NCBI RefSeq assembly: GCF_002001045.1
Contig: NZ_MUNR01000012.1
Location: 372,001-436,000 of the forward strand
From: Rhodanobacter sp. C01
Lineage (GTDB): Bacteria; Pseudomonadota; Gammaproteobacteria; Xanthomonadales; Rhodanobacteraceae
Direction of reading: 5' to 3'
DNA: 64,000 nucleotides
Shown: one piece after another, positions 1 to 64,000 of the stretch
Layout: the number at the start of each line of letters is the position of its first letter
How positions within the stretch are numbered: the first letter of the stretch is position 1
Notes under the pieces: generated by a model
Told to the model about the DNA's origin: nothing
The model's database searches: none
The model's input: the letters and a program-made list of their open reading frames with translations, nothing else
Translations under genes and position numbers: made by a program

Positions 1-1211
1 TTCCAGTGTTCATGCTCGGCGCGGTGTTCGGCAAGCTGATCGAGCTGTCCGGTTTCTCGAAGGCGATCGTCGCCGCGACCATCGGCCTGGTCGGGCGTAG
101 CCGCGCGATCCTGTCGATCGTGCTGGTGTGCGCATTGCTGACCTACGGCGGCGTGTCGCTGTTCGTGGTGGTGTTCGCGGTGTATCCATTTGCGGCCGAG
201 CTGTTCCGTGCCAGCAACATCCCGAAGCGGCTGATCCCCGGCACCATCGCGCTGGGTGCGTTCACCTTCACCATGGATTCGCTGCCGGGTACGCCGCAGA
301 TCCAGAACATCATCCCCACCGCGTTCTTCGGCACCAACGCATGGGCGGCACCGTGGCTGGGCACGATCGGTGCGGCATTCATCCTGATCGTGGGACTGGC
401 CTATCTCGAATCGCGCCGGCGCAAGGCTGCCGCCGCGGGCGAAGGTTATGGTGACAACCTGCTCAACGAACCAGCGCCATTCGATTACGGCAAGCTCGCC
501 CATCCACTGATCGCGCTGTTGCCGCTGGTGCTGGTCGGTATCTGCAACAAGCTGCTCACCGACCTGATCCCCCGTGTCTACGGCGAAACACAGTCGTTCC
601 TGCCCAGCGTGGTCGGCGAGGCCAAACCGGTGGTTCAGGAAGTATCCAAAATCGCCGCGATCTGGGCGGTGGAAGGTGCCCTGCTGGTCGGCATCCTCTG
701 CGTGCTGGCGTTTGCCTGGCGACCCGTGACGCGCCAGTTTGCCGACGGCAGCAAGGCGGCGGTCGGGGGAGCGCTGCTGGCCTCGATGAATACGGCCTCC
801 GAATACGGTTTCGGCGCCGTGATCGCTGCCCTGCCGGGTTTCAAAGTGGTCGCCGATGCGCTGCACACGATCCCGAACCCGCTGCTGAACGAAGCGGTCA
901 CCGTGACTGCGCTGGCCGGCATCACCGGCTCGGCCTCCGGCGGCATGGGCATCGCGCTGGCGGCGATGGCCGACACCTTCATCGCCAACGCACATGCGGC
1001 CGGCATTCCGCTGGCGGTGATGCACCGAGTTGCCGCGATGGCCTCCGGCGGCATGGACACCCTGCCGCACAACGGCGCCGTGATCACCCTGCTGGCGGTG
1101 ACCGGGCTGACCCACCGGCAGTCCTACAAGGACATCTTCGCGGTCACCGTGATCAAGACGCTGGCGGTGCTGGTGGTGATCGCCGCGTACTACCTTACCG
1201 GCGTGGTGTGA
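1..1211 (+). CDS. GntP-family permease, 5' end outside window
   Basis: This is the C-terminal part (about 400 residues) of a GntP-type gluconate/organic-acid:proton symporter in the inner membrane. The frame is open to the first base, so the true start lies upstream; the GTG at 6 is not a convincing start. Many hydrophobic segments are visible, with the conserved stretch GTPQIQNIIPTAFFG near residue 98 and a glycine-rich ASGGMGIAL segment in the C-terminal half, both typical of the family, whose members are about 450 residues. The substrate cannot be read from sequence: gluconate, hydroxy acids and related carboxylates are all transported by this family. No partner gene is visible because the window starts inside it. 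Confidence 0.85.
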   Translation, partial: PVFMLGAVFGKLIELSGFSKAIVAATIGLVGRSRAILSIVLVCALLTYGGVSLFVVVFAVYPFAAELFRASNIPKRLIPGTIALGAFTFTMDSLPGTPQIQNIIPTAFFGTNAWAAPWLGTIGAAFILIVGLAYLESRRRKAAAAGEGYGDNLLNEPAPFDYGKLAHPLIALLPLVLVGICNKLLTDLIPRVYGETQSFLPSVVGEAKPVVQEVSKIAAIWAVEGALLVGILCVLAFAWRPVTRQFADGSKAAVGGALLASMNTASEYGFGAVIAALPGFKVVADALHTIPNPLLNEAVTVTALAGITGSASGGMGIALAAMADTFIANAHAAGIPLAVMHRVAAMASGGMDTLPHNGAVITLLAVTGLTHRQSYKDIFAVTVIKTLAVLVVIAAYYLTGVV

Positions 1212-1299
1212 TCAGGCGGCAAGATATTGGGATAGGCCGGGCAACGGCAGCTGGATGAACGGATAATCGAAATTGCGGGCAAGTTGTCACATAAGTCCG

Positions 1300-1305
1300 T
1301 ATAAT
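1300..1305 (+). promoter_or_regulatory. -10 element of the typA promoter
   Basis: A perfect TATAAT lies 61 bases before the typA start. The -35 is poor: TTGTCA at 1284 is too close, and the correctly spaced hexamer is GGGCAA. The -10 is followed by TG, as at the candidate promoters of sucA and acnA. Confidence 0.5.
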
Positions 1306-1365
1306 TGGTCGATTAACCCTTCACGAATCCTGCGTGACGGCCTTCGCGCCGCCCGAGTCGATCCC

Positions 1366-3192
1366 ATGTCTATCGAAAAACTGCGCAATATCGCCATCGT
1401 CGCCCACGTCGATCACGGCAAGACCACTCTCGTCGATTGCCTGCTGAAGCAGTCCGGCACGCTCAGTGAGCGCACCGTGCTGGCCGAACGCGTGATGGAC
1501 TCGAACGACCAGGAAAAGGAACGCGGCATCACCATCCTGGCCAAGAACACGGCCATCACCTGGCAGGGCAACCGCATCAACATCGTCGACACGCCGGGAC
1601 ATGCGGACTTCGGTGGCGAGGTGGAGCGCGTGCTGTCGATGGTCGACACCGTGCTGATCCTGGTCGACGCGATGGACGGCCCGATGCCGCAGACGCGCTT
1701 CGTGACGCAGAAGGCGTTCGCGATGGGCTTCAGGCCGATCGTCGTCATCAACAAGGTCGACCGTCCGGGCTCCCGTCCGCAGTGGGTGGTTGACCAGGTG
1801 TGGGATCTGTTCGATCGCCTCGGCGCCACCTCCGAGCAGATGGACTTCCCGATCGTCTACGCTTCGGCGCTGAACGGTTACGCCAGCCTCGACGACAGTG
1901 TCCGCGAAGGCGACATGACCCCGCTGTACCAGGCCATCATGGAACACACGCCCAAGCCGGATGTGGATCCGGACGGCCCGTTCCAGATGCGCATCAGCCA
2001 GCTCGACTACAACAACTTCGTCGGCATCATCGGCATTGGCCGCATCCAGCGCGGCACGCTGAAGAAGAACATGCCGGTCGCCGTGATCAACCGCGAAGGC
2101 AAGAAGCGCCAGGGCAAGGTGCTGCAGGTGCTCGGCTTCATGGGCCTCGAGCGCATCGAGCAGGACAGCGCCGAAGCCGGTGACATCGTCGCCATTTCGG
2201 GTATTGCGGACCTGACCATCTCCGACACGATCTGCGCTCTGGACACCCCGGAAGCGCTGCCCGCCCTGACCGTGGACGAGCCGACGATCAGCATGACCTT
2301 CCAGGTCAACAACTCGCCGTTCGCCGGCAACAAGGATCTCTCCGGCGGCAAGTTCCTCACCAGCCGCCAGCTGAAGGATCGTCTGGACCGCGAGCAGGTG
2401 CACAACGTGGCGCTGAAGGTCGAGCAGGGTTCGGACGCCGACAAGTTCCTCGTCTCGGGTCGTGGCGAACTGCACCTGTCGGTGCTGATCGAGAACATGC
2501 GCCGCGAAGGCTACGAGCTTGCCGTATCGCGTCCGGAAGTGATCATCAAGGAAATCGACGGCCAGAAGATGGAGCCGTTCGAGCAGCTGGTGGTCGACGT
2601 GGAAGAAATCCACCAGGGCCCGGTGATGGAGCGGCTCGGCATCCGCAAGGGCCAGCTGAAGAACATGGAGCCGGACGGCAAGGGTCGCGTGCGCCTCGAG
2701 TACATGATCCCGGCGCGTGGCCTGATCGGCTTCCAGAACCAGTTCAAGACCCTGACCCAGGGTTCGGGCCTGCTGTTCCACGTGTTCGACCACTACGGCC
2801 CGAAGGAAGATGGCCAGATCGCCAAGCGCCTCAATGGCGTGATGATCGCGAATGCTGGTGGCACCACCCCGGCCTACTCGCTCGGGCCGCTGCAGGATCG
2901 TGGCAAGCTGTTCGCCGCCGAAGGCGACTCGGTGTACGAGGGCCAGCTGGTCGGCATCCACGCGAAGGACAATGACCTCACGGTCAACGTGATCAAGCCC
3001 AAGCCGCTGACCAACATGCGCGCCTCGGGCAAGGACGATGCGATCCAGTTGACCCCGGCGATCAAGTTCTCGCTGGAACAGGCACTGGACTTCATCGACG
3101 ACGACGAGCTGGTCGAGATCACCCCGAAGGAGATCCGCCTGCGCAAGCGTCACCTCACCGAGAACGATCGCAAGCGCGCTTCGCGCGGTTGA
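1366..3192 (+). CDS. typA: Translational GTPase TypA/BipA
   Basis: This is a ribosome-associated GTPase of the EF-G/LepA class, involved in ribosome assembly and stress adaptation. The 608-residue product starts [20 protein letters not shown], with the G1 motif AHVDHGKTT, the [16 protein letters not shown] switch II region and the NKVD motif at G4. The EF-G-like domains and the BipA-specific C-terminal domain follow, and total length fits the family. The frame is open upstream to 1273, but ATG 1366 gives the conserved N-terminus. The gene stands alone, with its own -10 element and a hairpin terminator directly downstream. Confidence 0.97.
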
Positions 3193-3213
3193 TTCGTCGC
3201 CTCACCGATGGAA

Positions 3214-3241
3214 CAGAAGGCCGCCGCAAGGCGGCCTTCTG
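3214..3241. terminator. Hairpin between typA and the LysR gene
   Basis: A perfect 12-bp stem CAGAAGGCCGCC / GGCGGCCTTCTG closes a GCAA loop between two convergent genes. The T-tract is weak on both sides. It probably serves both transcripts. Confidence 0.75.
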
Positions 3242-3249
3242 CTGTGTGG

Positions 3250-4200
3250 TCATGGCATAGCGGCTTTTGTCTTCACACCCATTACGCGCAGACCCGGCCG
3301 CTGCCGTGCCAGCTTGCGCAACAGCTCGGCGAACGCCTGCAGATCGTCGCGCCATGGCGAGGCGTCACGCCAGTACAGCGCGATCTCGCGACCAGGCGCC
3401 TGCCCCTTCAGCGTGGCCAGTACGATGTTCGGCATCGAGGCCAGCCGCTCGTGTGCCAGCGCAGGCACCAGCGCGTAGCCACCACGCAGACTGACCAGCG
3501 CAGCGAGACTTTCCAGGCTGACATCCTGGACATGGCCATGCTCGCTGCCGTCGCCGTCGAGGCCATCGGCGTGGCTTTCAGCCATCAAGGTCGCCTCGGC
3601 CGGATCGAGCTGATCCAGCGCGATATGGTTCTGACCCGCCAAGGGATGATCTGCACGCAGCATCAGTTCCCACGGTTCGGCAAACAACGGTCGCATGGCG
3701 ATGCCGCTGACCGCTGGCGTCGGCGGCGCCAGCACCGCATCGAGCTCGCCCTCGTGCAGGCGACGCAGCAGCCCACGCGGCTTGCCTTCGGACAGGCTCA
3801 ACCGAGCCCCCGGAAAATGCTGCGGGAACGGCGCGATCAGGTGTGGCAGCAGATAGGGACCCAGCGAGGCCGGCACCCCGAGTCGCAACTCACCACCGAA
3901 GGCGACCGCACCGGCACGGGCGACCTGTTGCAGGTGTTCGCCTGCTGCAAGGACGGCATCGATCTGCTGCAGCAAACGCTGGCCGCCGGCAGTCGGCACG
4001 ATGCGGCGGCCACCGCGTTCGAACAGCGGTGCCCCAAGCGCCTGCTCCACCTTCTGCACCTGGTGCGACAGCCCGGACGGACTGATGTGCATGGCCCGCG
4101 CCGCGCTGTTGAAACTGCCATGGCGATACACCGCCTGTACCAGCGCGAGATCGCGCAGCGAGACGGCGGCAAGAGCCATCGAAATCATCGAATGCTGCAT
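3250..4200 (-). CDS. LysR-family regulator, OxyR-like but cysteine-free
   Basis: The product has an N-terminal winged helix-turn-helix (VQAVYRHGSFNSAARAMHIS) and a LysR effector domain. Its architecture resembles OxyR: SLESLAALVSLRGGYALVPA matches the OxyR segment after the redox loop. OxyR proteins sense peroxide with two cysteines in that loop. Here the equivalent stretch reads SHADGLDGDGSEHGHVQD and the protein contains no cysteine, so a thiol switch is not possible. The start is uncertain: ATGs at 4200, 4188 and 4179 all precede the HTH, none with a clear ribosome binding site, and 4200 is chosen as longest. It is divergent from acnA and could regulate it. The ligand is unknown. Confidence 0.85.
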   Translation of the reverse strand: MQHSMISMALAAVSLRDLALVQAVYRHGSFNSAARAMHISPSGLSHQVQKVEQALGAPLFERGGRRIVPTAGGQRLLQQIDAVLAAGEHLQQVARAGAVAFGGELRLGVPASLGPYLLPHLIAPFPQHFPGARLSLSEGKPRGLLRRLHEGELDAVLAPPTPAVSGIAMRPLFAEPWELMLRADHPLAGQNHIALDQLDPAEATLMAESHADGLDGDGSEHGHVQDVSLESLAALVSLRGGYALVPALAHERLASMPNIVLATLKGQAPGREIALYWRDASPWRDDLQAFAELLRKLARQRPGLRVMGVKTKAAMP

Positions 4201-4335
4201 GTCATCAAATACGTTTGTGCATAACGGACCCCGCGCCCATGCTATGCGGCGAACCAGCACCGCAACCGTGCTGCCAGTGGCGCAGTCTACCTGCCACCAC
4301 AAGGCTCGCGCATGAAGCCAGAGCCGGCTCACCGG

Positions 4336-4365
4336 TTAGCGACTGCTCCGTGTTTGCGCGATAAT
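4336..4365 (+). promoter_or_regulatory. Candidate acnA promoter
   Basis: TTAGCG (4336-4341) and GATAAT (4360-4365) are separated by 18 bp, 79 bases before the acnA start. The -10 is good and the -35 moderate. The region is shared with the divergent LysR gene. Confidence 0.5.
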
Positions 4366-4443
4366 TGCGGTCTTTGCCGGTCCGGCAAACCCGCACCCGT
4401 TGCCTCCCCATCCCAGCCGCAGGATTTAGCCAGGAGTTCTCCC

Positions 4444-7194
<2,751 letters not shown>

Positions 7195-7227
7195 GCCTTG
7201 TCGGCATGAGCTGGTGACAAATATGAA

Positions 7228-7256
7228 GCCGCTCCGGATCCGGGGCGGCTTTTTTT
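7228..7256 (+). terminator. acnA terminator
   Basis: An 8-bp stem GCCGCTCC / GGGGCGGC (one T-G pair) is followed by seven T residues: a classic intrinsic terminator on the plus strand. Confidence 0.9.
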
Positions 7257-7269
7257 ATGGGCCAGCCAA

Positions 7270-7716
7270 CTACATCGAATGTTTCCAGCTCGCCGTATAA
7301 CAACGCCACTTGCCATCGCTCTTGCGCCACGCCGATTCGACTTGGTACAGGCCCATCTGGTCGGGCAGCAGATGGCTGCCGCTGGTGAGAGTGACCGTGA
7401 ACGTGGCCACCATCCGCTCGCCGCGATGCTCGATCGTGACCGGTCCCATCGTCACACCGACATGCTCGCCACGCAGGGCAATCAACCTGACCATATTGAC
7501 CAAGGCATTGCGACCCAGCTCACCGGCGTTGCCATCGAAATCGTCACTGAGCGCTGCACCCACATCGCTCGCTGCATTCGTTTCGGCGGCATGGGCGGTC
7601 GAGGCAATCGCCTCGCGCACCTGCACTTCATCCGGCGCATGTCGGCAGCCCGGCAACACCGCCGCGCACAGCGCGAGAACGATCCACAGGCAGGTGGCTT
7701 TTCTCAGTCGGATCAT
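7270..7716 (-). CDS. Predicted small lipoprotein, function unknown
   Basis: This 148-residue product begins MIRLRKATCLWIVLALCAAV and has a lipobox ending LPGC at residue 24, so it should be lipidated and anchored in the envelope. The mature part (about 125 residues) is mixed alpha/beta; its C-terminal half has alternating strands and ends YQVESAWRKSDGKWRCYTAS, a pattern seen in NTF2-like or nuclear-transport-fold lipoproteins. That fold assignment is weak. The chosen ATG gives a clean signal peptide; in-frame ATGs upstream would bury it. It is convergent with acnA and divergent from fadD. No function can be assigned. Confidence 0.7.
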   Translation of the reverse strand: MIRLRKATCLWIVLALCAAVLPGCRHAPDEVQVREAIASTAHAAETNAASDVGAALSDDFDGNAGELGRNALVNMVRLIALRGEHVGVTMGPVTIEHRGERMVATFTVTLTSGSHLLPDQMGLYQVESAWRKSDGKWRCYTASWKHSM

Positions 7717-7860
7717 GGACGGAATCTCGATGCAGTGCGGCTTGCCGCTGTACGCAGGCGTATGCTCCAATGAACAACGCGGCTGGCGCATGATGGATGT
7801 CGTGGTCATCCTAAAACCATCATCGACCTGCAGTCATCGACAACACAGGGAACACCGAGC

Positions 7861-9540
7861 ATGAGCAACGAACGTCCGTGGCTGGATCACTATCCGACAG
7901 GCGTGCCCAGCCAGATTGACGTCAACACCTATGCATCGGTACCTGCCGTCTTCGAGGAAGCGTTCGGACACTTTCGTGAAAAGCCGGCCTTTGCGAATTT
8001 CGGCCACAAGCTGACCTATGGGCAGATCGACGAGATGAGCCGTCAGTTCGCCGGCTACCTCACCGGTGAACTCAAGCTCGGCAAGGGCGATCGCATCGCG
8101 ATCATGATGCCGAACGTGCTGCAGTATCCGATCGCCCTGTTCGGTGCACTGCGTGCCGGGTTGATCGTGGTCAACACCAATCCGATGTACACCGCGCGCG
8201 AACTCAAGCACCAGCTGGAAGATGCCGGTGCCAAGGCCATTGTGGTGCTGGACAACTTTGCTGCCACCTTGCAGCAGGTTGTCGCGGAAACCCCTGTGCA
8301 GCATGTCATCACCACCGGCATCGGCGATCTGCTGGGTCCGAAGGGCGTGCTGATCAATTTTGCGCTCAAGCACGTCAAGAAGATGGTGCCTGCGTTCGAT
8401 TTGCCGCAGGCCGTACGTTTCCGTGATGCACTGACGCGTGGCGCAGCGCATCCGCTGCAACCGGTGACCCTGGGTCACGACGACATCGCCTTCCTGCAGT
8501 ACACCGGTGGCACCACTGGTGTGGCCAAGGGCGCAATGCTGACCCACGGCAACATGATTGCCAACATGCTGCAGGCCGGTGCCTGGGTCGGCACGAACGC
8601 CAAGCCTGGCGAAGAAGTGATCATCACCGCGCTGCCGCTGTACCACATCTTTTCACTGTGCGCGAACGGACTGGTGTTCACTCGCCTGGGTGGCCTGAAC
8701 TGGCTGATCACCAATCCGCGCGACATGCCCGGCTTCGTCAAGGAGCTGAAACAGTCCGGCTTCACCGCGCTGACCGGCGTCAATACGCTGTTCAACGGCC
8801 TGCTCAATACGCCCGGATTCGCCGAGCTGGATTTCTCGAAGTTGCATCTGACCCTGGGCGGTGGCATGGCCGTGCAGCGCGCAGTAGCCGACCGCTGGAA
8901 GAAGGTTACCGGCTGCACCTTGGCGGAGGCTTACGGACTGACCGAGACCTCGCCGGCAGTGTGCATCAATCCGCTGGATATCAAGGAATACAACGCCTCG
9001 ATCGGCCTGCCGGTACCGTCGACCGACGTGGCGATCTGGTCGGAGGAAGGGCAACCTCTGCCGACCGGTGAGGTGGGCGAACTGATGGTGCGCGGCCCGC
9101 AGGTGATGAAGGGTTACTGGCAGCGACCGGACGAGACCAGCAAGGTGCTCGGCGACGATGGCTGGCTGCATACCGGCGACATCGCGAAGATGGACGAGAA
9201 CGGCTACTTCTACATCGTCGACCGCAAGAAGGACATGATCCTCGTGTCCGGTTTCAACGTGTACCCGAACGAGGTCGAGGACGCCGTGATGCAGCATCCT
9301 GGCGTACTGGAAGTCGCGGCCGTGGGCGTCCCGGACGAGCATTCCGGCGAAGTGGTGAAACTGTTCGTGGTGCGCAAGGATCCGAACCTCACCGAGGAAG
9401 CGCTCAGGCAGTTCTGCCGCGAGAACCTCACCGGGTACAAGCGGCCCAAGTTCATCGAGTTCCGCGACTCACTGCCGAAGAGCAATGTGGGCAAGATCCT
9501 CCGTCGCGAACTGCGCGACGAGAAGAAAGCCGTCGCCTGA
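7861..9540 (+). CDS. fadD: Long-chain fatty acid--CoA ligase
   Basis: This AMP-forming acyl-CoA synthetase activates long-chain fatty acids for beta-oxidation or phospholipid synthesis, at the inner face of the cytoplasmic membrane. The 559-residue product is the size of E. coli FadD (561). It carries the P-loop-like [18 protein letters not shown] near residue 214, the adenylate motif [15 protein letters not shown], the hinge [20 protein letters not shown] and the C-terminal catalytic lysine region [13 protein letters not shown]. The ATG at 7861 gives the usual N-terminus. The gene is monocistronic with a terminator just after it. The assignment to FadD over other ligases rests on size and motif spacing. 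Confidence 0.93.
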
Positions 9541-9560
9541 AGCCAGCCGGCTTCAAATCG

Positions 9561-9587
9561 AAAACGCCCGCGTCATGCGGGCGTTTT
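9561..9587. terminator. Bidirectional terminator, fadD / PilZ gene
   Basis: Stem AAAACGCCCGC / GCGGGCGTTTT with a 5-base loop gives four A/T pairs at the base, so each strand ends in TTTT. It lies between two convergent genes. Confidence 0.9.
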
Positions 9588-9610
9588 GCTGTGGGGTCGC
9601 GGCATTTCGC

Positions 9611-9985
9611 TCAACTGTCTTTCCAGTATTCCAGGATATCGGCGTATCCGCCCAGCAGGTTCCACAGCGGCACCTGCTTGTCCTCCGGGATGCGGCTGTA
9701 GGAAAAACCGATGTGATGCTCGGAAATGCGCGCAACCGCCGCTTCCAGGTGAATGTGCAGGTTGTGCCCGAAGATCATGTCGAGCACCCAGCTCTGCCCC
9801 GTTTCACCGGACCAGCCAAGTGGACGCCGCAGCAACGCTCCGGTGGCCGAGATATCGACCAGTTCGGTCGGATGCGACTCGCCATTGCGGCTCATCAACA
9901 CCGTCGTGGCAATCTGCATGCGTGCCGGGCGCAACTGTTCCGGCGCGCTGCCACCTTGTCCATTTTTGTCGGTCGTCATGGTCAT
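9611..9985 (-). CDS. PilZ-domain protein, possible c-di-GMP binder
   Basis: This single-domain protein of about 124 residues has the PilZ signature DISATG (D/NxSxxG) at about residues 44-49, then the expected beta-strands and the HIGFSYSRIPEDK segment. The preceding arginine motif, normally RxxxR, reads LRPARMQ, with only two residues between the arginines, so nucleotide binding is uncertain. PilZ proteins usually link c-di-GMP to motility, pili or polysaccharide. The frame stays open upstream to 10207, but that extension is low-complexity and unlike the family. ATG 9985 (MTMTTDKNG) is chosen; 9979 is equally possible. It stands alone next to the gene-free stretch. Confidence 0.8.
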   Translation of the reverse strand: MTMTTDKNGQGGSAPEQLRPARMQIATTVLMSRNGESHPTELVDISATGALLRRPLGWSGETGQSWVLDMIFGHNLHIHLEAAVARISEHHIGFSYSRIPEDKQVPLWNLLGGYADILEYWKDS

Positions 9986-10907
9986 TCCAATACTGCCTAT
10001 GTGCCTGCGCCTGCTACCGGTGGTGAAGCTGCGTTTCACACATTCCGAAACTGTCGCGCCGCGTTGCCTGGCGATTCCCGGGCTCCAAAATCCTGCATGA
10101 CCGTGCCCGTCACCGGTATGCAAGCAACTTGTATGCCATACATCGAACCGATGCGCTGGCGCAGTCTTTTCACTCATGACCCCGCATGCACACACAAGCC
10201 GTTGCACACGTTATCCGCAACGCCGCACTGTGCATGCATGCAGATCGGTCGCGTGAATCCTGTAACTGTGCAACGGACCGACGCATTAGGTCACTTGCCG
10301 CCCCACATCGACGACATGCGCGGACCGAACGACACATCAAGCTCCCGTCGATCGACCGCGTATTGTGCCTCCCATGCGCCACAACATGAAGTCCGGACCC
10401 ATGCAGAACCGACTGCACGTCACTCATGCCTCGCACCGGATAGCAACCCACAGCACCAGCCATTGCTGGACTTGTCGCCGGGTAGTCGCTAATCTCTACT
10501 GCGCGTGGCTCCATGGAAAGTGCTTGCCGGTCGCTGCCGGCAGCCGATGGGGTTCAACCCGACAGCTCTCAAACCGACCGATGAACAGTCAGTGGCGTAC
10601 GTTACTCGCCATCTGTGACTTGCGCCTTCACCGCGGCTGACAACCCGGGATCGGCGCATGTTGAACGCTGGCGGCTTGATCGAACCACCATGGTGTGGCT
10701 TCATCAAGCACGTTGCGACGATCACATCCGAAGTGCCTCGGCGGAAGTTGTGAAAGACCGCAGTACCCCTAGCCGCACCTTGGGAACGCCGCCTCACCGC
10801 CGCATTCCGGATACGGAATCTCCATGGGTCATGCCAGCGCATGGAATGGTTCCGAACCTGTTGAAACGCACTGCCAGCCGCTGAAGGCGGCCCAACGACA
10901 TGTATTG
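9986..10907. other. Gene-free stretch of 922 bp
   Basis: No convincing coding frame, RNA gene or transposon remnant is visible. Frames on both strands are short, arginine/histidine-rich and unlike proteins. Local features are many CATGCA/TGCATG words (for example 10231-10242), a GTATGC-rich patch at 10117-10141, and chance matches to rRNA and a tRNA T-arm. It must hold the PilZ gene promoter (minus strand) and perhaps the scpA promoter. Confidence 0.6.
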
Positions 10908-11840
10908 ATGAGCACTGAGCCAGTCGAGCCCGAGAGCCTGGTCACCGCACCGCAGGGTGCGTTTGCATCGGTACCGCAGCAGCAGGAAATGCCGCTGGCC
11001 ATCGTGCGCGGCCAGCCGATGCTGCAGATGCCGCAAGACCTGTACATCCCGCCAGACGCGCTCGAGGTGATCCTGGAGTCGTTCGAGGGGCCGCTCGACT
11101 TGCTGTTGTACCTGATCCGCCGGCAGAACCTGGACATCCTGGATATCCCGGTCGCCGAGATCACCCGGCAGTACATGACCTACATCGAGCTGATGCGCGA
11201 TGTGATGCGACTGGAACTGGCTGCCGAATACCTGCTGATGGCCGCGATCCTGGCCGAGATCAAGTCGCGGCTGCTGCTGCCGCGACCACCGGCCGAGGAA
11301 GGTCTGGAAGACGATCCGCGCGCCGAACTGGTACGGCGTCTGCAGGAGTACGAGCGCTTCAAGCGGGCGGCGGAGGATATCGAAGCGCTGCCGCGGCTGG
11401 AGCGCGACACCGCGGTGGTGCATGCCGAGGTGGGCGAACGCAACGTGATCAAGTTGCCGCCGCCACTGGATCTGACCGAGTTGCTGCTGGCCCTGAAGGA
11501 CGTGATGCACCGGGCCGAGCTGTTCGGCCACCATGCGATCAAGCGCGAAGCACTCAGTGTGCGCCAGCGCATGGGCGAACTGCTGAGCCGGCTCGATGAC
11601 AACAGCTTCCACCGTTTCGAGAGCCTGTTCGATCCCGGCGAAGGCCGCCTCGGCGTGGTGGTGACCTTCCTGGCGATGCTGGAGCTGGCCAAGGAAATGC
11701 TGGTGGAAATCGTCCAGGAGGAGCCGCTGGCACCGATCTATGTGAAGGCCAAGGCGCACCATGCCGAGGTGTTTGCCGACACGGCAGCGGACGACGAACA
11801 ACCGGGCGAGTCGGCACTGATCGAATCGTCCAACGAATGA
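10908..11840 (+). CDS. scpA: Segregation and condensation protein A
   Basis: ScpA is the kleisin subunit that bridges the SMC heads in the bacterial condensin-like complex, acting on chromosome organisation. The 310-residue product has the family opening FEGPLDLLLYLIRRQNLDILDIPVAEITRQY split over about residues 60-91, the EYLLMAAILAEIKSRLLLP helix and the C-terminal winged helix. The N-terminal ~50 residues are a less conserved extension. ATG 10908 has no strong ribosome binding site, and an in-frame ATG further upstream is possible. It heads the scpA-scpB-rluB cluster, with a 35-bp gap to scpB. Confidence 0.93.
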   Translation: MSTEPVEPESLVTAPQGAFASVPQQQEMPLAIVRGQPMLQMPQDLYIPPDALEVILESFEGPLDLLLYLIRRQNLDILDIPVAEITRQYMTYIELMRDVMRLELAAEYLLMAAILAEIKSRLLLPRPPAEEGLEDDPRAELVRRLQEYERFKRAAEDIEALPRLERDTAVVHAEVGERNVIKLPPPLDLTELLLALKDVMHRAELFGHHAIKREALSVRQRMGELLSRLDDNSFHRFESLFDPGEGRLGVVVTFLAMLELAKEMLVEIVQEEPLAPIYVKAKAHHAEVFADTAADDEQPGESALIESSNE

Positions 11841-11875
11841 ACCACACCTACTGAATCGGCATCCGACCCAAGGCC

Positions 11876-12748
11876 ATGCAGATCGAGCAACTCAAACCCA
11901 TCATCGAGGCCGCCCTGCTGGCCTCCAGCCAGCCGATGACGGTTCATCAGCTGGGCGACCTGTTCAACGAGGCCGACGAAGTCAGTCATGCACAGATAGC
12001 CAAGGCGCTCGAAGCACTGGCCGATGACTGCAACGGCCGCGGCATCGAACTGAAGGAAGTGGCCTCCGGTTTCCGCTACCAGGTGCGTCAGGAGGTCCAT
12101 CCGTGGATCTCGCGGATGTGGACCGAAAAACCCAGCCGTTATTCGCGTGCGCTGCTCGAAACCCTGTCATTGATCGCCTACCGCCAGCCGATCACCCGCC
12201 CCGAGATCGAACAGATCCGCGGCGTGGTGGTGTCCTCCAACATCATCAAGACCCTGGAGGAGCGCGAGTGGATACGCGTGGTCGGCTACCGCGACGTGCC
12301 CGGCAAGCCGGCACTGTTCGGCACCACCCGCATGTTCCTCGACTACTTCAACCTGAAATCGCTGGACCAGCTGCCCCCGCTGTCGGAAATCCGCGACATG
12401 GAAGATCCGCAGCTGCGCTTCGAGCAGGAGCCCCTGCCCGCCCGCATCGTGCGCGACCTGCCGATCGATCCGGATGGGGAAGCCGTGGATGAGGTTGAAC
12501 CTGCAGCAGACGACGCTGAATCACACGACCAGCCACATGCACCGGCAGACGCCACCGATGCCGATCATCTTCAATTGACCAAGGCCGACGCCTCCGCGAA
12601 CGCCACTTCACCCGAACCCGACGAACACGACTCCGAACCGAGCCTGTCCGCCGAGACCCCGACTACCACTGCCGACGAGGCAGCGACCCCCGCCGCGGAC
12701 GTCGAAACCGACACCGCCGAGCAAGATACCGAGGAGTACCGCGCATGA
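11876..12748 (+). CDS. scpB: Segregation and condensation protein B
   Basis: ScpB is the accessory KITE subunit that dimerises on ScpA in the Smc-ScpAB complex. Residues 1-180 hold two winged helices with the family motifs KEVASGFRYQVR and RALLETLSLIAYRQPITRPE, followed by FGTTRMFLDYFNLKSLDQLP. The last ~100 residues are a long acidic, Asp/Glu/Thr/Ala-rich low-complexity tail not found in minimal ScpB proteins. The stop overlaps the rluB start by 4 bp (ATGA), so the two are probably translationally coupled. Confidence 0.93.
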   Translation: MQIEQLKPIIEAALLASSQPMTVHQLGDLFNEADEVSHAQIAKALEALADDCNGRGIELKEVASGFRYQVRQEVHPWISRMWTEKPSRYSRALLETLSLIAYRQPITRPEIEQIRGVVVSSNIIKTLEEREWIRVVGYRDVPGKPALFGTTRMFLDYFNLKSLDQLPPLSEIRDMEDPQLRFEQEPLPARIVRDLPIDPDGEAVDEVEPAADDAESHDQPHAPADATDADHLQLTKADASANATSPEPDEHDSEPSLSAETPTTTADEAATPAADVETDTAEQDTEEYRA

Positions 12749-14349
12749 CTGCGCCACAGAAATCCGTTCTATCCCTGAAGCGCGAGCCGCGCACTGACGA
12801 CACAGCTGCCCAGATCGAGGAGCGCCTGCACAAGGTGCTCGCCAATGCCGGCCTCGGCTCGCGCCGCATGCTCGAGCAGCGCATCCAGTCCGGTGAAGTC
12901 GAGTTGAACGGCAGTCCGGCCGGCATCGGCGCCAGCGTGCATGCCGGCGACCGCGTGGTGCTGGACGGCAAGCAGTTCGTCGTCGCCACCGACAACCGCG
13001 ACGACACCGAGGTGCTGATCTATCACAAGCCCGAGGGCGTGCTGACCACCCGCGACGATCCCGATGGGCGCCCCACCGTGTTCGAGCAGCTGCCGCGCCT
13101 GAAAGGTGCACGCTGGGTCGCCGTGGGCCGCCTCGACATCAACACCACTGGCCTGCTGCTGCTGACTACCGACGGCGAGCTGGCCAACGCGCTGATGCAT
13201 CCGAAGAGCGGGCTCGAGCGCGAATACCTGTGCCGTGTGCATGGCGAGGTGCCCGACGAGATCATCGAAAGGCTCAAGGCCGGCGTGGAACTGGACGACG
13301 GTCCTGCCCGCTTCGACGAGATCGCGGTGATCAGCCGCGGCGGCAGCCACAGCTGGTTCCGCGTGGTGATCCGTGAAGGCCGCAACCGCGAAGTACGCCG
13401 ACTGTGGGATTCGCAAGGCTTCCTGGTCAGCCGCCTGAAGCGCATTCGCTACGGCAAGATCGAGTTGCCGCGCAATCTGCGCCGTGGAGAGTGCGAGGCG
13501 CTCGACACGGAAGCCGTCAAGCAGCTGCGCCAGACCACCGGCCTCGGTGCGCCGCAGCCAGTGCTGACGCTGAGCCCGGTGCTGCACCAGCGCCGCGCCA
13601 ATCGCAACGTCACCGAATACCGTCCCGAGCGAGGCGCCAGCAGCGCCTGGACTGGCGGTCAGGACGAGGCGCGCGAATTGCGCGCGTACGACCGCATCCG
13701 TGAAGAACCCGTGCGCGGCCGCAAGCCACCACGCCGCGACGGCAAGGAAGTCAACGGCAACCTCGCCCGCCCAGAACGTGGTGCCGGCGGTGGCAACCGC
13801 GGCGGCAAGGGCCGACGCGTGGCGCCAGGCCAGGAACTGCCGTCGGTACGCACCTGGTTTGCTGGCGAAAGCCGTGAGGGCGGGGCTCGCCCCGGTGGTG
13901 CGCCGCGTGGCAATACCCCAGGTGGCCCCACCGGCAATCGCCGCCCAGCCGGTGGCAAGCCGTTTGGTGCTCGCGCCGGTGGCGAAGGCCGCGGTGCAGG
14001 CAGTCCCTACAGTGGCTTCGGTGGCGAGTCGCGTGGCACCAGCGGCAACCGCGCACATGCCGGTCGCCCGCAGGGCCAGGGCAATCACGCTCATGGCAAC
14101 CAGGCGCACGGCAATTCGTCCTACGGCAACCAGGCCCACGGCAATGCACGCCCGCAGGGCCAGGGCGGTGCGCGTCCGCAAGGCAGCGGTCGTCCGCAAG
14201 GGCAAGGTGGTAATCGCCCACAAGGTCAGGGCCGACCACAGGGCCAGGGTGGCAATCGCCCGCAAGGTGGTGGCCGTCCACAGGGACACGGTGGCGCGCC
14301 TGGTGGCCGTCCACAAGGGCGCGGTGGCAATCGTTCGGGCAACCGCTAA
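12745..14349 (+). CDS. rluB: 23S rRNA pseudouridine synthase RluB with long GRQ-rich tail
   Basis: RluB makes pseudouridine 2605 in 23S rRNA. Residues ~25-85 form an S4 RNA-binding domain (HKVLANAGLGSRRMLEQRI). The catalytic domain follows with the RsuA/RluB/E/F signature GRLDINTTGLLLLTTDG, catalytic D131, and REGRNREVRRLWDSQG. Beyond about residue 270 the protein continues for ~260 residues of Gly/Arg/Gln/Asn/His-rich low complexity; the end consists of RPQGQGG and QAHGN units. E. coli RluB is about 290 residues, so half of this protein is extra. Such RGG-like tails may bind RNA; that is inference. Confidence 0.92.
   Translation: MTAPQKSVLSLKREPRTDDTAAQIEERLHKVLANAGLGSRRMLEQRIQSGEVELNGSPAGIGASVHAGDRVVLDGKQFVVATDNRDDTEVLIYHKPEGVLTTRDDPDGRPTVFEQLPRLKGARWVAVGRLDINTTGLLLLTTDGELANALMHPKSGLEREYLCRVHGEVPDEIIERLKAGVELDDGPARFDEIAVISRGGSHSWFRVVIREGRNREVRRLWDSQGFLVSRLKRIRYGKIELPRNLRRGECEALDTEAVKQLRQTTGLGAPQPVLTLSPVLHQRRANRNVTEYRPERGASSAWTGGQDEARELRAYDRIREEPVRGRKPPRRDGKEVNGNLARPERGAGGGNRGGKGRRVAPGQELPSVRTWFAGESREGGARPGGAPRGNTPGGPTGNRRPAGGKPFGARAGGEGRGAGSPYSGFGGESRGTSGNRAHAGRPQGQGNHAHGNQAHGNSSYGNQAHGNARPQGQGGARPQGSGRPQGQGGNRPQGQGRPQGQGGNRPQGGGRPQGHGGAPGGRPQGRGGNRSGNR
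14060..14345 (+). repeat. Tandem repeats coding the RluB tail
   Basis: Imperfect 15-24 bp units encode RPQGQGG, RPQGGG and QAHGN in the 3' end of rluB. The repeats stay in frame. They are likely length-variable between strains. Confidence 0.75.
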
Positions 14350-14386
14350 ACCCTGGCTCAGTCCGGCCACACGAAGCAGCTGACCG

Positions 14387-14731
14387 ATGGTACGCATCTA
14401 TCACAATAGCCGCTGCTCCAAGTCGCGCGCCACACTGGCGTTGCTGGAACAGCATGTCGGCGCGTGCGAGGTGATCCACTACCTCGACACACCGCCCAGT
14501 GCCACCGAACTGGCCGTGCTGCTGGAGCAGCTCGGCATGAGCGCACGCGAACTGTTGCGCAGCGGCGAAGCGGAGTACCAGTCCCTCGGACTGGATGACC
14601 CCGCGCTCGACGATGCCGCACTGATTGCCGCAATGGTGGCACACCCGGAACTGATCGAACGGCCAATCGTGGTAGCCAATGGCAACGCAGTCATCGGACG
14701 CCCACCGGAAGCGGTGCTGGCGATACTCTGA
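14387..14731 (+). CDS. arsC: ArsC/YfgD-family thioredoxin-fold protein
   Basis: This 114-residue protein belongs to the glutaredoxin-like ArsC family. It carries IYHNSRCSKSRATLALLE with the single catalytic cysteine at residue 10, and the C-terminal ERPIVVANGNAVIGRPPE, where the second arginine and the cis-proline loop sit. It is closest in style to E. coli YfgD (CSKSR and YLDTPP motifs), whose arsenate reductase role is not well shown. No arsR, arsB or acr gene is nearby, so a true arsenic role is doubtful. It follows rluB after 37 bp and ends at a strong terminator. Confidence 0.85.
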   Translation: MVRIYHNSRCSKSRATLALLEQHVGACEVIHYLDTPPSATELAVLLEQLGMSARELLRSGEAEYQSLGLDDPALDDAALIAAMVAHPELIERPIVVANGNAVIGRPPEAVLAIL

Positions 14732-14744
14732 TTCACCGCGAATC

Positions 14745-14783
14745 GACAACAAAAGGCCGCCCTTGAGGCGGCCTTTTGTTGTC
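14745..14783. terminator. Strong bidirectional terminator
   Basis: A perfect 17-bp stem around a CTTGA loop has the core AAAAGGCCGCC / GGCGGCCTTTT. It lies between convergent arsC-like and amidase genes and gives T-runs on both strands. Confidence 0.93.
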
Positions 14784-14803
14784 GTACCAAGACGACGGAC
14801 AGA

Positions 14804-15610
14804 TCAGCCCGGATCGAGTGAAAACACGTCGGCATCCATCCATGCGGGAAACCGTTCGCGATGAGCAAGTAGCGGCGCCGGATCGAGCGTGATCGTCACT
14901 ACCTGCTCCTGCACACCCAGTTCGAGCAACGGCTCGCCGACCGGATCGATCACCGCACTGTCGCCGGCATAAGGCAGCTCGTTGCCATCCACACCGACCC
15001 GGTTCACGCCGATCACGTAGCTGAGGTTCTCGATCGCGCGAGCGCGCAACAGCGTGCGCCATGGGCCACGACGCGGTGCCGGCCAGTTGGCGACAAATAG
15101 CGCGAGGTCGTAGTCCATGCCTCCGTTTGCGGATGCCAGCCGGCGGTTGCGCAACCAGACCGGGAAGCGCAGGTCGTAACAGACTTGCGGCAGGATGCGC
15201 CACCCTTTCAACTCCACGATCAGCCGCTCGTTGCCGCCGCCGTAGCGGGTGTGCTCACCGGCCATGCGGAACAGATGGCGCTTGTCGTATTGCGCGAAGC
15301 TGCCATCGGGCCGCATCCATAGCAAACGGTTGTAGACCGTGCCGTTATCGCGAATCGCCAGACTGCCGCAGATCACTGAACCCACTTCGATCGCCAACGC
15401 ACGCAGCCAAGCGACGCCTTCGCCATCCATCGTTCCGGCACTGGCCTGGGTGTCGTTGCTGAAACCGGACAGGAAGGTCTCCGGCAGCACGATCAGGTCG
15501 CCGCCTTTCACCTGTCGCACCAGCGTGCCGTAGTAATCGCGATTGGCCGGTGCGTCATGCCAGCGGGTGGCGCCCTGCACCAGCGAAACCTTCAGGGGTT
15601 GCATGCTCAT
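14804..15610 (-). CDS. Nitrilase-family omega-amidase (YafV/MtnU type)
   Basis: The 268-residue carbon-nitrogen hydrolase has the Glu-Lys-Cys triad at E44 (VLPETFLSGF), K110 (QYDKRHLF) and C144 (QVCYDLRFP). The family hydrolyses 2-oxoglutaramate or 2-oxosuccinamate, the keto-amides left when glutamine or asparagine donates nitrogen in transamination. ATG 15610 overlaps the stop of the upstream aminotransferase gene (ATGA), so the two are coupled. That pairing supports the omega-amidase role: the amidase removes the product and drives transamination forward. Alternatives in the nitrilase family are less likely given the motif context and neighbour. Confidence 0.88.
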   Translation of the reverse strand: MSMQPLKVSLVQGATRWHDAPANRDYYGTLVRQVKGGDLIVLPETFLSGFSNDTQASAGTMDGEGVAWLRALAIEVGSVICGSLAIRDNGTVYNRLLWMRPDGSFAQYDKRHLFRMAGEHTRYGGGNERLIVELKGWRILPQVCYDLRFPVWLRNRRLASANGGMDYDLALFVANWPAPRRGPWRTLLRARAIENLSYVIGVNRVGVDGNELPYAGDSAVIDPVGEPLLELGVQEQVVTITLDPAPLLAHRERFPAWMDADVFSLDPG

Positions 15611-16749
15611 AGCCGGCACAGCCGCTCCGCTGCCGCTTCCATAGTCGCATCGCTCTTGGCGAAACACAGCCGCAGCAGGCGCGTGCCCGGCGCGGTTTCG
15701 TAGAACGGCGTCAGCGGAATCGCTGCCACGCCACCCTGCCCCACCAGCCAGCGGCTGAAGGGGAGATCGCCCTCATCGCGGATCGCCGAGTAGTCGACCA
15801 ACTGGAAATAACCGCCTGGCACATCGAGCAGCTTGAACCGCGACGGCGCCAGCAGCGTACGAAAACGGTCGCGCTTGACCTGATAGAACGCGGGCAAGTC
15901 CAGATAATGCTCGGGACTGCTGGCCATGAATTCGGCAAACGCCACCTGCGCCGGATGAAAGGTGCAGAACGTGAGGTACTGATGCACCTTGCGGAACTCA
16001 GCCGACAGTGCGGCTGGCGCCACCGCATAACCGACCTTCCAACCGGTGCAGTGATAGGTCTTGCCGAACGAGGAGACCACGATGCTGCGTTCGGCCAGTT
16101 CCGGATGACGCAGCACGCTCTCATGCTGTGCGCCGTCATACACGATGTGTTCGTATACCTCGTCGGACAGCACCACGATGGAGGTATTGCGCACGATCGC
16201 CGCCAGTTCTTCCAGATCCGTTGCCGACAGCACCGCACCCGACGGATTGTGCGGGGTGTTGATCAGGATCATCCGTGTCTTCGGCGTGATCGCGTCACGC
16301 ACGCGTTGCCAGTCGATCGCAAATGTCGGCACGGTCAACGGGATATGCATCGCACGCGCCCCTTGCAGCTCGATCGCCGGTTCGTAGCAGTCGTAGGCCG
16401 GGTCGAACACGATCACTTCCTCGCCTGCACGCACCAACGCGGCGATCGCCGCAAAGATGGCCTCGGTGGCTCCGGAGGTAACCGTGATGTCGCTGTCGAC
16501 GTCGAGTTTGCGACCGTACAAGCGTTCGGTCTTCAACGCGATCTGCTCGCGCAGGGTTGCCGTGCCGTGCATCGGCGCGTACTGGTTGCGCCCTTCGTTC
16601 ATCGCGCGGCTCAACGCATCGCGCAGCGCCTGCGGCGGCTCGAAGTCGGGAAAACCCTGGCCAAGGTTGACCGCCTTGTGCTCCAGCGCGAGCTGGCTCA
16701 TCACGCTGAAGATGGTGGTTCCGACTTTCGGGAGCTTGGTGTCTGTCAT
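15607..16749 (-). CDS. Methionine/glutamine-type aminotransferase (YbdL-like)
   Basis: This is a class I/II fold-type I PLP aminotransferase of 380 residues. The PLP lysine is in SSFGKTYHCTGWKVGY; NTPHNPSGAV and SDEVYEHIVYD are the other cofactor-binding motifs. N-terminal GTTIFSVMSQLALEHKAVNL and QYAPMHGTATLREQI match YbdL-type enzymes, which use methionine or its keto acid (KMTB). Start ATG 16749 gives the conserved N-terminus; the open frame runs about 20 codons further up. It is the first gene of a two-gene operon with the omega-amidase, which fits the last step of methionine salvage, with mtnA located at 57-58 kb. Confidence 0.88.
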   Translation of the reverse strand: MTDTKLPKVGTTIFSVMSQLALEHKAVNLGQGFPDFEPPQALRDALSRAMNEGRNQYAPMHGTATLREQIALKTERLYGRKLDVDSDITVTSGATEAIFAAIAALVRAGEEVIVFDPAYDCYEPAIELQGARAMHIPLTVPTFAIDWQRVRDAITPKTRMILINTPHNPSGAVLSATDLEELAAIVRNTSIVVLSDEVYEHIVYDGAQHESVLRHPELAERSIVVSSFGKTYHCTGWKVGYAVAPAALSAEFRKVHQYLTFCTFHPAQVAFAEFMASSPEHYLDLPAFYQVKRDRFRTLLAPSRFKLLDVPGGYFQLVDYSAIRDEGDLPFSRWLVGQGGVAAIPLTPFYETAPGTRLLRLCFAKSDATMEAAAERLCRL

Positions 16750-16838
16750 CACTTGGCCGTATGGATGTCCATAAAGTAGGAAGCGTAACGCATGAGAGGT
16801 ATCGCGCACATCATGCTGCTTGGATCAAACCGCATCGA

Positions 16839-17813
16839 TCATGGCTTGGACAAATCGTCCAGCGGGCGTCCCTTGCACTGCTCGTGCTTCAGCAGGGTCG
16901 TGGCCGGCAATCGCTCGGCCAGGAAATCGACCAGCGCACGCACGCCAGGCAACATGCCGCGCCGGCTGGGGTAGACGAAGTGCATGATGCCCTCGGGCAC
17001 GCTCCAGTCCGGCAGCACCACTTCGAGTTCACCGCGGGTGATCGCGGGCGCGCAGACAAATTCCGGCAGCAGCGCCACACCCAGACCGCGGCGGGCGGAT
17101 TCAAGCAGTACCGCGAAATCGCCGGTGATCAGGCGTGCCTGCACTTCCACATTGACCTGTTCGCCGTTCGCGCCAATCAGTTCCCATACCTGTGCGCCCT
17201 CGTGCTCTCGCATCGACAGTGCCGGCAAATTCGCCAGTTCATCGGGAGTGGTCGGACGCCCCTGTGCGCTCAGCAGCCTTGGGCTGGCCACCAGCTTGGT
17301 GCGCGACTGGCCAAAGCTGCGCATCACCAGGTTCGCATCGCTGTCCAGCTTGCTGCGTACCCGGATCGCAAGGTCATAGCCTTCGCCGATCACATCGACG
17401 CGACGGTCACTTGAAAGTACGCGCACCTGCATCTTCGGGTATTGCGCCAGGAAATCCGGCAGCAGGTAGGCCAGCACCGTTTGCGCCAGCGAGACCGGGC
17501 AACTCAGGCGCACCACGCCGCGTGGCTCGGCACGCAATTCGTCCACCGCGTCCTGTGCGGCCTGCGCCTCTTCCAGCACGGCGCGGCAATGCGCGTAGAA
17601 GCGCTCACCGACCTCGGTCACCATGAAGCGCCGCGTGGTCCGCTGCAGCAGGCGCACGCCCAGCCTCTCCTCCAACTGGGCCACGCGCTTGCTCAAGCGT
17701 GATTTCGGTACACCCAGAGCACGACCGGCTGCGGAAAAGCCCCCATGCTCGACTACCGCGGCAAAGAAATACAGATCGTTGAGATCCTGCAGCGCTCCGC
17801 TCAATACCGTCAT
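16839..17813 (-). CDS. LysR-family regulator beside azoR
   Basis: The 324-residue regulator has an N-terminal winged HTH (FFAAVVEHGGFSAAGRALGV, then SRLSKRVAQLEERLGVRLLQ) and a PBP2-type effector domain of the CrgA/AaeR-like group. It is divergent from the azoreductase gene with 112 bp between, a layout common for LysR regulators controlling redox enzymes. A perfect inverted repeat in that gap is the likely binding site. The inducer is unknown; electrophiles or quinones are plausible given the partner. Confidence 0.9.
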   Translation of the reverse strand: MTVLSGALQDLNDLYFFAAVVEHGGFSAAGRALGVPKSRLSKRVAQLEERLGVRLLQRTTRRFMVTEVGERFYAHCRAVLEEAQAAQDAVDELRAEPRGVVRLSCPVSLAQTVLAYLLPDFLAQYPKMQVRVLSSDRRVDVIGEGYDLAIRVRSKLDSDANLVMRSFGQSRTKLVASPRLLSAQGRPTTPDELANLPALSMREHEGAQVWELIGANGEQVNVEVQARLITGDFAVLLESARRGLGVALLPEFVCAPAITRGELEVVLPDWSVPEGIMHFVYPSRRGMLPGVRALVDFLAERLPATTLLKHEQCKGRPLDDLSKP

Positions 17814-17828
17814 GATCGTTTCCTTAAA

Positions 17829-17843
17829 CGGACTATAAGTCCG
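17829..17843. promoter_or_regulatory. Palindromic operator candidate, lysR/azoR gap
   Basis: Perfect inverted repeat CGGACT-ATA-AGTCCG, 16 bp before the LysR start. The centre reads TATAGT on the minus strand and may be the LysR -10, so binding would autorepress. The 11-bp core recurs between fumC and purB. Confidence 0.55.
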
Positions 17844-17925
17844 ATATCTGCCATCTTATCGCCGTATTGTTCCAAATATACCCTGATCACATCGCCGCTT
17901 CGTCGGCAGTATCAGGAACCTCATC

Positions 17926-18516
17926 ATGAAACTGTTGCATATCGATTCCAGCGCGTTGGGTACCCATTCCGTGTCGCGCCAGCTCACCGCCGACATCGTA
18001 GCCGAGCTGAAGCGCAAGGCTGCCGGCATCGAAACTCATTACCACGATCTGACCGCTGAACCACTGCCGCATTGGGCGCCGGTGGTCGACGCCAGCGACC
18101 CTGCCGTGGCGCTGGGCAACCAGATGCTGGAAGACTTTCTCGCTGCCGACATCGTGGTGATCGGTGCGCCGATGTACAACTTCGGCATTCCCAGCCAGCT
18201 CAAGGCATGGATTGACCGCATCGCGGTCGCCGGCAAGACCTTCCGCTATGGCGCCAACGGTCCTGAGGGGCTGGCTGGTGGCAAGCAGGTGATCGTCGCC
18301 TCCAGCCGTGGTGGCATGTATAGCAGCGGCCCGGGCGCCGTGATGGATTTCCAGGAGTCCTATCTGCGTACCGTGTTCGGCTTCATCGGCATCACCGAGG
18401 TGAGCTTCGTGCGCGCCGAAGGGCTCAATATGGGCGATGACCCGAAAGCACAGGCATTGCAATCGGCGCAGGCCGCGATTGCTGCGCTGGTCGCACCGGT
18501 GGCCAAGGTCGCCTGA
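17926..18516 (+). CDS. azoR: FMN-dependent NADH-azoreductase
   Basis: This is a flavodoxin-fold quinone/azo reductase of the AcpD/AzoR family, 196 residues, cytoplasmic and FMN-dependent. Seen motifs are [20 protein letters not shown] (phosphate-binding start), [18 protein letters not shown] and [12 protein letters not shown], all characteristic of AzoR. It reduces quinones and azo dyes by two-electron transfer from NADH and helps against thiol-reactive quinones. It is single and divergent from its probable LysR regulator. A hairpin with T-rich tail follows at 18542. Confidence 0.93.
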
Positions 18517-18541
18517 GTTCCAACGCTTCGAGCTGAGCGCG

Positions 18542-18570
18542 ACGGCCCTGCGGGGCCGTTTGCGTTTGCG
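18542..18570 (+). terminator. azoR terminator
   Basis: Stem ACGGCCC / GGGCCGT with a TGCG loop is followed by an interrupted T-rich tail (TTTGCGTTTG counting the last stem base). Confidence 0.65.
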
Positions 18571-18796
18571 GTCAAGAATGACCTGGTAGCGCAGCCGGCC
18601 ATGCGTTGACACAACGAAACCCTGCAGCCTTGGCGGCCTAGGGGTTGTCGGCAGCAGTCTTGATATACAACGTGCGTGATCGATCGCGTTGCCCCGCTCC
18701 ACCCGAAAGGCCGGCCTCGTACTGGCCTTTGCATCGATGCGCCTCACTTTTCGGCCTATAGGCCATCAGTCATGTTGCGAAATCGCATTCTGGTTG

Positions 18797-18824
18797 TTGA
18801 CAGCTCAAAACATGGTGTTATAGT
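18797..18824 (+). promoter_or_regulatory. Strong sigma-70 promoter of the YtrA/ABC operon
   Basis: Consensus TTGACA (18797-18802) and TATAGT (18819-18824) are 16 bp apart, 42 bases before the first ATG. It is one of the best promoters in the window. The operator overlaps its -10. Confidence 0.85.
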
Positions 18825-18837
18825 TCACTACAACACC
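18814..18837. promoter_or_regulatory. YtrA-type operator, GGTG-N16-CACC
   Basis: Inverted repeat GGTGTTATAGT-TC-ACTACAACACC pairs at 10 of 11 positions and overlaps the -10. From memory, GGTG-N16-CACC is a site reported for YtrA-family GntR regulators in Xanthomonas. Since the regulator is encoded in this operon, autorepression is the natural reading. Confidence 0.75.
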
Positions 18838-18866
18838 AGACAACGAGCTCACCAAGGAGGCCCGTC

Positions 18867-19208
18867 ATGAAAGCGCAAAAACTGATCGCCAGCGTCGCCG
18901 CCGTCCTGTTCACCACCGCCACTCTCGGCGTCCTGAACTACAACGTCGCCAGCCAGCAGGCAGCGAGTACCGAAATCAATGGCATCAAGGTCATCAACCT
19001 GGCGCCGATCAATGTCCACCCCAGCGCCGAAGAACAGCGCGCCGCCGCGTTGCTGGCCGATGTCGGCGCTGCCGGCCTCGCCGTGATCCCGAGCATCGGC
19101 CGCCTGAGCGGCACCGGCAGCACGGAACAGTTCAGCCTGGTCAGGTCCCAGCTGGCCATGCCCTACTATTCGTTTGGCAACAAATTCGGCAGCACCAGCA
19201 AGGAATAA
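18867..19208 (+). CDS. Small exported protein of the YtrA operon
   Basis: This 113-residue protein starts MKAQKLIASVAAVLFTTATL, a hydrophobic segment at about residues 5-24 that acts as signal peptide or membrane anchor. The remainder is soluble, with INGIKVINLAPINVHPSAEE and a Ser/Gly/Thr-rich end, no cysteine and no known domain that I can name. It has the best ribosome binding site in the window, AAGGAGG six bases before the ATG, right after the consensus promoter, so expression should be high when derepressed. It is the first gene of the GntR/ABC operon and ends 3 bp before the regulator. It may be a substrate or sensor of the ABC system; that is inference. Confidence 0.75.
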   Translation: MKAQKLIASVAAVLFTTATLGVLNYNVASQQAASTEINGIKVINLAPINVHPSAEEQRAAALLADVGAAGLAVIPSIGRLSGTGSTEQFSLVRSQLAMPYYSFGNKFGSTSKE

Positions 19209-19211
19209 AAC

Positions 19212-19586
19212 ATGACCATCACCTGGAACGACAGCGTCCCGATCTATCGCCAACTGCACCAGCGTGTGGTGGCGATGATCCTGGACGGCGCCTTGAACGA
19301 GGGCGACCCGCTGCCGTCGGTACGCCAGGTGGCAGCGGATTTTCAGATCAATCCGCTGACCGTCTCGAAGGCGTACCAGGAACTGGTCGACGAACAACTG
19401 GTTGAAAAAAGGAGGGGTTTAGGCATGTTCGTCATCGAGGGCGCCCGCGAGGCGCTGCTGAAATCCGAACGCGAGCGGTTCCTGCGCGAAGAGTGGCCGA
19501 CGCTGTTTGCCCGGCTGCAACGACTTGGGCTGGATCTAAAGACGCTGCTGCGCGAAGCCGGCACGGACAAGGAGGAGCAGTCATGA
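19212..19586 (+). CDS. GntR-family repressor, YtrA subfamily
   Basis: The 124-residue protein is a short GntR: a winged helix at residues ~8-75 (PLPSVRQVAADFQINPLTVS, then KRRGLGMFV) and a brief helical dimerisation tail instead of a large ligand domain. That size and the directly following ABC ATPase define the YtrA subfamily, which usually represses its own operon and is released by cell-envelope or peptide-antibiotic signals. The stop overlaps the ATPase start by 4 bp. Its likely operator lies upstream of the operon at 18814. Confidence 0.92.
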   Translation: MTITWNDSVPIYRQLHQRVVAMILDGALNEGDPLPSVRQVAADFQINPLTVSKAYQELVDEQLVEKRRGLGMFVIEGAREALLKSERERFLREEWPTLFARLQRLGLDLKTLLREAGTDKEEQS

Positions 19587-20440
19587 GCGCGGTGATCACA
19601 GCCAACGGCCTGAGCAAGCGGTACAAGAATGCGCTGGCACTGGACAACGCCAGCTTCCAGATTCCTGCCGGGCGCATCGTTGGCCTGATCGGCCCCAACG
19701 GTGCCGGCAAGACCACCGCGCTGAAGGCGATCCTCGGCCTCACCGATTTCACCGGCGAGCTCAACGTGCTCGGCTTCGACCCGCGCAAGCAACGTGACAG
19801 GCTGATGGGCGAGGTCTGCTTCATTGCTGACGTAGCGGTACTGCCACGCTGGATTCGTGTACGCGAAGCAGTCGATTTCGTCGCCAACGTGCACCCGCGT
19901 TTCGATCGCAAGAAGTGCGAGGCGTTCCTGGCCCGCACCAAGCTGCAGTCCGGCCAACGCGTGCGACAGATGTCCAAGGGCATGATCGTGCAGCTGCATC
20001 TGGCACTGGTCATGGCGATCGACGCCAAGCTGCTGATCCTGGACGAGCCGACGCTGGGCCTGGATATTCTCTACCGCAAGCAGTTCTATCAGAGCCTGCT
20101 GGAAGACTACTTCGACGAGAACAAGACGATCATCGTCACCACCCATCAGGTCGAGGAAGTCGAGCACATCCTCACCGACCTGATGTTCATCCGCGACGGC
20201 AGGATCGTGCTGGATGCCGATATGGATGCGATCGGCGAACGTTTCATTGAAGTGCTGGTGAACGCCGACAAGGCCGAGGCTGCGCGCCAGCTGAAACCAC
20301 TCGATGAACGCCAGGTCTTCGGCAAGAGCATTTTTCTGTTTGACGGCGCGAACCGCGCAACGCTGGAACAACTTGGCGAAACCCGCCGGCCATCCATCAG
20401 CGACCTGTTCGTCGCCACCATGAAGGGAACCTACGCATGA
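19583..20440 (+). CDS. ABC transporter ATP-binding protein
   Basis: The 285-residue ATPase has Walker A GPNGAGKT at 37-44, a degenerate signature QMSKGM near 129-134, Walker B LLILDEPTLGLD near 150 and the switch histidine in VTTHQVEEVEH. It resembles YtrB and other exporters of the CcmA/NatA class. The SKGM signature is the form common in YtrB-like ATPases. ATG 19583 overlaps the regulator stop, and its own stop overlaps the permease start (ATGA), so the three are translationally coupled. Substrate unknown. Confidence 0.93.
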   Translation: MSAVITANGLSKRYKNALALDNASFQIPAGRIVGLIGPNGAGKTTALKAILGLTDFTGELNVLGFDPRKQRDRLMGEVCFIADVAVLPRWIRVREAVDFVANVHPRFDRKKCEAFLARTKLQSGQRVRQMSKGMIVQLHLALVMAIDAKLLILDEPTLGLDILYRKQFYQSLLEDYFDENKTIIVTTHQVEEVEHILTDLMFIRDGRIVLDADMDAIGERFIEVLVNADKAEAARQLKPLDERQVFGKSIFLFDGANRATLEQLGETRRPSISDLFVATMKGTYA

Positions 20441-21405
20441 AAACCTTCTATTGGCTCGTGAAGCGCGAGTTCTGGGAACACCGGGGTGGCTTCTTATGGG
20501 CTCCGGTCATTACCGGCGGTGTGTTTTTGCTGCTGAACATCATGGGCATCATCACCGCCGAGGTACTCGGTGCCAGCCACGGCATCAATTTCGGTGCCAG
20601 CGGTGGTCTGCACAGTGTCATGGCCGACATGGACTCCGGCGATATGAGCAAGGTCGGGTTCGCACTGGACATCGCGATGTACTCGGCGATGGGCTTGCTC
20701 GCCGTGGTGCTTGGCTTCGTGGTGTTCTTCTATTGCCTCGGTGCACTGTATGACGACCGTCGTGATCGCAGCATCCTGTTCTGGAAGTCGCTGCCGATCT
20801 CCGATACCAGTACCGTGCTGTCCAAGATCGTCAGCGCCACCGTGCTTGCTCCGGTTTTCGCCGTCATCGTGGGCATCGTCGTCGGCATACTGCAATTGCT
20901 GATACTGGCAGTAACGCTGTCGTTCCATGGCGTGAATGTGTGGCATTTGCTGCTCATGGCCCATCCCTTCCGCGTCATGTTCAACCTGATCGGCTATATC
21001 CCGCTGTACGTGTTTTGGGCGCTACCTTCGGTGGGTTGGCTGCTGCTCTGCTCGGCCTGGGCACGCAGCAAGCCGTTCCTCTGGGCAGTTGCGCTGCCGG
21101 TTGCCACCGGCCTGGTGATCAGCTGGTTTGGCCTGATGGGGCTGTTCGATCTGCCGACCACCTGGTTCTGGAAGAACGTCGTGCAGCGCGGCTTGTTCAG
21201 CACGTTTCCTGGCACCGGCAGCCTGTTCGGCACGAGCAGTGAATCCATCGGCCACGACGTCGCCGGCGACCCGAACCTGGACTTCATGAATCTGACCAAC
21301 ACCTACCATCTGCTGGCTTCGCCAAACCTGTGGGTCGGCGTGGTGATTGGATGCGGGTTGCTGGCAGGCGCCATCTGGTTCCGCCGCTGGCGCGACGACA
21401 GCTGA
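20437..21405 (+). CDS. ABC transporter permease
   Basis: The 322-residue inner-membrane protein begins MKTFYWLVKREFWEHRGGFL and has about six hydrophobic segments with a larger extracytoplasmic stretch around residues 240-290 (PGTGSLFGTSSESIGHDVAG). It is an ABC-2 type permease by topology and context, pairing with the ATPase just upstream. The family exports lipids, peptides or drugs, or acts in envelope stress. No sequence feature fixes the cargo. Confidence 0.88.
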   Translation: MKTFYWLVKREFWEHRGGFLWAPVITGGVFLLLNIMGIITAEVLGASHGINFGASGGLHSVMADMDSGDMSKVGFALDIAMYSAMGLLAVVLGFVVFFYCLGALYDDRRDRSILFWKSLPISDTSTVLSKIVSATVLAPVFAVIVGIVVGILQLLILAVTLSFHGVNVWHLLLMAHPFRVMFNLIGYIPLYVFWALPSVGWLLLCSAWARSKPFLWAVALPVATGLVISWFGLMGLFDLPTTWFWKNVVQRGLFSTFPGTGSLFGTSSESIGHDVAGDPNLDFMNLTNTYHLLASPNLWVGVVIGCGLLAGAIWFRRWRDDS

Positions 21406-21437
21406 CATCCGGCCGAACTCAAATGGGGAGAATATTG

Positions 21438-22157
21438 ATGAAAACCAACGCGACCGCCATCGGCATTCTTGCAACGGCGCTGCTGTTGCCACTGACAGCC
21501 TGCAGCCAGTCAGGGCAGGACAACAACCAACCACGCGCTGCCAGCGACATGGCGCAGGCAGCGAAGGAAGTTCAGGAACAGACCTCCTCGTCGGTGATTG
21601 CCGCTGAGGTCCGCAAGGGGATCGAGCAAGCCAAGCAGGAGCTGGTCACCAAGGACATCGACGTGGGCAGCGTACACATCAATGGCAAGGGCTGGCACGG
21701 CAGGGACGACAACAGCGAACTGCCCAAGGCAGTCATCACTCCGCAAGGCGAGCTGGTAATCGCCGGCAAGCCGGTGCAAGCCACACCGGAACAGCACACC
21801 ATGCTGGTGGATTACCGCCAGCACATCATCGGCATCGCCGAGGCTGGCATGGACATCGGCGCCAGCGGCGCGGACATCGGCGTCACTGCAGCCAAGCAGG
21901 CGATCTGGGGTGCGCTCAGCGGCAAGAGCGACAAGGAGATCGAAGCGAGCATCAAGCCGCAAACCGACAAGATCGAGGCTGCCGCCGCAAAATTGTGCCA
22001 ACGACTGCCCGACTTGCTGTCCACGCAGCAGAAACTGGCCGCGGCGATGCCCGAGTTCAGGCCCTACGCCACCATGCAGCAGAAGGACGTCGATGATTGC
22101 GGCAAGGACATGGCCGACAAGAACGGCAAGAAAGGTTTTGCGGTGTCCTCCAATTGA
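21438..22157 (+). CDS. DUF2884 (YggN-like) lipoprotein, copy 1
   Basis: The 239-residue precursor has a signal peptide with lipidated Cys22 (LLLPLTAC). The body has the DUF2884-like block ITPQGELVIAGKPVQATPEQ followed by a helical part (YRQHIIGIAEAGMDIGASGA), and a C-terminal CQRL...DVDDC cysteine pair. YggN-type proteins are periplasmic with no proven function. GGGGAG precedes ATG 21438. It lies 32 bp behind the permease and is probably cotranscribed with the ABC genes. A second, shorter paralogue follows. The family call is from motif memory. Confidence 0.75.
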   Translation: MKTNATAIGILATALLLPLTACSQSGQDNNQPRAASDMAQAAKEVQEQTSSSVIAAEVRKGIEQAKQELVTKDIDVGSVHINGKGWHGRDDNSELPKAVITPQGELVIAGKPVQATPEQHTMLVDYRQHIIGIAEAGMDIGASGADIGVTAAKQAIWGALSGKSDKEIEASIKPQTDKIEAAAAKLCQRLPDLLSTQQKLAAAMPEFRPYATMQQKDVDDCGKDMADKNGKKGFAVSSN

Positions 22158-22306
22158 ACCGGGAGGCCAAAGATCTCGCGGACGGCGCATCCCATCCTGC
22201 GGAGCCTTGGCCTCAAGTAGAAGTTTCAGGCCGGCTGCAGTGCCGCCGCCGACGCGACGGCAGCTGCTGCCACCCCGCCCACGTTATCCAACTGGAGCAT
22301 GTCTTG

Positions 22307-22870
22307 ATGTCTTACCAACGCATGATCGGGTTGCTCGCGATGACCGCTCTGATAGCTGGTTGCGGCAAAGAATCCGGCAGTACCAATGTCATCAGCTTTC
22401 GCAGCGGCAGCATGGTCAACGGCGGCATCACCTTGCGGAATGATGAAGTCACCCTGCACGTCCAAAGCACACCGGATGCCGTCATCAATGCCGCAGGTGA
22501 CCTGAGCATTGATCAGCGCTCGACTACCGTCAGTGCGGCCCAACGTGCACTGCTGCAGGATTACTACCACAACGTGCTGGCGGTTAATGAACACGGCATC
22601 CTCACCGGCAAGGCCGGCGCGGCGATTGCCGGTCAGGCGATCAAGAGCGTCGTCAAAGGTATTGCCAGCGGAGATACCGACAGCATCGACAAGGACATCA
22701 ATGCCAAGTCACGGAAGGTGACGCAGGAAGCCTTGAAGATCTGCCGGGACCTGGCCAACATCAAGACGGCGCAAGACAGCCTTGCCGTGCAGCTCGCTGC
22801 ATTCAAACCCTATGCTGGCATTATCAAAGCCGACAACCTCACCGATTGCACAAGCGACTCCAAGAACTGA
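22307..22870 (+). CDS. DUF2884-like lipoprotein, copy 2
   Basis: The 187-residue precursor carries a signal peptide and a lipobox LIAGC with Cys19. It is paralogous to the preceding gene: INAAGDLSIDQRSTTVSAAQ lines up with ITPQGELVIAGKPVQATPEQ, and CRDL...AFKPYAG...LTDC lines up with CQRL...EFRPYAT...VDDC. The copy is about 50 residues shorter, mostly in the N-terminal mature part. The 149-bp gap to copy 1 contains a possible hairpin (GAGGCCAA 22163 / TTGGCCTC 22207). It ends at a strong shared terminator with fumC. Confidence 0.75.
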   Translation: MSYQRMIGLLAMTALIAGCGKESGSTNVISFRSGSMVNGGITLRNDEVTLHVQSTPDAVINAAGDLSIDQRSTTVSAAQRALLQDYYHNVLAVNEHGILTGKAGAAIAGQAIKSVVKGIASGDTDSIDKDINAKSRKVTQEALKICRDLANIKTAQDSLAVQLAAFKPYAGIIKADNLTDCTSDSKN

Positions 22871-22887
22871 TCGTTCGACGAGGTAGT

Positions 22888-22925
22888 GAAACGACAACGG
22901 GTGCCGCGGCACCCGTTGTCGTTTC
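22888..22925. terminator. 38-bp perfect palindrome, shared terminator
   Basis: GAAACGACAACGGGTGCC and its complement flank a GC centre. It separates convergent DUF2884 and fumC genes and gives GTTTC ends on both strands. Confidence 0.88.
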
Positions 22926-22941
22926 TGCACAGGGCGATCTG

Positions 22942-24324
22942 TTATTCGCCGTGAATGCCGCCCTTGGTCAGCGCCATTGGATCGAGCAGCCGCTTCAGTT
23001 CGTCCTTCGACAGACCCGTGGTTTCCAGCGCCACGTCCATGATCGGCCGATGCTCTTTGTAGGCCCGCTTGGCGGTGGCCGCGCCCTTCTCGTAACCGAT
23101 CACCGGATTCAGCGCGGTGACCAGGATCGGATTCATCGCCAGCGCCTGATTGACCCGCACGGTATTGACCTTGAAACCGGCGATCGACTTGTCGGCCAGC
23201 AGCACGCTGACGTTGCTCAGGATCCCGATCGACTGCAGCAGATTGTGCGCGATCAACGGCAGCATCACGTTGAGCTGGAAGTTGCCGGACTGGCCAGCAA
23301 TCGTGATCGAGGCATCGTTGCCGATCACCTGCGCCGCGACCATCGCGGTGGCCTCGGGGATCACCGGATTGACCTTGCCAGGCATGATCGACGAACCCGG
23401 CTGCAACGCCGGCAGTTCGATCTCGCCCAGGCCCGCCAGCGGGCCGGAGTTCATCCAGCGCAGGTCGTTGGCGATCTTCATCAGCGCCACCGCCAGAGTC
23501 TTCAACTGACCGGACAGTTCCACCGCGGCGTCCTGCGACGCCATGCCCTCGAAATAGTTTTCCGCCGACTCGAACTTCACGCCGGTGAGCTTCTTCAGCT
23601 GTGCCGCCATCGCCGGGCCGAACTTCGGATCGGCATTGATGCCTGTGCCAACCGCGGTGCCACCCTGCGGCAGCCGACGCATGCGTTTCAGCGCATCCTC
23701 GATGCGCTCGATCGCCGAACCGATCTGCGCCGACCAGCCGGACAACTCCTGGCCGAAGGTAATCGGCATCGCATCCATCAGATGGGTGCGGCCGGTCTTC
23801 GGTGTATTCCGCAGCTCGCGGGCACGCTTGTCGATGGTCTTCCGCAGATGCCTCAGCGCCGGCAGCAACTGCCCGCTGGTGGTGAGCGCGGCACTGACGT
23901 GGATCGCGGTGGGGATGACGTCGTTCGAGCTCTGCCCGTAATTGACGTGATCGTTCGGATGCACCTTGGCGCCACCCTTCACCGCCAGGTGCGCGATCAC
24001 CTCGTTCGCATTCATATTGGTGCTGGTGCCCGAACCGGTCTGGAAGATGTCGATCGGGAACTGCGCGTCGTACTGGCCATCCGCCACCGCCAGCGCCGCC
24101 TTGCGGATCGCCGCGGCCTGGTTCTTCTTCAGGTAGCCCATCGACAGGTTGACCTCGGCCGCCGCCGCCTTGATCAGGCCCAGCGCACGGATGAACGGGC
24201 GCGGCAGGTGCAGGCCGGAAATCGGGAAATTGTCGATCGCGCGTTGGGTCTGAGCGCCATATAGGGCGTCAGCCGGCACTTTCAGCTCGCCCATACTGTC
24301 GTGTTCGATGCGAAAACCGCTCAT
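22942..24324 (-). CDS. fumC: Fumarate hydratase class II
   Basis: This oxygen-stable, iron-free fumarase of 460 residues belongs to the fumarase/aspartase superfamily. It hydrates fumarate to L-malate in the TCA cycle. The superfamily signature GSSIMPGKVNPVIPE is present, as are the substrate-binding TGSGTSTNMNANEVIA and GRTHLMDAMPITFGQE motifs. Start ATG 24324 (MSGFRIEHDSMGELKVPADA) is the conserved N-terminus; the upstream open frame is not coding-like. It is divergent from purB, 100 bp apart, across a palindrome that contains its probable -10. Confidence 0.96.
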   Translation of the reverse strand: MSGFRIEHDSMGELKVPADALYGAQTQRAIDNFPISGLHLPRPFIRALGLIKAAAAEVNLSMGYLKKNQAAAIRKAALAVADGQYDAQFPIDIFQTGSGTSTNMNANEVIAHLAVKGGAKVHPNDHVNYGQSSNDVIPTAIHVSAALTTSGQLLPALRHLRKTIDKRARELRNTPKTGRTHLMDAMPITFGQELSGWSAQIGSAIERIEDALKRMRRLPQGGTAVGTGINADPKFGPAMAAQLKKLTGVKFESAENYFEGMASQDAAVELSGQLKTLAVALMKIANDLRWMNSGPLAGLGEIELPALQPGSSIMPGKVNPVIPEATAMVAAQVIGNDASITIAGQSGNFQLNVMLPLIAHNLLQSIGILSNVSVLLADKSIAGFKVNTVRVNQALAMNPILVTALNPVIGYEKGAATAKRAYKEHRPIMDVALETTGLSKDELKRLLDPMALTKGGIHGE

Positions 24325-24352
24325 GGCCGGATCCTGGCTGGGAAATATCGGC

Positions 24353-25792
<1,440 letters not shown>

Positions 25793-25802
25793 GTCACGCA
25801 GT

Positions 25803-25828
25803 AAAAGGCCCGCATTTGCGGGCCTTTT
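25803..25828. terminator. Bidirectional terminator, purB / cysK
   Basis: Stem AAAAGGCCCGC / GCGGGCCTTTT with an ATTT loop, between convergent genes. Confidence 0.92.
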
Positions 25829-25832
25829 GTTG

Positions 25833-26774
25833 TCATTCGATCTCGTCCGAGCCTTCGTTGACACCCTCGAACAGGAAGGTCGACAGGTAGCGTTCGCCGG
25901 TGTCCGGCAGCATCGCCAGCAGGACCGAGCCATGCGGTGCATCGGCTGCCACCTGCAGTGCCGCGGCAAGCGTGGCACCGGACGATATCCCGACGAAGAT
26001 GCCTTCCTGCTGCGCCAGCGCCCTGGAGGTATCACGGGCCAGCACGTCGTCGACCGGCACGATCGCATCGACCACGTTGCGGTTCAGTACGCCCGGCACG
26101 AAGTCCGGCGTCCAGCCCTGGATCTTGTGCGGCTGCCACTCCTTGCCTGACAGCAGCGCCGCGCCAGCCGGCTCGGTGGCGATGATCTTCACCTGTGGCC
26201 GCGCCACCTTGAGCACCTCACCGACGCCGGTAATCGTGCCGCCGGTACCCCAGCCGCTGACGAAATAATCCAGCCGGCGGCCGGCGAAATCACGCAGGAT
26301 CTCCGGCGCCGTGGTCTGGCGGTGATAGGCCGGGTTGGCCGGATTCTCGAACTGGCTGGCAAGGAACCAGCCATTCTTCTGCGCCAGTTCCGCCGCCTTC
26401 TGCACCATGCCGGTGCCGCGTGCAGCAGCCGGGGTCAGCAGGACCTTGCCGCCATAGGCGCGGATCAGCTTGCGTCGCTCGATCGAAAAGGTCTCGGTCA
26501 TCACCGCGACAAACGGGTAGCCACGTGCTGCGCATACCGCTGCCAAGGCAACGCCGGTATTGCCCGAGGTGGCTTCGACCACCGTCTGGCCAGGCTTGAG
26601 CGTGCCGCGCTGCTCGGCATCGAGGATGATCGCCAGCGCCAGGCGATCCTTCACCGAGCCGGCCGGATTGAACGCCTCTACCTTCACGTATAGCTCGACG
26701 TGCTTCGGCGCCAGGCGGTGGAGTTTGATGATCGGCGTATTACCGATGGTATCGAGGATGCTGTTGTAGATCAT
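25833..26774 (-). CDS. cysK: Cysteine synthase
   Basis: This O-acetylserine sulfhydrylase of 313 residues uses PLP bound at K42 (NPAGSVKDR) to join O-acetylserine and sulfide into cysteine. The asparagine/substrate loop EATSGNTGVAL and the glycine-rich GTGGTITGVGEVLK phosphate-binding loop are visible. The C-terminal half holds VGISSGATLAAA. It is most CysK-like, though CysM cannot be excluded from length alone. It is followed in the same direction by cysG's 5' region: cysG lies upstream and reads the same way, 69 bp away, so both may form a sulfur operon. Confidence 0.92.
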   Translation of the reverse strand: MIYNSILDTIGNTPIIKLHRLAPKHVELYVKVEAFNPAGSVKDRLALAIILDAEQRGTLKPGQTVVEATSGNTGVALAAVCAARGYPFVAVMTETFSIERRKLIRAYGGKVLLTPAAARGTGMVQKAAELAQKNGWFLASQFENPANPAYHRQTTAPEILRDFAGRRLDYFVSGWGTGGTITGVGEVLKVARPQVKIIATEPAGAALLSGKEWQPHKIQGWTPDFVPGVLNRNVVDAIVPVDDVLARDTSRALAQQEGIFVGISSGATLAAALQVAADAPHGSVLLAMLPDTGERYLSTFLFEGVNEGSDEIE

Positions 26775-26843
26775 GGGTCACTCCATGGGAACCGGCGGGA
26801 AAACAGCGTCGGCGATGATGCGCCCACACAGGTAAAACTATCG

Positions 26844-28334
26844 TCAGCCACGGTGGATCGCGGCCAGCAGATCGGCATGCATCGGCGCTGGCTGGATGTT
26901 GCTACGCCTGCCTGTGGCAGCCGAGCGAATATCGTGCACCGTCGCACCCAGCGGCGGCTGACCGAACCAGGCCAGTGACTGCGCCAGCGCAGCGACTTCG
27001 CCCAGGATCAGCAGCGCCGGTGAGCCCACGGCGTGAGCAGATGCGCGCTCGGCCAAGTTCGCCAGGGTTCCGGTAACCACCCTCTGTTCCGCGCGCGAGC
27101 CATTCTCGATTAGCGCAAACGGGGTCGTGACTGCGCGACCGTGTTCGATCAACCGCGCCTGCAGCGACGCCAGCTCGCCCACGCCCATATATATCGCCAG
27201 CGTCTGCCGCTCCTGCGCCAACGCGGCCCACTCCAGCGTGTCGAGCGAGCCGCGGCAATGCGCGGTGACGAAACGCACCGACTGCGCATGATCGCGATGG
27301 GTCAGCGGTATGCCGGCATAGGCTGCGCAAGCCACTGCAGCAGTGATGCCCGGCACCACCTCGTAGGGAATCTCATGGGCCCGCAGGAATTCCAGTTCCT
27401 CGCCACCGCGACCGAACACGAACGGATCGCCGCCCTTCAGCCGTACCACCCGCCGGCCCGCGCGAGTATGTTCAAGCAGCAGAGCATGGATGCCATCCTG
27501 GGTCGTGTGATGGTTGCCCGCCTGCTTGCCGACCTCGATGCGCTCGGCATCGCGCCGCGCCAGCTCCAGCACCTCGGCACTGACCAGCCGGTCGTGCAGG
27601 ATCACGTCCGCCTCGTTCAGTGCGCGCAAGGCACGCAGGGTCAGCAGACCGGGATCACCGGGACCTGCGCCCACCAGCACGACCGATCCCGCATGCGCCG
27701 GTGACGCCAAGGCGAGCGCCCTCTCCGCTGCCTGCGACGCCTCTTTCGGCTGTCCCCGGCGCAGCAGTGCTGCGACAGGGCCGGCAAACAAGGTTTCGTA
27801 GAACTGCCGCCGCGCCGCCATGTCAGGTAGTCGGGCGCGGATGCGCCCACGCAACTGGGCTGCCAGCGTCGCCAGCGCGCCCAACGAGTGATCAAGCAGC
27901 GTCTCCAGGCGCTCGCGCAGTAGTCGCGCCAGCATCGGCGCCTCGCCGCCGCTGGATATCGCGATGATCAGCGGTGCACGATCGACTACTGCCGGCACGT
28001 GGAAACTGGACAACGACGCATCATCGACCACATTGACGAAGATCCGTCGCAGCCCGGCCAGGGTAGCCACCAGAGCGTTCGTATCGCGGTCAGAGGTAGC
28101 CGCCACCACCAACCAGAGTCGATCAAGCCAGCCCTCCTGGAAGGCATCGGCGCGATGTGCGATGCGACCTTCGCTGACCCAGTGTCGCAGCTGCGGTGTC
28201 AGCGTCGGCGCATTCACCGTCACCTGCGCCTGTGCGTCGAGCAGTGCAGCGACCTTGCGTTCGGCTACCACTCCTCCACCCACCACGAGCACGGCACGAT
28301 GCGACAGATCGGCGAACAGCGGATAGAGCTTCAT
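26844..28334 (-). CDS. cysG: Siroheme synthase CysG (trifunctional)
   Basis: The 496-residue protein makes siroheme from uroporphyrinogen III, the cofactor of the sulfite reductase encoded at 37 kb. The N-terminal part (1-~150) is the precorrin-2 dehydrogenase/ferrochelatase with [20 protein letters not shown]. The C-terminal part (~210-460) is the uroporphyrinogen methyltransferase with [36 protein letters not shown] and [23 protein letters not shown] 28334 is preferred over the longer frame. It is upstream of cysK and divergent from the cysB-like gene. Confidence 0.96.
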
Positions 28335-28652
28335 GGTGCGTGGAACCTGCCTTGCGTGCATGGATGCATGGCCACGCTACGAAAGACCAGGCTGGCCCGG
28401 CAAATGATTTGTTCCGGTGCGCATATGCCGTCGAGTTATGGCCAACCATGAAATTTGTTGACTTATTTGTTAAATGGCCGTATAGGCGTCTAACCATGAA
28501 TAGCCTAACAAATCATCCAGCACGTACTTGCGGCGACCTTGGCATCGCTGCCGTCGCCATGCCGTGCACGATGCCGGCCTGCTCCATGCGATGTATCTGT
28601 ATCCCGCTCGCGCCTCGATCCAACGACCACGACCGCCTACGGACCCATCGTC
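28335..28652. other. Divergent cysG / cysB promoter region (318 bp)
   Basis: This region is unusually AT-rich for the window. It holds a consensus promoter toward cysB at 28458, a direct repeat AACCATGAA (28444-28452 and 28492-28500) and A/T-rich words of the type CysB-family proteins bind. A short frame opening at 28498 overlaps the cysB start in another frame and looks non-coding. Confidence 0.6.
28458..28486 (+). promoter_or_regulatory. Promoter toward cysB-like gene
   Basis: TTGACT (28458-28463) and TATAGG (28481-28486) with an ideal 17-bp spacer. It implies a leader of about 160 nt before the ATG at 28653. It sits between two AACCATGAA repeats. Confidence 0.75.
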
Positions 28653-29645
28653 ATGACGCTTACCCAGCTGCGCTATCTCATTGCCATCGCCGATTCCGGC
28701 CTCAACATCACGCTTGCCGCCGAACGCGTGCACGCCACCCAGCCCGGGCTGAGCAAGCAGCTAAGGCAGCTTGAGGACGAACTCGGCTTCCAGTTGTTCG
28801 TGCGCAAGGGCAAGAGCCTCGATGCGGTAACCCCAGCCGGCGCCCAGGTGCTGGAGCGCGCACGCACGATCCTCGCCGAGGCCGGCAACATCCGCTCGAT
28901 CGCCGCGAACCTGCGCAACGAGGCACATGGCGAACTGCGCATCGCCACCACCCACACCCAGGCACGCTTTGCCCTGCCCGCCGCGATCGGCGCGCTCAAT
29001 GTCGACTATCCGCAGGTCAGCGTGCACCTGCAGCCGGTAAGCGACGCCGAGGTGTTGGCACAGCTGGAGGCCGGCCGGGTCGACCTCGCCGTGGTCAGCA
29101 GCACCGGCGCCCCCCCGGCGAACGGCATTGCGCTGCCGGCTTATCACTGGCAGCGGGTAATCGTGGTGCCGCGCAACCATCCGCTGGCCACGCACAAGCA
29201 GCCGGTGTCGCTGGAGCAATTGGCGGCCCTGCCGCTCATCAGCTACGACTCCTCGCAGAAGGCAGAGTCCTCGCTGCGCCGCGCATTCGATGCCGTCGAC
29301 CTGTCACCGCAGATCGCAATGACCGCCAGTGACGCCGACCTGATCAAGACCTACGTACGGGCCGGATTGGGCATCGGCGTGCTGGCCGAGATGGCGATGC
29401 TGCCCACGGATACCGACCTGCAGGTGCTGCCGGCCGATCATCTGTTTCCACCATGCACAACCTGGATCGTGCTGCGTCGTGAGCGCGTGCTGCGCGCCTA
29501 TGTGCTGGAATTCATCAGCCTGTTCGCGCCGCACCTGCATCGCCGCGAAGTGGCACGTGCGCTGGCCGCCGATGCGGCGGGCGACTGGCCGGCCGTGCCA
29601 CATTGGCGGGAGCGATCAAGATCGGCTCTGACCGCTGCCGCCTGA
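28653..29645 (+). CDS. cysB: CysB/Cbl-type LysR regulator
   Basis: The 330-residue LysR protein has MTLTQLRYLIAIADSGLNIT, the HATQPGLSKQLRQLEDELGF recognition helix and the CysB-like effector domain (IATTHTQARFALPAAIGALN and TASDADLIKTYVRAGLGIGV). CysB activates sulfate assimilation when N-acetylserine is high and sulfate is scarce. The location next to cysG and cysK strongly supports a sulfur role, and the probable targets include the cysJIH operon at 36-40 kb. Cbl-like function in organosulfur use is the alternative. Start ATG 28653 gives the conserved N-terminus. Confidence 0.9.
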   Translation: MTLTQLRYLIAIADSGLNITLAAERVHATQPGLSKQLRQLEDELGFQLFVRKGKSLDAVTPAGAQVLERARTILAEAGNIRSIAANLRNEAHGELRIATTHTQARFALPAAIGALNVDYPQVSVHLQPVSDAEVLAQLEAGRVDLAVVSSTGAPPANGIALPAYHWQRVIVVPRNHPLATHKQPVSLEQLAALPLISYDSSQKAESSLRRAFDAVDLSPQIAMTASDADLIKTYVRAGLGIGVLAEMAMLPTDTDLQVLPADHLFPPCTTWIVLRRERVLRAYVLEFISLFAPHLHRREVARALAADAAGDWPAVPHWRERSRSALTAAA

Positions 29646-29670
29646 CATGGCTAATGTTGACGGGCCACGC

Positions 29671-31005
29671 TCAGTCGCGAACTTCGAGCGAGCGGTTGAC
29701 GCGCAAGGCCACCAGGGTGCATGCGGCGCCTGAGAGCAGGTACAGGCTGACGGCACCCAAACCGAATCGATACGACAGGCTCAACGCCACCAACGGCGCA
29801 AACGCCGCGCCGATCAGCCATGCCAGATCGGAAGTCAGCGCTGCGCCGGTGTAACGGAAACGTGTCTCGAAATTTGCGGTGACGCTGCCGGCGGCCTGTC
29901 CATAAGACAGACCCAGCAGTGCGAACCCGACCAGGATGAAGGCGTCCTGTCCCGAACGGCTGCCGCCAAGCAGCCACGGCGCGAACAGGCTGAAGATGCC
30001 GATCAGCACGGCCAGCAGACCCAGCGTGCGACGCCGGCCGATCCTGTCGGCAACGAAACCGGAGGCGATCGTAGCCAGGATGCCAACCACCGCGCCAATG
30101 ATCTGCACGACCAGCACGCTGTTGATCGACTGGGTCTTGCCCAGCACGATCCATGAGAGCGGAAACACCGTGACCAGATGGAACAAGGCATAGCTGGCCA
30201 GCGCTGCGAAGGCGCCGAGGAAGAGGTTGTAGCCTTGCGTCCGCACCAGCTTGACCACCCCGACCGGCTCCAGCTCGCGCTCTTCCATCGCCTTTGTGTA
30301 TTCGTGCGTCACGACCAGGCGCAACCGCGCGAACAACGCGACCACGTTGATGGCGAAGGCGACGAAGAACGGGTAGCGCCAGCCCCAGTCGATGAAATCC
30401 TCATGCGACAGGTTGCTGTGCAGGAACAGGAACAGTCCGCTTGCGATCAGGAAACCGATTGGTGCACCCAGCTGCCCGAGCATCGCGTACCAACCGCGCC
30501 GTTCCGGCGGGGTGTTCATCGCCAGCAGCGACGGCAGGCCATCCCACGACCCACCCATCGCGATGCCCTGCAGAAAGCGGAAGAACGTCAGCGACCCGAT
30601 CGCCCAACTGCCGATCGAACCGTAGTCAGGCAGGAACGCCATGCCCACCGTGGCCGTGCCGAGCAGGAACAATGCCGCGGTGAGTTTGGTGCCGCGGCTC
30701 CAGCGCCGTTGCACCGCCATGAACAGGCCAGTACCGATCGGACGCGCGACAAATGCCAGCGCGAAGAGCGCAAACGACAGCAACATGCCATCCAGCTGGC
30801 TGACGAACGGAAAAAACACCGACGGGAACACCAGCACGCAAGCGATCCCGAACACGAAGAAATCAAAGTATTCGGAGGCACGTCCGATCACCACTCCGAT
30901 CGCGATCTCGCTCGGAGCGAGTCTGGCCTGATTGTGCAGGCGGCTGACGCGGCGCGCCAACGCATCGGCGGTGGGCTGTGGAGAGTGCGGGAACGTGCTC
31001 GACAT
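29671..31005 (-). CDS. MFS transporter, metabolite:proton symporter type
   Basis: The 444-residue inner-membrane protein has 12 predicted hydrophobic segments. N-terminal EIAIGVVIGRASEYFDFFVF fits the MHS group of major facilitator transporters, which move carboxylates such as citrate, 2-oxoglutarate or shikimate; FVADRIGRRRTLG is the loop 2-3/8-9 signature of MFS. The cytoplasmic charged motif is clear but the substrate is not. ATG 31005 (MSSTFPHSP) is chosen over an upstream ATG in a poorly conserved stretch. It converges on the cysB-like gene with only 25 bp between and no visible terminator, and is divergent from cyoA. Confidence 0.85.
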   Translation of the reverse strand: MSSTFPHSPQPTADALARRVSRLHNQARLAPSEIAIGVVIGRASEYFDFFVFGIACVLVFPSVFFPFVSQLDGMLLSFALFALAFVARPIGTGLFMAVQRRWSRGTKLTAALFLLGTATVGMAFLPDYGSIGSWAIGSLTFFRFLQGIAMGGSWDGLPSLLAMNTPPERRGWYAMLGQLGAPIGFLIASGLFLFLHSNLSHEDFIDWGWRYPFFVAFAINVVALFARLRLVVTHEYTKAMEERELEPVGVVKLVRTQGYNLFLGAFAALASYALFHLVTVFPLSWIVLGKTQSINSVLVVQIIGAVVGILATIASGFVADRIGRRRTLGLLAVLIGIFSLFAPWLLGGSRSGQDAFILVGFALLGLSYGQAAGSVTANFETRFRYTGAALTSDLAWLIGAAFAPLVALSLSYRFGLGAVSLYLLSGAACTLVALRVNRSLEVRD

Positions 31006-31085
31006 CGTGCTGGCTCGGGTCGCATGGACAATGGGACATAGGATCGCACCGGTGCGTCGCGGCCGCCATGGGACAAAATGCCTCA

Positions 31086-31114
31086 TTCCTCAAATCGGCC
31101 GATCCGCGTAGAAT
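31086..31114 (+). promoter_or_regulatory. Candidate cyo promoter
   Basis: TTCCTC (31086-31091) and TAGAAT (31109-31114) with a 17-bp spacer, 35 bases before cyoA. The -10 is good and the -35 weak. Confidence 0.45.
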
Positions 31115-31149
31115 TCCGAGGTTCCCCTGCCTCACCACAATCGATAGTC

Positions 31150-32103
31150 ATGTCCCTGAAGGCCCTCCGCGGATTGCTGCTGCCTGTCGTCTTGCTATTG
31201 ACGGGCTGTCATACCGTGCTCATGTCGCCGTCCGGTGATGTTGCATTGCAGCAGCGCGACCTGATCATCACATCACTGCTGTTGATGCTGATCATCATCG
31301 TGCCGGTGATCGTGCTGACCCTGCTGTTTGCCTGGCGTTACCGCGCCTCGCACAAACGCGACGATTACGATCCGGACTGGAACCACTCCACCATGCTGGA
31401 GCTGCTGATCTGGTCTGCGCCCCTGCTGATCATCATTGCGCTCGGCGCGGTGACCTGGGTCAGCACGCACAAGCTCGATCCGTTCCGCCCACTGGAACGG
31501 CTGTCCGAGGGCCGGCCCGTGCCTGCCGACTCCAAGCCACTGGAGATCGACGTGGTGGCGCTGGACTGGAAATGGCTGTTCATCTATCCGGAACAGGGCA
31601 TTGCGACGGTAAACGAGGTGGCAGCACCGGTGGACCGGCCGATCGAGTTCCACATCACCGCCTCGACCGTGATGAACTCGTTCTTCGTGCCCGCGCTGGC
31701 CGGCCAGATCTATGCCATGCCGGGGATGCAGACCACCCTGCACGCGGTGATCAACAAGGCCGGTGATTTCGACGGCTTCTCCGCCAACTACAGCGGAGCG
31801 GGTTTCTCCGGCATGCACTTCATGTTCCATGGCATGAGCGAGGCGCAGTTCGGGCAGTGGATCGCCCAGGCGAAAGCTGGCCAGGCGCTCAGCCGCGACG
31901 CCTATCTACAGCTGGCCAAGCCGAGCGAAAACGCCCCGGTCAGCCGCTATGCCAGCGTGGCACCCTCCCTGTTCGATGCCATCGTCAACCAGTGCGTGAC
32001 GCCGGGGCCATCCTGCATGAGCGGCATGAAGGGGCCGAATCTACCCGCGCCCGAACACACCGAAGACAGCATGCACGACATGCCCATGGCCCAGCCGCAG
32101 TGA
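31150..32103 (+). CDS. cyoA: Cytochrome bo3 ubiquinol oxidase subunit II
   Basis: CyoA is the periplasmic cupredoxin-fold subunit of the bo3 quinol oxidase. The 317-residue product has a lipobox LLLTGC ending its signal peptide (Cys at residue 19), two membrane helices, and the cupredoxin domain with VVALDWKWLFIYPEQGIATV and FSANYSGAGFSGMHFMFHGM. The CuA ligands of cytochrome c oxidases are absent, as expected for quinol oxidases. The C-terminus is Met/His-rich (HTEDSMHDMPMAQPQ). It opens the cyoABCD-SURF1 operon. Confidence 0.96.
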   Translation: MSLKALRGLLLPVVLLLTGCHTVLMSPSGDVALQQRDLIITSLLLMLIIIVPVIVLTLLFAWRYRASHKRDDYDPDWNHSTMLELLIWSAPLLIIIALGAVTWVSTHKLDPFRPLERLSEGRPVPADSKPLEIDVVALDWKWLFIYPEQGIATVNEVAAPVDRPIEFHITASTVMNSFFVPALAGQIYAMPGMQTTLHAVINKAGDFDGFSANYSGAGFSGMHFMFHGMSEAQFGQWIAQAKAGQALSRDAYLQLAKPSENAPVSRYASVAPSLFDAIVNQCVTPGPSCMSGMKGPNLPAPEHTEDSMHDMPMAQPQ

Positions 32104-32148
32104 CCCCCGTCATCCTTTCGCGCAACACCGCCTTTCCCGGTAACCACG

Positions 32149-34152
32149 ATGTCTGATTCTCCCGACCTTGCCAAGCTGATCTTCGGTCGCCTGACCTGGG
32201 ACGCGATTCCGTTTCACGAGCCGATCCTGCTGTGGACCTTCGTTGCGGTAGCGGCCGGCGGCATCGCGCTGCTCGCCGCGCTGACGTACTTCCGCCTGTG
32301 GGGTTATCTCTGGCGCGAGTGGTTCACCAGCATCGATCACAAGAAGATCGGCGTGATGTACATGGTGCTCGGGCTGGTGATGCTGCTGCGCGGCTTCTCC
32401 GACGCGATCATGATGCGCATGCAGCAGGCTGTCGCGTTCGGTCATGTTCAGGGCTTCCTGCCGCCGCACCACTACGACCAGATTTTCACGGCGCATGGCG
32501 TGATCATGATCTTCTTCGTGGCGATGCCGCTGGTCACCGGCCTGATGAACTTCGTGGTGCCGCTGCAGATCGGCGCGCGCGACGTGTCGTTTCCGTTCCT
32601 CAACAACTTCAGCTTCTGGATGACCACCGCGGGCGCTGCGCTGATCATGATGTCGCTGTTCGTGGGCGAATTCGCGCGTACCGGTTGGCTGGCCTATCCG
32701 CCGCTTTCGGGTATCGCGCAGAGCCCTGATGTAGGGGTCGATTACTACATCTGGGGCCTGCAGATCGCCGGTGTCGGCACCCTGTTGTCAGGCATCAACC
32801 TGCTGGTCACCATCATCAAGATGCGTGCACCCGGCATGACCATGATGCGCATGCCGGTCTTCACCTGGACCGCACTGTGCACCAACGTGCTGATCGTGGC
32901 TGCGTTCCCGGTACTGACCGCGGTGCTTGCCCTGCTCGCGCTGGATCGTTACGCCGGTACCAACTTCTTCACCACGACGCTTGGCGGCGACGCCATGATG
33001 TACGTGAACCTGATCTGGATCTGGGGCCATCCCGAGGTCTATATCCTGATCCTGCCTGCGTTCGGCATCTACTCCGAGGTGGTGGCCACCTTCAGCCGCA
33101 AGCGCCTGTTCGGCTACACCTCGATGGTCTACGCCACCGTGGTGATCACGGTGCTGTCCTATCTGGTCTGGCTGCACCACTTCTTCACGATGGGCTCGGG
33201 TGCCAGCGTCAACTCGTTCTTCGGCATCACCACGATGATCATCTCGATCCCCACGGGGGCGAAGATCTTCAACTGGCTGTTCACCATGTATCGGGGCCGG
33301 ATCACCTTCGAGGTGCCGATGCTGTGGACGGTCGCGTTCATGGTCACGTTCACCATCGGCGGCATGACCGGCGTGATGCTGGCGGTGCCCCCGGCGGACT
33401 TCGCCCTGCACAACAGCCTGTTCCTGATCGCGCACTTCCACAACGTGATCATCGGCGGCGTGCTGTTCGGCCTGTTCGCCGGCATCAACTACTGGTTCCC
33501 GAAGGCGTTCGGCTTCCGCCTCGATCCGTTCTGGGGCAAGGTCTCGTTCTGGTTCTGGGTGGTCGGCTTCTACTTTGCCTTCATGCCGCTGTACGTACTC
33601 GGCCTGATGGGCGTGACGCGCCGGCTGAACCACTTCGAAGACCCCTCGCTGCAGATCTGGTTCCAGATCGCCGCATTCGGCGCGCTGCTGATCGCGCTGG
33701 GCATCGGCGCCATGCTGATCCAGTTCTACGTGAGCTTCCGCAACCGCGAGGCGCTGCGCGACCATACCGGCGATCCCTGGGGTGGCCGCACGCTGGAGTG
33801 GTCGACTTCGTCGCCGCCACCGGCCTACAACTTCGCGTTCACCCCGCGCGTGCACAACCGGGACGCATGGTGGCAGATGAAACAGCACAACTACGAACGG
33901 CCGACTGCCGCCTTCATCGCGATCCACATGCCGAAGAACACCGGCGCCGGCGTGATCCTCGGCGGCATCAGCACCGTGCTCGGCTTCGCCATGATCTGGC
34001 ACATGTGGCCGCTGGCTGTCTTGTCGTTCATCGCGCTGCTGGCCGTCGCGATCGGTCATACCTTCAACTACCAGCGCGACTACCACATCCCGGCCGATGA
34101 AGTGTCCCGTGTCGAGGCAGCCCGCTCGGAGCTGTTAGCCAACCATGTCTGA
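32149..34152 (+). CDS. cyoB: Cytochrome bo3 ubiquinol oxidase subunit I
   Basis: CyoB is the catalytic heme-copper subunit (heme b, heme o3, CuB) that reduces O2 to water and pumps protons. The 667-residue product has the ligand motifs [42 protein letters not shown] (CuB histidines) and [14 protein letters not shown]. Length is close to E. coli CyoB (663), with about 15 membrane spans. Its last codons overlap the cyoC start by 8 bp. Confidence 0.97.
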
Positions 34153-34777
34153 TATCCAAGCCATTCCCCTGCCCGGCCAGCCGAGCACGCTGAGCTTCCA
34201 CCTCAGCGAAGAACACCACCCGCAGCACGGCACCCTGCTGGGTTTCTGGCTGTACCTGATGAGCGACTGCCTGGTCTTCGCCTGTCTGTTCGCGGTGTAC
34301 GCCGTACTCGGGCGCAACTACGCCGGTGGTCCGACCGGTGCGCAGATCTTCGAACTGCCGGTAGTGGCGCTGAATACCGCCTTCCTGCTGCTGTCGTCGA
34401 TCACCTATGGCTTCGCCATGCTGGAGATGCAGCGCAACGGCAAGCGCGCGATGCTGGCCTGGCTGGCCATCACCGGCCTGCTCGGCGCGGGCTTCCTGTT
34501 CCTCGAACTGCGCGAGTTCGGCCACCTGATCGCGATCGGCGCCGGCCCGCAGCGCAGCGCGTTCCTGTCCTCGTTCTTCACCTTGGTCGGCACCCACGGC
34601 CTGCACGTCACCTTCGGCATCGTCTGGCTGGTCACCCTGATGGTGCAGGTCGGCAAGAAGGGCTTGATCGCCGAGAACAAGCGTCGGCTGATGTGCCTGT
34701 CGATGTTCTGGCATTTCCTCGACGTGGTCTGGATCGGCGTGTTCAGCTTTGTCTACCTGATGGGAGTGCTGCCATGA
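34145..34777 (+). CDS. cyoC: Cytochrome bo3 ubiquinol oxidase subunit III
   Basis: This 210-residue membrane subunit of the bo3 oxidase has five hydrophobic segments. Motifs [20 protein letters not shown] and [14 protein letters not shown] are characteristic of CyoC/COX3. It stabilises subunit I and may help oxygen delivery. It overlaps cyoB by 8 bp and cyoD by 4 bp, indicating tight coupling. Confidence 0.96.
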
Positions 34778-35154
34778 GCGCGCACACCGAGCACCATGAT
34801 GATGATCACGGTCACGACGACGGCGCCAGTCACAGCACGCTGAAAGGCTACATGACCGGCTTCGTGCTGGCGGCGATCCTCACCGCCATCCCGTTCTGGC
34901 TGGTGATGACCGGCCAGTTCGAAAAATCCAGCACCACCGCGGCCGTGGTACTGGGCCTGGCGGCGGTGCAGATGATCGTGCACATGATCTATTTCCTGCA
35001 CATGGACGCGAAGTCCCAGGGCGGCTGGAACATGCTGGCGCTGATCTTCACCCTGGTGATGGTGGTGATCACGCTGAGCGGTTCGATCTGGGTGATGTAC
35101 CACCTCGACCACAACATGATGCCGTCGATGATGGACGTGAAGAACCTGCCATGA
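34774..35154 (+). CDS. cyoD: Cytochrome bo3 ubiquinol oxidase subunit IV
   Basis: This 126-residue subunit has three membrane segments and the signature [14 protein letters not shown]. The N-terminus is His/Asp-rich ([19 protein letters not shown]), a metal-binding-looking stretch longer than in E. coli CyoD. ATG 34774 overlaps the cyoC stop (ATGA). It helps assemble the CuB site region of subunit I. Confidence 0.95.
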
Positions 35155-35188
35155 AGCGGAGCATCGTTACCGCACGCCTCACTGGATC

Positions 35189-35983
35189 ATGTCGCGGCCA
35201 GACGCCCCGGCAATGATGGATGCCAGCCGCGGCCCACGCGGGCCGCTGGCCCTGGTCGCACTGGCTGCGCTGGCACTGGTGTTTTTCACCGGCTTCATCG
35301 CCCTCGGCACCTGGCAGGTACACCGGTTGCACTGGAAGCACGAGCTGATCGCCCGCGTCGACCGGCGCGTACATGCACCTGTTGTCGACGCGCCAGGACC
35401 GGCTCAGTGGGCGCATCTCACCGCCGACGCCGATGAGTACCGCCATGTGCGACTGAGCGGCATGTACCTGCCTGACCGCCAGACCCTGGTCTGGGCCAGC
35501 ACCGAACTGGGCAATGGCTATTGGGCGATGGCGCCACTGCGCGTGGCCGACGGCAGCGTGGTGCTGGTCAATCGCGGCTTCGTGCCTACCGGGGAGTGCA
35601 GCCCCGGCGCATCCTGCCTCGTGCCTCCCGGCGGCACGGCGACCGTCACCGGCTTGCTGCGCATGAGCCAGACCTGGGCGTTCCTGCGTCATAACGATCC
35701 CGCACACGAGCGCTGGTATACGCGCGATGTCCAGGCGATCGCCGCCGCCCGTGGACTGACGGATGTCGCACCGTATTTCGTGGATGCTGACGCAGCCACC
35801 GCCGACGGCAAGCGCCGATGGCCACAAGGCGGCCTGACCGTGATCACGTTCGCGGACAATCACCTCGCCTACCTGATCACCTGGTACCTGCTCGCCTTGA
35901 TGGTGGCGGTGGCTGCTGTCTACGTGGGCCGCGAGGAATATCGCCTGCGTTGCATCGCCCGCGCGACGTTGCCAGCCCCATAG
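35189..35983 (+). CDS. SURF1-family oxidase assembly protein
   Basis: The 264-residue protein has two membrane segments at about 18-40 and 225-250, and between them the SURF1 periplasmic domain with LGTWQVHRLHWKHELIARVD, NRGFVP and WYTRDV motifs. SURF1 assists heme insertion in aa3 oxidases and related quinol oxidases. The last gene of the cyo operon, 34 bp after cyoD, takes the place where E. coli has cyoE (heme O synthase); no cyoE is in the window. An internal ATG at residue 9 or 10 is another possible start. Confidence 0.9.
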   Translation: MSRPDAPAMMDASRGPRGPLALVALAALALVFFTGFIALGTWQVHRLHWKHELIARVDRRVHAPVVDAPGPAQWAHLTADADEYRHVRLSGMYLPDRQTLVWASTELGNGYWAMAPLRVADGSVVLVNRGFVPTGECSPGASCLVPPGGTATVTGLLRMSQTWAFLRHNDPAHERWYTRDVQAIAAARGLTDVAPYFVDADAATADGKRRWPQGGLTVITFADNHLAYLITWYLLALMVAVAAVYVGREEYRLRCIARATLPAP

Positions 35984-36049
35984 CAACGCACCGGCATGTC
36001 CGTCACCGGTTCCTGACGACACCCGTTTCGGACGCTGGCCAGGGCAGGA

Positions 36050-36784
36050 TCAACCTTTGCCATGTAGCCCGCACTCGCGTTTCAACCCGAAGAAGCGGGT
36101 GTCTTCCGCATCCATGCCGGGTTCCCAGCGGCGCGTCGTATGGGTATCGCCGATCGAGACATACCCCTGCTCCCACAGCGGGTGGTAGGGCAAGCTGTGG
36201 CGTTGCAGGTACATGCCCACATCGCGATCGCTCCAGTCGGCAATCGGATGGAATTTCCAGCGCTCATGGTTCCATTCGGCGAATGCGATGTCCTTTCGGC
36301 TCATCGACTGGCTGCGCCGCAGGCCGGCGAACCAGCTCTGCACGCCCAGCTCGGTCAAGGCACGCTGCATCGGCTCCACCTTGCGGATGCTGTTGTAACG
36401 GTCGATGCCGTCGACCCCCTGCTCCCACAGCCGTCCGTAGCGCGCCTCGGCCCAGGCACGGCCGATCGCCGGGCGATACACGTGCAGGTTCAGATCGAGG
36501 CGCTCGGTCAGCGTGTCGACGAATTGATAGGTCTCGGCAAACAGATAGCCGGTATCGATCAGGATCACCGGGATATCCGGCTGCTGGCAGGTGAGCAGGT
36601 GCAGCGACACCGCCGCCTGCGCACCAAAGCTCGACGACAGTGCGTGATGGCCTGATGTGTGCTGGAGTGCCCATGCCACCCGCTGCTCGGCGGTCTGGCC
36701 AGCCAGCCATGCATTCAATTCGGCCAGCGCAGCCGGATCGCGCGGGTTTTGGGGCAACGCCATGTCATTGCATGACCCGCTCAT
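36050..36784 (-). CDS. cysH: Phosphoadenylyl-sulfate (PAPS) reductase
   Basis: CysH reduces PAPS to sulfite using thioredoxin. The 244-residue product has the PP-loop-like [16 protein letters not shown] near residue 50 and the C-terminal catalytic motif KRECGLH, with the reactive cysteine six residues before the end. It lacks the two extra cysteine pairs of [4Fe-4S] APS reductases, so PAPS is the likely substrate. ATG 36784 overlaps the cysI stop by 4 bp. It is the last gene of cysJIH. The kinase and sulfurylase genes (cysC, cysDN) are not in the window. Confidence 0.95.
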
Positions 36785-38493
36785 GCGACGACCTTGAGTG
36801 GAATCTGCCGTGGCCGGCCGAGTATCCCCGCACGCAACAGGAAATCGCCGAAGTGTTCACCTACGGCTCTTTCACCCGCGTAACGGGCAAACAGCTGTTC
36901 GAGCGCCTCAAGCAGAACCGCTTCGTCGATATTCTCCCGATGCAGCTGATTCAGGCGCTGTCCGCTGAAGTCGGCACCCAGGCGCAAGTCGTAGCGACCG
37001 GGAGCACGACCGATCAGGGCGATCTCGCCCAGGTACGGGCGCGAGCAGCCGTTCGGGCAGCCGGACAGGCGCAGCAGGATGGGCGTATCGATCAGCCCGT
37101 GGCGATCGAGCAGCGCCTCCAGCTTCGGCAGCAGTTGCGGCAGATAGCGTTCGCTTTCTGCCATCGCCAGACCGCAGGTAGGCAGCGCCACGCAGGCAAC
37201 CGCATGTTGCCGGATCGCACTGTGCTTCCGGTAGCCGTCCATGCCATGACGGGCGACGATCGTGTCGATCCGCTCACGCTCCGCGGCCGCCACGTTGGCG
37301 ATGATCAGGTTCTGGTTGCAGGTGAGCCGGATGTCGCCGGTGTGCACGGAAGCCAGCTCGCGCATGCCGCTGAGCCAGGTGTGCGCTGCGGTATCAAACA
37401 AGCGGCCGGCCTCGACTTGCAGAGTCAGGTGCCAGTAACCGGCATGGCCTTCGACCCAGCCGTAACGATCGCCGTTGTGGTCGAAACGGAATGCGCGGGC
37501 CGGCTGCAGGGCATAGCCGAGGCGCTGCTCCAGTTCGGCCTTGAAGACCGCGAGACCATGACGGTCGATGGTGTATTTCAGCCGCGCATGCTTGCGCTCC
37601 TCGCGATCGCCCCAGTCGCGCTGCACCGCGATCACGGTTTCGGCCAGCGCCAGCAATTGCTCGGGCGGCACGAAGCCGATCACATCGGCCAGACGTGGAT
37701 AGGTCGACGGATCGCCGTGGCTGGCGCCCATGCCGCCGCCGATCGCCGCGTTGAAGCCGACCAGCCGGCCATGTTCGATGATCGCGATCAGGCCCAGATC
37801 CTGGGCGAACACGTCGACGTCGTTGAGCGGCGGGATCGCCAGCCCGATCTTGAACTTGCGCGGCAGGTAGGTCGGGCCGTATAGCGGCTCGACCTCTTCT
37901 TCGCCCACCAGCTTTTCGCCGTCCAGCCACAGCTCGTGATAGGCCCGGGTTTTCGGCTTGAGGTGCTCGGACAGGCGTACCGACCATGCATAGGCTTCCT
38001 CGTGCGCCTGCGACTCGACCGGATTGCTGTTGCACACCACGTTGCGGTTGACGTCGCCGCAGGCCGCGATGGTGCTGGCCAGGGCCGCATTGATCGCGGC
38101 GATGGTCGGCTTCAGGTCACGCTTGATGATGCCGTGCCACTGGAAGGTCTGGCGGGTGGTGATGCGCAGTCCGCTGCTGGCGTAATCGGTGGCAATCCGG
38201 TCGAACGCCAGCCACTGCGCTGTCGTCATCACACCGCCCGGCAGGCGAGCACGCACCATGAAGGCATACGCCGGCTCCAGCTTCTGGCGACGACGTTCAT
38301 CACGGATATCGCGGTCATCCTGCTGGTAGCTGCCATGGAACTTGAGCAGCTTGTTGTCGTCTTCGCTGATCGCGCCGGTGACGGGATCGGCCAGGCCGGC
38401 GGCAATGCCGCCGCGCAGGAACCGGCTGTCGATCTTGATTTGTTCGAAATGGGAAGGCATCGGCTGGCTCGGATCAATAAACGTCGCGGGCAT
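36781..38493 (-). CDS. cysI: Sulfite reductase hemoprotein beta subunit
   Basis: CysI carries siroheme coupled to a [4Fe-4S] cluster and reduces sulfite to sulfide with six electrons from CysJ. The 570-residue product matches E. coli CysI (570). Cluster cysteines are in [16 protein letters not shown] and [23 protein letters not shown] and the NVVCNSNP siroheme-binding stretch are also present. It overlaps cysJ by 20 bp and cysH by 4 bp. The siroheme it needs comes from CysG, encoded 9 kb away. Confidence 0.97.
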
Positions 38494-40309
38494 AGCGCCC
38501 CTGTTGCAGCAATTCGGTCAGCCACGCCCGGGCATCTTCGACGGACAGGCCACCATGCGTGGCAATGATGTCCAGCAACGCCTCGTTGACATCCCTGGCC
38601 ATGTGCGCGGAATCACCGCAGACATAGATGTGCGCGCCATCACGCAGCCATGCGTAAAGCTCACGGCCGTGTTCGCGCAGGCGCTGCTGCACGTAGACCT
38701 TGCTGGCGGCATCCCGCGAGAACGTCAGGTCGAGGCGATGCAGCGCGCCGCTGTGCAGGGCCTCCTGCCACTCCAGCTGGTAGAGGAAATCCTGCGTGAA
38801 ATGGCGGTTCCCGAAAAACAGCCAGTTGCGGCCGCTGGCCGCCGTCGCCTGACGCTCCTGCACAAAGGCACGAAAGGGCGCGATACCGGTACCGGGACCG
38901 ATCATGATCACGTCACGGCTGCCATCGATCGGCAGTCGAAAGCGCTCGTTCGACTCGATGAAGACCGGCACGGGCACGTCATCGCCCGCATTGGCGAGAA
39001 AAGCCGACGCAGCACCGTAGTGAGTGCTCTGATGCGCGAAGTACTCCACCACACCCACGGTCAGGTGCACTTCGTCACTCCCCACCACCCTGGCGCTGGA
39101 CGCGATCGAGTACAGCCGTGGTGTCAACGGGCGCAGCGTGGCAACCAGCCGGGTGGCATCCCACGCTGCCGGGAATTGACGCAGCAGGTCGATCGGTTGG
39201 TGACTCTCCAGCAAGGCCGCAAAAGCAGGCTGCTGGCCGGGCTCAAGCACGCGCTGCAGTTCGCCGTGCCTGGTGGCAGCGGCCTGCGCCGCCACCAGCG
39301 GCCGGGTCAACCGGGTGAGTTCGCGCTCATGACTCAGCCAACGGGCCAGCGGCAGACGCCGACCGTCATGCTCGACTTCGACCGTGCCATCGAGCTTCAG
39401 CGCTGACAGCCATTGCTCGACCAGCATCGGCGGATTCCGCGGCCACACGCCGATGGCATCGCCCGGCTCGTATTGCAACCCGGAGCCTTCCAGCGACAAC
39501 TCGATATGGCGCACATCGCGGTCGCTGTCGCGCGACACGATGCGCTGGTTTTCCAGCACGGAGGCGGGGAACGGGTTGTCACGCGAATAGTGCGGCGATG
39601 CGCTGACTGCATGCAGCGGGCTGGCATGCCGCGTCGGCGCGTTCGGCACACTCAGTCCTTCACGGGCCGTTTCCAGCACGCCGGCCGACCACTCGGCAGC
39701 CGTCGTGTCGAAATCCACGTCCGCCTCGCCGGCTGGAGCGAATCGGCTGGCACCCAGCTCGATCAAGCGGGCATCCAGTTCGCGGCTGACCGCGCAGAAC
39801 TTCGGATAGCTGGAATCACCCAGCCCAAGCACGGCGAATTTCAGCAACGGCAGCTTCGGCGCGCGTTTGCCGGCAATGAATTCGATGAAGCCGATCGCAT
39901 CGTCAGGCGGGTCGCCATCGCCTTGGCTGCTGATCACCACGACCAGATGGCGCTCCTGAGCCAGCTCACGGACAGGATAGACGCCCGTGCGCAGCAGGCG
40001 AACCGTCAACCCGGCGGCTTCCGCCCTTGCCGCCAGCTGTTCGGCCACGCGCCGTGAGTTGCCGGTCTGGCTGCCATAGACAATACTCAGGCACCCGGCT
40101 GTCTGCCCGACCTCCGCCACCGACGACTCGCTGACCACGATCCGCCCGGCCTGCTCCGGCAATCGTGCCGCCAGCGCCGCACTGTATGCCGCGATCCAGT
40201 AGAGGTCTGCCGATGACAGCCCGCTCGTCAGTGCAGCCAGCTGCGCCAGCCGGTCTGCATCAAGCGTCGGAGCGGGCAAGGGCAATTTCAGTGCGGCGTT
40301 CACATGCAA
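38474..40309 (-). CDS. cysJ: Sulfite reductase flavoprotein alpha subunit
   Basis: CysJ passes electrons from NADPH through FAD and FMN to CysI. The 611-residue product has the N-terminal flavodoxin domain ([18 protein letters not shown]), the FAD-binding [11 protein letters not shown] with [13 protein letters not shown], and the NADPH-binding [18 protein letters not shown]. It is near the E. coli length of 599. It opens the cysJIH operon under a promoter at 40341-40369. The leader between them holds periodic ACGTC repeats. Confidence 0.96.
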
Positions 40310-40316
40310 TCCCTTT

Positions 40317-40340
40317 GGACGTCTTTACGTCTCGACGTCC
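40317..40340 (-). repeat. 8-bp-periodic ACGTC repeats in the cysJ leader
   Basis: ACGTC occurs at 40319, 40327 and 40335, exactly eight bases apart. The outer units form the inverted repeat GGACGTC-N10-GACGTCC. The block lies 8-31 bases upstream of the cysJ start codon, between it and the -10. Confidence 0.6.
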
Positions 40341-40369
40341 ATACTATTAAGTCATGTGTGCCGCTTGAA
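40341..40369 (-). promoter_or_regulatory. cysJIH promoter
   Basis: On the minus strand TTCAAG (40369-40364) and TAGTAT (40346-40341) are 17 bp apart. A GCATA-N14-TATGC inverted repeat at 40371-40394 lies just upstream of the -35 and could be the activator (CysB) site. Confidence 0.6.
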
Positions 40370-40458
40370 AGCATATGTTGGAATGTCGTTATGCCGGCCA
40401 TTCATTTCTAGGCACTCCCGCACCGGACTGATACTCTCTCGCAGCCCCCTCGACAGAC

Positions 40459-41208
40459 ATGCCGGACTTGATCGAACTGCTTACCTTCATAGCCGTCGGC
40501 GCCTTTGCACAGCTGATTGACGGCGCACTGGGCATGGCCTACGGCGTAACCTCGGCCGGTTTGCTGATGGGGCTGGGGATGCCGCCAGTCGCAGCCAGCG
40601 CCAGCGTGCATTACGCCGAGACTTTCACCTGTGGAGCCTCGGGTATCAGCCATCTCATGGCTGGCAACGTGCGCCGGCCGCTATTCCTTGCGCTGGCCAT
40701 ACCGGGTGTCCTGGGCGCTCTGCTTGGGGTGCTGGTGGCAGTCAATGTGCCGGCGCAATGGATGCGCATCGCATTGACGCCGTACCTGATCGGCATGGGG
40801 CTGTTCCTGCTGTTCCGGCGCAGTCGGGAGCCCGGACAGCGCACCGACGTACCGCGCGGCACCGCGCCGATGGGAATGGCTGCCGCTTTCGTGGATGCCA
40901 TTGGCGGCGGTGGCTGGAGCGCGCTGACCGTCACCATCCTGCTCGCCCGCGGCCTGCCTCCACGCGTGGCGATAGGCAGCGTGCACCTGGCCAAGTGCAT
41001 GGTGAGCATCGCGGCAAGCATCAGCTTCCTGGTCACGATCGGCACCAGTCATGGCACCGCCGTGATCGGCCTGATCATCGGTGGCGTACTCGCCGCTCCG
41101 TTCGGCGCCCTGTTCATCCGCCGCATTCCCGCACGGGCAGCCACCATGCTGGCGGGTTTCGCCGTGCTCGCACTGGGCATCAACAACGCGTTCCGCATGT
41201 TCGGCTGA
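40459..41208 (+). CDS. TauE/SafE-family permease
   Basis: The 249-residue inner-membrane protein has about seven to eight hydrophobic segments and the family pattern of two repeated halves with GALGMAYGVTSAGLLMGLGM and IGGGGWSALTVTILLARGLP. TauE/SafE proteins are proposed exporters or importers of sulfite, sulfoacetate and related anions. It is divergent from cysJ across a shared 149-bp promoter region, which points to a sulfur role such as sulfite export or sulfate import. The direction of transport cannot be read here. Confidence 0.85.
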   Translation: MPDLIELLTFIAVGAFAQLIDGALGMAYGVTSAGLLMGLGMPPVAASASVHYAETFTCGASGISHLMAGNVRRPLFLALAIPGVLGALLGVLVAVNVPAQWMRIALTPYLIGMGLFLLFRRSREPGQRTDVPRGTAPMGMAAAFVDAIGGGGWSALTVTILLARGLPPRVAIGSVHLAKCMVSIAASISFLVTIGTSHGTAVIGLIIGGVLAAPFGALFIRRIPARAATMLAGFAVLALGINNAFRMFG

Positions 41209-41241
41209 GCCAAAACCGGCCGCCGTCACTACAATGGGCAA

Positions 41242-42435
41242 ATGAGCCCAACCAGACACCTCCCCATCGAAGTCCGCGGCAGCGCCACCCGTCCGCTGGG
41301 CATGAGTCCGGCCCGATTCCTGCGTGATTACTGGCAGAAACGGCCTCTGCTGATCCGTGGCGCGTTTGCCGATTTCCAGCCGCCACTGCAACCGGACGAC
41401 CTGGCCGGCCTGGCCTGCGAGGATGGCGCACTGGCCCGGCTGATCGTCCACGACGAGCAGCGTGACCGCTGGCACGTCAATCCCGGGCCGCTGGGCGAAG
41501 CCGATTTCGCGAAGACACCCGACACCAACTGGACCCTGCTGGTGCAGGATGTGGACAAGTGGGATGCAGACGTCGCCGGACTGCTGGATCACTTCAACTT
41601 TCTGCCGAGCTGGCGCGTGGACGACATCATGGTGTCCTATGCCGAGCCAGGCGGCGGCGTCGGCGCGCATGTCGACCAGTACGACGTCTTCCTGCTGCAG
41701 GGCCTGGGTCAGCGCCACTGGGCAATCAGTGACGATCCGATGGCGCCGAAGGAATTCCGCCACGACATCGAACTGAAGCAGCTCGCACGATTCGAGCCGA
41801 CCCACGAATGGCTGCTGGAACCGGGCGACATGCTGTACCTGCCACCAGGCGTGCCGCACGACGGTCTAGCCTTCGGCGGCCCGTGCATGACGTTCTCGAT
41901 CGGCATGCGGGCGCCCTCGCAGGCCGAGCTGACCGGCGACCTGGCCGACCATATTGCCGAGCATCTGCCCGAAGAGCTGCGCTATGCCGACCCTGACCTG
42001 AAGCCGGCCAAGGCCACCGGCGAGATCGACCGCGCTGCGATCGAACGCCTGAAGTCCGCGCTGCCGTTTGCGGCCGTACTGCATGACGACATGCTGCGCG
42101 ACTGGTTCGGCCGGTTCATCACCCGCTACCGCAACGCCCAGGTACCCGCGCCGCTGGACAAGCCGTTGAGCGCAGATGCGCTGGCGAAACAGCTCGATGC
42201 CGGTGCTCAGCTGCTGCGTCACCCATGGTCCCGGCTGGCCTGGAGCCAGGGCCGGTCCAGTTGCACGCTGTACGCCAGCGGCCACGCCTATCCGGCCACA
42301 CCGGCACTGGCACAACAGCTGTGCGAGCAGCGGGCACTGCGTCTCACCAGGAAACCCGGCACGATCGAACGCGCCCTGCTGCTTGCACTGGTCAATGACG
42401 GTCATCTGCTGCCGAGGAAATCCCGCCGCCGATGA
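41242..42435 (+). CDS. roxA: RoxA/YcfD-type 2-oxoglutarate oxygenase (ribosomal arginine hydroxylase)
   Basis: The 397-residue JmjC-like oxygenase has the iron ligands H143 and D145 (GGVGAHVDQYDVFLLQG) and H206 (PPGVPHDGLA). E. coli YcfD/RoxA hydroxylates arginine 81 of ribosomal protein L16. Motifs RDYWQKRPLLIRGAF and FSIGMRAPS fit that group. The C-terminal winged-helix part (about residue 290 on) is present. It overlaps the next gene by 4 bp. Substrate identity is inferred from family. Confidence 0.9.
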   Translation: MSPTRHLPIEVRGSATRPLGMSPARFLRDYWQKRPLLIRGAFADFQPPLQPDDLAGLACEDGALARLIVHDEQRDRWHVNPGPLGEADFAKTPDTNWTLLVQDVDKWDADVAGLLDHFNFLPSWRVDDIMVSYAEPGGGVGAHVDQYDVFLLQGLGQRHWAISDDPMAPKEFRHDIELKQLARFEPTHEWLLEPGDMLYLPPGVPHDGLAFGGPCMTFSIGMRAPSQAELTGDLADHIAEHLPEELRYADPDLKPAKATGEIDRAAIERLKSALPFAAVLHDDMLRDWFGRFITRYRNAQVPAPLDKPLSADALAKQLDAGAQLLRHPWSRLAWSQGRSSCTLYASGHAYPATPALAQQLCEQRALRLTRKPGTIERALLLALVNDGHLLPRKSRRR

Positions 42436-43382
42436 AGCTGCAGAACTTCCACATCGAGCTTGCCGACTGGTCAAGCGAAAGTCAGCGCAAGGATCTTCTC
42501 GGCCTGCGCCACACCGTATTCGTGCAGGAACAGGGCGTGCCCGAGACGCGTGAACGGGACGGCCTCGATGGGGATTGCTGGCACGTGCTGGCACGTGACG
42601 AGGCGGGTCAGACGATCGGTTGCGGCCGGCTCACGCCCATGCACAAGATCGGTCGCATGGCGGTACTGCAGGGGTGGCGTGGACAGGGTATCGGCGTCGC
42701 CGTACTGCGCGAGCTGGTGGCCCGCGCGCGCGCGCTCGGCTGGCCGGAAGTCATGCTGGATGCGCAGGTCAGTGCGATCGGTTTCTACGAGCGCGAAGGC
42801 TTCCAGGCATACGGCGAAGAGTTCGAGGACGCCGGCATGCCACACCGGGCCATGCGCCTGGCATTGCCAGCGACCGTCGCCGATACCGCACCCCTGCGTG
42901 ACATCGGCGCACTGCCAGCCGGCACGCGCAGCGAAACTGCCGCCACGCGCCTGCAACTGCTGGGCGACGCGCGGCATCGGCTGGCCATTTACCTGCCTGT
43001 GCTGGGCAATGACAGTTACGCCAGCGCGGAAGAGCTGGCCGAGTTGAGGCGTGTCGCGATCTCCGGCCGCGGCGCGCAGATCCGGATCGTGCTGCACGAT
43101 CCGGCCGGCGCCCTGCTCAACGATCATCGGCTGATCGCATTGGCGCAACGCCTGCCGAGCTCCATGCAGATCCGCACGCCGCTGGAAGAGGCCGACCTGG
43201 CCTATGTCTCCGCCTATCTGATCAATGATGCCGGCGGCTATCTGTTCCTGCCCGAGGCGAACCGCCCGCAGGGCCGCGCGGCCCTTCACGACCGCGCCAG
43301 CCAGGCACCGTTGCAGCAGCATTTCGATGAAGTGTGGGAACGCGCGGAACGCGCCAGCGTCTTGCAGACACTGGATATCTGA
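42432..43382 (+). CDS. GNAT acetyltransferase fused to a C-terminal domain of unknown function
   Basis: The first ~145 residues are a GNAT acetyltransferase: LRHTVFVQEQGVPE, then RMAVLQGWRGQGIGVAVL (acetyl-CoA pyrophosphate loop) and AIGFYEREGFQAYGEEF. Residues ~160-316 form a second domain (QLLGDARHRLAIYLPVLGND, ISGRGAQIRIVLHDPAGALL, SAYLINDAGGYLFLPEANRP) that looks like the PLD-like DUF7931 type. The acetyl acceptor is unknown. Translational coupling with roxA suggests a ribosome or protein-modification role, but this is inference. Confidence 0.85.
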   Translation: MKLQNFHIELADWSSESQRKDLLGLRHTVFVQEQGVPETRERDGLDGDCWHVLARDEAGQTIGCGRLTPMHKIGRMAVLQGWRGQGIGVAVLRELVARARALGWPEVMLDAQVSAIGFYEREGFQAYGEEFEDAGMPHRAMRLALPATVADTAPLRDIGALPAGTRSETAATRLQLLGDARHRLAIYLPVLGNDSYASAEELAELRRVAISGRGAQIRIVLHDPAGALLNDHRLIALAQRLPSSMQIRTPLEEADLAYVSAYLINDAGGYLFLPEANRPQGRAALHDRASQAPLQQHFDEVWERAERASVLQTLDI

Positions 43383-43691
43383 CCGACAGGCTGACTCTGC
43401 TGAACACCAGCTGGCCCGAGATTTCCCCTGTCGATCGCCGATGACGGCGACAAAGTGCATGAAATCGCCGCCCGCGGTGAAAATCCTTTAGACCATCGTC
43501 TCGAATGCGCCCGGCAACCCATTCCGGACGCATTGTGGGTTGTCGCGTTGCAGCAGCCAAAGGCTATAATTGTCGGGATTCTCCCCAGTCATCCGTTTGA
43601 GCGGCCTGTCGGGCTTGAAAACCGACGCAAGACCGCGACTTCCTTGGTCATACGGATGGCTTGCAAGCATCCCTTCCCTGCCGGTGGTGAC
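43383..43691. other. Promoter region of sucAB (309 bp)
   Basis: This is the spacer between the GNAT gene and sucA. An open frame runs through its 3' part from 43455 into sucA, but its composition is not coding-like. It holds the -10 TATAAT at 43565. Confidence 0.6.
43540..43570 (+). promoter_or_regulatory. Candidate sucA promoter
   Basis: A consensus TATAAT (43565-43570) lies 19 bp after TTGTCG (43540-43545). The leader would be about 115 nt. Confidence 0.5.
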
Positions 43692-46529
43692 GTGAGTACA
43701 AACCTGATCCGCGAGTTCTTCGATTCCTCCCAACTCGCTGGCGGCAACGCCGATTACGTCGAATCGCTTTATGACGCCTGGCTGGCGGATACCGCTTCGG
43801 TGCCTGCCGATTGGGCCCAGTATTTTGAAACCTTCAAGGGTCGCGAGTCGGGAGATGTTTCCCATACCGCGGCCGTCGCACGTATCGAAGCGGCGCAAAA
43901 GCAGCGCCACAACGGGGCCACCGCCGCCCCCGTGAGCGACGAGCACGCGCGCAAACAGGCTGGCGTATTGCGCCTGCTCACTGCTTATCGCTCACGCGGC
44001 CACCTCGCCGCCGATCTCGACCCGCTCGGCCTGACCGAAAAGATGCCGGCGCCGGATCTCGGCCTGGCCTTCCACGGCTTGTCCGATGCCGACCTGAACA
44101 CCGAGTTCGATACCGGCAACTATGCCGGCAACGGTCAGCGCCTGAAGCTGGGTGATCTGCTGACCCGCTTGCAGAAGACCTACGCCAGCACGATCGGCGC
44201 CGAGTTCATGCACATCAGCAACCACGAGCAGCGCCACTGGATCTACAGCCGGCTTGAGCAGGCTGCCGGCAAGAGTGTGCTGGACAAGGCTGGCAAGCAG
44301 CGCGTGCTCGATGGCCTGACCGCAGCCGAGGGCCTGGAGCGCTACCTGCACACGAAATACGTGGGCCAGAAACGCTTCTCGCTGGAAGGCGGCGACAGCC
44401 TGATCCCGATGATCGACGACGTCGTGCGTGCCGCCGGCGACAATGGCATCAAGGAGCTGGTGATCGGCATGGCCCACCGCGGCCGCCTCAACGTGCTGGT
44501 CAATATCCTCGGCAAGCCGCCGAAGACCTTGTTCGACGAGTTCGAGGGCCGCTTCGAGCATCCGGACGATCCGGCGCATTCTGGCGACGTGAAGTACCAC
44601 ATGGGCTTCTCCGCCGACGTCAAGACGCCCAAGGGCGGCACGCACGTCGCGCTGGCGTTCAACCCGTCGCATCTGGAAATCGTCAACCCGGTGGTGACCG
44701 GTTCGGTCCATGCACGCCAGACGCGCCGCCGCGACACCCTGCACACGCAGTCGATGGCCGTGGTGATCCATGGCGATGCCGCGCTGGCCGGCCAGGGCGT
44801 GAACATGGAACTGTTCAACATGTCGCAGGCCCGCGGCTTCAAGATCGGCGGCAGCCTGCACATCGTGGTGAACAACCAGGTGGGCTTCACCACCTCGAAC
44901 CCGCAGGACGCGCGCTCGACCATGTACTGCACCGACCTGGCCAAGATGGTCAATGCGCCGGTGCTGCACGTGAACGGTGACGATCCGGAGGCGGTGATCG
45001 CGGTCACCCGCCTCGCCTATGATTTCCGCAAGCAGTTCCGCAAGGATGTGGTGATCGACCTGGTCTGCTACCGCCGCCACGGTCACAACGAAGCCGACGA
45101 ACCGGCCGCCACCCAGCCGGTGATGTACCAGATCATCCGCGCCCGCCCGACCACGCGCGACCTCTATCAGCAAAAGCTGGTGAAGGATGGCGTGCTGGCC
45201 GAGGGCGACGCCCAGAAACAGTTCGAGGCCTATCGCGACCGCCTGGAAACCGGCGACACGATGACCGAACTGGATCCTGCGCCGACACGCGACATCCACA
45301 TTGACTGGGCCCGCTTCAACGGCAAGCTGTCGACCAAGACCGATACCGGCGTGCCCAAACAGCGCCTGGTCGAGCTGGCCAACACGATTCTCGACCTGCC
45401 GAAAGACCTGGTGCTGCAGGCGCGCGTGGCGAAGATCTACGACGATCGCCGCAAGATGGCTGCCGGCGAGCTGCCCGGTGACTGGGGCTTCGCCGAGAAC
45501 CTGGCCTATGCCACCTTGATCGACCAGCAGCACAACCTGCGCCTGGTTGGCCAGGATTCCGGCCGCGGCACGTTCTTCCACCGTCATGCCGTGCTGCATG
45601 ACCAGAAGGACGGCCACACCTATATGCCGCTGGCGACCGTGCGCAATGGCGCCGACGTCGAAGTGATCGACTCCCTGCTCAGCGAGGAAGCGGTCATGGC
45701 GTTCGAGTACGGCCACGCCACCACCGATCCCGATACCCTGCATATCTGGGAAGCCCAGTTCGGCGACTTCGCCAATGGCGCCCAGGTGGTGATCGATCAG
45801 TTCATCAGCTCCGGCGAATCGAAGTGGAACCGCCTGTGCGGTCTTGCGCTGTTCCTGCCGCACGGCTACGAAGGCCAGGGGCCGGAGCATTCCTCCGCAC
45901 GTCTGGAGCGCTTCCTGCAGCTGTGTGCATTCGACAACATGCAGGTCTGCGTGCCGACCACGCCGGCGCAGGATTTCCACATGATCCGCCGGCAGATGCT
46001 GCGCCCGGTGCGCAAGCCGCTGATCGTGATGACGCCGAAATCGCTGCTGCGCCACAAGCTGGCCGTATCCACGCTGGACGAGCTGGCCAACGGCAGCTTC
46101 CAGCTGGTGATCGGCGAGCATCGCGACCAGCCGGCAAAGAAGGTCAAGCGCGTCGTGCTGTGCTCGGGCAAGGTCTATTACGACTTGCTGGAAGAGTCCG
46201 ACAAGCGCGGCTTGCAGGATGTCGCGATCGTGCGCGTCGAGCAGCTGTATCCGTTCCCGCGTACCGAAGTCAGCGCTGAACTGGACAAGTATCCTTCCGC
46301 CAAGGAAGTGATCTGGTGCCAGGAAGAACCGATGAATCAGGGCGCCTGGTTCCAGATCCGTCACCACCTGCAGGCCTGCACCGGCAGCAAGCGCAGTCTC
46401 TCGTACGCAGGACGCGCGCGCTCGCCAGCACCGGCCGCCGGCCATCTCAACACCCATGTTGCCGAACAGGCAGCACTCGTCGAGCAGGCGCTGGTCGCGC
46501 CGGTCGGCACCGACCATTCAGCAGAATAA
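43692..46529 (+). CDS. sucA: 2-Oxoglutarate dehydrogenase E1 component
   Basis: E1 decarboxylates 2-oxoglutarate with thiamine diphosphate and passes succinyl to E2. The GTG start at 43692 gives [20 protein letters not shown], the conserved E1o N-terminus (945 residues). An ATG 36 bases upstream is possible but adds non-conserved residues. Motifs seen are [41 protein letters not shown] (thiamine/Mg site) and [13 protein letters not shown]. It is the first gene of sucA-sucB-lpd. sucCD and sdh are not in the window. Confidence 0.96.
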
Positions 46530-46546
46530 AGGCCCAAGGATCCCTC

Positions 46547-47752
<1,206 letters not shown>

Positions 47753-47776
47753 CCAAGCAGCAAAATAGGTAACGGA

Positions 47777-47837
47777 GCTCTGGTACTGAATATCGCTGAC
47801 GCATACGGTTTTCGCGTTGCATTCCAGTCACCAGAGC
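47777..47837 (+). promoter_or_regulatory. Hairpin in the sucB-lpd spacer
   Basis: GCTCTGGTACTG (47777-47788) can pair with CAGTCACCAGAGC (47825-47837) with one bulged base and a 36-nt loop. It lies 49 bases before the lpd start and could modulate lpd expression relative to sucAB. Function is unproven. Confidence 0.45.
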
Positions 47838-47865
47838 CCATATCCGCTCCATCTGCGGGCACTGA

Positions 47866-49311
<1,446 letters not shown>

Positions 49312-49313
49312 TC

Positions 49314-49333
49314 GTACGCGGCTAGCCGCGTAC
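49314..49333. other. Perfect 20-bp palindrome after lpd
   Basis: GTACGCGGCTAGCCGCGTAC is fully self-complementary and lies 3 bp after the lpd stop. It has no T-tract, so it may slow 3' decay instead of terminating. Confidence 0.6.
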
Positions 49334-49350
49334 TGCCTGCACCACACGCG

Positions 49351-49382
49351 ACCCGTCTCCCAAGGACGGGTTTTGCGCTTTT
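49351..49382 (+). terminator. Terminator after lpd
   Basis: Stem ACCCGTC / GACGGGT with a 7-base loop is followed by TTTGCGCTTTT. It separates sucAB-lpd from the LOG gene. Confidence 0.7.
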
Positions 49383-49392
49383 GGAGATATAG

Positions 49393-49989
49393 ATGGCCAA
49401 AGTTACATCGCTCTGCGTCTACTGTGGATCCAGCCCCGGCAATCATCCCGAATATACCGAACAGGCCAACGCGTTCGGTGCAGAAATGGCTCGTCGCGAC
49501 ATCGCCCTGGTCTACGGTGGCGGCAAGGTCGGCCTGATGGGCACCGTGGCTGATGCCGTGCTGGCCGGTGGAGGCAAGGTCATCGGCGTGATCCCGCGCC
49601 AGCTGGTGGAGCTCGAGGTGGCGCATCCGGGCCTGAGCGAGCTGCAGGTGGTCGAGACCATGCACCAGCGCAAGACGCGCATGTACGAACTGTCCGGCGC
49701 TTTCGTCGCGCTGCCCGGCGGCTTCGGCACGATGGATGAGATGTTCGAGATGCTGACCTGGGCGCAGCTCGGCCTGCATCGCTATCCGTGTGCGTTCCTT
49801 GATGTGCGCGGTTATTACGATGGCCTGCGCACGATGATGGATCACATGGTCGACGAAGGCTTCGTGAAGACCGGCCAACGCGACAGCCTCTGGTTCGGCG
49901 ACTCGAGGACCGCACTGTTCGACTGGATGGACAGCTACGACGGCGGCAACGCATCGCGTGTGATCGGCCCATCCAGCGTCAAGGCCTGA
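49393..49989 (+). CDS. LOG-family nucleotide phosphoribohydrolase (TIGR00730 type)
   Basis: The 198-residue Rossmann-fold protein belongs to the LONELY GUY family, which removes ribose 5-phosphate from cytokinin-type nucleotides or AMP. Motifs GGGKVGLMGTVADAVLAGGG and the catalytic PGGFGTMDEMFE (PGGxGTxxE) are intact. Proteins annotated as lysine decarboxylase often belong here wrongly. It is 15 bp upstream of the YhdH-type gene and may be cotranscribed with it. The physiological substrate is unknown. Confidence 0.92.
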   Translation: MAKVTSLCVYCGSSPGNHPEYTEQANAFGAEMARRDIALVYGGGKVGLMGTVADAVLAGGGKVIGVIPRQLVELEVAHPGLSELQVVETMHQRKTRMYELSGAFVALPGGFGTMDEMFEMLTWAQLGLHRYPCAFLDVRGYYDGLRTMMDHMVDEGFVKTGQRDSLWFGDSRTALFDWMDSYDGGNASRVIGPSSVKA

Positions 49990-50004
49990 AACCGGAGATC
50001 CCAG

Positions 50005-51003
50005 ATGGCTACGTTCCGCGCCTTCCGCATCCACAACGATGATGCCGGCTATCGCACCAGCATCGAGAGCATGACGGCCGATGCGCTATCGCCAGGCGAG
50101 GTGCTGATCAAGGCCGCGTATTCGTCGGTGAACTTCAAGGATGCGCTTGCCGGTACCGGCAAGGGCAAGATCCTCCGCCAGTACCCGCTGAACGGCGGTA
50201 TCGACGTGGCCGGCCACGTGGTCGCCTCCACCGATCCGGCGTTCAAGGAAGGCGATGCCGTGCTGTGTACCGGCTCAGGCCTGTCCGAGACCCGTGATGG
50301 CGGCTACGGCGAATACGCACGGCTGGACACCCGCTGGACGATTCCGCTGCCGCCGGGCCTGAGCCTGCGCGAAAGCATGATCCTCGGCACCGCCGGCTTC
50401 ACCGCCGCGCTGGCGTTGCTGCGCATGCAGGACAACCGGCAGACGCCGGCGCTCGGGCCACTCGCCGTGACTGGTGCCAGTGGCGGCGTCGGTCAGCTAG
50501 CGATCGATATCTTCACTCGCACCGGTTACGAAGTGCATGCGATCAGCGGCAAGGCCGATCATTTCGATTTCCTGCGCAGTCTCGGCGCCACCGCATGTAT
50601 CGACCGCCACCAACTCGCCTTCAGCGGCAAGCCGATGGATTCGGTGCGCTTCGGCGGCGCACTGGACAACGTCGGCGGCGCGATGCTGGCTGGCCTGCTG
50701 CCGCTGGTCGCACCCTATGGCAACGTGGCGATCTGCGGCAATGCCGGCGGCATCGCGTTCGACAGTACCGTGATGCCGTTCATCATCCGCGGCACCTCGC
50801 TACTTGGCATCGCCTCGGCCGGCACTGCACGCGACATCCGCGACGTGGTCTGGCAGCATCTGGCCAGCGACTGGAAGCCGCAGCACCTGGATCGCATTGC
50901 CACGCGTGAAATCAGCCTCGACGAACTGCCTGGCGTGTTTGCGCACATGCTCGATGGCAACTCGTTTGGTCGCACACTGGTACGCATCGGCGGCACGGTT
51001 TGA
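50005..51003 (+). CDS. YhdH/AcuI-type NADPH oxidoreductase
   Basis: The 332-residue medium-chain reductase of the quinone-oxidoreductase/YhdH-YhfP group has the nucleotide loop LAVTGASGGVGQLAIDIF, the substrate/domain motif SSVNFKDALAGTGKGKILRQ and the catalytic-zone GIDVAGHVVASTDP. No zinc-ligand cysteine set is present, as expected. AcuI members reduce acryloyl-CoA; others reduce enones or quinones, so the substrate is not fixed. It follows the LOG gene by 15 bp. Confidence 0.88.
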   Translation: MATFRAFRIHNDDAGYRTSIESMTADALSPGEVLIKAAYSSVNFKDALAGTGKGKILRQYPLNGGIDVAGHVVASTDPAFKEGDAVLCTGSGLSETRDGGYGEYARLDTRWTIPLPPGLSLRESMILGTAGFTAALALLRMQDNRQTPALGPLAVTGASGGVGQLAIDIFTRTGYEVHAISGKADHFDFLRSLGATACIDRHQLAFSGKPMDSVRFGGALDNVGGAMLAGLLPLVAPYGNVAICGNAGGIAFDSTVMPFIIRGTSLLGIASAGTARDIRDVVWQHLASDWKPQHLDRIATREISLDELPGVFAHMLDGNSFGRTLVRIGGTV

Positions 51004-51072
51004 CGAAACCGTGCTTGGAAGTAAGGCCGCCACGGCTTAGAATCAACGAAACTCGCTGGGGACTATCACCTT

Positions 51073-51438
51073 ATGGCACGTATCCTGATTGTCGACGATT
51101 CCCCGTCCCAACTGCTGGGCATCAAGCGGATCGTCGAAAAACTCGGGCATGAGACGCTTTCCGCCGAAGATGGCGCCGCCGGTGTCGAAGTGGCCAAGGC
51201 GGAAAAGCCCGACCTGATCCTGATGGACGTGGTGATGCCCAACCTCAATGGGTTCCAGGCCACCCGCACGATCAGCAAGAATGCCGACACCGCACATATC
51301 CCGATCATCCTGGTGACCACCAAGGATCAGGAGACCGACAAGGTCTGGGGCATGCGTCAGGGTGCCAAGGCCTATGTGACCAAGCCGATCAAGGAAGAGG
51401 AACTGGTCAAGGCGCTGAACGAGTTCCTGCCACACTGA
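51073..51438 (+). CDS. pilH: Single-domain response regulator, PilH-like
   Basis: This 121-residue receiver-only protein has acid pocket D8/D9 (LIVDDSPSQ), phosphoacceptor D52 (LILMDVVMPNLNG), a Thr in LVTTKDQ and the conserved Lys in VTKPIKEE. Sequence style (GMRQGAKAYVTKPIKEEELV) matches PilH, which controls type IV pilus retraction through the Chp chemosensory system. No pilG, pilI, pilJ or chpA is nearby, so the Pil assignment is by similarity only. The stop is followed by a strong terminator. Confidence 0.8.
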   Translation: MARILIVDDSPSQLLGIKRIVEKLGHETLSAEDGAAGVEVAKAEKPDLILMDVVMPNLNGFQATRTISKNADTAHIPIILVTTKDQETDKVWGMRQGAKAYVTKPIKEEELVKALNEFLPH

Positions 51439-51466
51439 GCTGGCTCGATAACTTTCCGGGTTCATC

Positions 51467-51492
51467 AAAACGGCGCCTTCGGCGCCGTTTTT
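51467..51492. terminator. Bidirectional terminator, pilH / DnaJ
   Basis: Stem AAAACGGCGCC / GGCGCCGTTTT with a TTC loop between convergent genes. Confidence 0.93.
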
Positions 51493-51514
51493 CGTTGGCT
51501 GAAGGAAAACCTGA

Positions 51515-52414
51515 TCACCGGCGCGGATCGAAATCCTTGAAGTGCTCATGCAGCGCTTCGTAGGCGGCACGCTGGTCGTCACTCTCCGGCGCCGGCGCCC
51601 GGATCGACAGCTCCACCATCTGATCGCCCGGGTGTGCCCCCGGCATGCCACGGCCCTTCAGGCGCAGCTTGCGGCCCGACTGCGAACCCGCCGGTATGCG
51701 CAGGTCCACCGTGCCGGCCAGCGTCGGTACCGGTATCGTGGCGCCAAGCGCCGCTTCCCACGGCGTGATCGGCAGCACATGTACGACGTTGCGACCGTCC
51801 AGGCGGAAGCGGGCATCGTCGTGAATGCCTACTTCCAGCAACAGGTCGCCATTCGGCCCACCCGCCATGCCGGGCTGGCCCTGGCCCGAAAGGCGGATCA
51901 CCTGTCCGGGGTTGATGCCGGCCGGGATCTTCACTTCCAGCACGCGTTCGCCACCGGCCGGGTCATGCATCGCCAGGCGCGTGCGGCCACCATCGAACGC
52001 GGTCTGCAGATCGATCCGCACCGACGCTTGCACGTCCTGGCCTCTGCGTGGGCGCGGCTGGCCACGCTGGCCTCCAGCGCCGCCTCGGCCGAACAGGCTC
52101 TCGAAGAAATCGCTGAAATCGCCGTCGCCACCATCGCCGAAACCCTGGCCCTGGCCTTGCCAGCCAGGTGGTGGGCGGAATTGCTCGCCACCGCGGTAGC
52201 CGCCGGCACGCAGCTGATCGTAGGAGCGCCGCTTCTCGGCGTCCTTGAGCACTTCGTTGGCCTCGTTGATCGCCTTGAATTTCTCCTCGGCGCCAGCTTC
52301 CTTGTTCTTGTCCGGATGGTACTTGCGCGCCAGCTTGCGATAAGAGGCCTTGATCTCGGCCTCGCTGGCATCGGGCTTCACGCCCAGGATCTCGTAATAG
52401 TCTTTGAATTCCAC
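51515..52414 (-). CDS. cbpA: CbpA-type DnaJ co-chaperone
   Basis: The 299-residue protein is a J-domain protein: residues 1-70 carry the HPD motif ([10 protein letters not shown]), then a Gly/Phe-rich linker and the two beta-domains of the DnaJ C-terminal fold ([29 protein letters not shown]). The cysteine-rich zinc finger of DnaJ is absent, as in CbpA. It stimulates DnaK and binds curved DNA in E. coli. The GTG at 52414 with GGGGAG 8 bases upstream is preferred over ATG 52474; translation then begins [12 protein letters not shown]. It is divergent from the peroxiredoxin gene, 121 bp away. Confidence 0.88.
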
Positions 52415-52535
52415 TGCCGCTCCCCGGCCTCGAACGGCCTGCTCAGGAAGTAGGTCCATCGCCGCCTGATTCAAGGCGACAGCGGACCTCTTCGAGGTTT
52501 AGTATCGCCGTTTCCTGCCTGTCGACGAACATCCG

Positions 52536-53018
52536 ATGACTATCCAGCCCGGCGACCATCTTCCTGATGTGGCTATCACGGTCATTGATGGCGATATCCA
52601 GCCTCGCACTGCCGCAGAGCTGTTCGACGGTCGCAAGGTGGTTCTGTTCGCGGTGCCCGGCGCGTTCACGCCCACCTGCTCCAACAGGCACCTGCCCGGC
52701 TACGTGGAACACTATCAGGCATTCGCGGATCGCGGTGTCACGGTGATGTGCCTGGCTGTCAACGACGCCTACGTGATGCAGGCCTGGGCACAGGCACAGC
52801 ATGTACCGCAGGGACTGCTGATGCTCGCCGACGGCAATGGCAGCTTCACCCGCGCACTGGGTCTGGAGCTGGATGGCACCAGCTATGGCATGGGCCTGCG
52901 TGCTCGTCGCTTTGCGCTGTATGCCGAGGATAGTGTGGTCCGACAATTGCACGTCGAGGCACCAGGCGAGTTTCGCGTCACCAGCGCCACGGCCATGCTT
53001 GAGGCCATCGCCGGCTAG
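52536..53018 (+). CDS. Peroxiredoxin, Prx5-type
   Basis: The 160-residue thiol peroxidase has the peroxidatic cysteine C48 in PGAFTPTCSNRHLPGYVEH and the arginine-containing C-terminal half (LRARRFALYAEDSVVRQL). The sequence matches the Prx5/AhpE-like redoxin group, which reduces H2O2 and alkyl hydroperoxides using thioredoxin or glutaredoxin. C72 (VTVMCLAVND) is the only other cysteine nearby. Being next to a chaperone gene but not an oxidative-stress operon, its regulation is unclear. Confidence 0.9.
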   Translation: MTIQPGDHLPDVAITVIDGDIQPRTAAELFDGRKVVLFAVPGAFTPTCSNRHLPGYVEHYQAFADRGVTVMCLAVNDAYVMQAWAQAQHVPQGLLMLADGNGSFTRALGLELDGTSYGMGLRARRFALYAEDSVVRQLHVEAPGEFRVTSATAMLEAIAG

Positions 53019-53326
53019 GCATGCTTTCATCGGTGGGAACGACGCTGCGTGAGCGCATCGGTCATCGAAAGGTACGCCGTCAAGACGTCCCATCCGGCAC
53101 CACCGTACTAAACCGGCGAGTATGCTGACCAGTACGCAACATTTTGCGTCGCGACCACTGGAATCAAGTCAAGCCTTGGCTCTCCAGGCACAGTGATTTC
53201 GCTTGGTCCGCGAAAGGCCGCGAGTCTATATTCCATTTCGTGGCCCGAACGTGACGATCGGCTGCAGGAAGCATCAGAACGCGTCATCGCCGCATCCGCA
53301 ATTCAACCGACAAAGGGGAAACCATT
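53019..53326. other. Gene-free stretch of 308 bp
   Basis: This is the spacer between peroxiredoxin and DoxX. I see no coding frame, RNA or terminator. The 3' end holds the DoxX ribosome binding site (AAAGGGGAAACC before GTG). A promoter for DoxX must be here, but no clear -35/-10 pair stands out. Confidence 0.55.
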
Positions 53327-53740
53327 GTGCGATACACACTCTTCGACAGCCGCAAAGACGAACTGATTCTGGTGGCGCGCGTATTGCTGGTGATCCTGTT
53401 CGTGCTGTTTGGCTGGAGCAAGCTGACCGGCTTCACCGGCACGGTCGCCTACATGATGGCGGAGGGCACGCCGTTACCCACCGTTGCGAGCATCATTGCC
53501 GTCGTCATGGAGTTTTTCGTGGGCATCGCGATCGTGCTCGGCTTCTACACGCGACCGCTCGCCTTGCTGCTGGCCCTGTATACGTTGGCCACCGCCGTGA
53601 TCGGTCATCACTACTGGACCATGCTCGACGGCGAGCGCATGGCGAACATGATCAACTTCTACAAGAATGTGTCGATCACGGGCGGCCTGTTGCTGTTATG
53701 CATCATGGGGCCAGGCAAGTACTCGATCGATCGAAAATAG
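53327..53740 (+). CDS. DoxX-family membrane protein
   Basis: The 137-residue protein has four hydrophobic segments and the DoxX pattern (LFGWSKLTGFTGTVAYMMAE, then EFFVGIAIVLGFYTRPLALL and ATAVIGHHYWTM). DoxX-family proteins sit in the inner membrane with roles linked to quinone or oxidative stress, often poorly defined. The GTG start has AGGGG at good spacing; no ATG is better placed. It precedes gyrA convergently, and the CIRCE-like repeats and gyrA terminator follow. Confidence 0.85.
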   Translation: MRYTLFDSRKDELILVARVLLVILFVLFGWSKLTGFTGTVAYMMAEGTPLPTVASIIAVVMEFFVGIAIVLGFYTRPLALLLALYTLATAVIGHHYWTMLDGERMANMINFYKNVSITGGLLLLCIMGPGKYSIDRK

Positions 53741-53796
53741 GCCGCCGATACATTTGGCGTGCGGTTTCTGTCCCGGAGCACGCACAATCGCCAGCC

Positions 53797-53826
53797 AGAG
53801 TGCTAACTAGCTAGAAAGAGTGCTAA
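53797..53826. repeat. Two direct AGAGTGCTAA repeats
   Basis: AGAGTGCTAA occurs at 53797-53806 and 53817-53826. GAGTGCTAA equals the right half of the CIRCE heat-shock operator, but the two copies are in direct, not inverted, orientation, with 11 bp between the 9-mers. Confidence 0.5.
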
Positions 53827-53853
53827 AAAAAAGCCCCGGCAATGCCGGGGCTT
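53824..53853 (-). terminator. gyrA terminator
   Basis: On the minus strand a 10-bp stem AAGCCCCGGC / GCCGGGGCTT with an ATT loop is followed by nine or more T residues. Confidence 0.93.
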
Positions 53854-53876
53854 CATGACAAGCAGTTTATCAAGGA

Positions 53877-56483
53877 TCAGGTTTCTTCGGTCTCTGCTTC
53901 GCTTGGTATCGGCCCATCCGGTGGCAAACCACTGGCCACGCCAAGCTCTTCACCATTGTCCTCATCCGCATCCAGCCGCATCACGCTGACAAGTTTTTCA
54001 TCAGCAGGCAGCTTGATCAGGGTGACGCCCTGGGTATTGCGGCCGAGCTGCGAGACTTCCGCCACGCGGGTACGCACCAAGGTGCCCTGGTTGGAGATCA
54101 GCATCAGCTCGTGCGCCTCGGTGACCTGCACGGCGCCGACCAGCGCGCCATTGCGTTCGGAGCACTGGATACCGATCACGCCCTGGGTACCGCGGCCCTT
54201 CTTGGTGAACTCGACCAGCTGGGTTCGCTTGCCGTAGCCGCGTTCGGTGGCAGTGAGGATGTCACCCTCGGCAGCCACGATCAGCGAAACGACCTGCGCG
54301 CCTTCGGCCAGCCGCATGCCGCGCACGCCGGTGGCGGTGCGGCCCATCGAGCGCACGGTGTTTTCGTCGAAGCGATTGACCTTGCCATTCGAGGCGAACA
54401 GCAGGATGTCGCTGTTGCCGTCGGTGAGCTCGACGTTGACCAGCGCATCGCCCTCATCGAGCTTGATAGCGATCTTGCCCTTCTGCAGCTGGAACGCGAA
54501 CTCGGTCAGCGGCGTCTTCTTCACCGTGCCCTGTTTCGTAGCGAAGAACACGAAGCAGTCGTCGCGGTACTCGCGCACCGGCACCACCGCTTGCACCTTC
54601 TCGCCCGCGCCCAGCGGCAGCAGATTGATGATCGGCTTGCCGCGCGCACCGGGGCCGGCGTCCGGCATCTGGTAGACCTTGAGCCAATACACGCGACCGG
54701 TGCTGGTGAAGGTGAGCAAGGTATCGTGCGTGTTGACCACCCACAGCTGCTCGACGAAATCCTCGTCCTTCAGCGCCGAGGCCGAACGACCCTTGCCGCC
54801 GCGCTTCTGCGCACGGTAGGTGCTGGCCGGTTGACGCTTGATGTAGCCGGTGTGCGACAGCGTGACCACCACGTCTTCCGGCGCGATCAGGTCGAGGACA
54901 TTGAGGTCTTCCTGAGAATGCTGGATTTCGGTGCGACGCGCATCGCCGAACTCGGCCTTGACCGCTTCCAGTTCCTCGCGGATCACTTCGAGCAGCCGGT
55001 TCGGGTTCTCCAGGATCTCGATCAGGCCACGGATGGTTTCCAGGATCTGACGATATTCGTCGGACAGCTTTTCCTGCTCCAGCCCGGTCAGGCGATGCAG
55101 GCGCATCGCGAGGATTTCCTGCGCCTGTACATCGGAGAGCTGGTAGCCGTCAGCTTTCAGGCCATCACGCGGATCCATGTCCTCCGGACGCGACGCATCG
55201 GCGCCAGTAGCCGACAGCAGCGCACCGACCATGCCTGGCTGCCACTTGCGTGCCAGCATGCGCTCGCGCGCTTCGGCCGGCGAGGCCGAGGTCTTGATCA
55301 GCTCGATCATCTCGTCGATGTTGGCCAGCGCAACGGTCAAGCCTTCGAGTATGTGCGCGCGGGCACGCGCCTTGCGCAGCTCGAAGATCGTGCGTCGGGT
55401 GACCACCTCGCGACGGTGACGGATGAACGCTTCGAGGATGTCCTTGAGGTTCAGCAGTTTCGGTTGGCCATCGAGCAACGCCACCATGTTGATGCCGAAC
55501 GTGACCTGCAGCTGGGTCTGCTGGAACAGGTTGTTCAGCACCACGTCGCCCATCGCGTCCTTGCGGATCTCGATGACGACGCGCATGCCGTCCTTGTCGG
55601 ACTCGTCGCGCAGCTCGCTGATGCCTTCGAGCTTCTTTTCCTTGACCAGCTCGGCGATCTTCTCGATCAGCCGTGCCTTGTTCACCTGGTACGGCAGCTC
55701 GTGGACGATGATCGTCTCGCGGCCATTCGCTTCGGTCTCGATCTCGGCCTTCGCGCGCACCAGGATGCGGCCGCGACCGGTGCGGTACGCCTCGATGATG
55801 CCGGATGAGCCATTGATGATGCCGTAGGTCGGGAAATCCGGCCCCGGGATGTAATGCATCAAATCGTCGATCGAGAGCGTCGGCTCATCAATCAGCGCTA
55901 TCGTCGCCGCAATCACCTCGTTGAGGTTGTGCGGCGGAATGTTGGTGGCCATGCCGACGGCGATACCGGCCGAGCCGTTCACCAGCAGGTTCGGCACGCG
56001 CGCCGGCAAGACCAGCGGCTCGTGTTCGCTCTCGTCGTAGTTCGGGCCGAAGTCGACGGTTTCCTTGTCGATGTCCGCCAGCAGCTCATGCGTGAGCCGC
56101 GACATGCGCACTTCGGTGTATCGCATCGCAGCGGCGTTGTCGCCATCGACCGAGCCGAAGTTGCCTTGGCCATCGACCAGCAGGTAACGCAGCGAGAACG
56201 GCTGCGCCATGCGCACGATCGCGTCGTAGACCGACTGATCGCCATGCGGATGGTATTTACCGATCACGTCACCGACCACGCGGGCCGACTTCTTGTAGGG
56301 TTTGTTCCAGACGTTACCGAGTTCGTTCATCGCGAACAGCACGCGACGATGCACCGGTTTCAGACCATCACGGACATCCGGGAGGGCGCGGCCCACGATC
56401 ACGCTCATGGCGTAATCGAGGTAACTCTGGCGCATCTCGTCTTCGATGTTGACGCGAATGATTTCTTTGGCGAGTTCTGCCAT
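53877..56483 (-). CDS. gyrA: DNA gyrase subunit A
   Basis: GyrA is the DNA-cleaving subunit of gyrase. The 868-residue product has catalytic Tyr122 in [11 protein letters not shown] and the GyrA box QKRGGKG, followed by the C-terminal beta-pinwheel and an acidic tail ([10 protein letters not shown]...). At the quinolone pocket the sequence is [10 protein letters not shown], so position 83 is Gln and 84 is Ser, where E. coli has Ser83-Ala84; Asp87 is kept. E. coli numbering applies directly. An AT-rich region and a possible -10 TACACT (56572-56567) lie upstream. Confidence 0.97.
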
Positions 56484-56621
56484 GAATTTTCATTTCCTGA
56501 TGACGTAGAAGGACGCTGGCGCCGCGCCTCCAGCGCATGCGCAAGCGACCCGAAATCAACCTGAGAAGTGTAGCACGAATGACATCAAAACGACAGGATT
56601 TAGTTGTTGTTAATCAATAAC

Positions 56622-57035
56622 TTACACTAGCGTCTTGGGACTCTTGAAAAGCATTCCGCGGGCTGTCGAAAAATTGACCAGCGCGGCGACCACCGAACCG
56701 GCCGCCGCAGGCAGTGCCGGCCAGCGATGCAGGGCGGGAAAGCTCATCAGCAGCAACGCATAAATCCCGTAATTGATCACCGCACCGAAGCTCATCAGCC
56801 CTATCCAATGCAGCAACTCGGCATGCGCGGCACGATCGCTCCGACGCGTAGCGAAGGTGTAGCGGCGGTTCCACCACCAGGTGAACGTGGCCGCGGACAG
56901 GAATGAAGGCACTCGCGCCAGATAGGGATTCCAGTGTGCAAAGCCCACCAGCAACTGCACGATGCCCGTGTCGACCACCAGACCGCCGATACCACCAACG
57001 GCAAACAGCGTGATCTCGCGCGACAGCTTCACCAT
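56622..57035 (-). CDS. GtrA-family membrane protein
   Basis: The 137-residue protein has four membrane segments and the family pattern [33 protein letters not shown] and [10 protein letters not shown]. GtrA proteins are linked to lipid-linked sugar translocation (bactoprenol flippases) and often sit with glycosyltransferase genes, which are absent here. ATG 57035 ([11 protein letters not shown]) lies 7 bp inside the 3' end of mtnA, suggesting coupling. The longer frame upstream is not coding-like. Confidence 0.85.
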
Positions 57036-58042
57036 CCGAACATCGCCTGCATCGCGATGCTGTTCGGCCGCTCGATCACGCCGCGTTCGGTCACGATCGC
57101 GTCGATCAGTTCGGCGGGCGTCACGTCGAATACCGGGTTCCACGCCTGTGCACCTTCGACGACCGTGCGCTGGCCACCGATGCTGAGCAACTCGGCCGGA
57201 TCGCGCAGCTCGATCTCGATTTCCTCGCCGGTGCCGGTGGCCATGTCGACCGTCGATGACGGCGCCGCCACCATGAATTTCACACCGTGATACTTCGCGG
57301 TGATCGCCAGCTGGTACGTGCCGATCTTGTTCGCCGTATCGCCGTTTGCGGCAATGCGATCGGCACCAACGATCACCCATTGCACGGCACCGGACTTCAT
57401 CAGGTGTGCCGCCGCGGAGTCGGCGATCAGCTGCGCCGGAAGGCCATCGCGCACCAGCTCCCACATGGTCAGGCGCGCACCCTGTTGCCACGGGCGGGTT
57501 TCGCCGGCATAGACATGGTCGATCCGGCCCATGGCCACGCCGGCACGGATCACGCCCAGCGCGGTGCCGAAACCAGCTGTGGCCAGGGAGCCGGTGTTGC
57601 AATGGGTCAGTACGCCGGAATGTGCTCGGATCAACGCAGCGCCCAACTCGCCCATTTTGCGATTGGCAGCCAGATCCTCGTCCTGGATGGCTTGCGCCTC
57701 ACGCACCAGCGCCTCCGCATCGGCACCGGCCGCGATGCGCTTTTTCATCCGGTCCAGCGCCCACATCAGGTTCACCGCGGTGGGCCGCGCAGCACGCAAT
57801 GTGGCCAGCACTTCATCGAGCGGCTCACCCTGTTTTGCTGCCAGCGCCACGCCCCACGCGGCAGCAATGCCGATCGCCGGCGCACCGCGCACGGCCAGAT
57901 CCTTGATCGCCTGCGTGATATGGCTGGCGTCAGCACAGTCGATCCAGCGCTCCTCGCGCGGCAGCAGGCGCTGATCGAGCAATCGCAGATGGTCACCCTG
58001 CCATTGCACGGCACGGATGCGGTCGTAACGGTCGTAATCCAT
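57029..58042 (-). CDS. mtnA: Methylthioribose-1-phosphate isomerase
   Basis: MtnA converts 5-methylthioribose 1-phosphate to the ribulose form in methionine salvage. The 337-residue product has the catalytic cysteine C148 ([13 protein letters not shown]) and D228 ([11 protein letters not shown]), both conserved in the eIF2B-alpha-like family, plus [20 protein letters not shown] 58042 is a good start. It lies downstream of PspC and overlaps the GtrA gene. Other mtn genes (mtnB, mtnC, mtnD) are not here; the aminotransferase/omega-amidase pair at 14.8-16.7 kb could complete the pathway. Confidence 0.95.
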
Positions 58043-58102
58043 GGATATGTCTTTGTTATTCAGTCAAACGGGTCGGATCACGGCATGTCCAAGCATGAAC
58101 GC

Positions 58103-58288
58103 TCACGGCGCCTCTGGCATGACCAGCCACATGATCAGGTAAATGAGGATGCCCGACCCTCCCAGCAGGGTCAGCACGATCCAGGCCACCCGCACCAGGG
58201 TCGGGTCCCAGCCGTAATATTCGGCAATGCCGCCGCAGACCCCGGCGAGTTTTCTGTCACTGCGCGAGCGGTGTAAACGCTTCTCCAT
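58103..58288 (-). CDS. PspC-domain protein
   Basis: This 61-residue protein is a bare PspC domain: KLAGVCGGIAEYYGWDPTLV followed by one long hydrophobic segment (VAWIVLTLLGGSGILIYLIM). Full PspC of phage-shock systems is longer, with a C-terminal coiled coil, so this is a minimal membrane-associated member. No pspA or pspB is near. Start ATG 58288 (MEKRLHRSRS) is preferred over 58327. It lies 25 bp after phaC in the same direction and may be the third gene of the phaE-phaC operon. Confidence 0.85.
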   Translation of the reverse strand: MEKRLHRSRSDRKLAGVCGGIAEYYGWDPTLVRVAWIVLTLLGGSGILIYLIMWLVMPEAP

Positions 58289-58313
58289 ATCGACGATCTC
58301 CGCGGGAAAGACG

Positions 58314-59381
58314 TCAGTCTCGCGCACTCAGCCATTGATGGATAGCCGGTGGTACCTCGCGCTGCGCGCGGCCGGACACATAGATGCCGATGTGGCCACC
58401 CTTGAACGCCAACTGGGTGTAGTCGGTGGTGCCGACATGCTTGCCCATCGCACGCGAGGCATCCGGTGGCACAAGATGATCCTGCTCGGCGAAGATGTTC
58501 AGCACCGGGTGGGTCACCATGCCCAGATCCACCAGTTTGCCGCCGATCTCCAGCGTGCCCTTGACCAGTTTGTTGCCCTGGTAGAAATCCTTGATGAACT
58601 GGCGGAACGCCTCACCCGCCTGATCCGGCGAATCGAAGATCCAGCGCTCCATGCGCAGAAAATTCTCCAGCTCGGTTGGATTATCGAGGATGTCGACCAT
58701 GCCGATGTATTTCTGCTGGTTCAGTCGCACCGGCTTCAGCGTGAGGTAGACGTAATTCATCAGCCCGGCGGGGATATTGCCCATGGTGTCGACGAACAAG
58801 TCCACGTCCATGTTGCGGCACCAGTGCGACAGCATGTTGTCCGGCGTGTGAAAATCCACCGGCGTGACCATGGTGATCAGGTTCTTCACCTTGTCCGCGT
58901 GCAGCGCGGTGTAGCTCAACGAGAACGCGCCACCCTGGCAGATACCAAGCAGGTTGATCGCATCCAGTCCGTGCCGTTGGCACACGACATCGACGCAACG
59001 ATCGAGATAACCGTTGATGTAATCATCGAGGGTCAGCCAGCGATCGGCGCCATCGGGATAACCCCAGTCGATCAGGTAGACATCCTCGCCCTGCTCCAGC
59101 AGGTTGCGCACCATCGAGCGGTCGGCCTGCAGGTCGGTCATCCACACCGTATTGACCAGCGCGTAGACGATCAGCAATGGCGTCTTCGCGGTAGGCCTGC
59201 TGTGACCCTCGAAGTGCCATACCTTCAGCTTGTCCTCGCTGTAGACCAGCTTGCGCGGTGTATTCGCGTATTCGGGCTCGCGCATGCCGCGCAGGTGGCC
59301 CATGCCGGCAGCGAGCTTGCGCTGAAACGTGGCGATGTCCCCAAGAGCCTTGGTCGGGTCGATGCGCAATGGCGTATGCAT
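58314..59381 (-). CDS. phaC: Class III poly(3-hydroxyalkanoate) synthase subunit PhaC
   Basis: PhaC polymerises hydroxyacyl-CoA into polyester granules. The 355-residue product has the lipase-like box GICQGG with catalytic C148, D301 (AEQDHLVP) and H330 (KGGHIG), matching the short class III subunit (about 355 residues) that needs PhaE. It begins MHTPLRIDPTKALGDIATF. It follows phaE by 12 bp. Monomer supply genes (phaA, phaB, phaJ) are not in the window. Confidence 0.94.
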   Translation of the reverse strand: MHTPLRIDPTKALGDIATFQRKLAAGMGHLRGMREPEYANTPRKLVYSEDKLKVWHFEGHSRPTAKTPLLIVYALVNTVWMTDLQADRSMVRNLLEQGEDVYLIDWGYPDGADRWLTLDDYINGYLDRCVDVVCQRHGLDAINLLGICQGGAFSLSYTALHADKVKNLITMVTPVDFHTPDNMLSHWCRNMDVDLFVDTMGNIPAGLMNYVYLTLKPVRLNQQKYIGMVDILDNPTELENFLRMERWIFDSPDQAGEAFRQFIKDFYQGNKLVKGTLEIGGKLVDLGMVTHPVLNIFAEQDHLVPPDASRAMGKHVGTTDYTQLAFKGGHIGIYVSGRAQREVPPAIHQWLSARD

Positions 59382-59393
59382 GACGAGGTCTCC

Positions 59394-60467
59394 TTACTTG
59401 CGCTTGGACGGGCTGTTGCGGGACTTGGAAACGACCGCCTTCTTGCGCAGCGCCGCAGCTGGAGCCTTGCTGACGACCTTTGCTGCCGCTGATGCGCGTG
59501 TCTTTGCAGAGGCAACCGGCTTGGCGCTGGGCGCTGCCGCTGCCGGAGTACTGGCGAGCTGACGCTTGAGTGCCGCCAGTTCGCGGCGCAGTGCCATGAT
59601 CTCGTCGGCATGATCATTCGTCGCCGACGTCTGACCGGCACGGAACTCGCGGCGCAATGCCTGCAATCGCTCGCCAAGACTGGATACTTCGCTGCGTGTT
59701 GGCACGCCCAGTTGCTGGCACATCTGCTCGGTCTGCTGCTGCTGCAGTTGGCGCACATGCATCTGCGTGTTGACCATCTCGCCATAGGCTTCGCGGAATT
59801 CGTCCGAGAGCGCGATCTCGGCGTACGCCTCTTCGGCTGAATCCACCCACAGGTCATACAGCGCCTTCAGCGAATCGATCTGGCGATCCGGCTCGGCATG
59901 TTGTGCCAGCTTGCCCTGCAATCGCGCCATGCCTTGCGTGTTAGCGCGCTGGATCAGCGCCTGATAGCGCGCGGAAGCCTGCAACGAAGCTAGCACCGCA
60001 GCGCTCATCGCCTGCTGCTGCATCTGCTGCTCGCGGTTGAGGCCGAAGGCAGGCGTCGGCCCATGCGCGCCCGGCAGATCCCCGAAGCCGCTGTGCTGCA
60101 CCGCCTGCATCCACGACTGCCATTGCCGGGCAAAGCCTTCCGCACCCGCACTGTCGATACCACTGAACGCCTGGGCAAACGGCTGGCTGGCACCGCCGAA
60201 CAGCTGCTGCACTTGTTGACGCCAATCAGCCGGCGCCGCCGCGGCGCCGCCGGCGGCTGCGCCCTGCATCCAGTCGAAATAGCCCTTCAGACCTGCCAGG
60301 GTACGTTCCAGCGTGTCATTGCCGGAAGCCGGTGCGGTCGGCGGCGTGAAAAATGGACTACCCGCAGGCTGGGACTGTTGCTGTTGCAACTGACGCGTCC
60401 AGGCATCCCAGGACTGTTGCGCAAGCGCCTGGTAATCCCTGATGAAATCGTTTGCCGGGTCAGCCAT
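59394..60467 (-). CDS. phaE: Class III PHA synthase subunit PhaE, with basic tail
   Basis: PhaE activates class III PhaC. The 357-residue product begins MADPANDFIRDYQALAQQSW, has Gln/Ala-rich helices and the PhaE pattern KALYDLWVDSAEEAYAEIAL. The last ~50 residues turn Ala/Ser/Lys/Arg-rich (AKTRASAAAKVVSKAPAA... KSRNSPSKRK), a phasin-like or DNA-binding-like tail absent from short PhaE forms. ATG 60467 is preferred over 60518. It is the first gene of the pha operon; pnp ends upstream of it with its own terminator. Confidence 0.9.
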   Translation of the reverse strand: MADPANDFIRDYQALAQQSWDAWTRQLQQQQSQPAGSPFFTPPTAPASGNDTLERTLAGLKGYFDWMQGAAAGGAAAAPADWRQQVQQLFGGASQPFAQAFSGIDSAGAEGFARQWQSWMQAVQHSGFGDLPGAHGPTPAFGLNREQQMQQQAMSAAVLASLQASARYQALIQRANTQGMARLQGKLAQHAEPDRQIDSLKALYDLWVDSAEEAYAEIALSDEFREAYGEMVNTQMHVRQLQQQQTEQMCQQLGVPTRSEVSSLGERLQALRREFRAGQTSATNDHADEIMALRRELAALKRQLASTPAAAAPSAKPVASAKTRASAAAKVVSKAPAAALRKKAVVSKSRNSPSKRK

Positions 60468-60538
60468 CGGTGCATCCTCGTGCAAGGTTCCCTGCATCGT
60501 AGCAAAACCCTGTTGCACAAAATCACCACGCCAAAACG

Positions 60539-60568
60539 CACAAGGCCCGGCATGAGCCGAGCCTTGTG
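60539..60568 (-). terminator. pnp terminator
   Basis: Stem CACAAGGCNCGG / CCGNGCCTTGTG with one mismatch (12 positions) is followed on the minus strand by TGCGTTTTGG. It separates pnp from phaE. Confidence 0.75.
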
Positions 60569-60588
60569 TATTCAGACTATTTTGCTAC

Positions 60589-62694
60589 TCAGGCGTTGGT
60601 GCTTTCGTCTTCCAACACGGCCTTCATCGACAGGCGGATGCGGCCCTGCTTGTCCACTTCCAGCACCTTGACCTTGACGATGTCGCCTTCCTTGAGCTTG
60701 TCGGAAACCTTCTCGACGCGCTCGCTGGAGATCTGCGATACGTGCACCAGACCATCCTTGCCCGGCATGATCGTGACGAATGCACCGAAGTCCATCAGCT
60801 TGGCGACCTTGCCCTCGTAGATGCGGCCCGGCTCGACGTCGGAGACGATCTGCTCGATGCGCTTGCGTGCCGCCTCGCCTGCCTCGCGATTGACCGAGCC
60901 GACGACGATGGTGCCGTCATCGCTGATGTCGATCGTGGTGCCGGTCTCCTCGGTGATCGAGCGGATCGTGGCGCCACCCTTGCCGATCACTTCGCGGATC
61001 TTGTCCGGATGGATCTTGATGGTGATCAGACGCGGGGCATACTCGCTCATCTCCGCACGGGCGGTGGTGATGACCTTGGCCATCTCGCCGAGGATATGCA
61101 GGCGACCGCGCTTGGCCTGGGCCAGTGCCACCTTCATGATCTCTTCGGTGATGCCGTCGATCTTGATGTCCATCTGCAGCGCAGAGATGCCATCGGCGCT
61201 ACCGGCCACCTTGAAGTCCATGTCGCCGAGGTGATCCTCGTCGCCCAGGATGTCGGACAGCACGACGAAGTCGTTGCCTTCCTTGACCAGGCCCATCGCG
61301 ATACCGGCCACCGGCGCCTTCAACGGCACGCCCGCATCCATCATCGCCAGCGAGGAACCGCACACCGAGGCCATCGACGAGGAACCGTTGGACTCGGTGA
61401 TTTCCGAGACCACGCGCACCACGTACGGGAATTCCTCGATCGTCGGCTTCACTGCCTGCACACCGCGCTTGGCGAGGCGGCCGTGGCCGATCTCGCGACG
61501 CTTCGGCGCGCCGAAGCGGCCAGCTTCACCCACCGAGAACGGGGGGAAGTTGTAATGGAACAGGAACGGATCCTTCGACTCGCCTTCCGGTGCGTCGATG
61601 ATCTGTGCATCACGCGTGGTGCCCAGCGTGGCGACGACCAGCGCCTGCGTCTCGCCACGGGTGAACAGTGCCGAACCGTGGGTACGCGGCAGCACGCCGA
61701 CGCGCACGGTGATCGCACGCACGTCGTCGAGCTGACGGCCGTCGATGCGCACCTTGGTCTTCAGCACGCTGTCGCGCATGGTGTGGTACTCAAGCTCGCC
61801 GAATTCCTTCGACAGCTCACCTGCGGCCCAACCTTTCTCTTCAGCCTCGGTCTTGAGCGAACCCAGCACGTCGGCCTTGATCGCGGAGATCGCATCGCGG
61901 CGCTGCAGCTTGTCGCGCACCTGGAAGGCCTCTTCCAGCTTGCTGCCGACCGCTCCCTTGAGGGCGGCGACCAGCGACTCGTTGCGAGCCGGTGCCTGCC
62001 AGTCCCATGACGGCTTGGCCGCTTCGGCTGCCAGCTCGGCGATCGCACGGATCGCGACCTGCATCTGCTGGTGACCGAACATCACTGCGCCGAGCATCAC
62101 GTCTTCGGACAGCAGCTTGGCTTCGGATTCCACCATCAGCACGGCACCCGAAGTACCGGCGACGACCAGATCCAGCTCGGAGGTCTTCAGTTCGGTATGC
62201 GACGGGTTCAGCAGATACTGGCCATTGGCGTAACCGACGCGGGCTGCGCCGATCGGACCCTTGAACGGAATGCCGGCCAGCGACAGCGCGGCGGACGCGC
62301 CGAGCAGCGCGACGATGTCGCCGTCAACCTCGGGGTTCAGCGAGACGACCTGTGCGATGACCTGCACCTCGTTCTTGAAGTCTTCCGGGAACAGCGGACG
62401 CACCGGACGATCGATCAGACGCGAAGTCAGCGTCTCTTTCTCGGTCGGACGGCCTTCGCGCTTGAAGAAACCGCCCGGGATGCGACCGGCGGAGTAGAAC
62501 TTTTCCACGTAGTCGACGGTGAGCGGGAAGAAATCCTGCCCTTCCTTCTGCTTGGTGGCCGCCACGGCGGTGACCAGCACCACGGTGCCGCCCATGCTGG
62601 CCATCACCGCGCCGGACGCCTGGCGGGCAATTTCGCCCGTCTCCAGCGTGACTTCGTGACTACCGTACTGGAATGACTTGGTTACTTTTGCCAC
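60589..62694 (-). CDS. pnp: Polyribonucleotide nucleotidyltransferase
   Basis: PNPase degrades RNA 3' to 5' by phosphorolysis, often in the RNA degradosome. The 701-residue product has two RNase PH cores ([40 protein letters not shown]), a KH domain ([20 protein letters not shown]) and an S1 domain ([20 protein letters not shown]) at the end. It is 25 bp after rpsO; no RNase III-type hairpin is in that short gap, unlike in E. coli. Confidence 0.97.
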
Positions 62695-62719
62695 GTTGTT
62701 CTACTCCTCGTCCGGTGGA

Positions 62720-62989
62720 TTAACGGCGCAGGCCGAGGCGTTCGATCAGGGTCTGGTAGCGCGCAAGATCGCGATCTTTCAGATAGCTGAGCAGGCGCTT
62801 GCGCTGGTTGACCAGCTTCAGCAGGCCACGGCGGGAATGGTGATCCTGCTTGTGTTCCTTGAAGTGGCCGGTGAGATGGTCGATGCGGGCGGACAGCAGG
62901 GCCACCTGGACTTCGGTCGAACCGGTGTCGTTCGGCACGCGGCCGAAATCAGCAATGATCTTGCCGGTCTGTTCTGCAGTAAGAGACAT
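62720..62989 (-). CDS. rpsO: 30S ribosomal protein S15
   Basis: The 89-residue protein ([20 protein letters not shown]) binds 16S rRNA helices 20-22 and the central domain early in 30S assembly. Length is exactly the family standard, and [20 protein letters not shown] is the RNA-binding core. S15 often represses its own mRNA through a leader structure. Upstream, between truB and rpsO, are a good promoter (63098-63127) and a long hairpin (63018-63063). Confidence 0.97.
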
Positions 62990-63017
62990 GGGTATGTGTT
63001 TCCTTGGAAAGGCGATG

Positions 63018-63063
63018 CGAAGCTTGTGCATGCATCATCTGGATGACGCATGCACAAGCTTCG
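63018..63063 (-). promoter_or_regulatory. Long hairpin in the rpsO leader
   Basis: CGAAGCTTGTGCATGC (63018-63033) pairs perfectly with GCATGCACAAGCTTCG (63048-63063), and after one mismatch a further four pairs close a small loop. It lies about 28 bases before the start codon and inside the predicted leader. It is a candidate S15 autoregulatory element. Confidence 0.6.
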
Positions 63064-63097
63064 TCTAGTTGAATGAAAGCGTTGAATTAACTTGTCT

Positions 63098-63127
63098 ATT
63101 CTACTGATGGGAGTGGTGTTACAACAA
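63098..63127 (-). promoter_or_regulatory. rpsO promoter
   Basis: On the minus strand TTGTTG (63127-63122) and TAGAAT (63103-63098) are 18 bp apart. It gives a leader of about 100 nt that contains the hairpin. Confidence 0.65.
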
Positions 63128-63156
63128 GTGCGGAGCGGCTTATCGGCGCAATTTCT

Positions 63157-64000
63157 TCAGCCGGGCGGCAAGTTGAAGCCACGCAGGATGCGCGCGCGGC
63201 CTGCCTCGTCCGCCTCCAGCACGGCCAGCAGTACGCCATCACTGGCGAACGCGGCACAACGGCCGGCAGCCGGCAGCCCCGGCAGGACGACTTGCTGACC
63301 GCGTGAAATGGCCATGCCTTGCGCTTCGTCGAGCTGCAACGATGGCAAATCGGACAATCCGGCCGAAACGGGCAACAACCACGCCAGCAACGCCTCGTCG
63401 TCCTGCTCCGCCGCCTGCTCCAGTTCAGCCAGCGAGACCATGCGCGGTTCGCGAAACGGTTCCACCCACAGCCGACGCAGAGCGGTCAGGTGCGCACCAC
63501 AACCCAGATCCTCGCCCAAATCCACCGCCAGCGAACGCACGTAGGTGCCGGAGCCGCATTCCACCAGCAGTGTCAGCGCATCGTCCGTACGCGCCAGCAG
63601 TTCGAACCGGTGAATTTCCACCTCGCGCGCAGGCACTTCGACGATCTCACCACGGCGCGCCTTGGCATACAGTCGCTCGCCATCCAGCTTGAGCGCCGAA
63701 TACATCGGCGGCACCTGCATGATGCGCCCGCGCAGTTTTGCCAGTGCCGCCTCGATGATGGCTTCATCGAGCTTCGGTACGGGACGCTGCTGCAAAATTT
63801 CGCCTTCACGATCGGCCGTATCAGTGGTGATGCCGAGCCGACACTCGGCTACATAGGCCTTGCGAGCGCCAAGCAGGCTGCCGGCCAGCTTGGTCGCTTC
63901 GCCGAAACACAGTGGCAACAGGCCGGTGGCCAGCGGATCGAGCGCTCCGGTATGGCCGCCCTTGGCCGCGCGCAAAAGCCGGCGCACGGTTTGCAATGCC
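63157..64000 (-). CDS. truB: tRNA pseudouridine-55 synthase, 5' end outside window
   Basis: TruB makes pseudouridine 55 in the T-loop of tRNAs. About 280 residues are visible, with the catalytic aspartate in GGHTGALDPLATGLLPLCFG near the N-terminus, and RLYAKARRGEIVEVPAREVE, then GSGTYVRSLAVDLG and the PUA domain. The N-terminal ~20-30 residues lie beyond the window end, so the true start is not seen. It ends 30 bases before the rpsO promoter. The truB-rpsO-pnp order is a common gammaproteobacterial arrangement. Confidence 0.95.
   Translation of the reverse strand, partial: ALQTVRRLLRAAKGGHTGALDPLATGLLPLCFGEATKLAGSLLGARKAYVAECRLGITTDTADREGEILQQRPVPKLDEAIIEAALAKLRGRIMQVPPMYSALKLDGERLYAKARRGEIVEVPAREVEIHRFELLARTDDALTLLVECGSGTYVRSLAVDLGEDLGCGAHLTALRRLWVEPFREPRMVSLAELEQAAEQDDEALLAWLLPVSAGLSDLPSLQLDEAQGMAISRGQQVVLPGLPAAGRCAAFASDGVLLAVLEADEAGRARILRGFNLPPG

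Follow-up and report, generated by a model that had tools for sequence, protein, structure and literature searches.

A probable six-gene YtrA-type ABC exporter operon in Rhodanobacter opens with a conserved small gene and ends with two DUF2884 lipoprotein genes

GntR regulators of the YtrA subfamily combine an N-terminal winged helix with a much reduced C-terminal domain of about 50 residues, and by definition their genes share an operon with ABC transporter genes downstream of one long palindrome (PMC4494728, in excerpt). In the ytrGABCDEF operon of Bacillus subtilis, the gene for the 45-residue YtrG directly precedes ytrA, and YtrA represses a set of ABC genes accompanied by a lipoprotein gene; the operator arms of this system lie 13 bp apart (PMC4730234, in excerpt), and a recent study did not confirm a consistent role of the operon in antibiotic survival (PMC12772383, in excerpt). 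HpaR1 of Xanthomonas campestris (XC_2736), another member of the subfamily, is reported to repress its own expression and to be conserved in nearly all Xanthomonadales (PMC8546981, in excerpt). At gumB, whose promoter has a 16-bp spacer, its footprint extends from -21 to +10 (PMC4730234, in excerpt), and XC_2740 is 13.84-fold up in an hpaR1 mutant (PMC6430473, Table 1). HpaR1 is a studied global regulator, described as both activator and repressor, and the excerpts of the literature cited here do not name its signal.

The staphylococcal Pmt exporter, which has two ATPases and two permeases, likewise combines ABC ATPases with a GntR-type regulator, PmtR. Operons made up of Toastrack, ABC ATPase, permease, GntR regulator and DUF2884 genes have been described in a PSP survey (PMC11237479, in excerpt), and the DUF2884 family also includes YggN of Escherichia coli, a putative periplasmic protein (PMC11510482, in excerpt).

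Here we analyze a locus within a 64,000-nucleotide window, by which we mean the whole stretch of DNA examined, from Rhodanobacter sp. C01. Six plus-strand genes at 18867-22870, encoding in this order a small protein, a YtrA-type GntR regulator, an ABC ATPase, a permease and two DUF2884 proteins (DUF2884-1 and DUF2884-2), probably form one operon. Its features, in window coordinates, are the following.

18797..18824, plus strand: sigma-70-like promoter, TTGACA-16 nt-TATAGT, 11/12 matches
18814..18837, no strand: 24-bp palindrome GGTGTTATAGTTCACTACAACACC, predicted YtrA operator over the -10 element, from palindrome and conservation
18867..19208, plus strand: small exported or single-span membrane protein, 113 aa, with a C-terminal MPYYSFG motif and AGGAGG upstream
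19200..19205, plus strand: ytrA Shine-Dalgarno AAGGAA, in the last codons of the small-protein gene, from sequence
19212..19586, plus strand: YtrA-subfamily GntR regulator, 124 aa (PF00392, 54.4 bits; cut-off 27)
19583..20440, plus strand: ABC transporter ATPase, 285 aa (PF00005, 77.4 bits; cut-off 25)
20437..21405, plus strand: ABC-2-type permease, 322 aa (PF13346, 24.2 bits, just below the cut-off of 25)
21438..22157, plus strand: DUF2884 lipoprotein 1, 239 aa (PF11101, 42.2 bits; cut-off 30.6)
22307..22870, plus strand: DUF2884 lipoprotein 2, 187 aa (PF11101, 46.5 bits; cut-off 30.6)
22888..22925, no strand: 17-bp hairpin, probably terminating the operon ahead of the convergent neighbouring gene (-33.7 kcal/mol, z -6.5)

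An earlier note, made from the letters of the window, had grouped these genes as one locus, and its gene coordinates proved correct on checking. The unity of the locus is supported by comparison: gene order and operator are kept in 121 loci from 11 families of the order (61 in the own family, f1, 24 in a second family, f2, and 36 in nine others), which is more than chance. ATPase and permease genes follow ytrA in all 121. A palindrome matching the operator precedes the homologous genes at every locus in the 11 families (weak in 14), and a small open reading frame with an N-terminal hydrophobic stretch lies between operator and ytrA in 119 under a strict rule, so that operator, small protein, YtrA, ATPase and permease constitute the order-wide core. 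The near-constant occupation of this slot also bears out the note's view of the small protein as a genuine member of the locus. Of the spacing described in the note, the 4-bp ATGA overlaps exist between YtrA and ATPase and between ATPase and permease genes, whereas the small-protein gene and ytrA are 3 bp apart; the distance of 32 bp from the permease to the first DUF2884 gene was given correctly.

The promoter pattern alone is not significant, with one found in the region against 1.1 on average in shuffles. A match of at least 4/6 to TTGACA stands 16 nt before TATAGT or TATACT in 61/61 own-family loci, and outside the family this match falls to 3/6 or less in 26/60. The operator over its -10 element has arms separated by 2 nt, as against 13 bp in B. 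subtilis. In the 14 of 60 loci outside the own family where it is weak, it agrees at only 17-19 of 24 positions, close to the 13-16 of 24 reached by the best other place in own-family loci. At the level of whole genomes, at least one site with no more than three mismatches occurs in 143/147 own-family genomes, and a reversed-pattern control gave zero sites in all but one of the 147. Clp as the operator binder in place of YtrA does not seem to fit: its putative motif is GTGT(N15-N20)ACAC (PMC6430473), and the spacing here is 14.

In the regulator, the GntR domain was matched up to residue 74, leaving a C-terminal domain of 50 residues that fits the YtrA subfamily, as do the ABC genes and single long palindrome found at the locus; the closest solved chain is 3tqn (113 aa). 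The protein is probably an orthologue of HpaR1. Both systems place a dyad over the -10 element of a promoter with a 16-bp spacer, and the gumB site of 31 nt, as printed in Table 1 of PMC6430473 and assumed by us to be identical to the footprint of PMC4730234, agrees with the operator found here at 17/24 positions, a level attained in 0/20,000 shuffles. The operator of a genus that is probably Xanthomonas (g67) agrees less well with the printed site (15/24). Each of five g67 genomes has one YtrA match at E 1e-20. Two of them contain an exact copy of a 21-nt stretch of the gumB site, and the other three contain it with two mismatches; in the one g67 genome examined, this stretch precedes a Poly_export gene. 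The locus tags are consistent with XC_2740 being the DUF2884 gene of the same HpaR1 operon. Unlike the global HpaR1, the regulator has one perfect site in its genome.

The ATPase and the permease, the latter with relatives in 144/147 own-family genomes, would form a homodimeric ABC-2 exporter, judging from their families, its direction and substrate being guesses. This single ATPase and single permease set the locus apart from Pmt, and from the B. subtilis ytr operon, which it resembles in the small gene directly before ytrA, in YtrA repression as predicted here and in its ABC genes and lipoproteins, but which has two ATPases, three further subunits and another type of lipoprotein.

The small protein matched no Pfam family. 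Eight comparisons gave dN/dS values of 0.25-0.82, that is, purifying but loose selection, and the predicted fold (pLDDT 57, pTM 0.20, N-terminal helix pLDDT about 60) contains nothing reliable. It was recovered by tblastn in 93/147 own-family genomes, which is an undercount, as all 16 no-match loci that we fetched hold an open reading frame in the slot ending in PYYSF or PYYAF. The earlier note had regarded the arrangement, to its author's knowledge, as a module not described as such. That does not hold for the operon of Toastrack, ABC, permease, GntR and DUF2884 genes (PMC11237479, in excerpt) or for HpaR1; it stands for the small protein, of which we found no description in the excerpted literature on HpaR1/YtrA and Toastrack-DUF2884 operons. 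The layout is partly known, and its first gene seems to have been overlooked so far.

Both DUF2884 proteins exceed the Pfam cut-off and carry a lipobox read from the sequence (LTAC and IAGC), in agreement with the note; the lipobox cysteine is invariant in DUF2884-1 (C22) and nearly so in DUF2884-2 (C19). The predicted fold of DUF2884-1 (mean pLDDT 73.7) shows a small region of strands beside a long helical portion; a Foldseek search of this model against the PDB returned nothing at E <=0.001, and comparing a profile with PDB sequences yielded three weak matches, none useful. To our knowledge, E. coli YggN has no link to a YtrA-ABC operon. The locus resembles the surveyed operons in joining a GntR regulator gene to those for an ATPase, a permease and a DUF2884 lipoprotein, and differs from them in that the survey, in the excerpt cited, has a Toastrack gene and does not mention a small first gene (PMC11237479). 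By profile, Toastrack-like genes occur in 16/24 f2 loci and in 0/61 own-family loci, that of the window included; a Toastrack gene adjoining the own locus was searched for and not found, and the three DUF4097 genes of the genome are not next to it. One locus (L330) has a PspA gene behind the permease; like the Toastrack-like genes of f2, it fits an envelope function, as does the adaptor-like gene of genus g5 described below.

We consider it reasonably likely, on balance, that the locus encodes an envelope-maintenance transporter under autorepression and is the version found in Rhodanobacter of a YtrA/HpaR1 operon that spans the order; this membrane-transporter unit of a soil bacterium is ancient and probably self-repressed. 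Directly observed were the gene order, the operator and its overlap with the promoter, the conservation of the locus, selection on coding sequence, and the lipoboxes. YtrA dimers on the 24-bp palindrome would sit across the -10 element of the sole promoter recognised, keeping expression of the six genes low, as suggested by the operator/promoter geometry, its conservation and the published negative autoregulation of HpaR1; since HpaR1 activates genes too, a model with repression only is too simple. An envelope disturbance, probably in the inner membrane or lipid-linked precursors, would release YtrA, and the derepressed operon would supply the exporter, through which a lipophilic or peptide substrate may leave the inner membrane, by analogy with its family. 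To go by its constant place, the small protein, anchored in the inner membrane or secreted across it, could be a partner of the exporter or a sensor, and the two lipoproteins, probably in the outer membrane, may act as periplasmic accessories.

This accessory role competes with the view that the DUF2884 genes are read-through neighbours that serve the envelope in their own way and are functionally unconnected to the exporter, which we hold to be rather unlikely. The linkage test proposed in the earlier note, when run on relatives, found DUF2884 downstream of the permease in 45/61 own-family loci by tblastn (a profile count with a position rule gives 43/61, omitting L096 and L102, which have tblastn matches) and in 22/24 f2 loci by profile; the unlinked state that the note had named as refuting its view was thus not what relatives show. 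The family is present at E 1e-5 in only 4/185 genomes of the class, yet repeatedly sits behind the YtrA-ABC operon, and within the locus the 32-bp gap and the lack of a hairpin terminator in either gap argue against separate units. What read-through would explain is that DUF2884 had no tblastn match in 16/61 own-family loci and no profile match in 36/36 loci of the nine other families, where distant members may have been missed by a profile built from f1 (that for Toastrack came from three f2 proteins), and that, where present in eight relatives compared, these genes evolve faster than the ATPase and the regulator. Some loci, such as L285 and L321, end early on the downstream side. DUF2884 is accordingly not the fixed module member supposed in the note; the lipoproteins are a facultative addition, which narrows the range of their possible roles. 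The own genome has a third DUF2884 gene away from the operon, which would also suit the read-through view.

The small protein invites further readings. It could be a membrane-active peptide precursor and the exporter's cargo, like the phenol-soluble modulins for Pmt: its gene opens the operon in 119/121 loci, PmtA is the top NCBIfam match of the ATPase (141.3 bits) and PmtR the second of the regulator (54.1 bits, after PdxR with 59.9). Both Pmt scores are far under the curated cut-offs (350 and 200), the N-terminal segment resembles a Sec signal or anchor, for which the Sec route would suffice, and no cleavage site is common to all (AxA in 60/119), which makes a cargo very improbable in our view. 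It is quite unlikely that the protein supplies the sensor so far lacking in the YtrA/HpaR1 circuit, whether it senses from within the membrane or acts as a nascent chain that monitors secretion. In this role its hydrophobic N terminus would probe the Sec machinery or the inner membrane, and its C-terminal motif, fixed in position near the ytrA start region, would set the amount of repressor. Such a sensor would be a concrete candidate for the signal input, with an order-wide slot, a predicted shared autorepressed message and translation just before the repressor. That the protein is a regulatory nascent chain comparable to SecM, VemP or MifM, taken by itself, strikes us as distinctly doubtful. 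Its N terminus would engage Sec/YidC, the C-terminal aromatic motif would stall the ribosome upon export failure, and the stalled ribosome would mask the ytrA ribosome binding site, so that the level of YtrA drops and the exporter operon is derepressed; a repressor almost without a ligand domain would thereby receive its signal. Consistent with this, the protein measures 68-164 aa across 119 loci, yet the motif lies 7-12 residues before the C terminus in 61/61 own-family loci; MPYYSF is invariant among 33 aligned sequences despite a fast-evolving body; the ytrA Shine-Dalgarno is inside the small gene in 53 of the 58 own-family loci with a recognisable one; and in at least 93/119 loci the small gene has its stop codon no further than 12 nt from ytrA. 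Outside the family, however, the aromatic motif is found in 34/58 loci, 20 of the 36 loci in which a Shine-Dalgarno could be recognised have it within the small gene, and the proteins of families f8 and f10 have different C-terminal ends. The overlap is also explicable by ordinary translational coupling, a tail touching the permease would be conserved too, and we know of no arrest motif corresponding to this one.

Returning to the proposed autorepressed operon, its downstream end is probably marked by the hairpin at 22888..22925, which has no long T run and is absent for that reason from the list of the terminator pattern scan. The scan found none in the intergenic gaps and two weak plus-strand sites inside the permease gene (20469-20516), out of a total of seven on the two strands, where shuffles give 3.5. 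A possible terminator between the two DUF2884 genes was dismissed, its fold being within the shuffle range (17/200 as good). Beyond the perfect operator, the own genome holds one site with two mismatches (C6:465117), near which no clear target was seen by eye in L161 and to which we gave no weight as evidence of a wider regulon. The other ten genomes of the genus have one operator match per strand, as expected of a single palindrome. In seven genomes of another genus (g5), an operator-like site stands immediately 5' of a gene for an HlyD-type adaptor-like protein (Pfam run on two of them).

The locus at 18867-22870 is a real, conserved operon of the known YtrA-ABC kind in which the two DUF2884 lipoproteins are facultative. 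Its regulatory anatomy is well supported, and we infer its function, signal and substrate. The six gene positions given by the earlier note (small protein, ytrA, ABC ATPase, permease, DUF2884-1 and DUF2884-2) were borne out when the gene coordinates were re-read from the sequence, and two features precede them:

18797-18824, forward strand, promoter-like TTGACA-16-TATAGT (pattern scan; at least as frequent in the shuffled region)
18814-18837, palindrome GGTGTTATAGTTCACTACAACACC over the promoter, the predicted YtrA operator (arms detected in the sequence)

An AGGAGG site precedes the small-protein gene, whose stop codon lies 3 bp from the ytrA start and whose final codons contain the ytrA Shine-Dalgarno AAGGAA. 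Genes overlapping by 4 bp, as had been claimed for the operon, occur at the YtrA/ATPase and ATPase/permease junctions (ATGA) and not at the small protein/ytrA junction; the claimed 32 bp gap between permease and DUF2884-1 is correct, and 149 bp separate DUF2884-1 from DUF2884-2. A pattern scan returned no terminator-like sites in the intergenic gaps of the operon, at the end of which a 17-bp hairpin without a long T run (-33.7 kcal/mol, z -6.5) stands before a convergent gene that we take, from its sequence, to be fumarate hydratase. The upstream neighbour, 350 bp away, is an azoreductase-like flavodoxin (Pfam, NCBIfam). Pfam assigned YtrA to GntR (54.4 bits) and the ATPase to ABC_tran (77.4 bits), gave the permease 24.2 bits for ABC2_membrane_5 (cut-off 25) and placed both DUF2884 proteins above its cut-off. 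The small protein had no Pfam match and a single NCBIfam match, at 13.8 bits far under the cut-off of 140.

Among 147 genomes of the family, relatives were detected for the permease in 144, for DUF2884-1 in 96 and, by sequence, for the small protein in 93. The named relatives among the matches listed (80 of 174) belong for the most part to Rhodanobacter and Dyella, with others from Frateuria, Luteibacter and Fulvimonas. Of these 80, 79 have an operator score of 20-24, and in the other the operator is clipped by a contig end. Sixty loci representing all 26 genera of the 147-genome set were compared with the window (n=61). All 61 keep the order ytrA-ATPase-permease, an operator matching at 20-24 of 24 positions (best other same-strand place per locus, 13-16) and, 16 nt before the -10, a -35 with at least 4/6 matches to TTGACA (at least 5/6 in 59). 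One genus carries a tandem pair of permease genes (L115:3503-5454; 57% and 60% identity to the window permease). Across the order, YtrA was found at E ≤1e-12 in 243 of 250 genomes, and 60 further loci from ten other families all contain the ATPase and permease genes, their best operator-like matches scoring 17-24/24. In 14 of the 60 this match is weak (17-19/24) and little higher than the family-locus background; 26 of the 60 have a poor -35 (≤3/6 to TTGACA).

Between operator and ytrA, 119 of 121 loci contain a small ORF (≥60 codons) encoding a hydrophobic N-terminal stretch, the opposite-strand control passing in 16/61 family and 3/60 other loci. L289 (79 aa, hydrophobicity 1.42, C-terminal PYYSF) and L302 (82-aa ORF, positioned farther upstream) are the two exceptions. 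Sixteen family loci without a tblastn match have in this slot an ORF with the same C-terminal motif, which lies 7-12 residues from the end in 61/61 family loci and reads P-Y-Y in 60, the remaining one having PYDAF (starts set after the operator). The motif is aromatic in 93 of the 119 proteins (34/58 outside the family), other types occurring in families f8 and f10. An alignment of 33 sequences shows an invariant MPYYSF and a variable body. The small protein is genuine but fast-evolving, because its dN/dS against eight relatives is 0.25-0.82 versus 0.02-0.11 for YtrA; its structure model is poor over the full length. The N terminus is positive in 116/119, with a lipobox in one; since an AxA follows in 60, cleaved and anchored forms are both conceivable. 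Recognisable ytrA Shine-Dalgarno sequences fall inside the small-protein gene in 53/58 cases in the family and 20/36 outside it, and the family's C-terminal lysine-glutamate is, at least in part, this signal. Three loci of genera g11 and g12 (L116, L117, L118; 2680-2907) have an extra, shorter small-protein-like ORF between operator and full copy, without the C-terminal motif.

This order-wide protein has seemingly been overlooked so far: we found no description of a small protein heading the Xanthomonadales operon in the literature covered, which does not extend to the original HpaR1 paper. In B. subtilis, a 45-aa peptide, YtrG, precedes YtrA, its role being given as unknown in excerpts of PMC12772383 and PMC8060467. 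Acinetobacter is described as having a different GntR-ABC operon, which includes an activator and a substrate-binding protein (PMC13104710, excerpt).

The proposed linkage of DUF2884 to YtrA-ABC, counted downstream of the permease, holds in 45/61 family loci (tblastn) and 22/24 loci of a second family, f2 (profile), and fails in the 36 others (0/36, profile). At E 1e-5, DUF2884 was detected in 4/185 genomes of the class, three from this order; this threshold is harsh, because the window's own copies barely pass it. The genome also carries a third DUF2884 gene (L155, G000:C14:79722-80348), which lies off the operon and scores 64.3 bits (Pfam), above both window copies. A Toastrack-like gene occurs in 16/24 f2 loci (profile), the three checked exceeding the DUF4097 cut-off; an excerpt of PMC11237479 describes an operon Toastrack-ABC-permease-GntR-DUF2884 and proposes DUF2884 as a solute-binding partner. 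Downstream genes in some relatives are beta-lactamase-like, GDSL lipase, DUF4386 or DUF6326, and one f7 locus has a PspA/IM30 gene behind the permease (L330:5304-6035).

The window regulator is probably an orthologue of HpaR1 (XC_2736; PMC8995066, in part) of Xanthomonas campestris. The 31-nt gumB site listed as a putative HpaR1/Clp site in PMC6430473 agrees in length and -10 with the 31-bp footprint of PMC4730234, with which it is here equated; as printed, it matches the window operator at 17/24 positions (0/20,000 shuffles). Orthology is likewise suggested by the gumB footprint geometry in PMC4730234, equal to that of the window operator, and by the portions of PMC8546981 in which HpaR1 is reported to be negatively autoregulated, conserved in almost all Xanthomonadales and absent from Xylella. 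It is further suggested by five genomes of genus g67, each with one YtrA match at E 1e-20. In these, a 21-nt piece of the gumB site is exact in two and has two mismatches in three, preceding a Poly_export gene in the one genome examined; the g67 operator itself matches the printed site at 15/24.

Sites within 3 mismatches of the operator occur in 143/147 family genomes, most counts being those of a single palindrome; the reversed pattern gave none in all but one of the 147. Fourteen loci, picked for second sites among the matches listed, were read individually. Seven, all of genus g5 (L337-L341, L345, L350), place the site 18-19 nt before an HlyD-type adaptor-like gene (Pfam applied to two of seven), with promoter geometry similar to that of the main operator. 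The YtrA regulon may therefore have been extended in g5, and this arrangement would be in the same spirit as the 3.21-fold rise of acrA in the X. campestris hpaR1 mutant (PMC6430473, Table 1). Six loci from two genera (L343, L344, L346-L349) have weaker YtrA-like palindromes distantly upstream of cytochrome-c-like genes (Pfam applied to one of six), and the last is a main operon locus.
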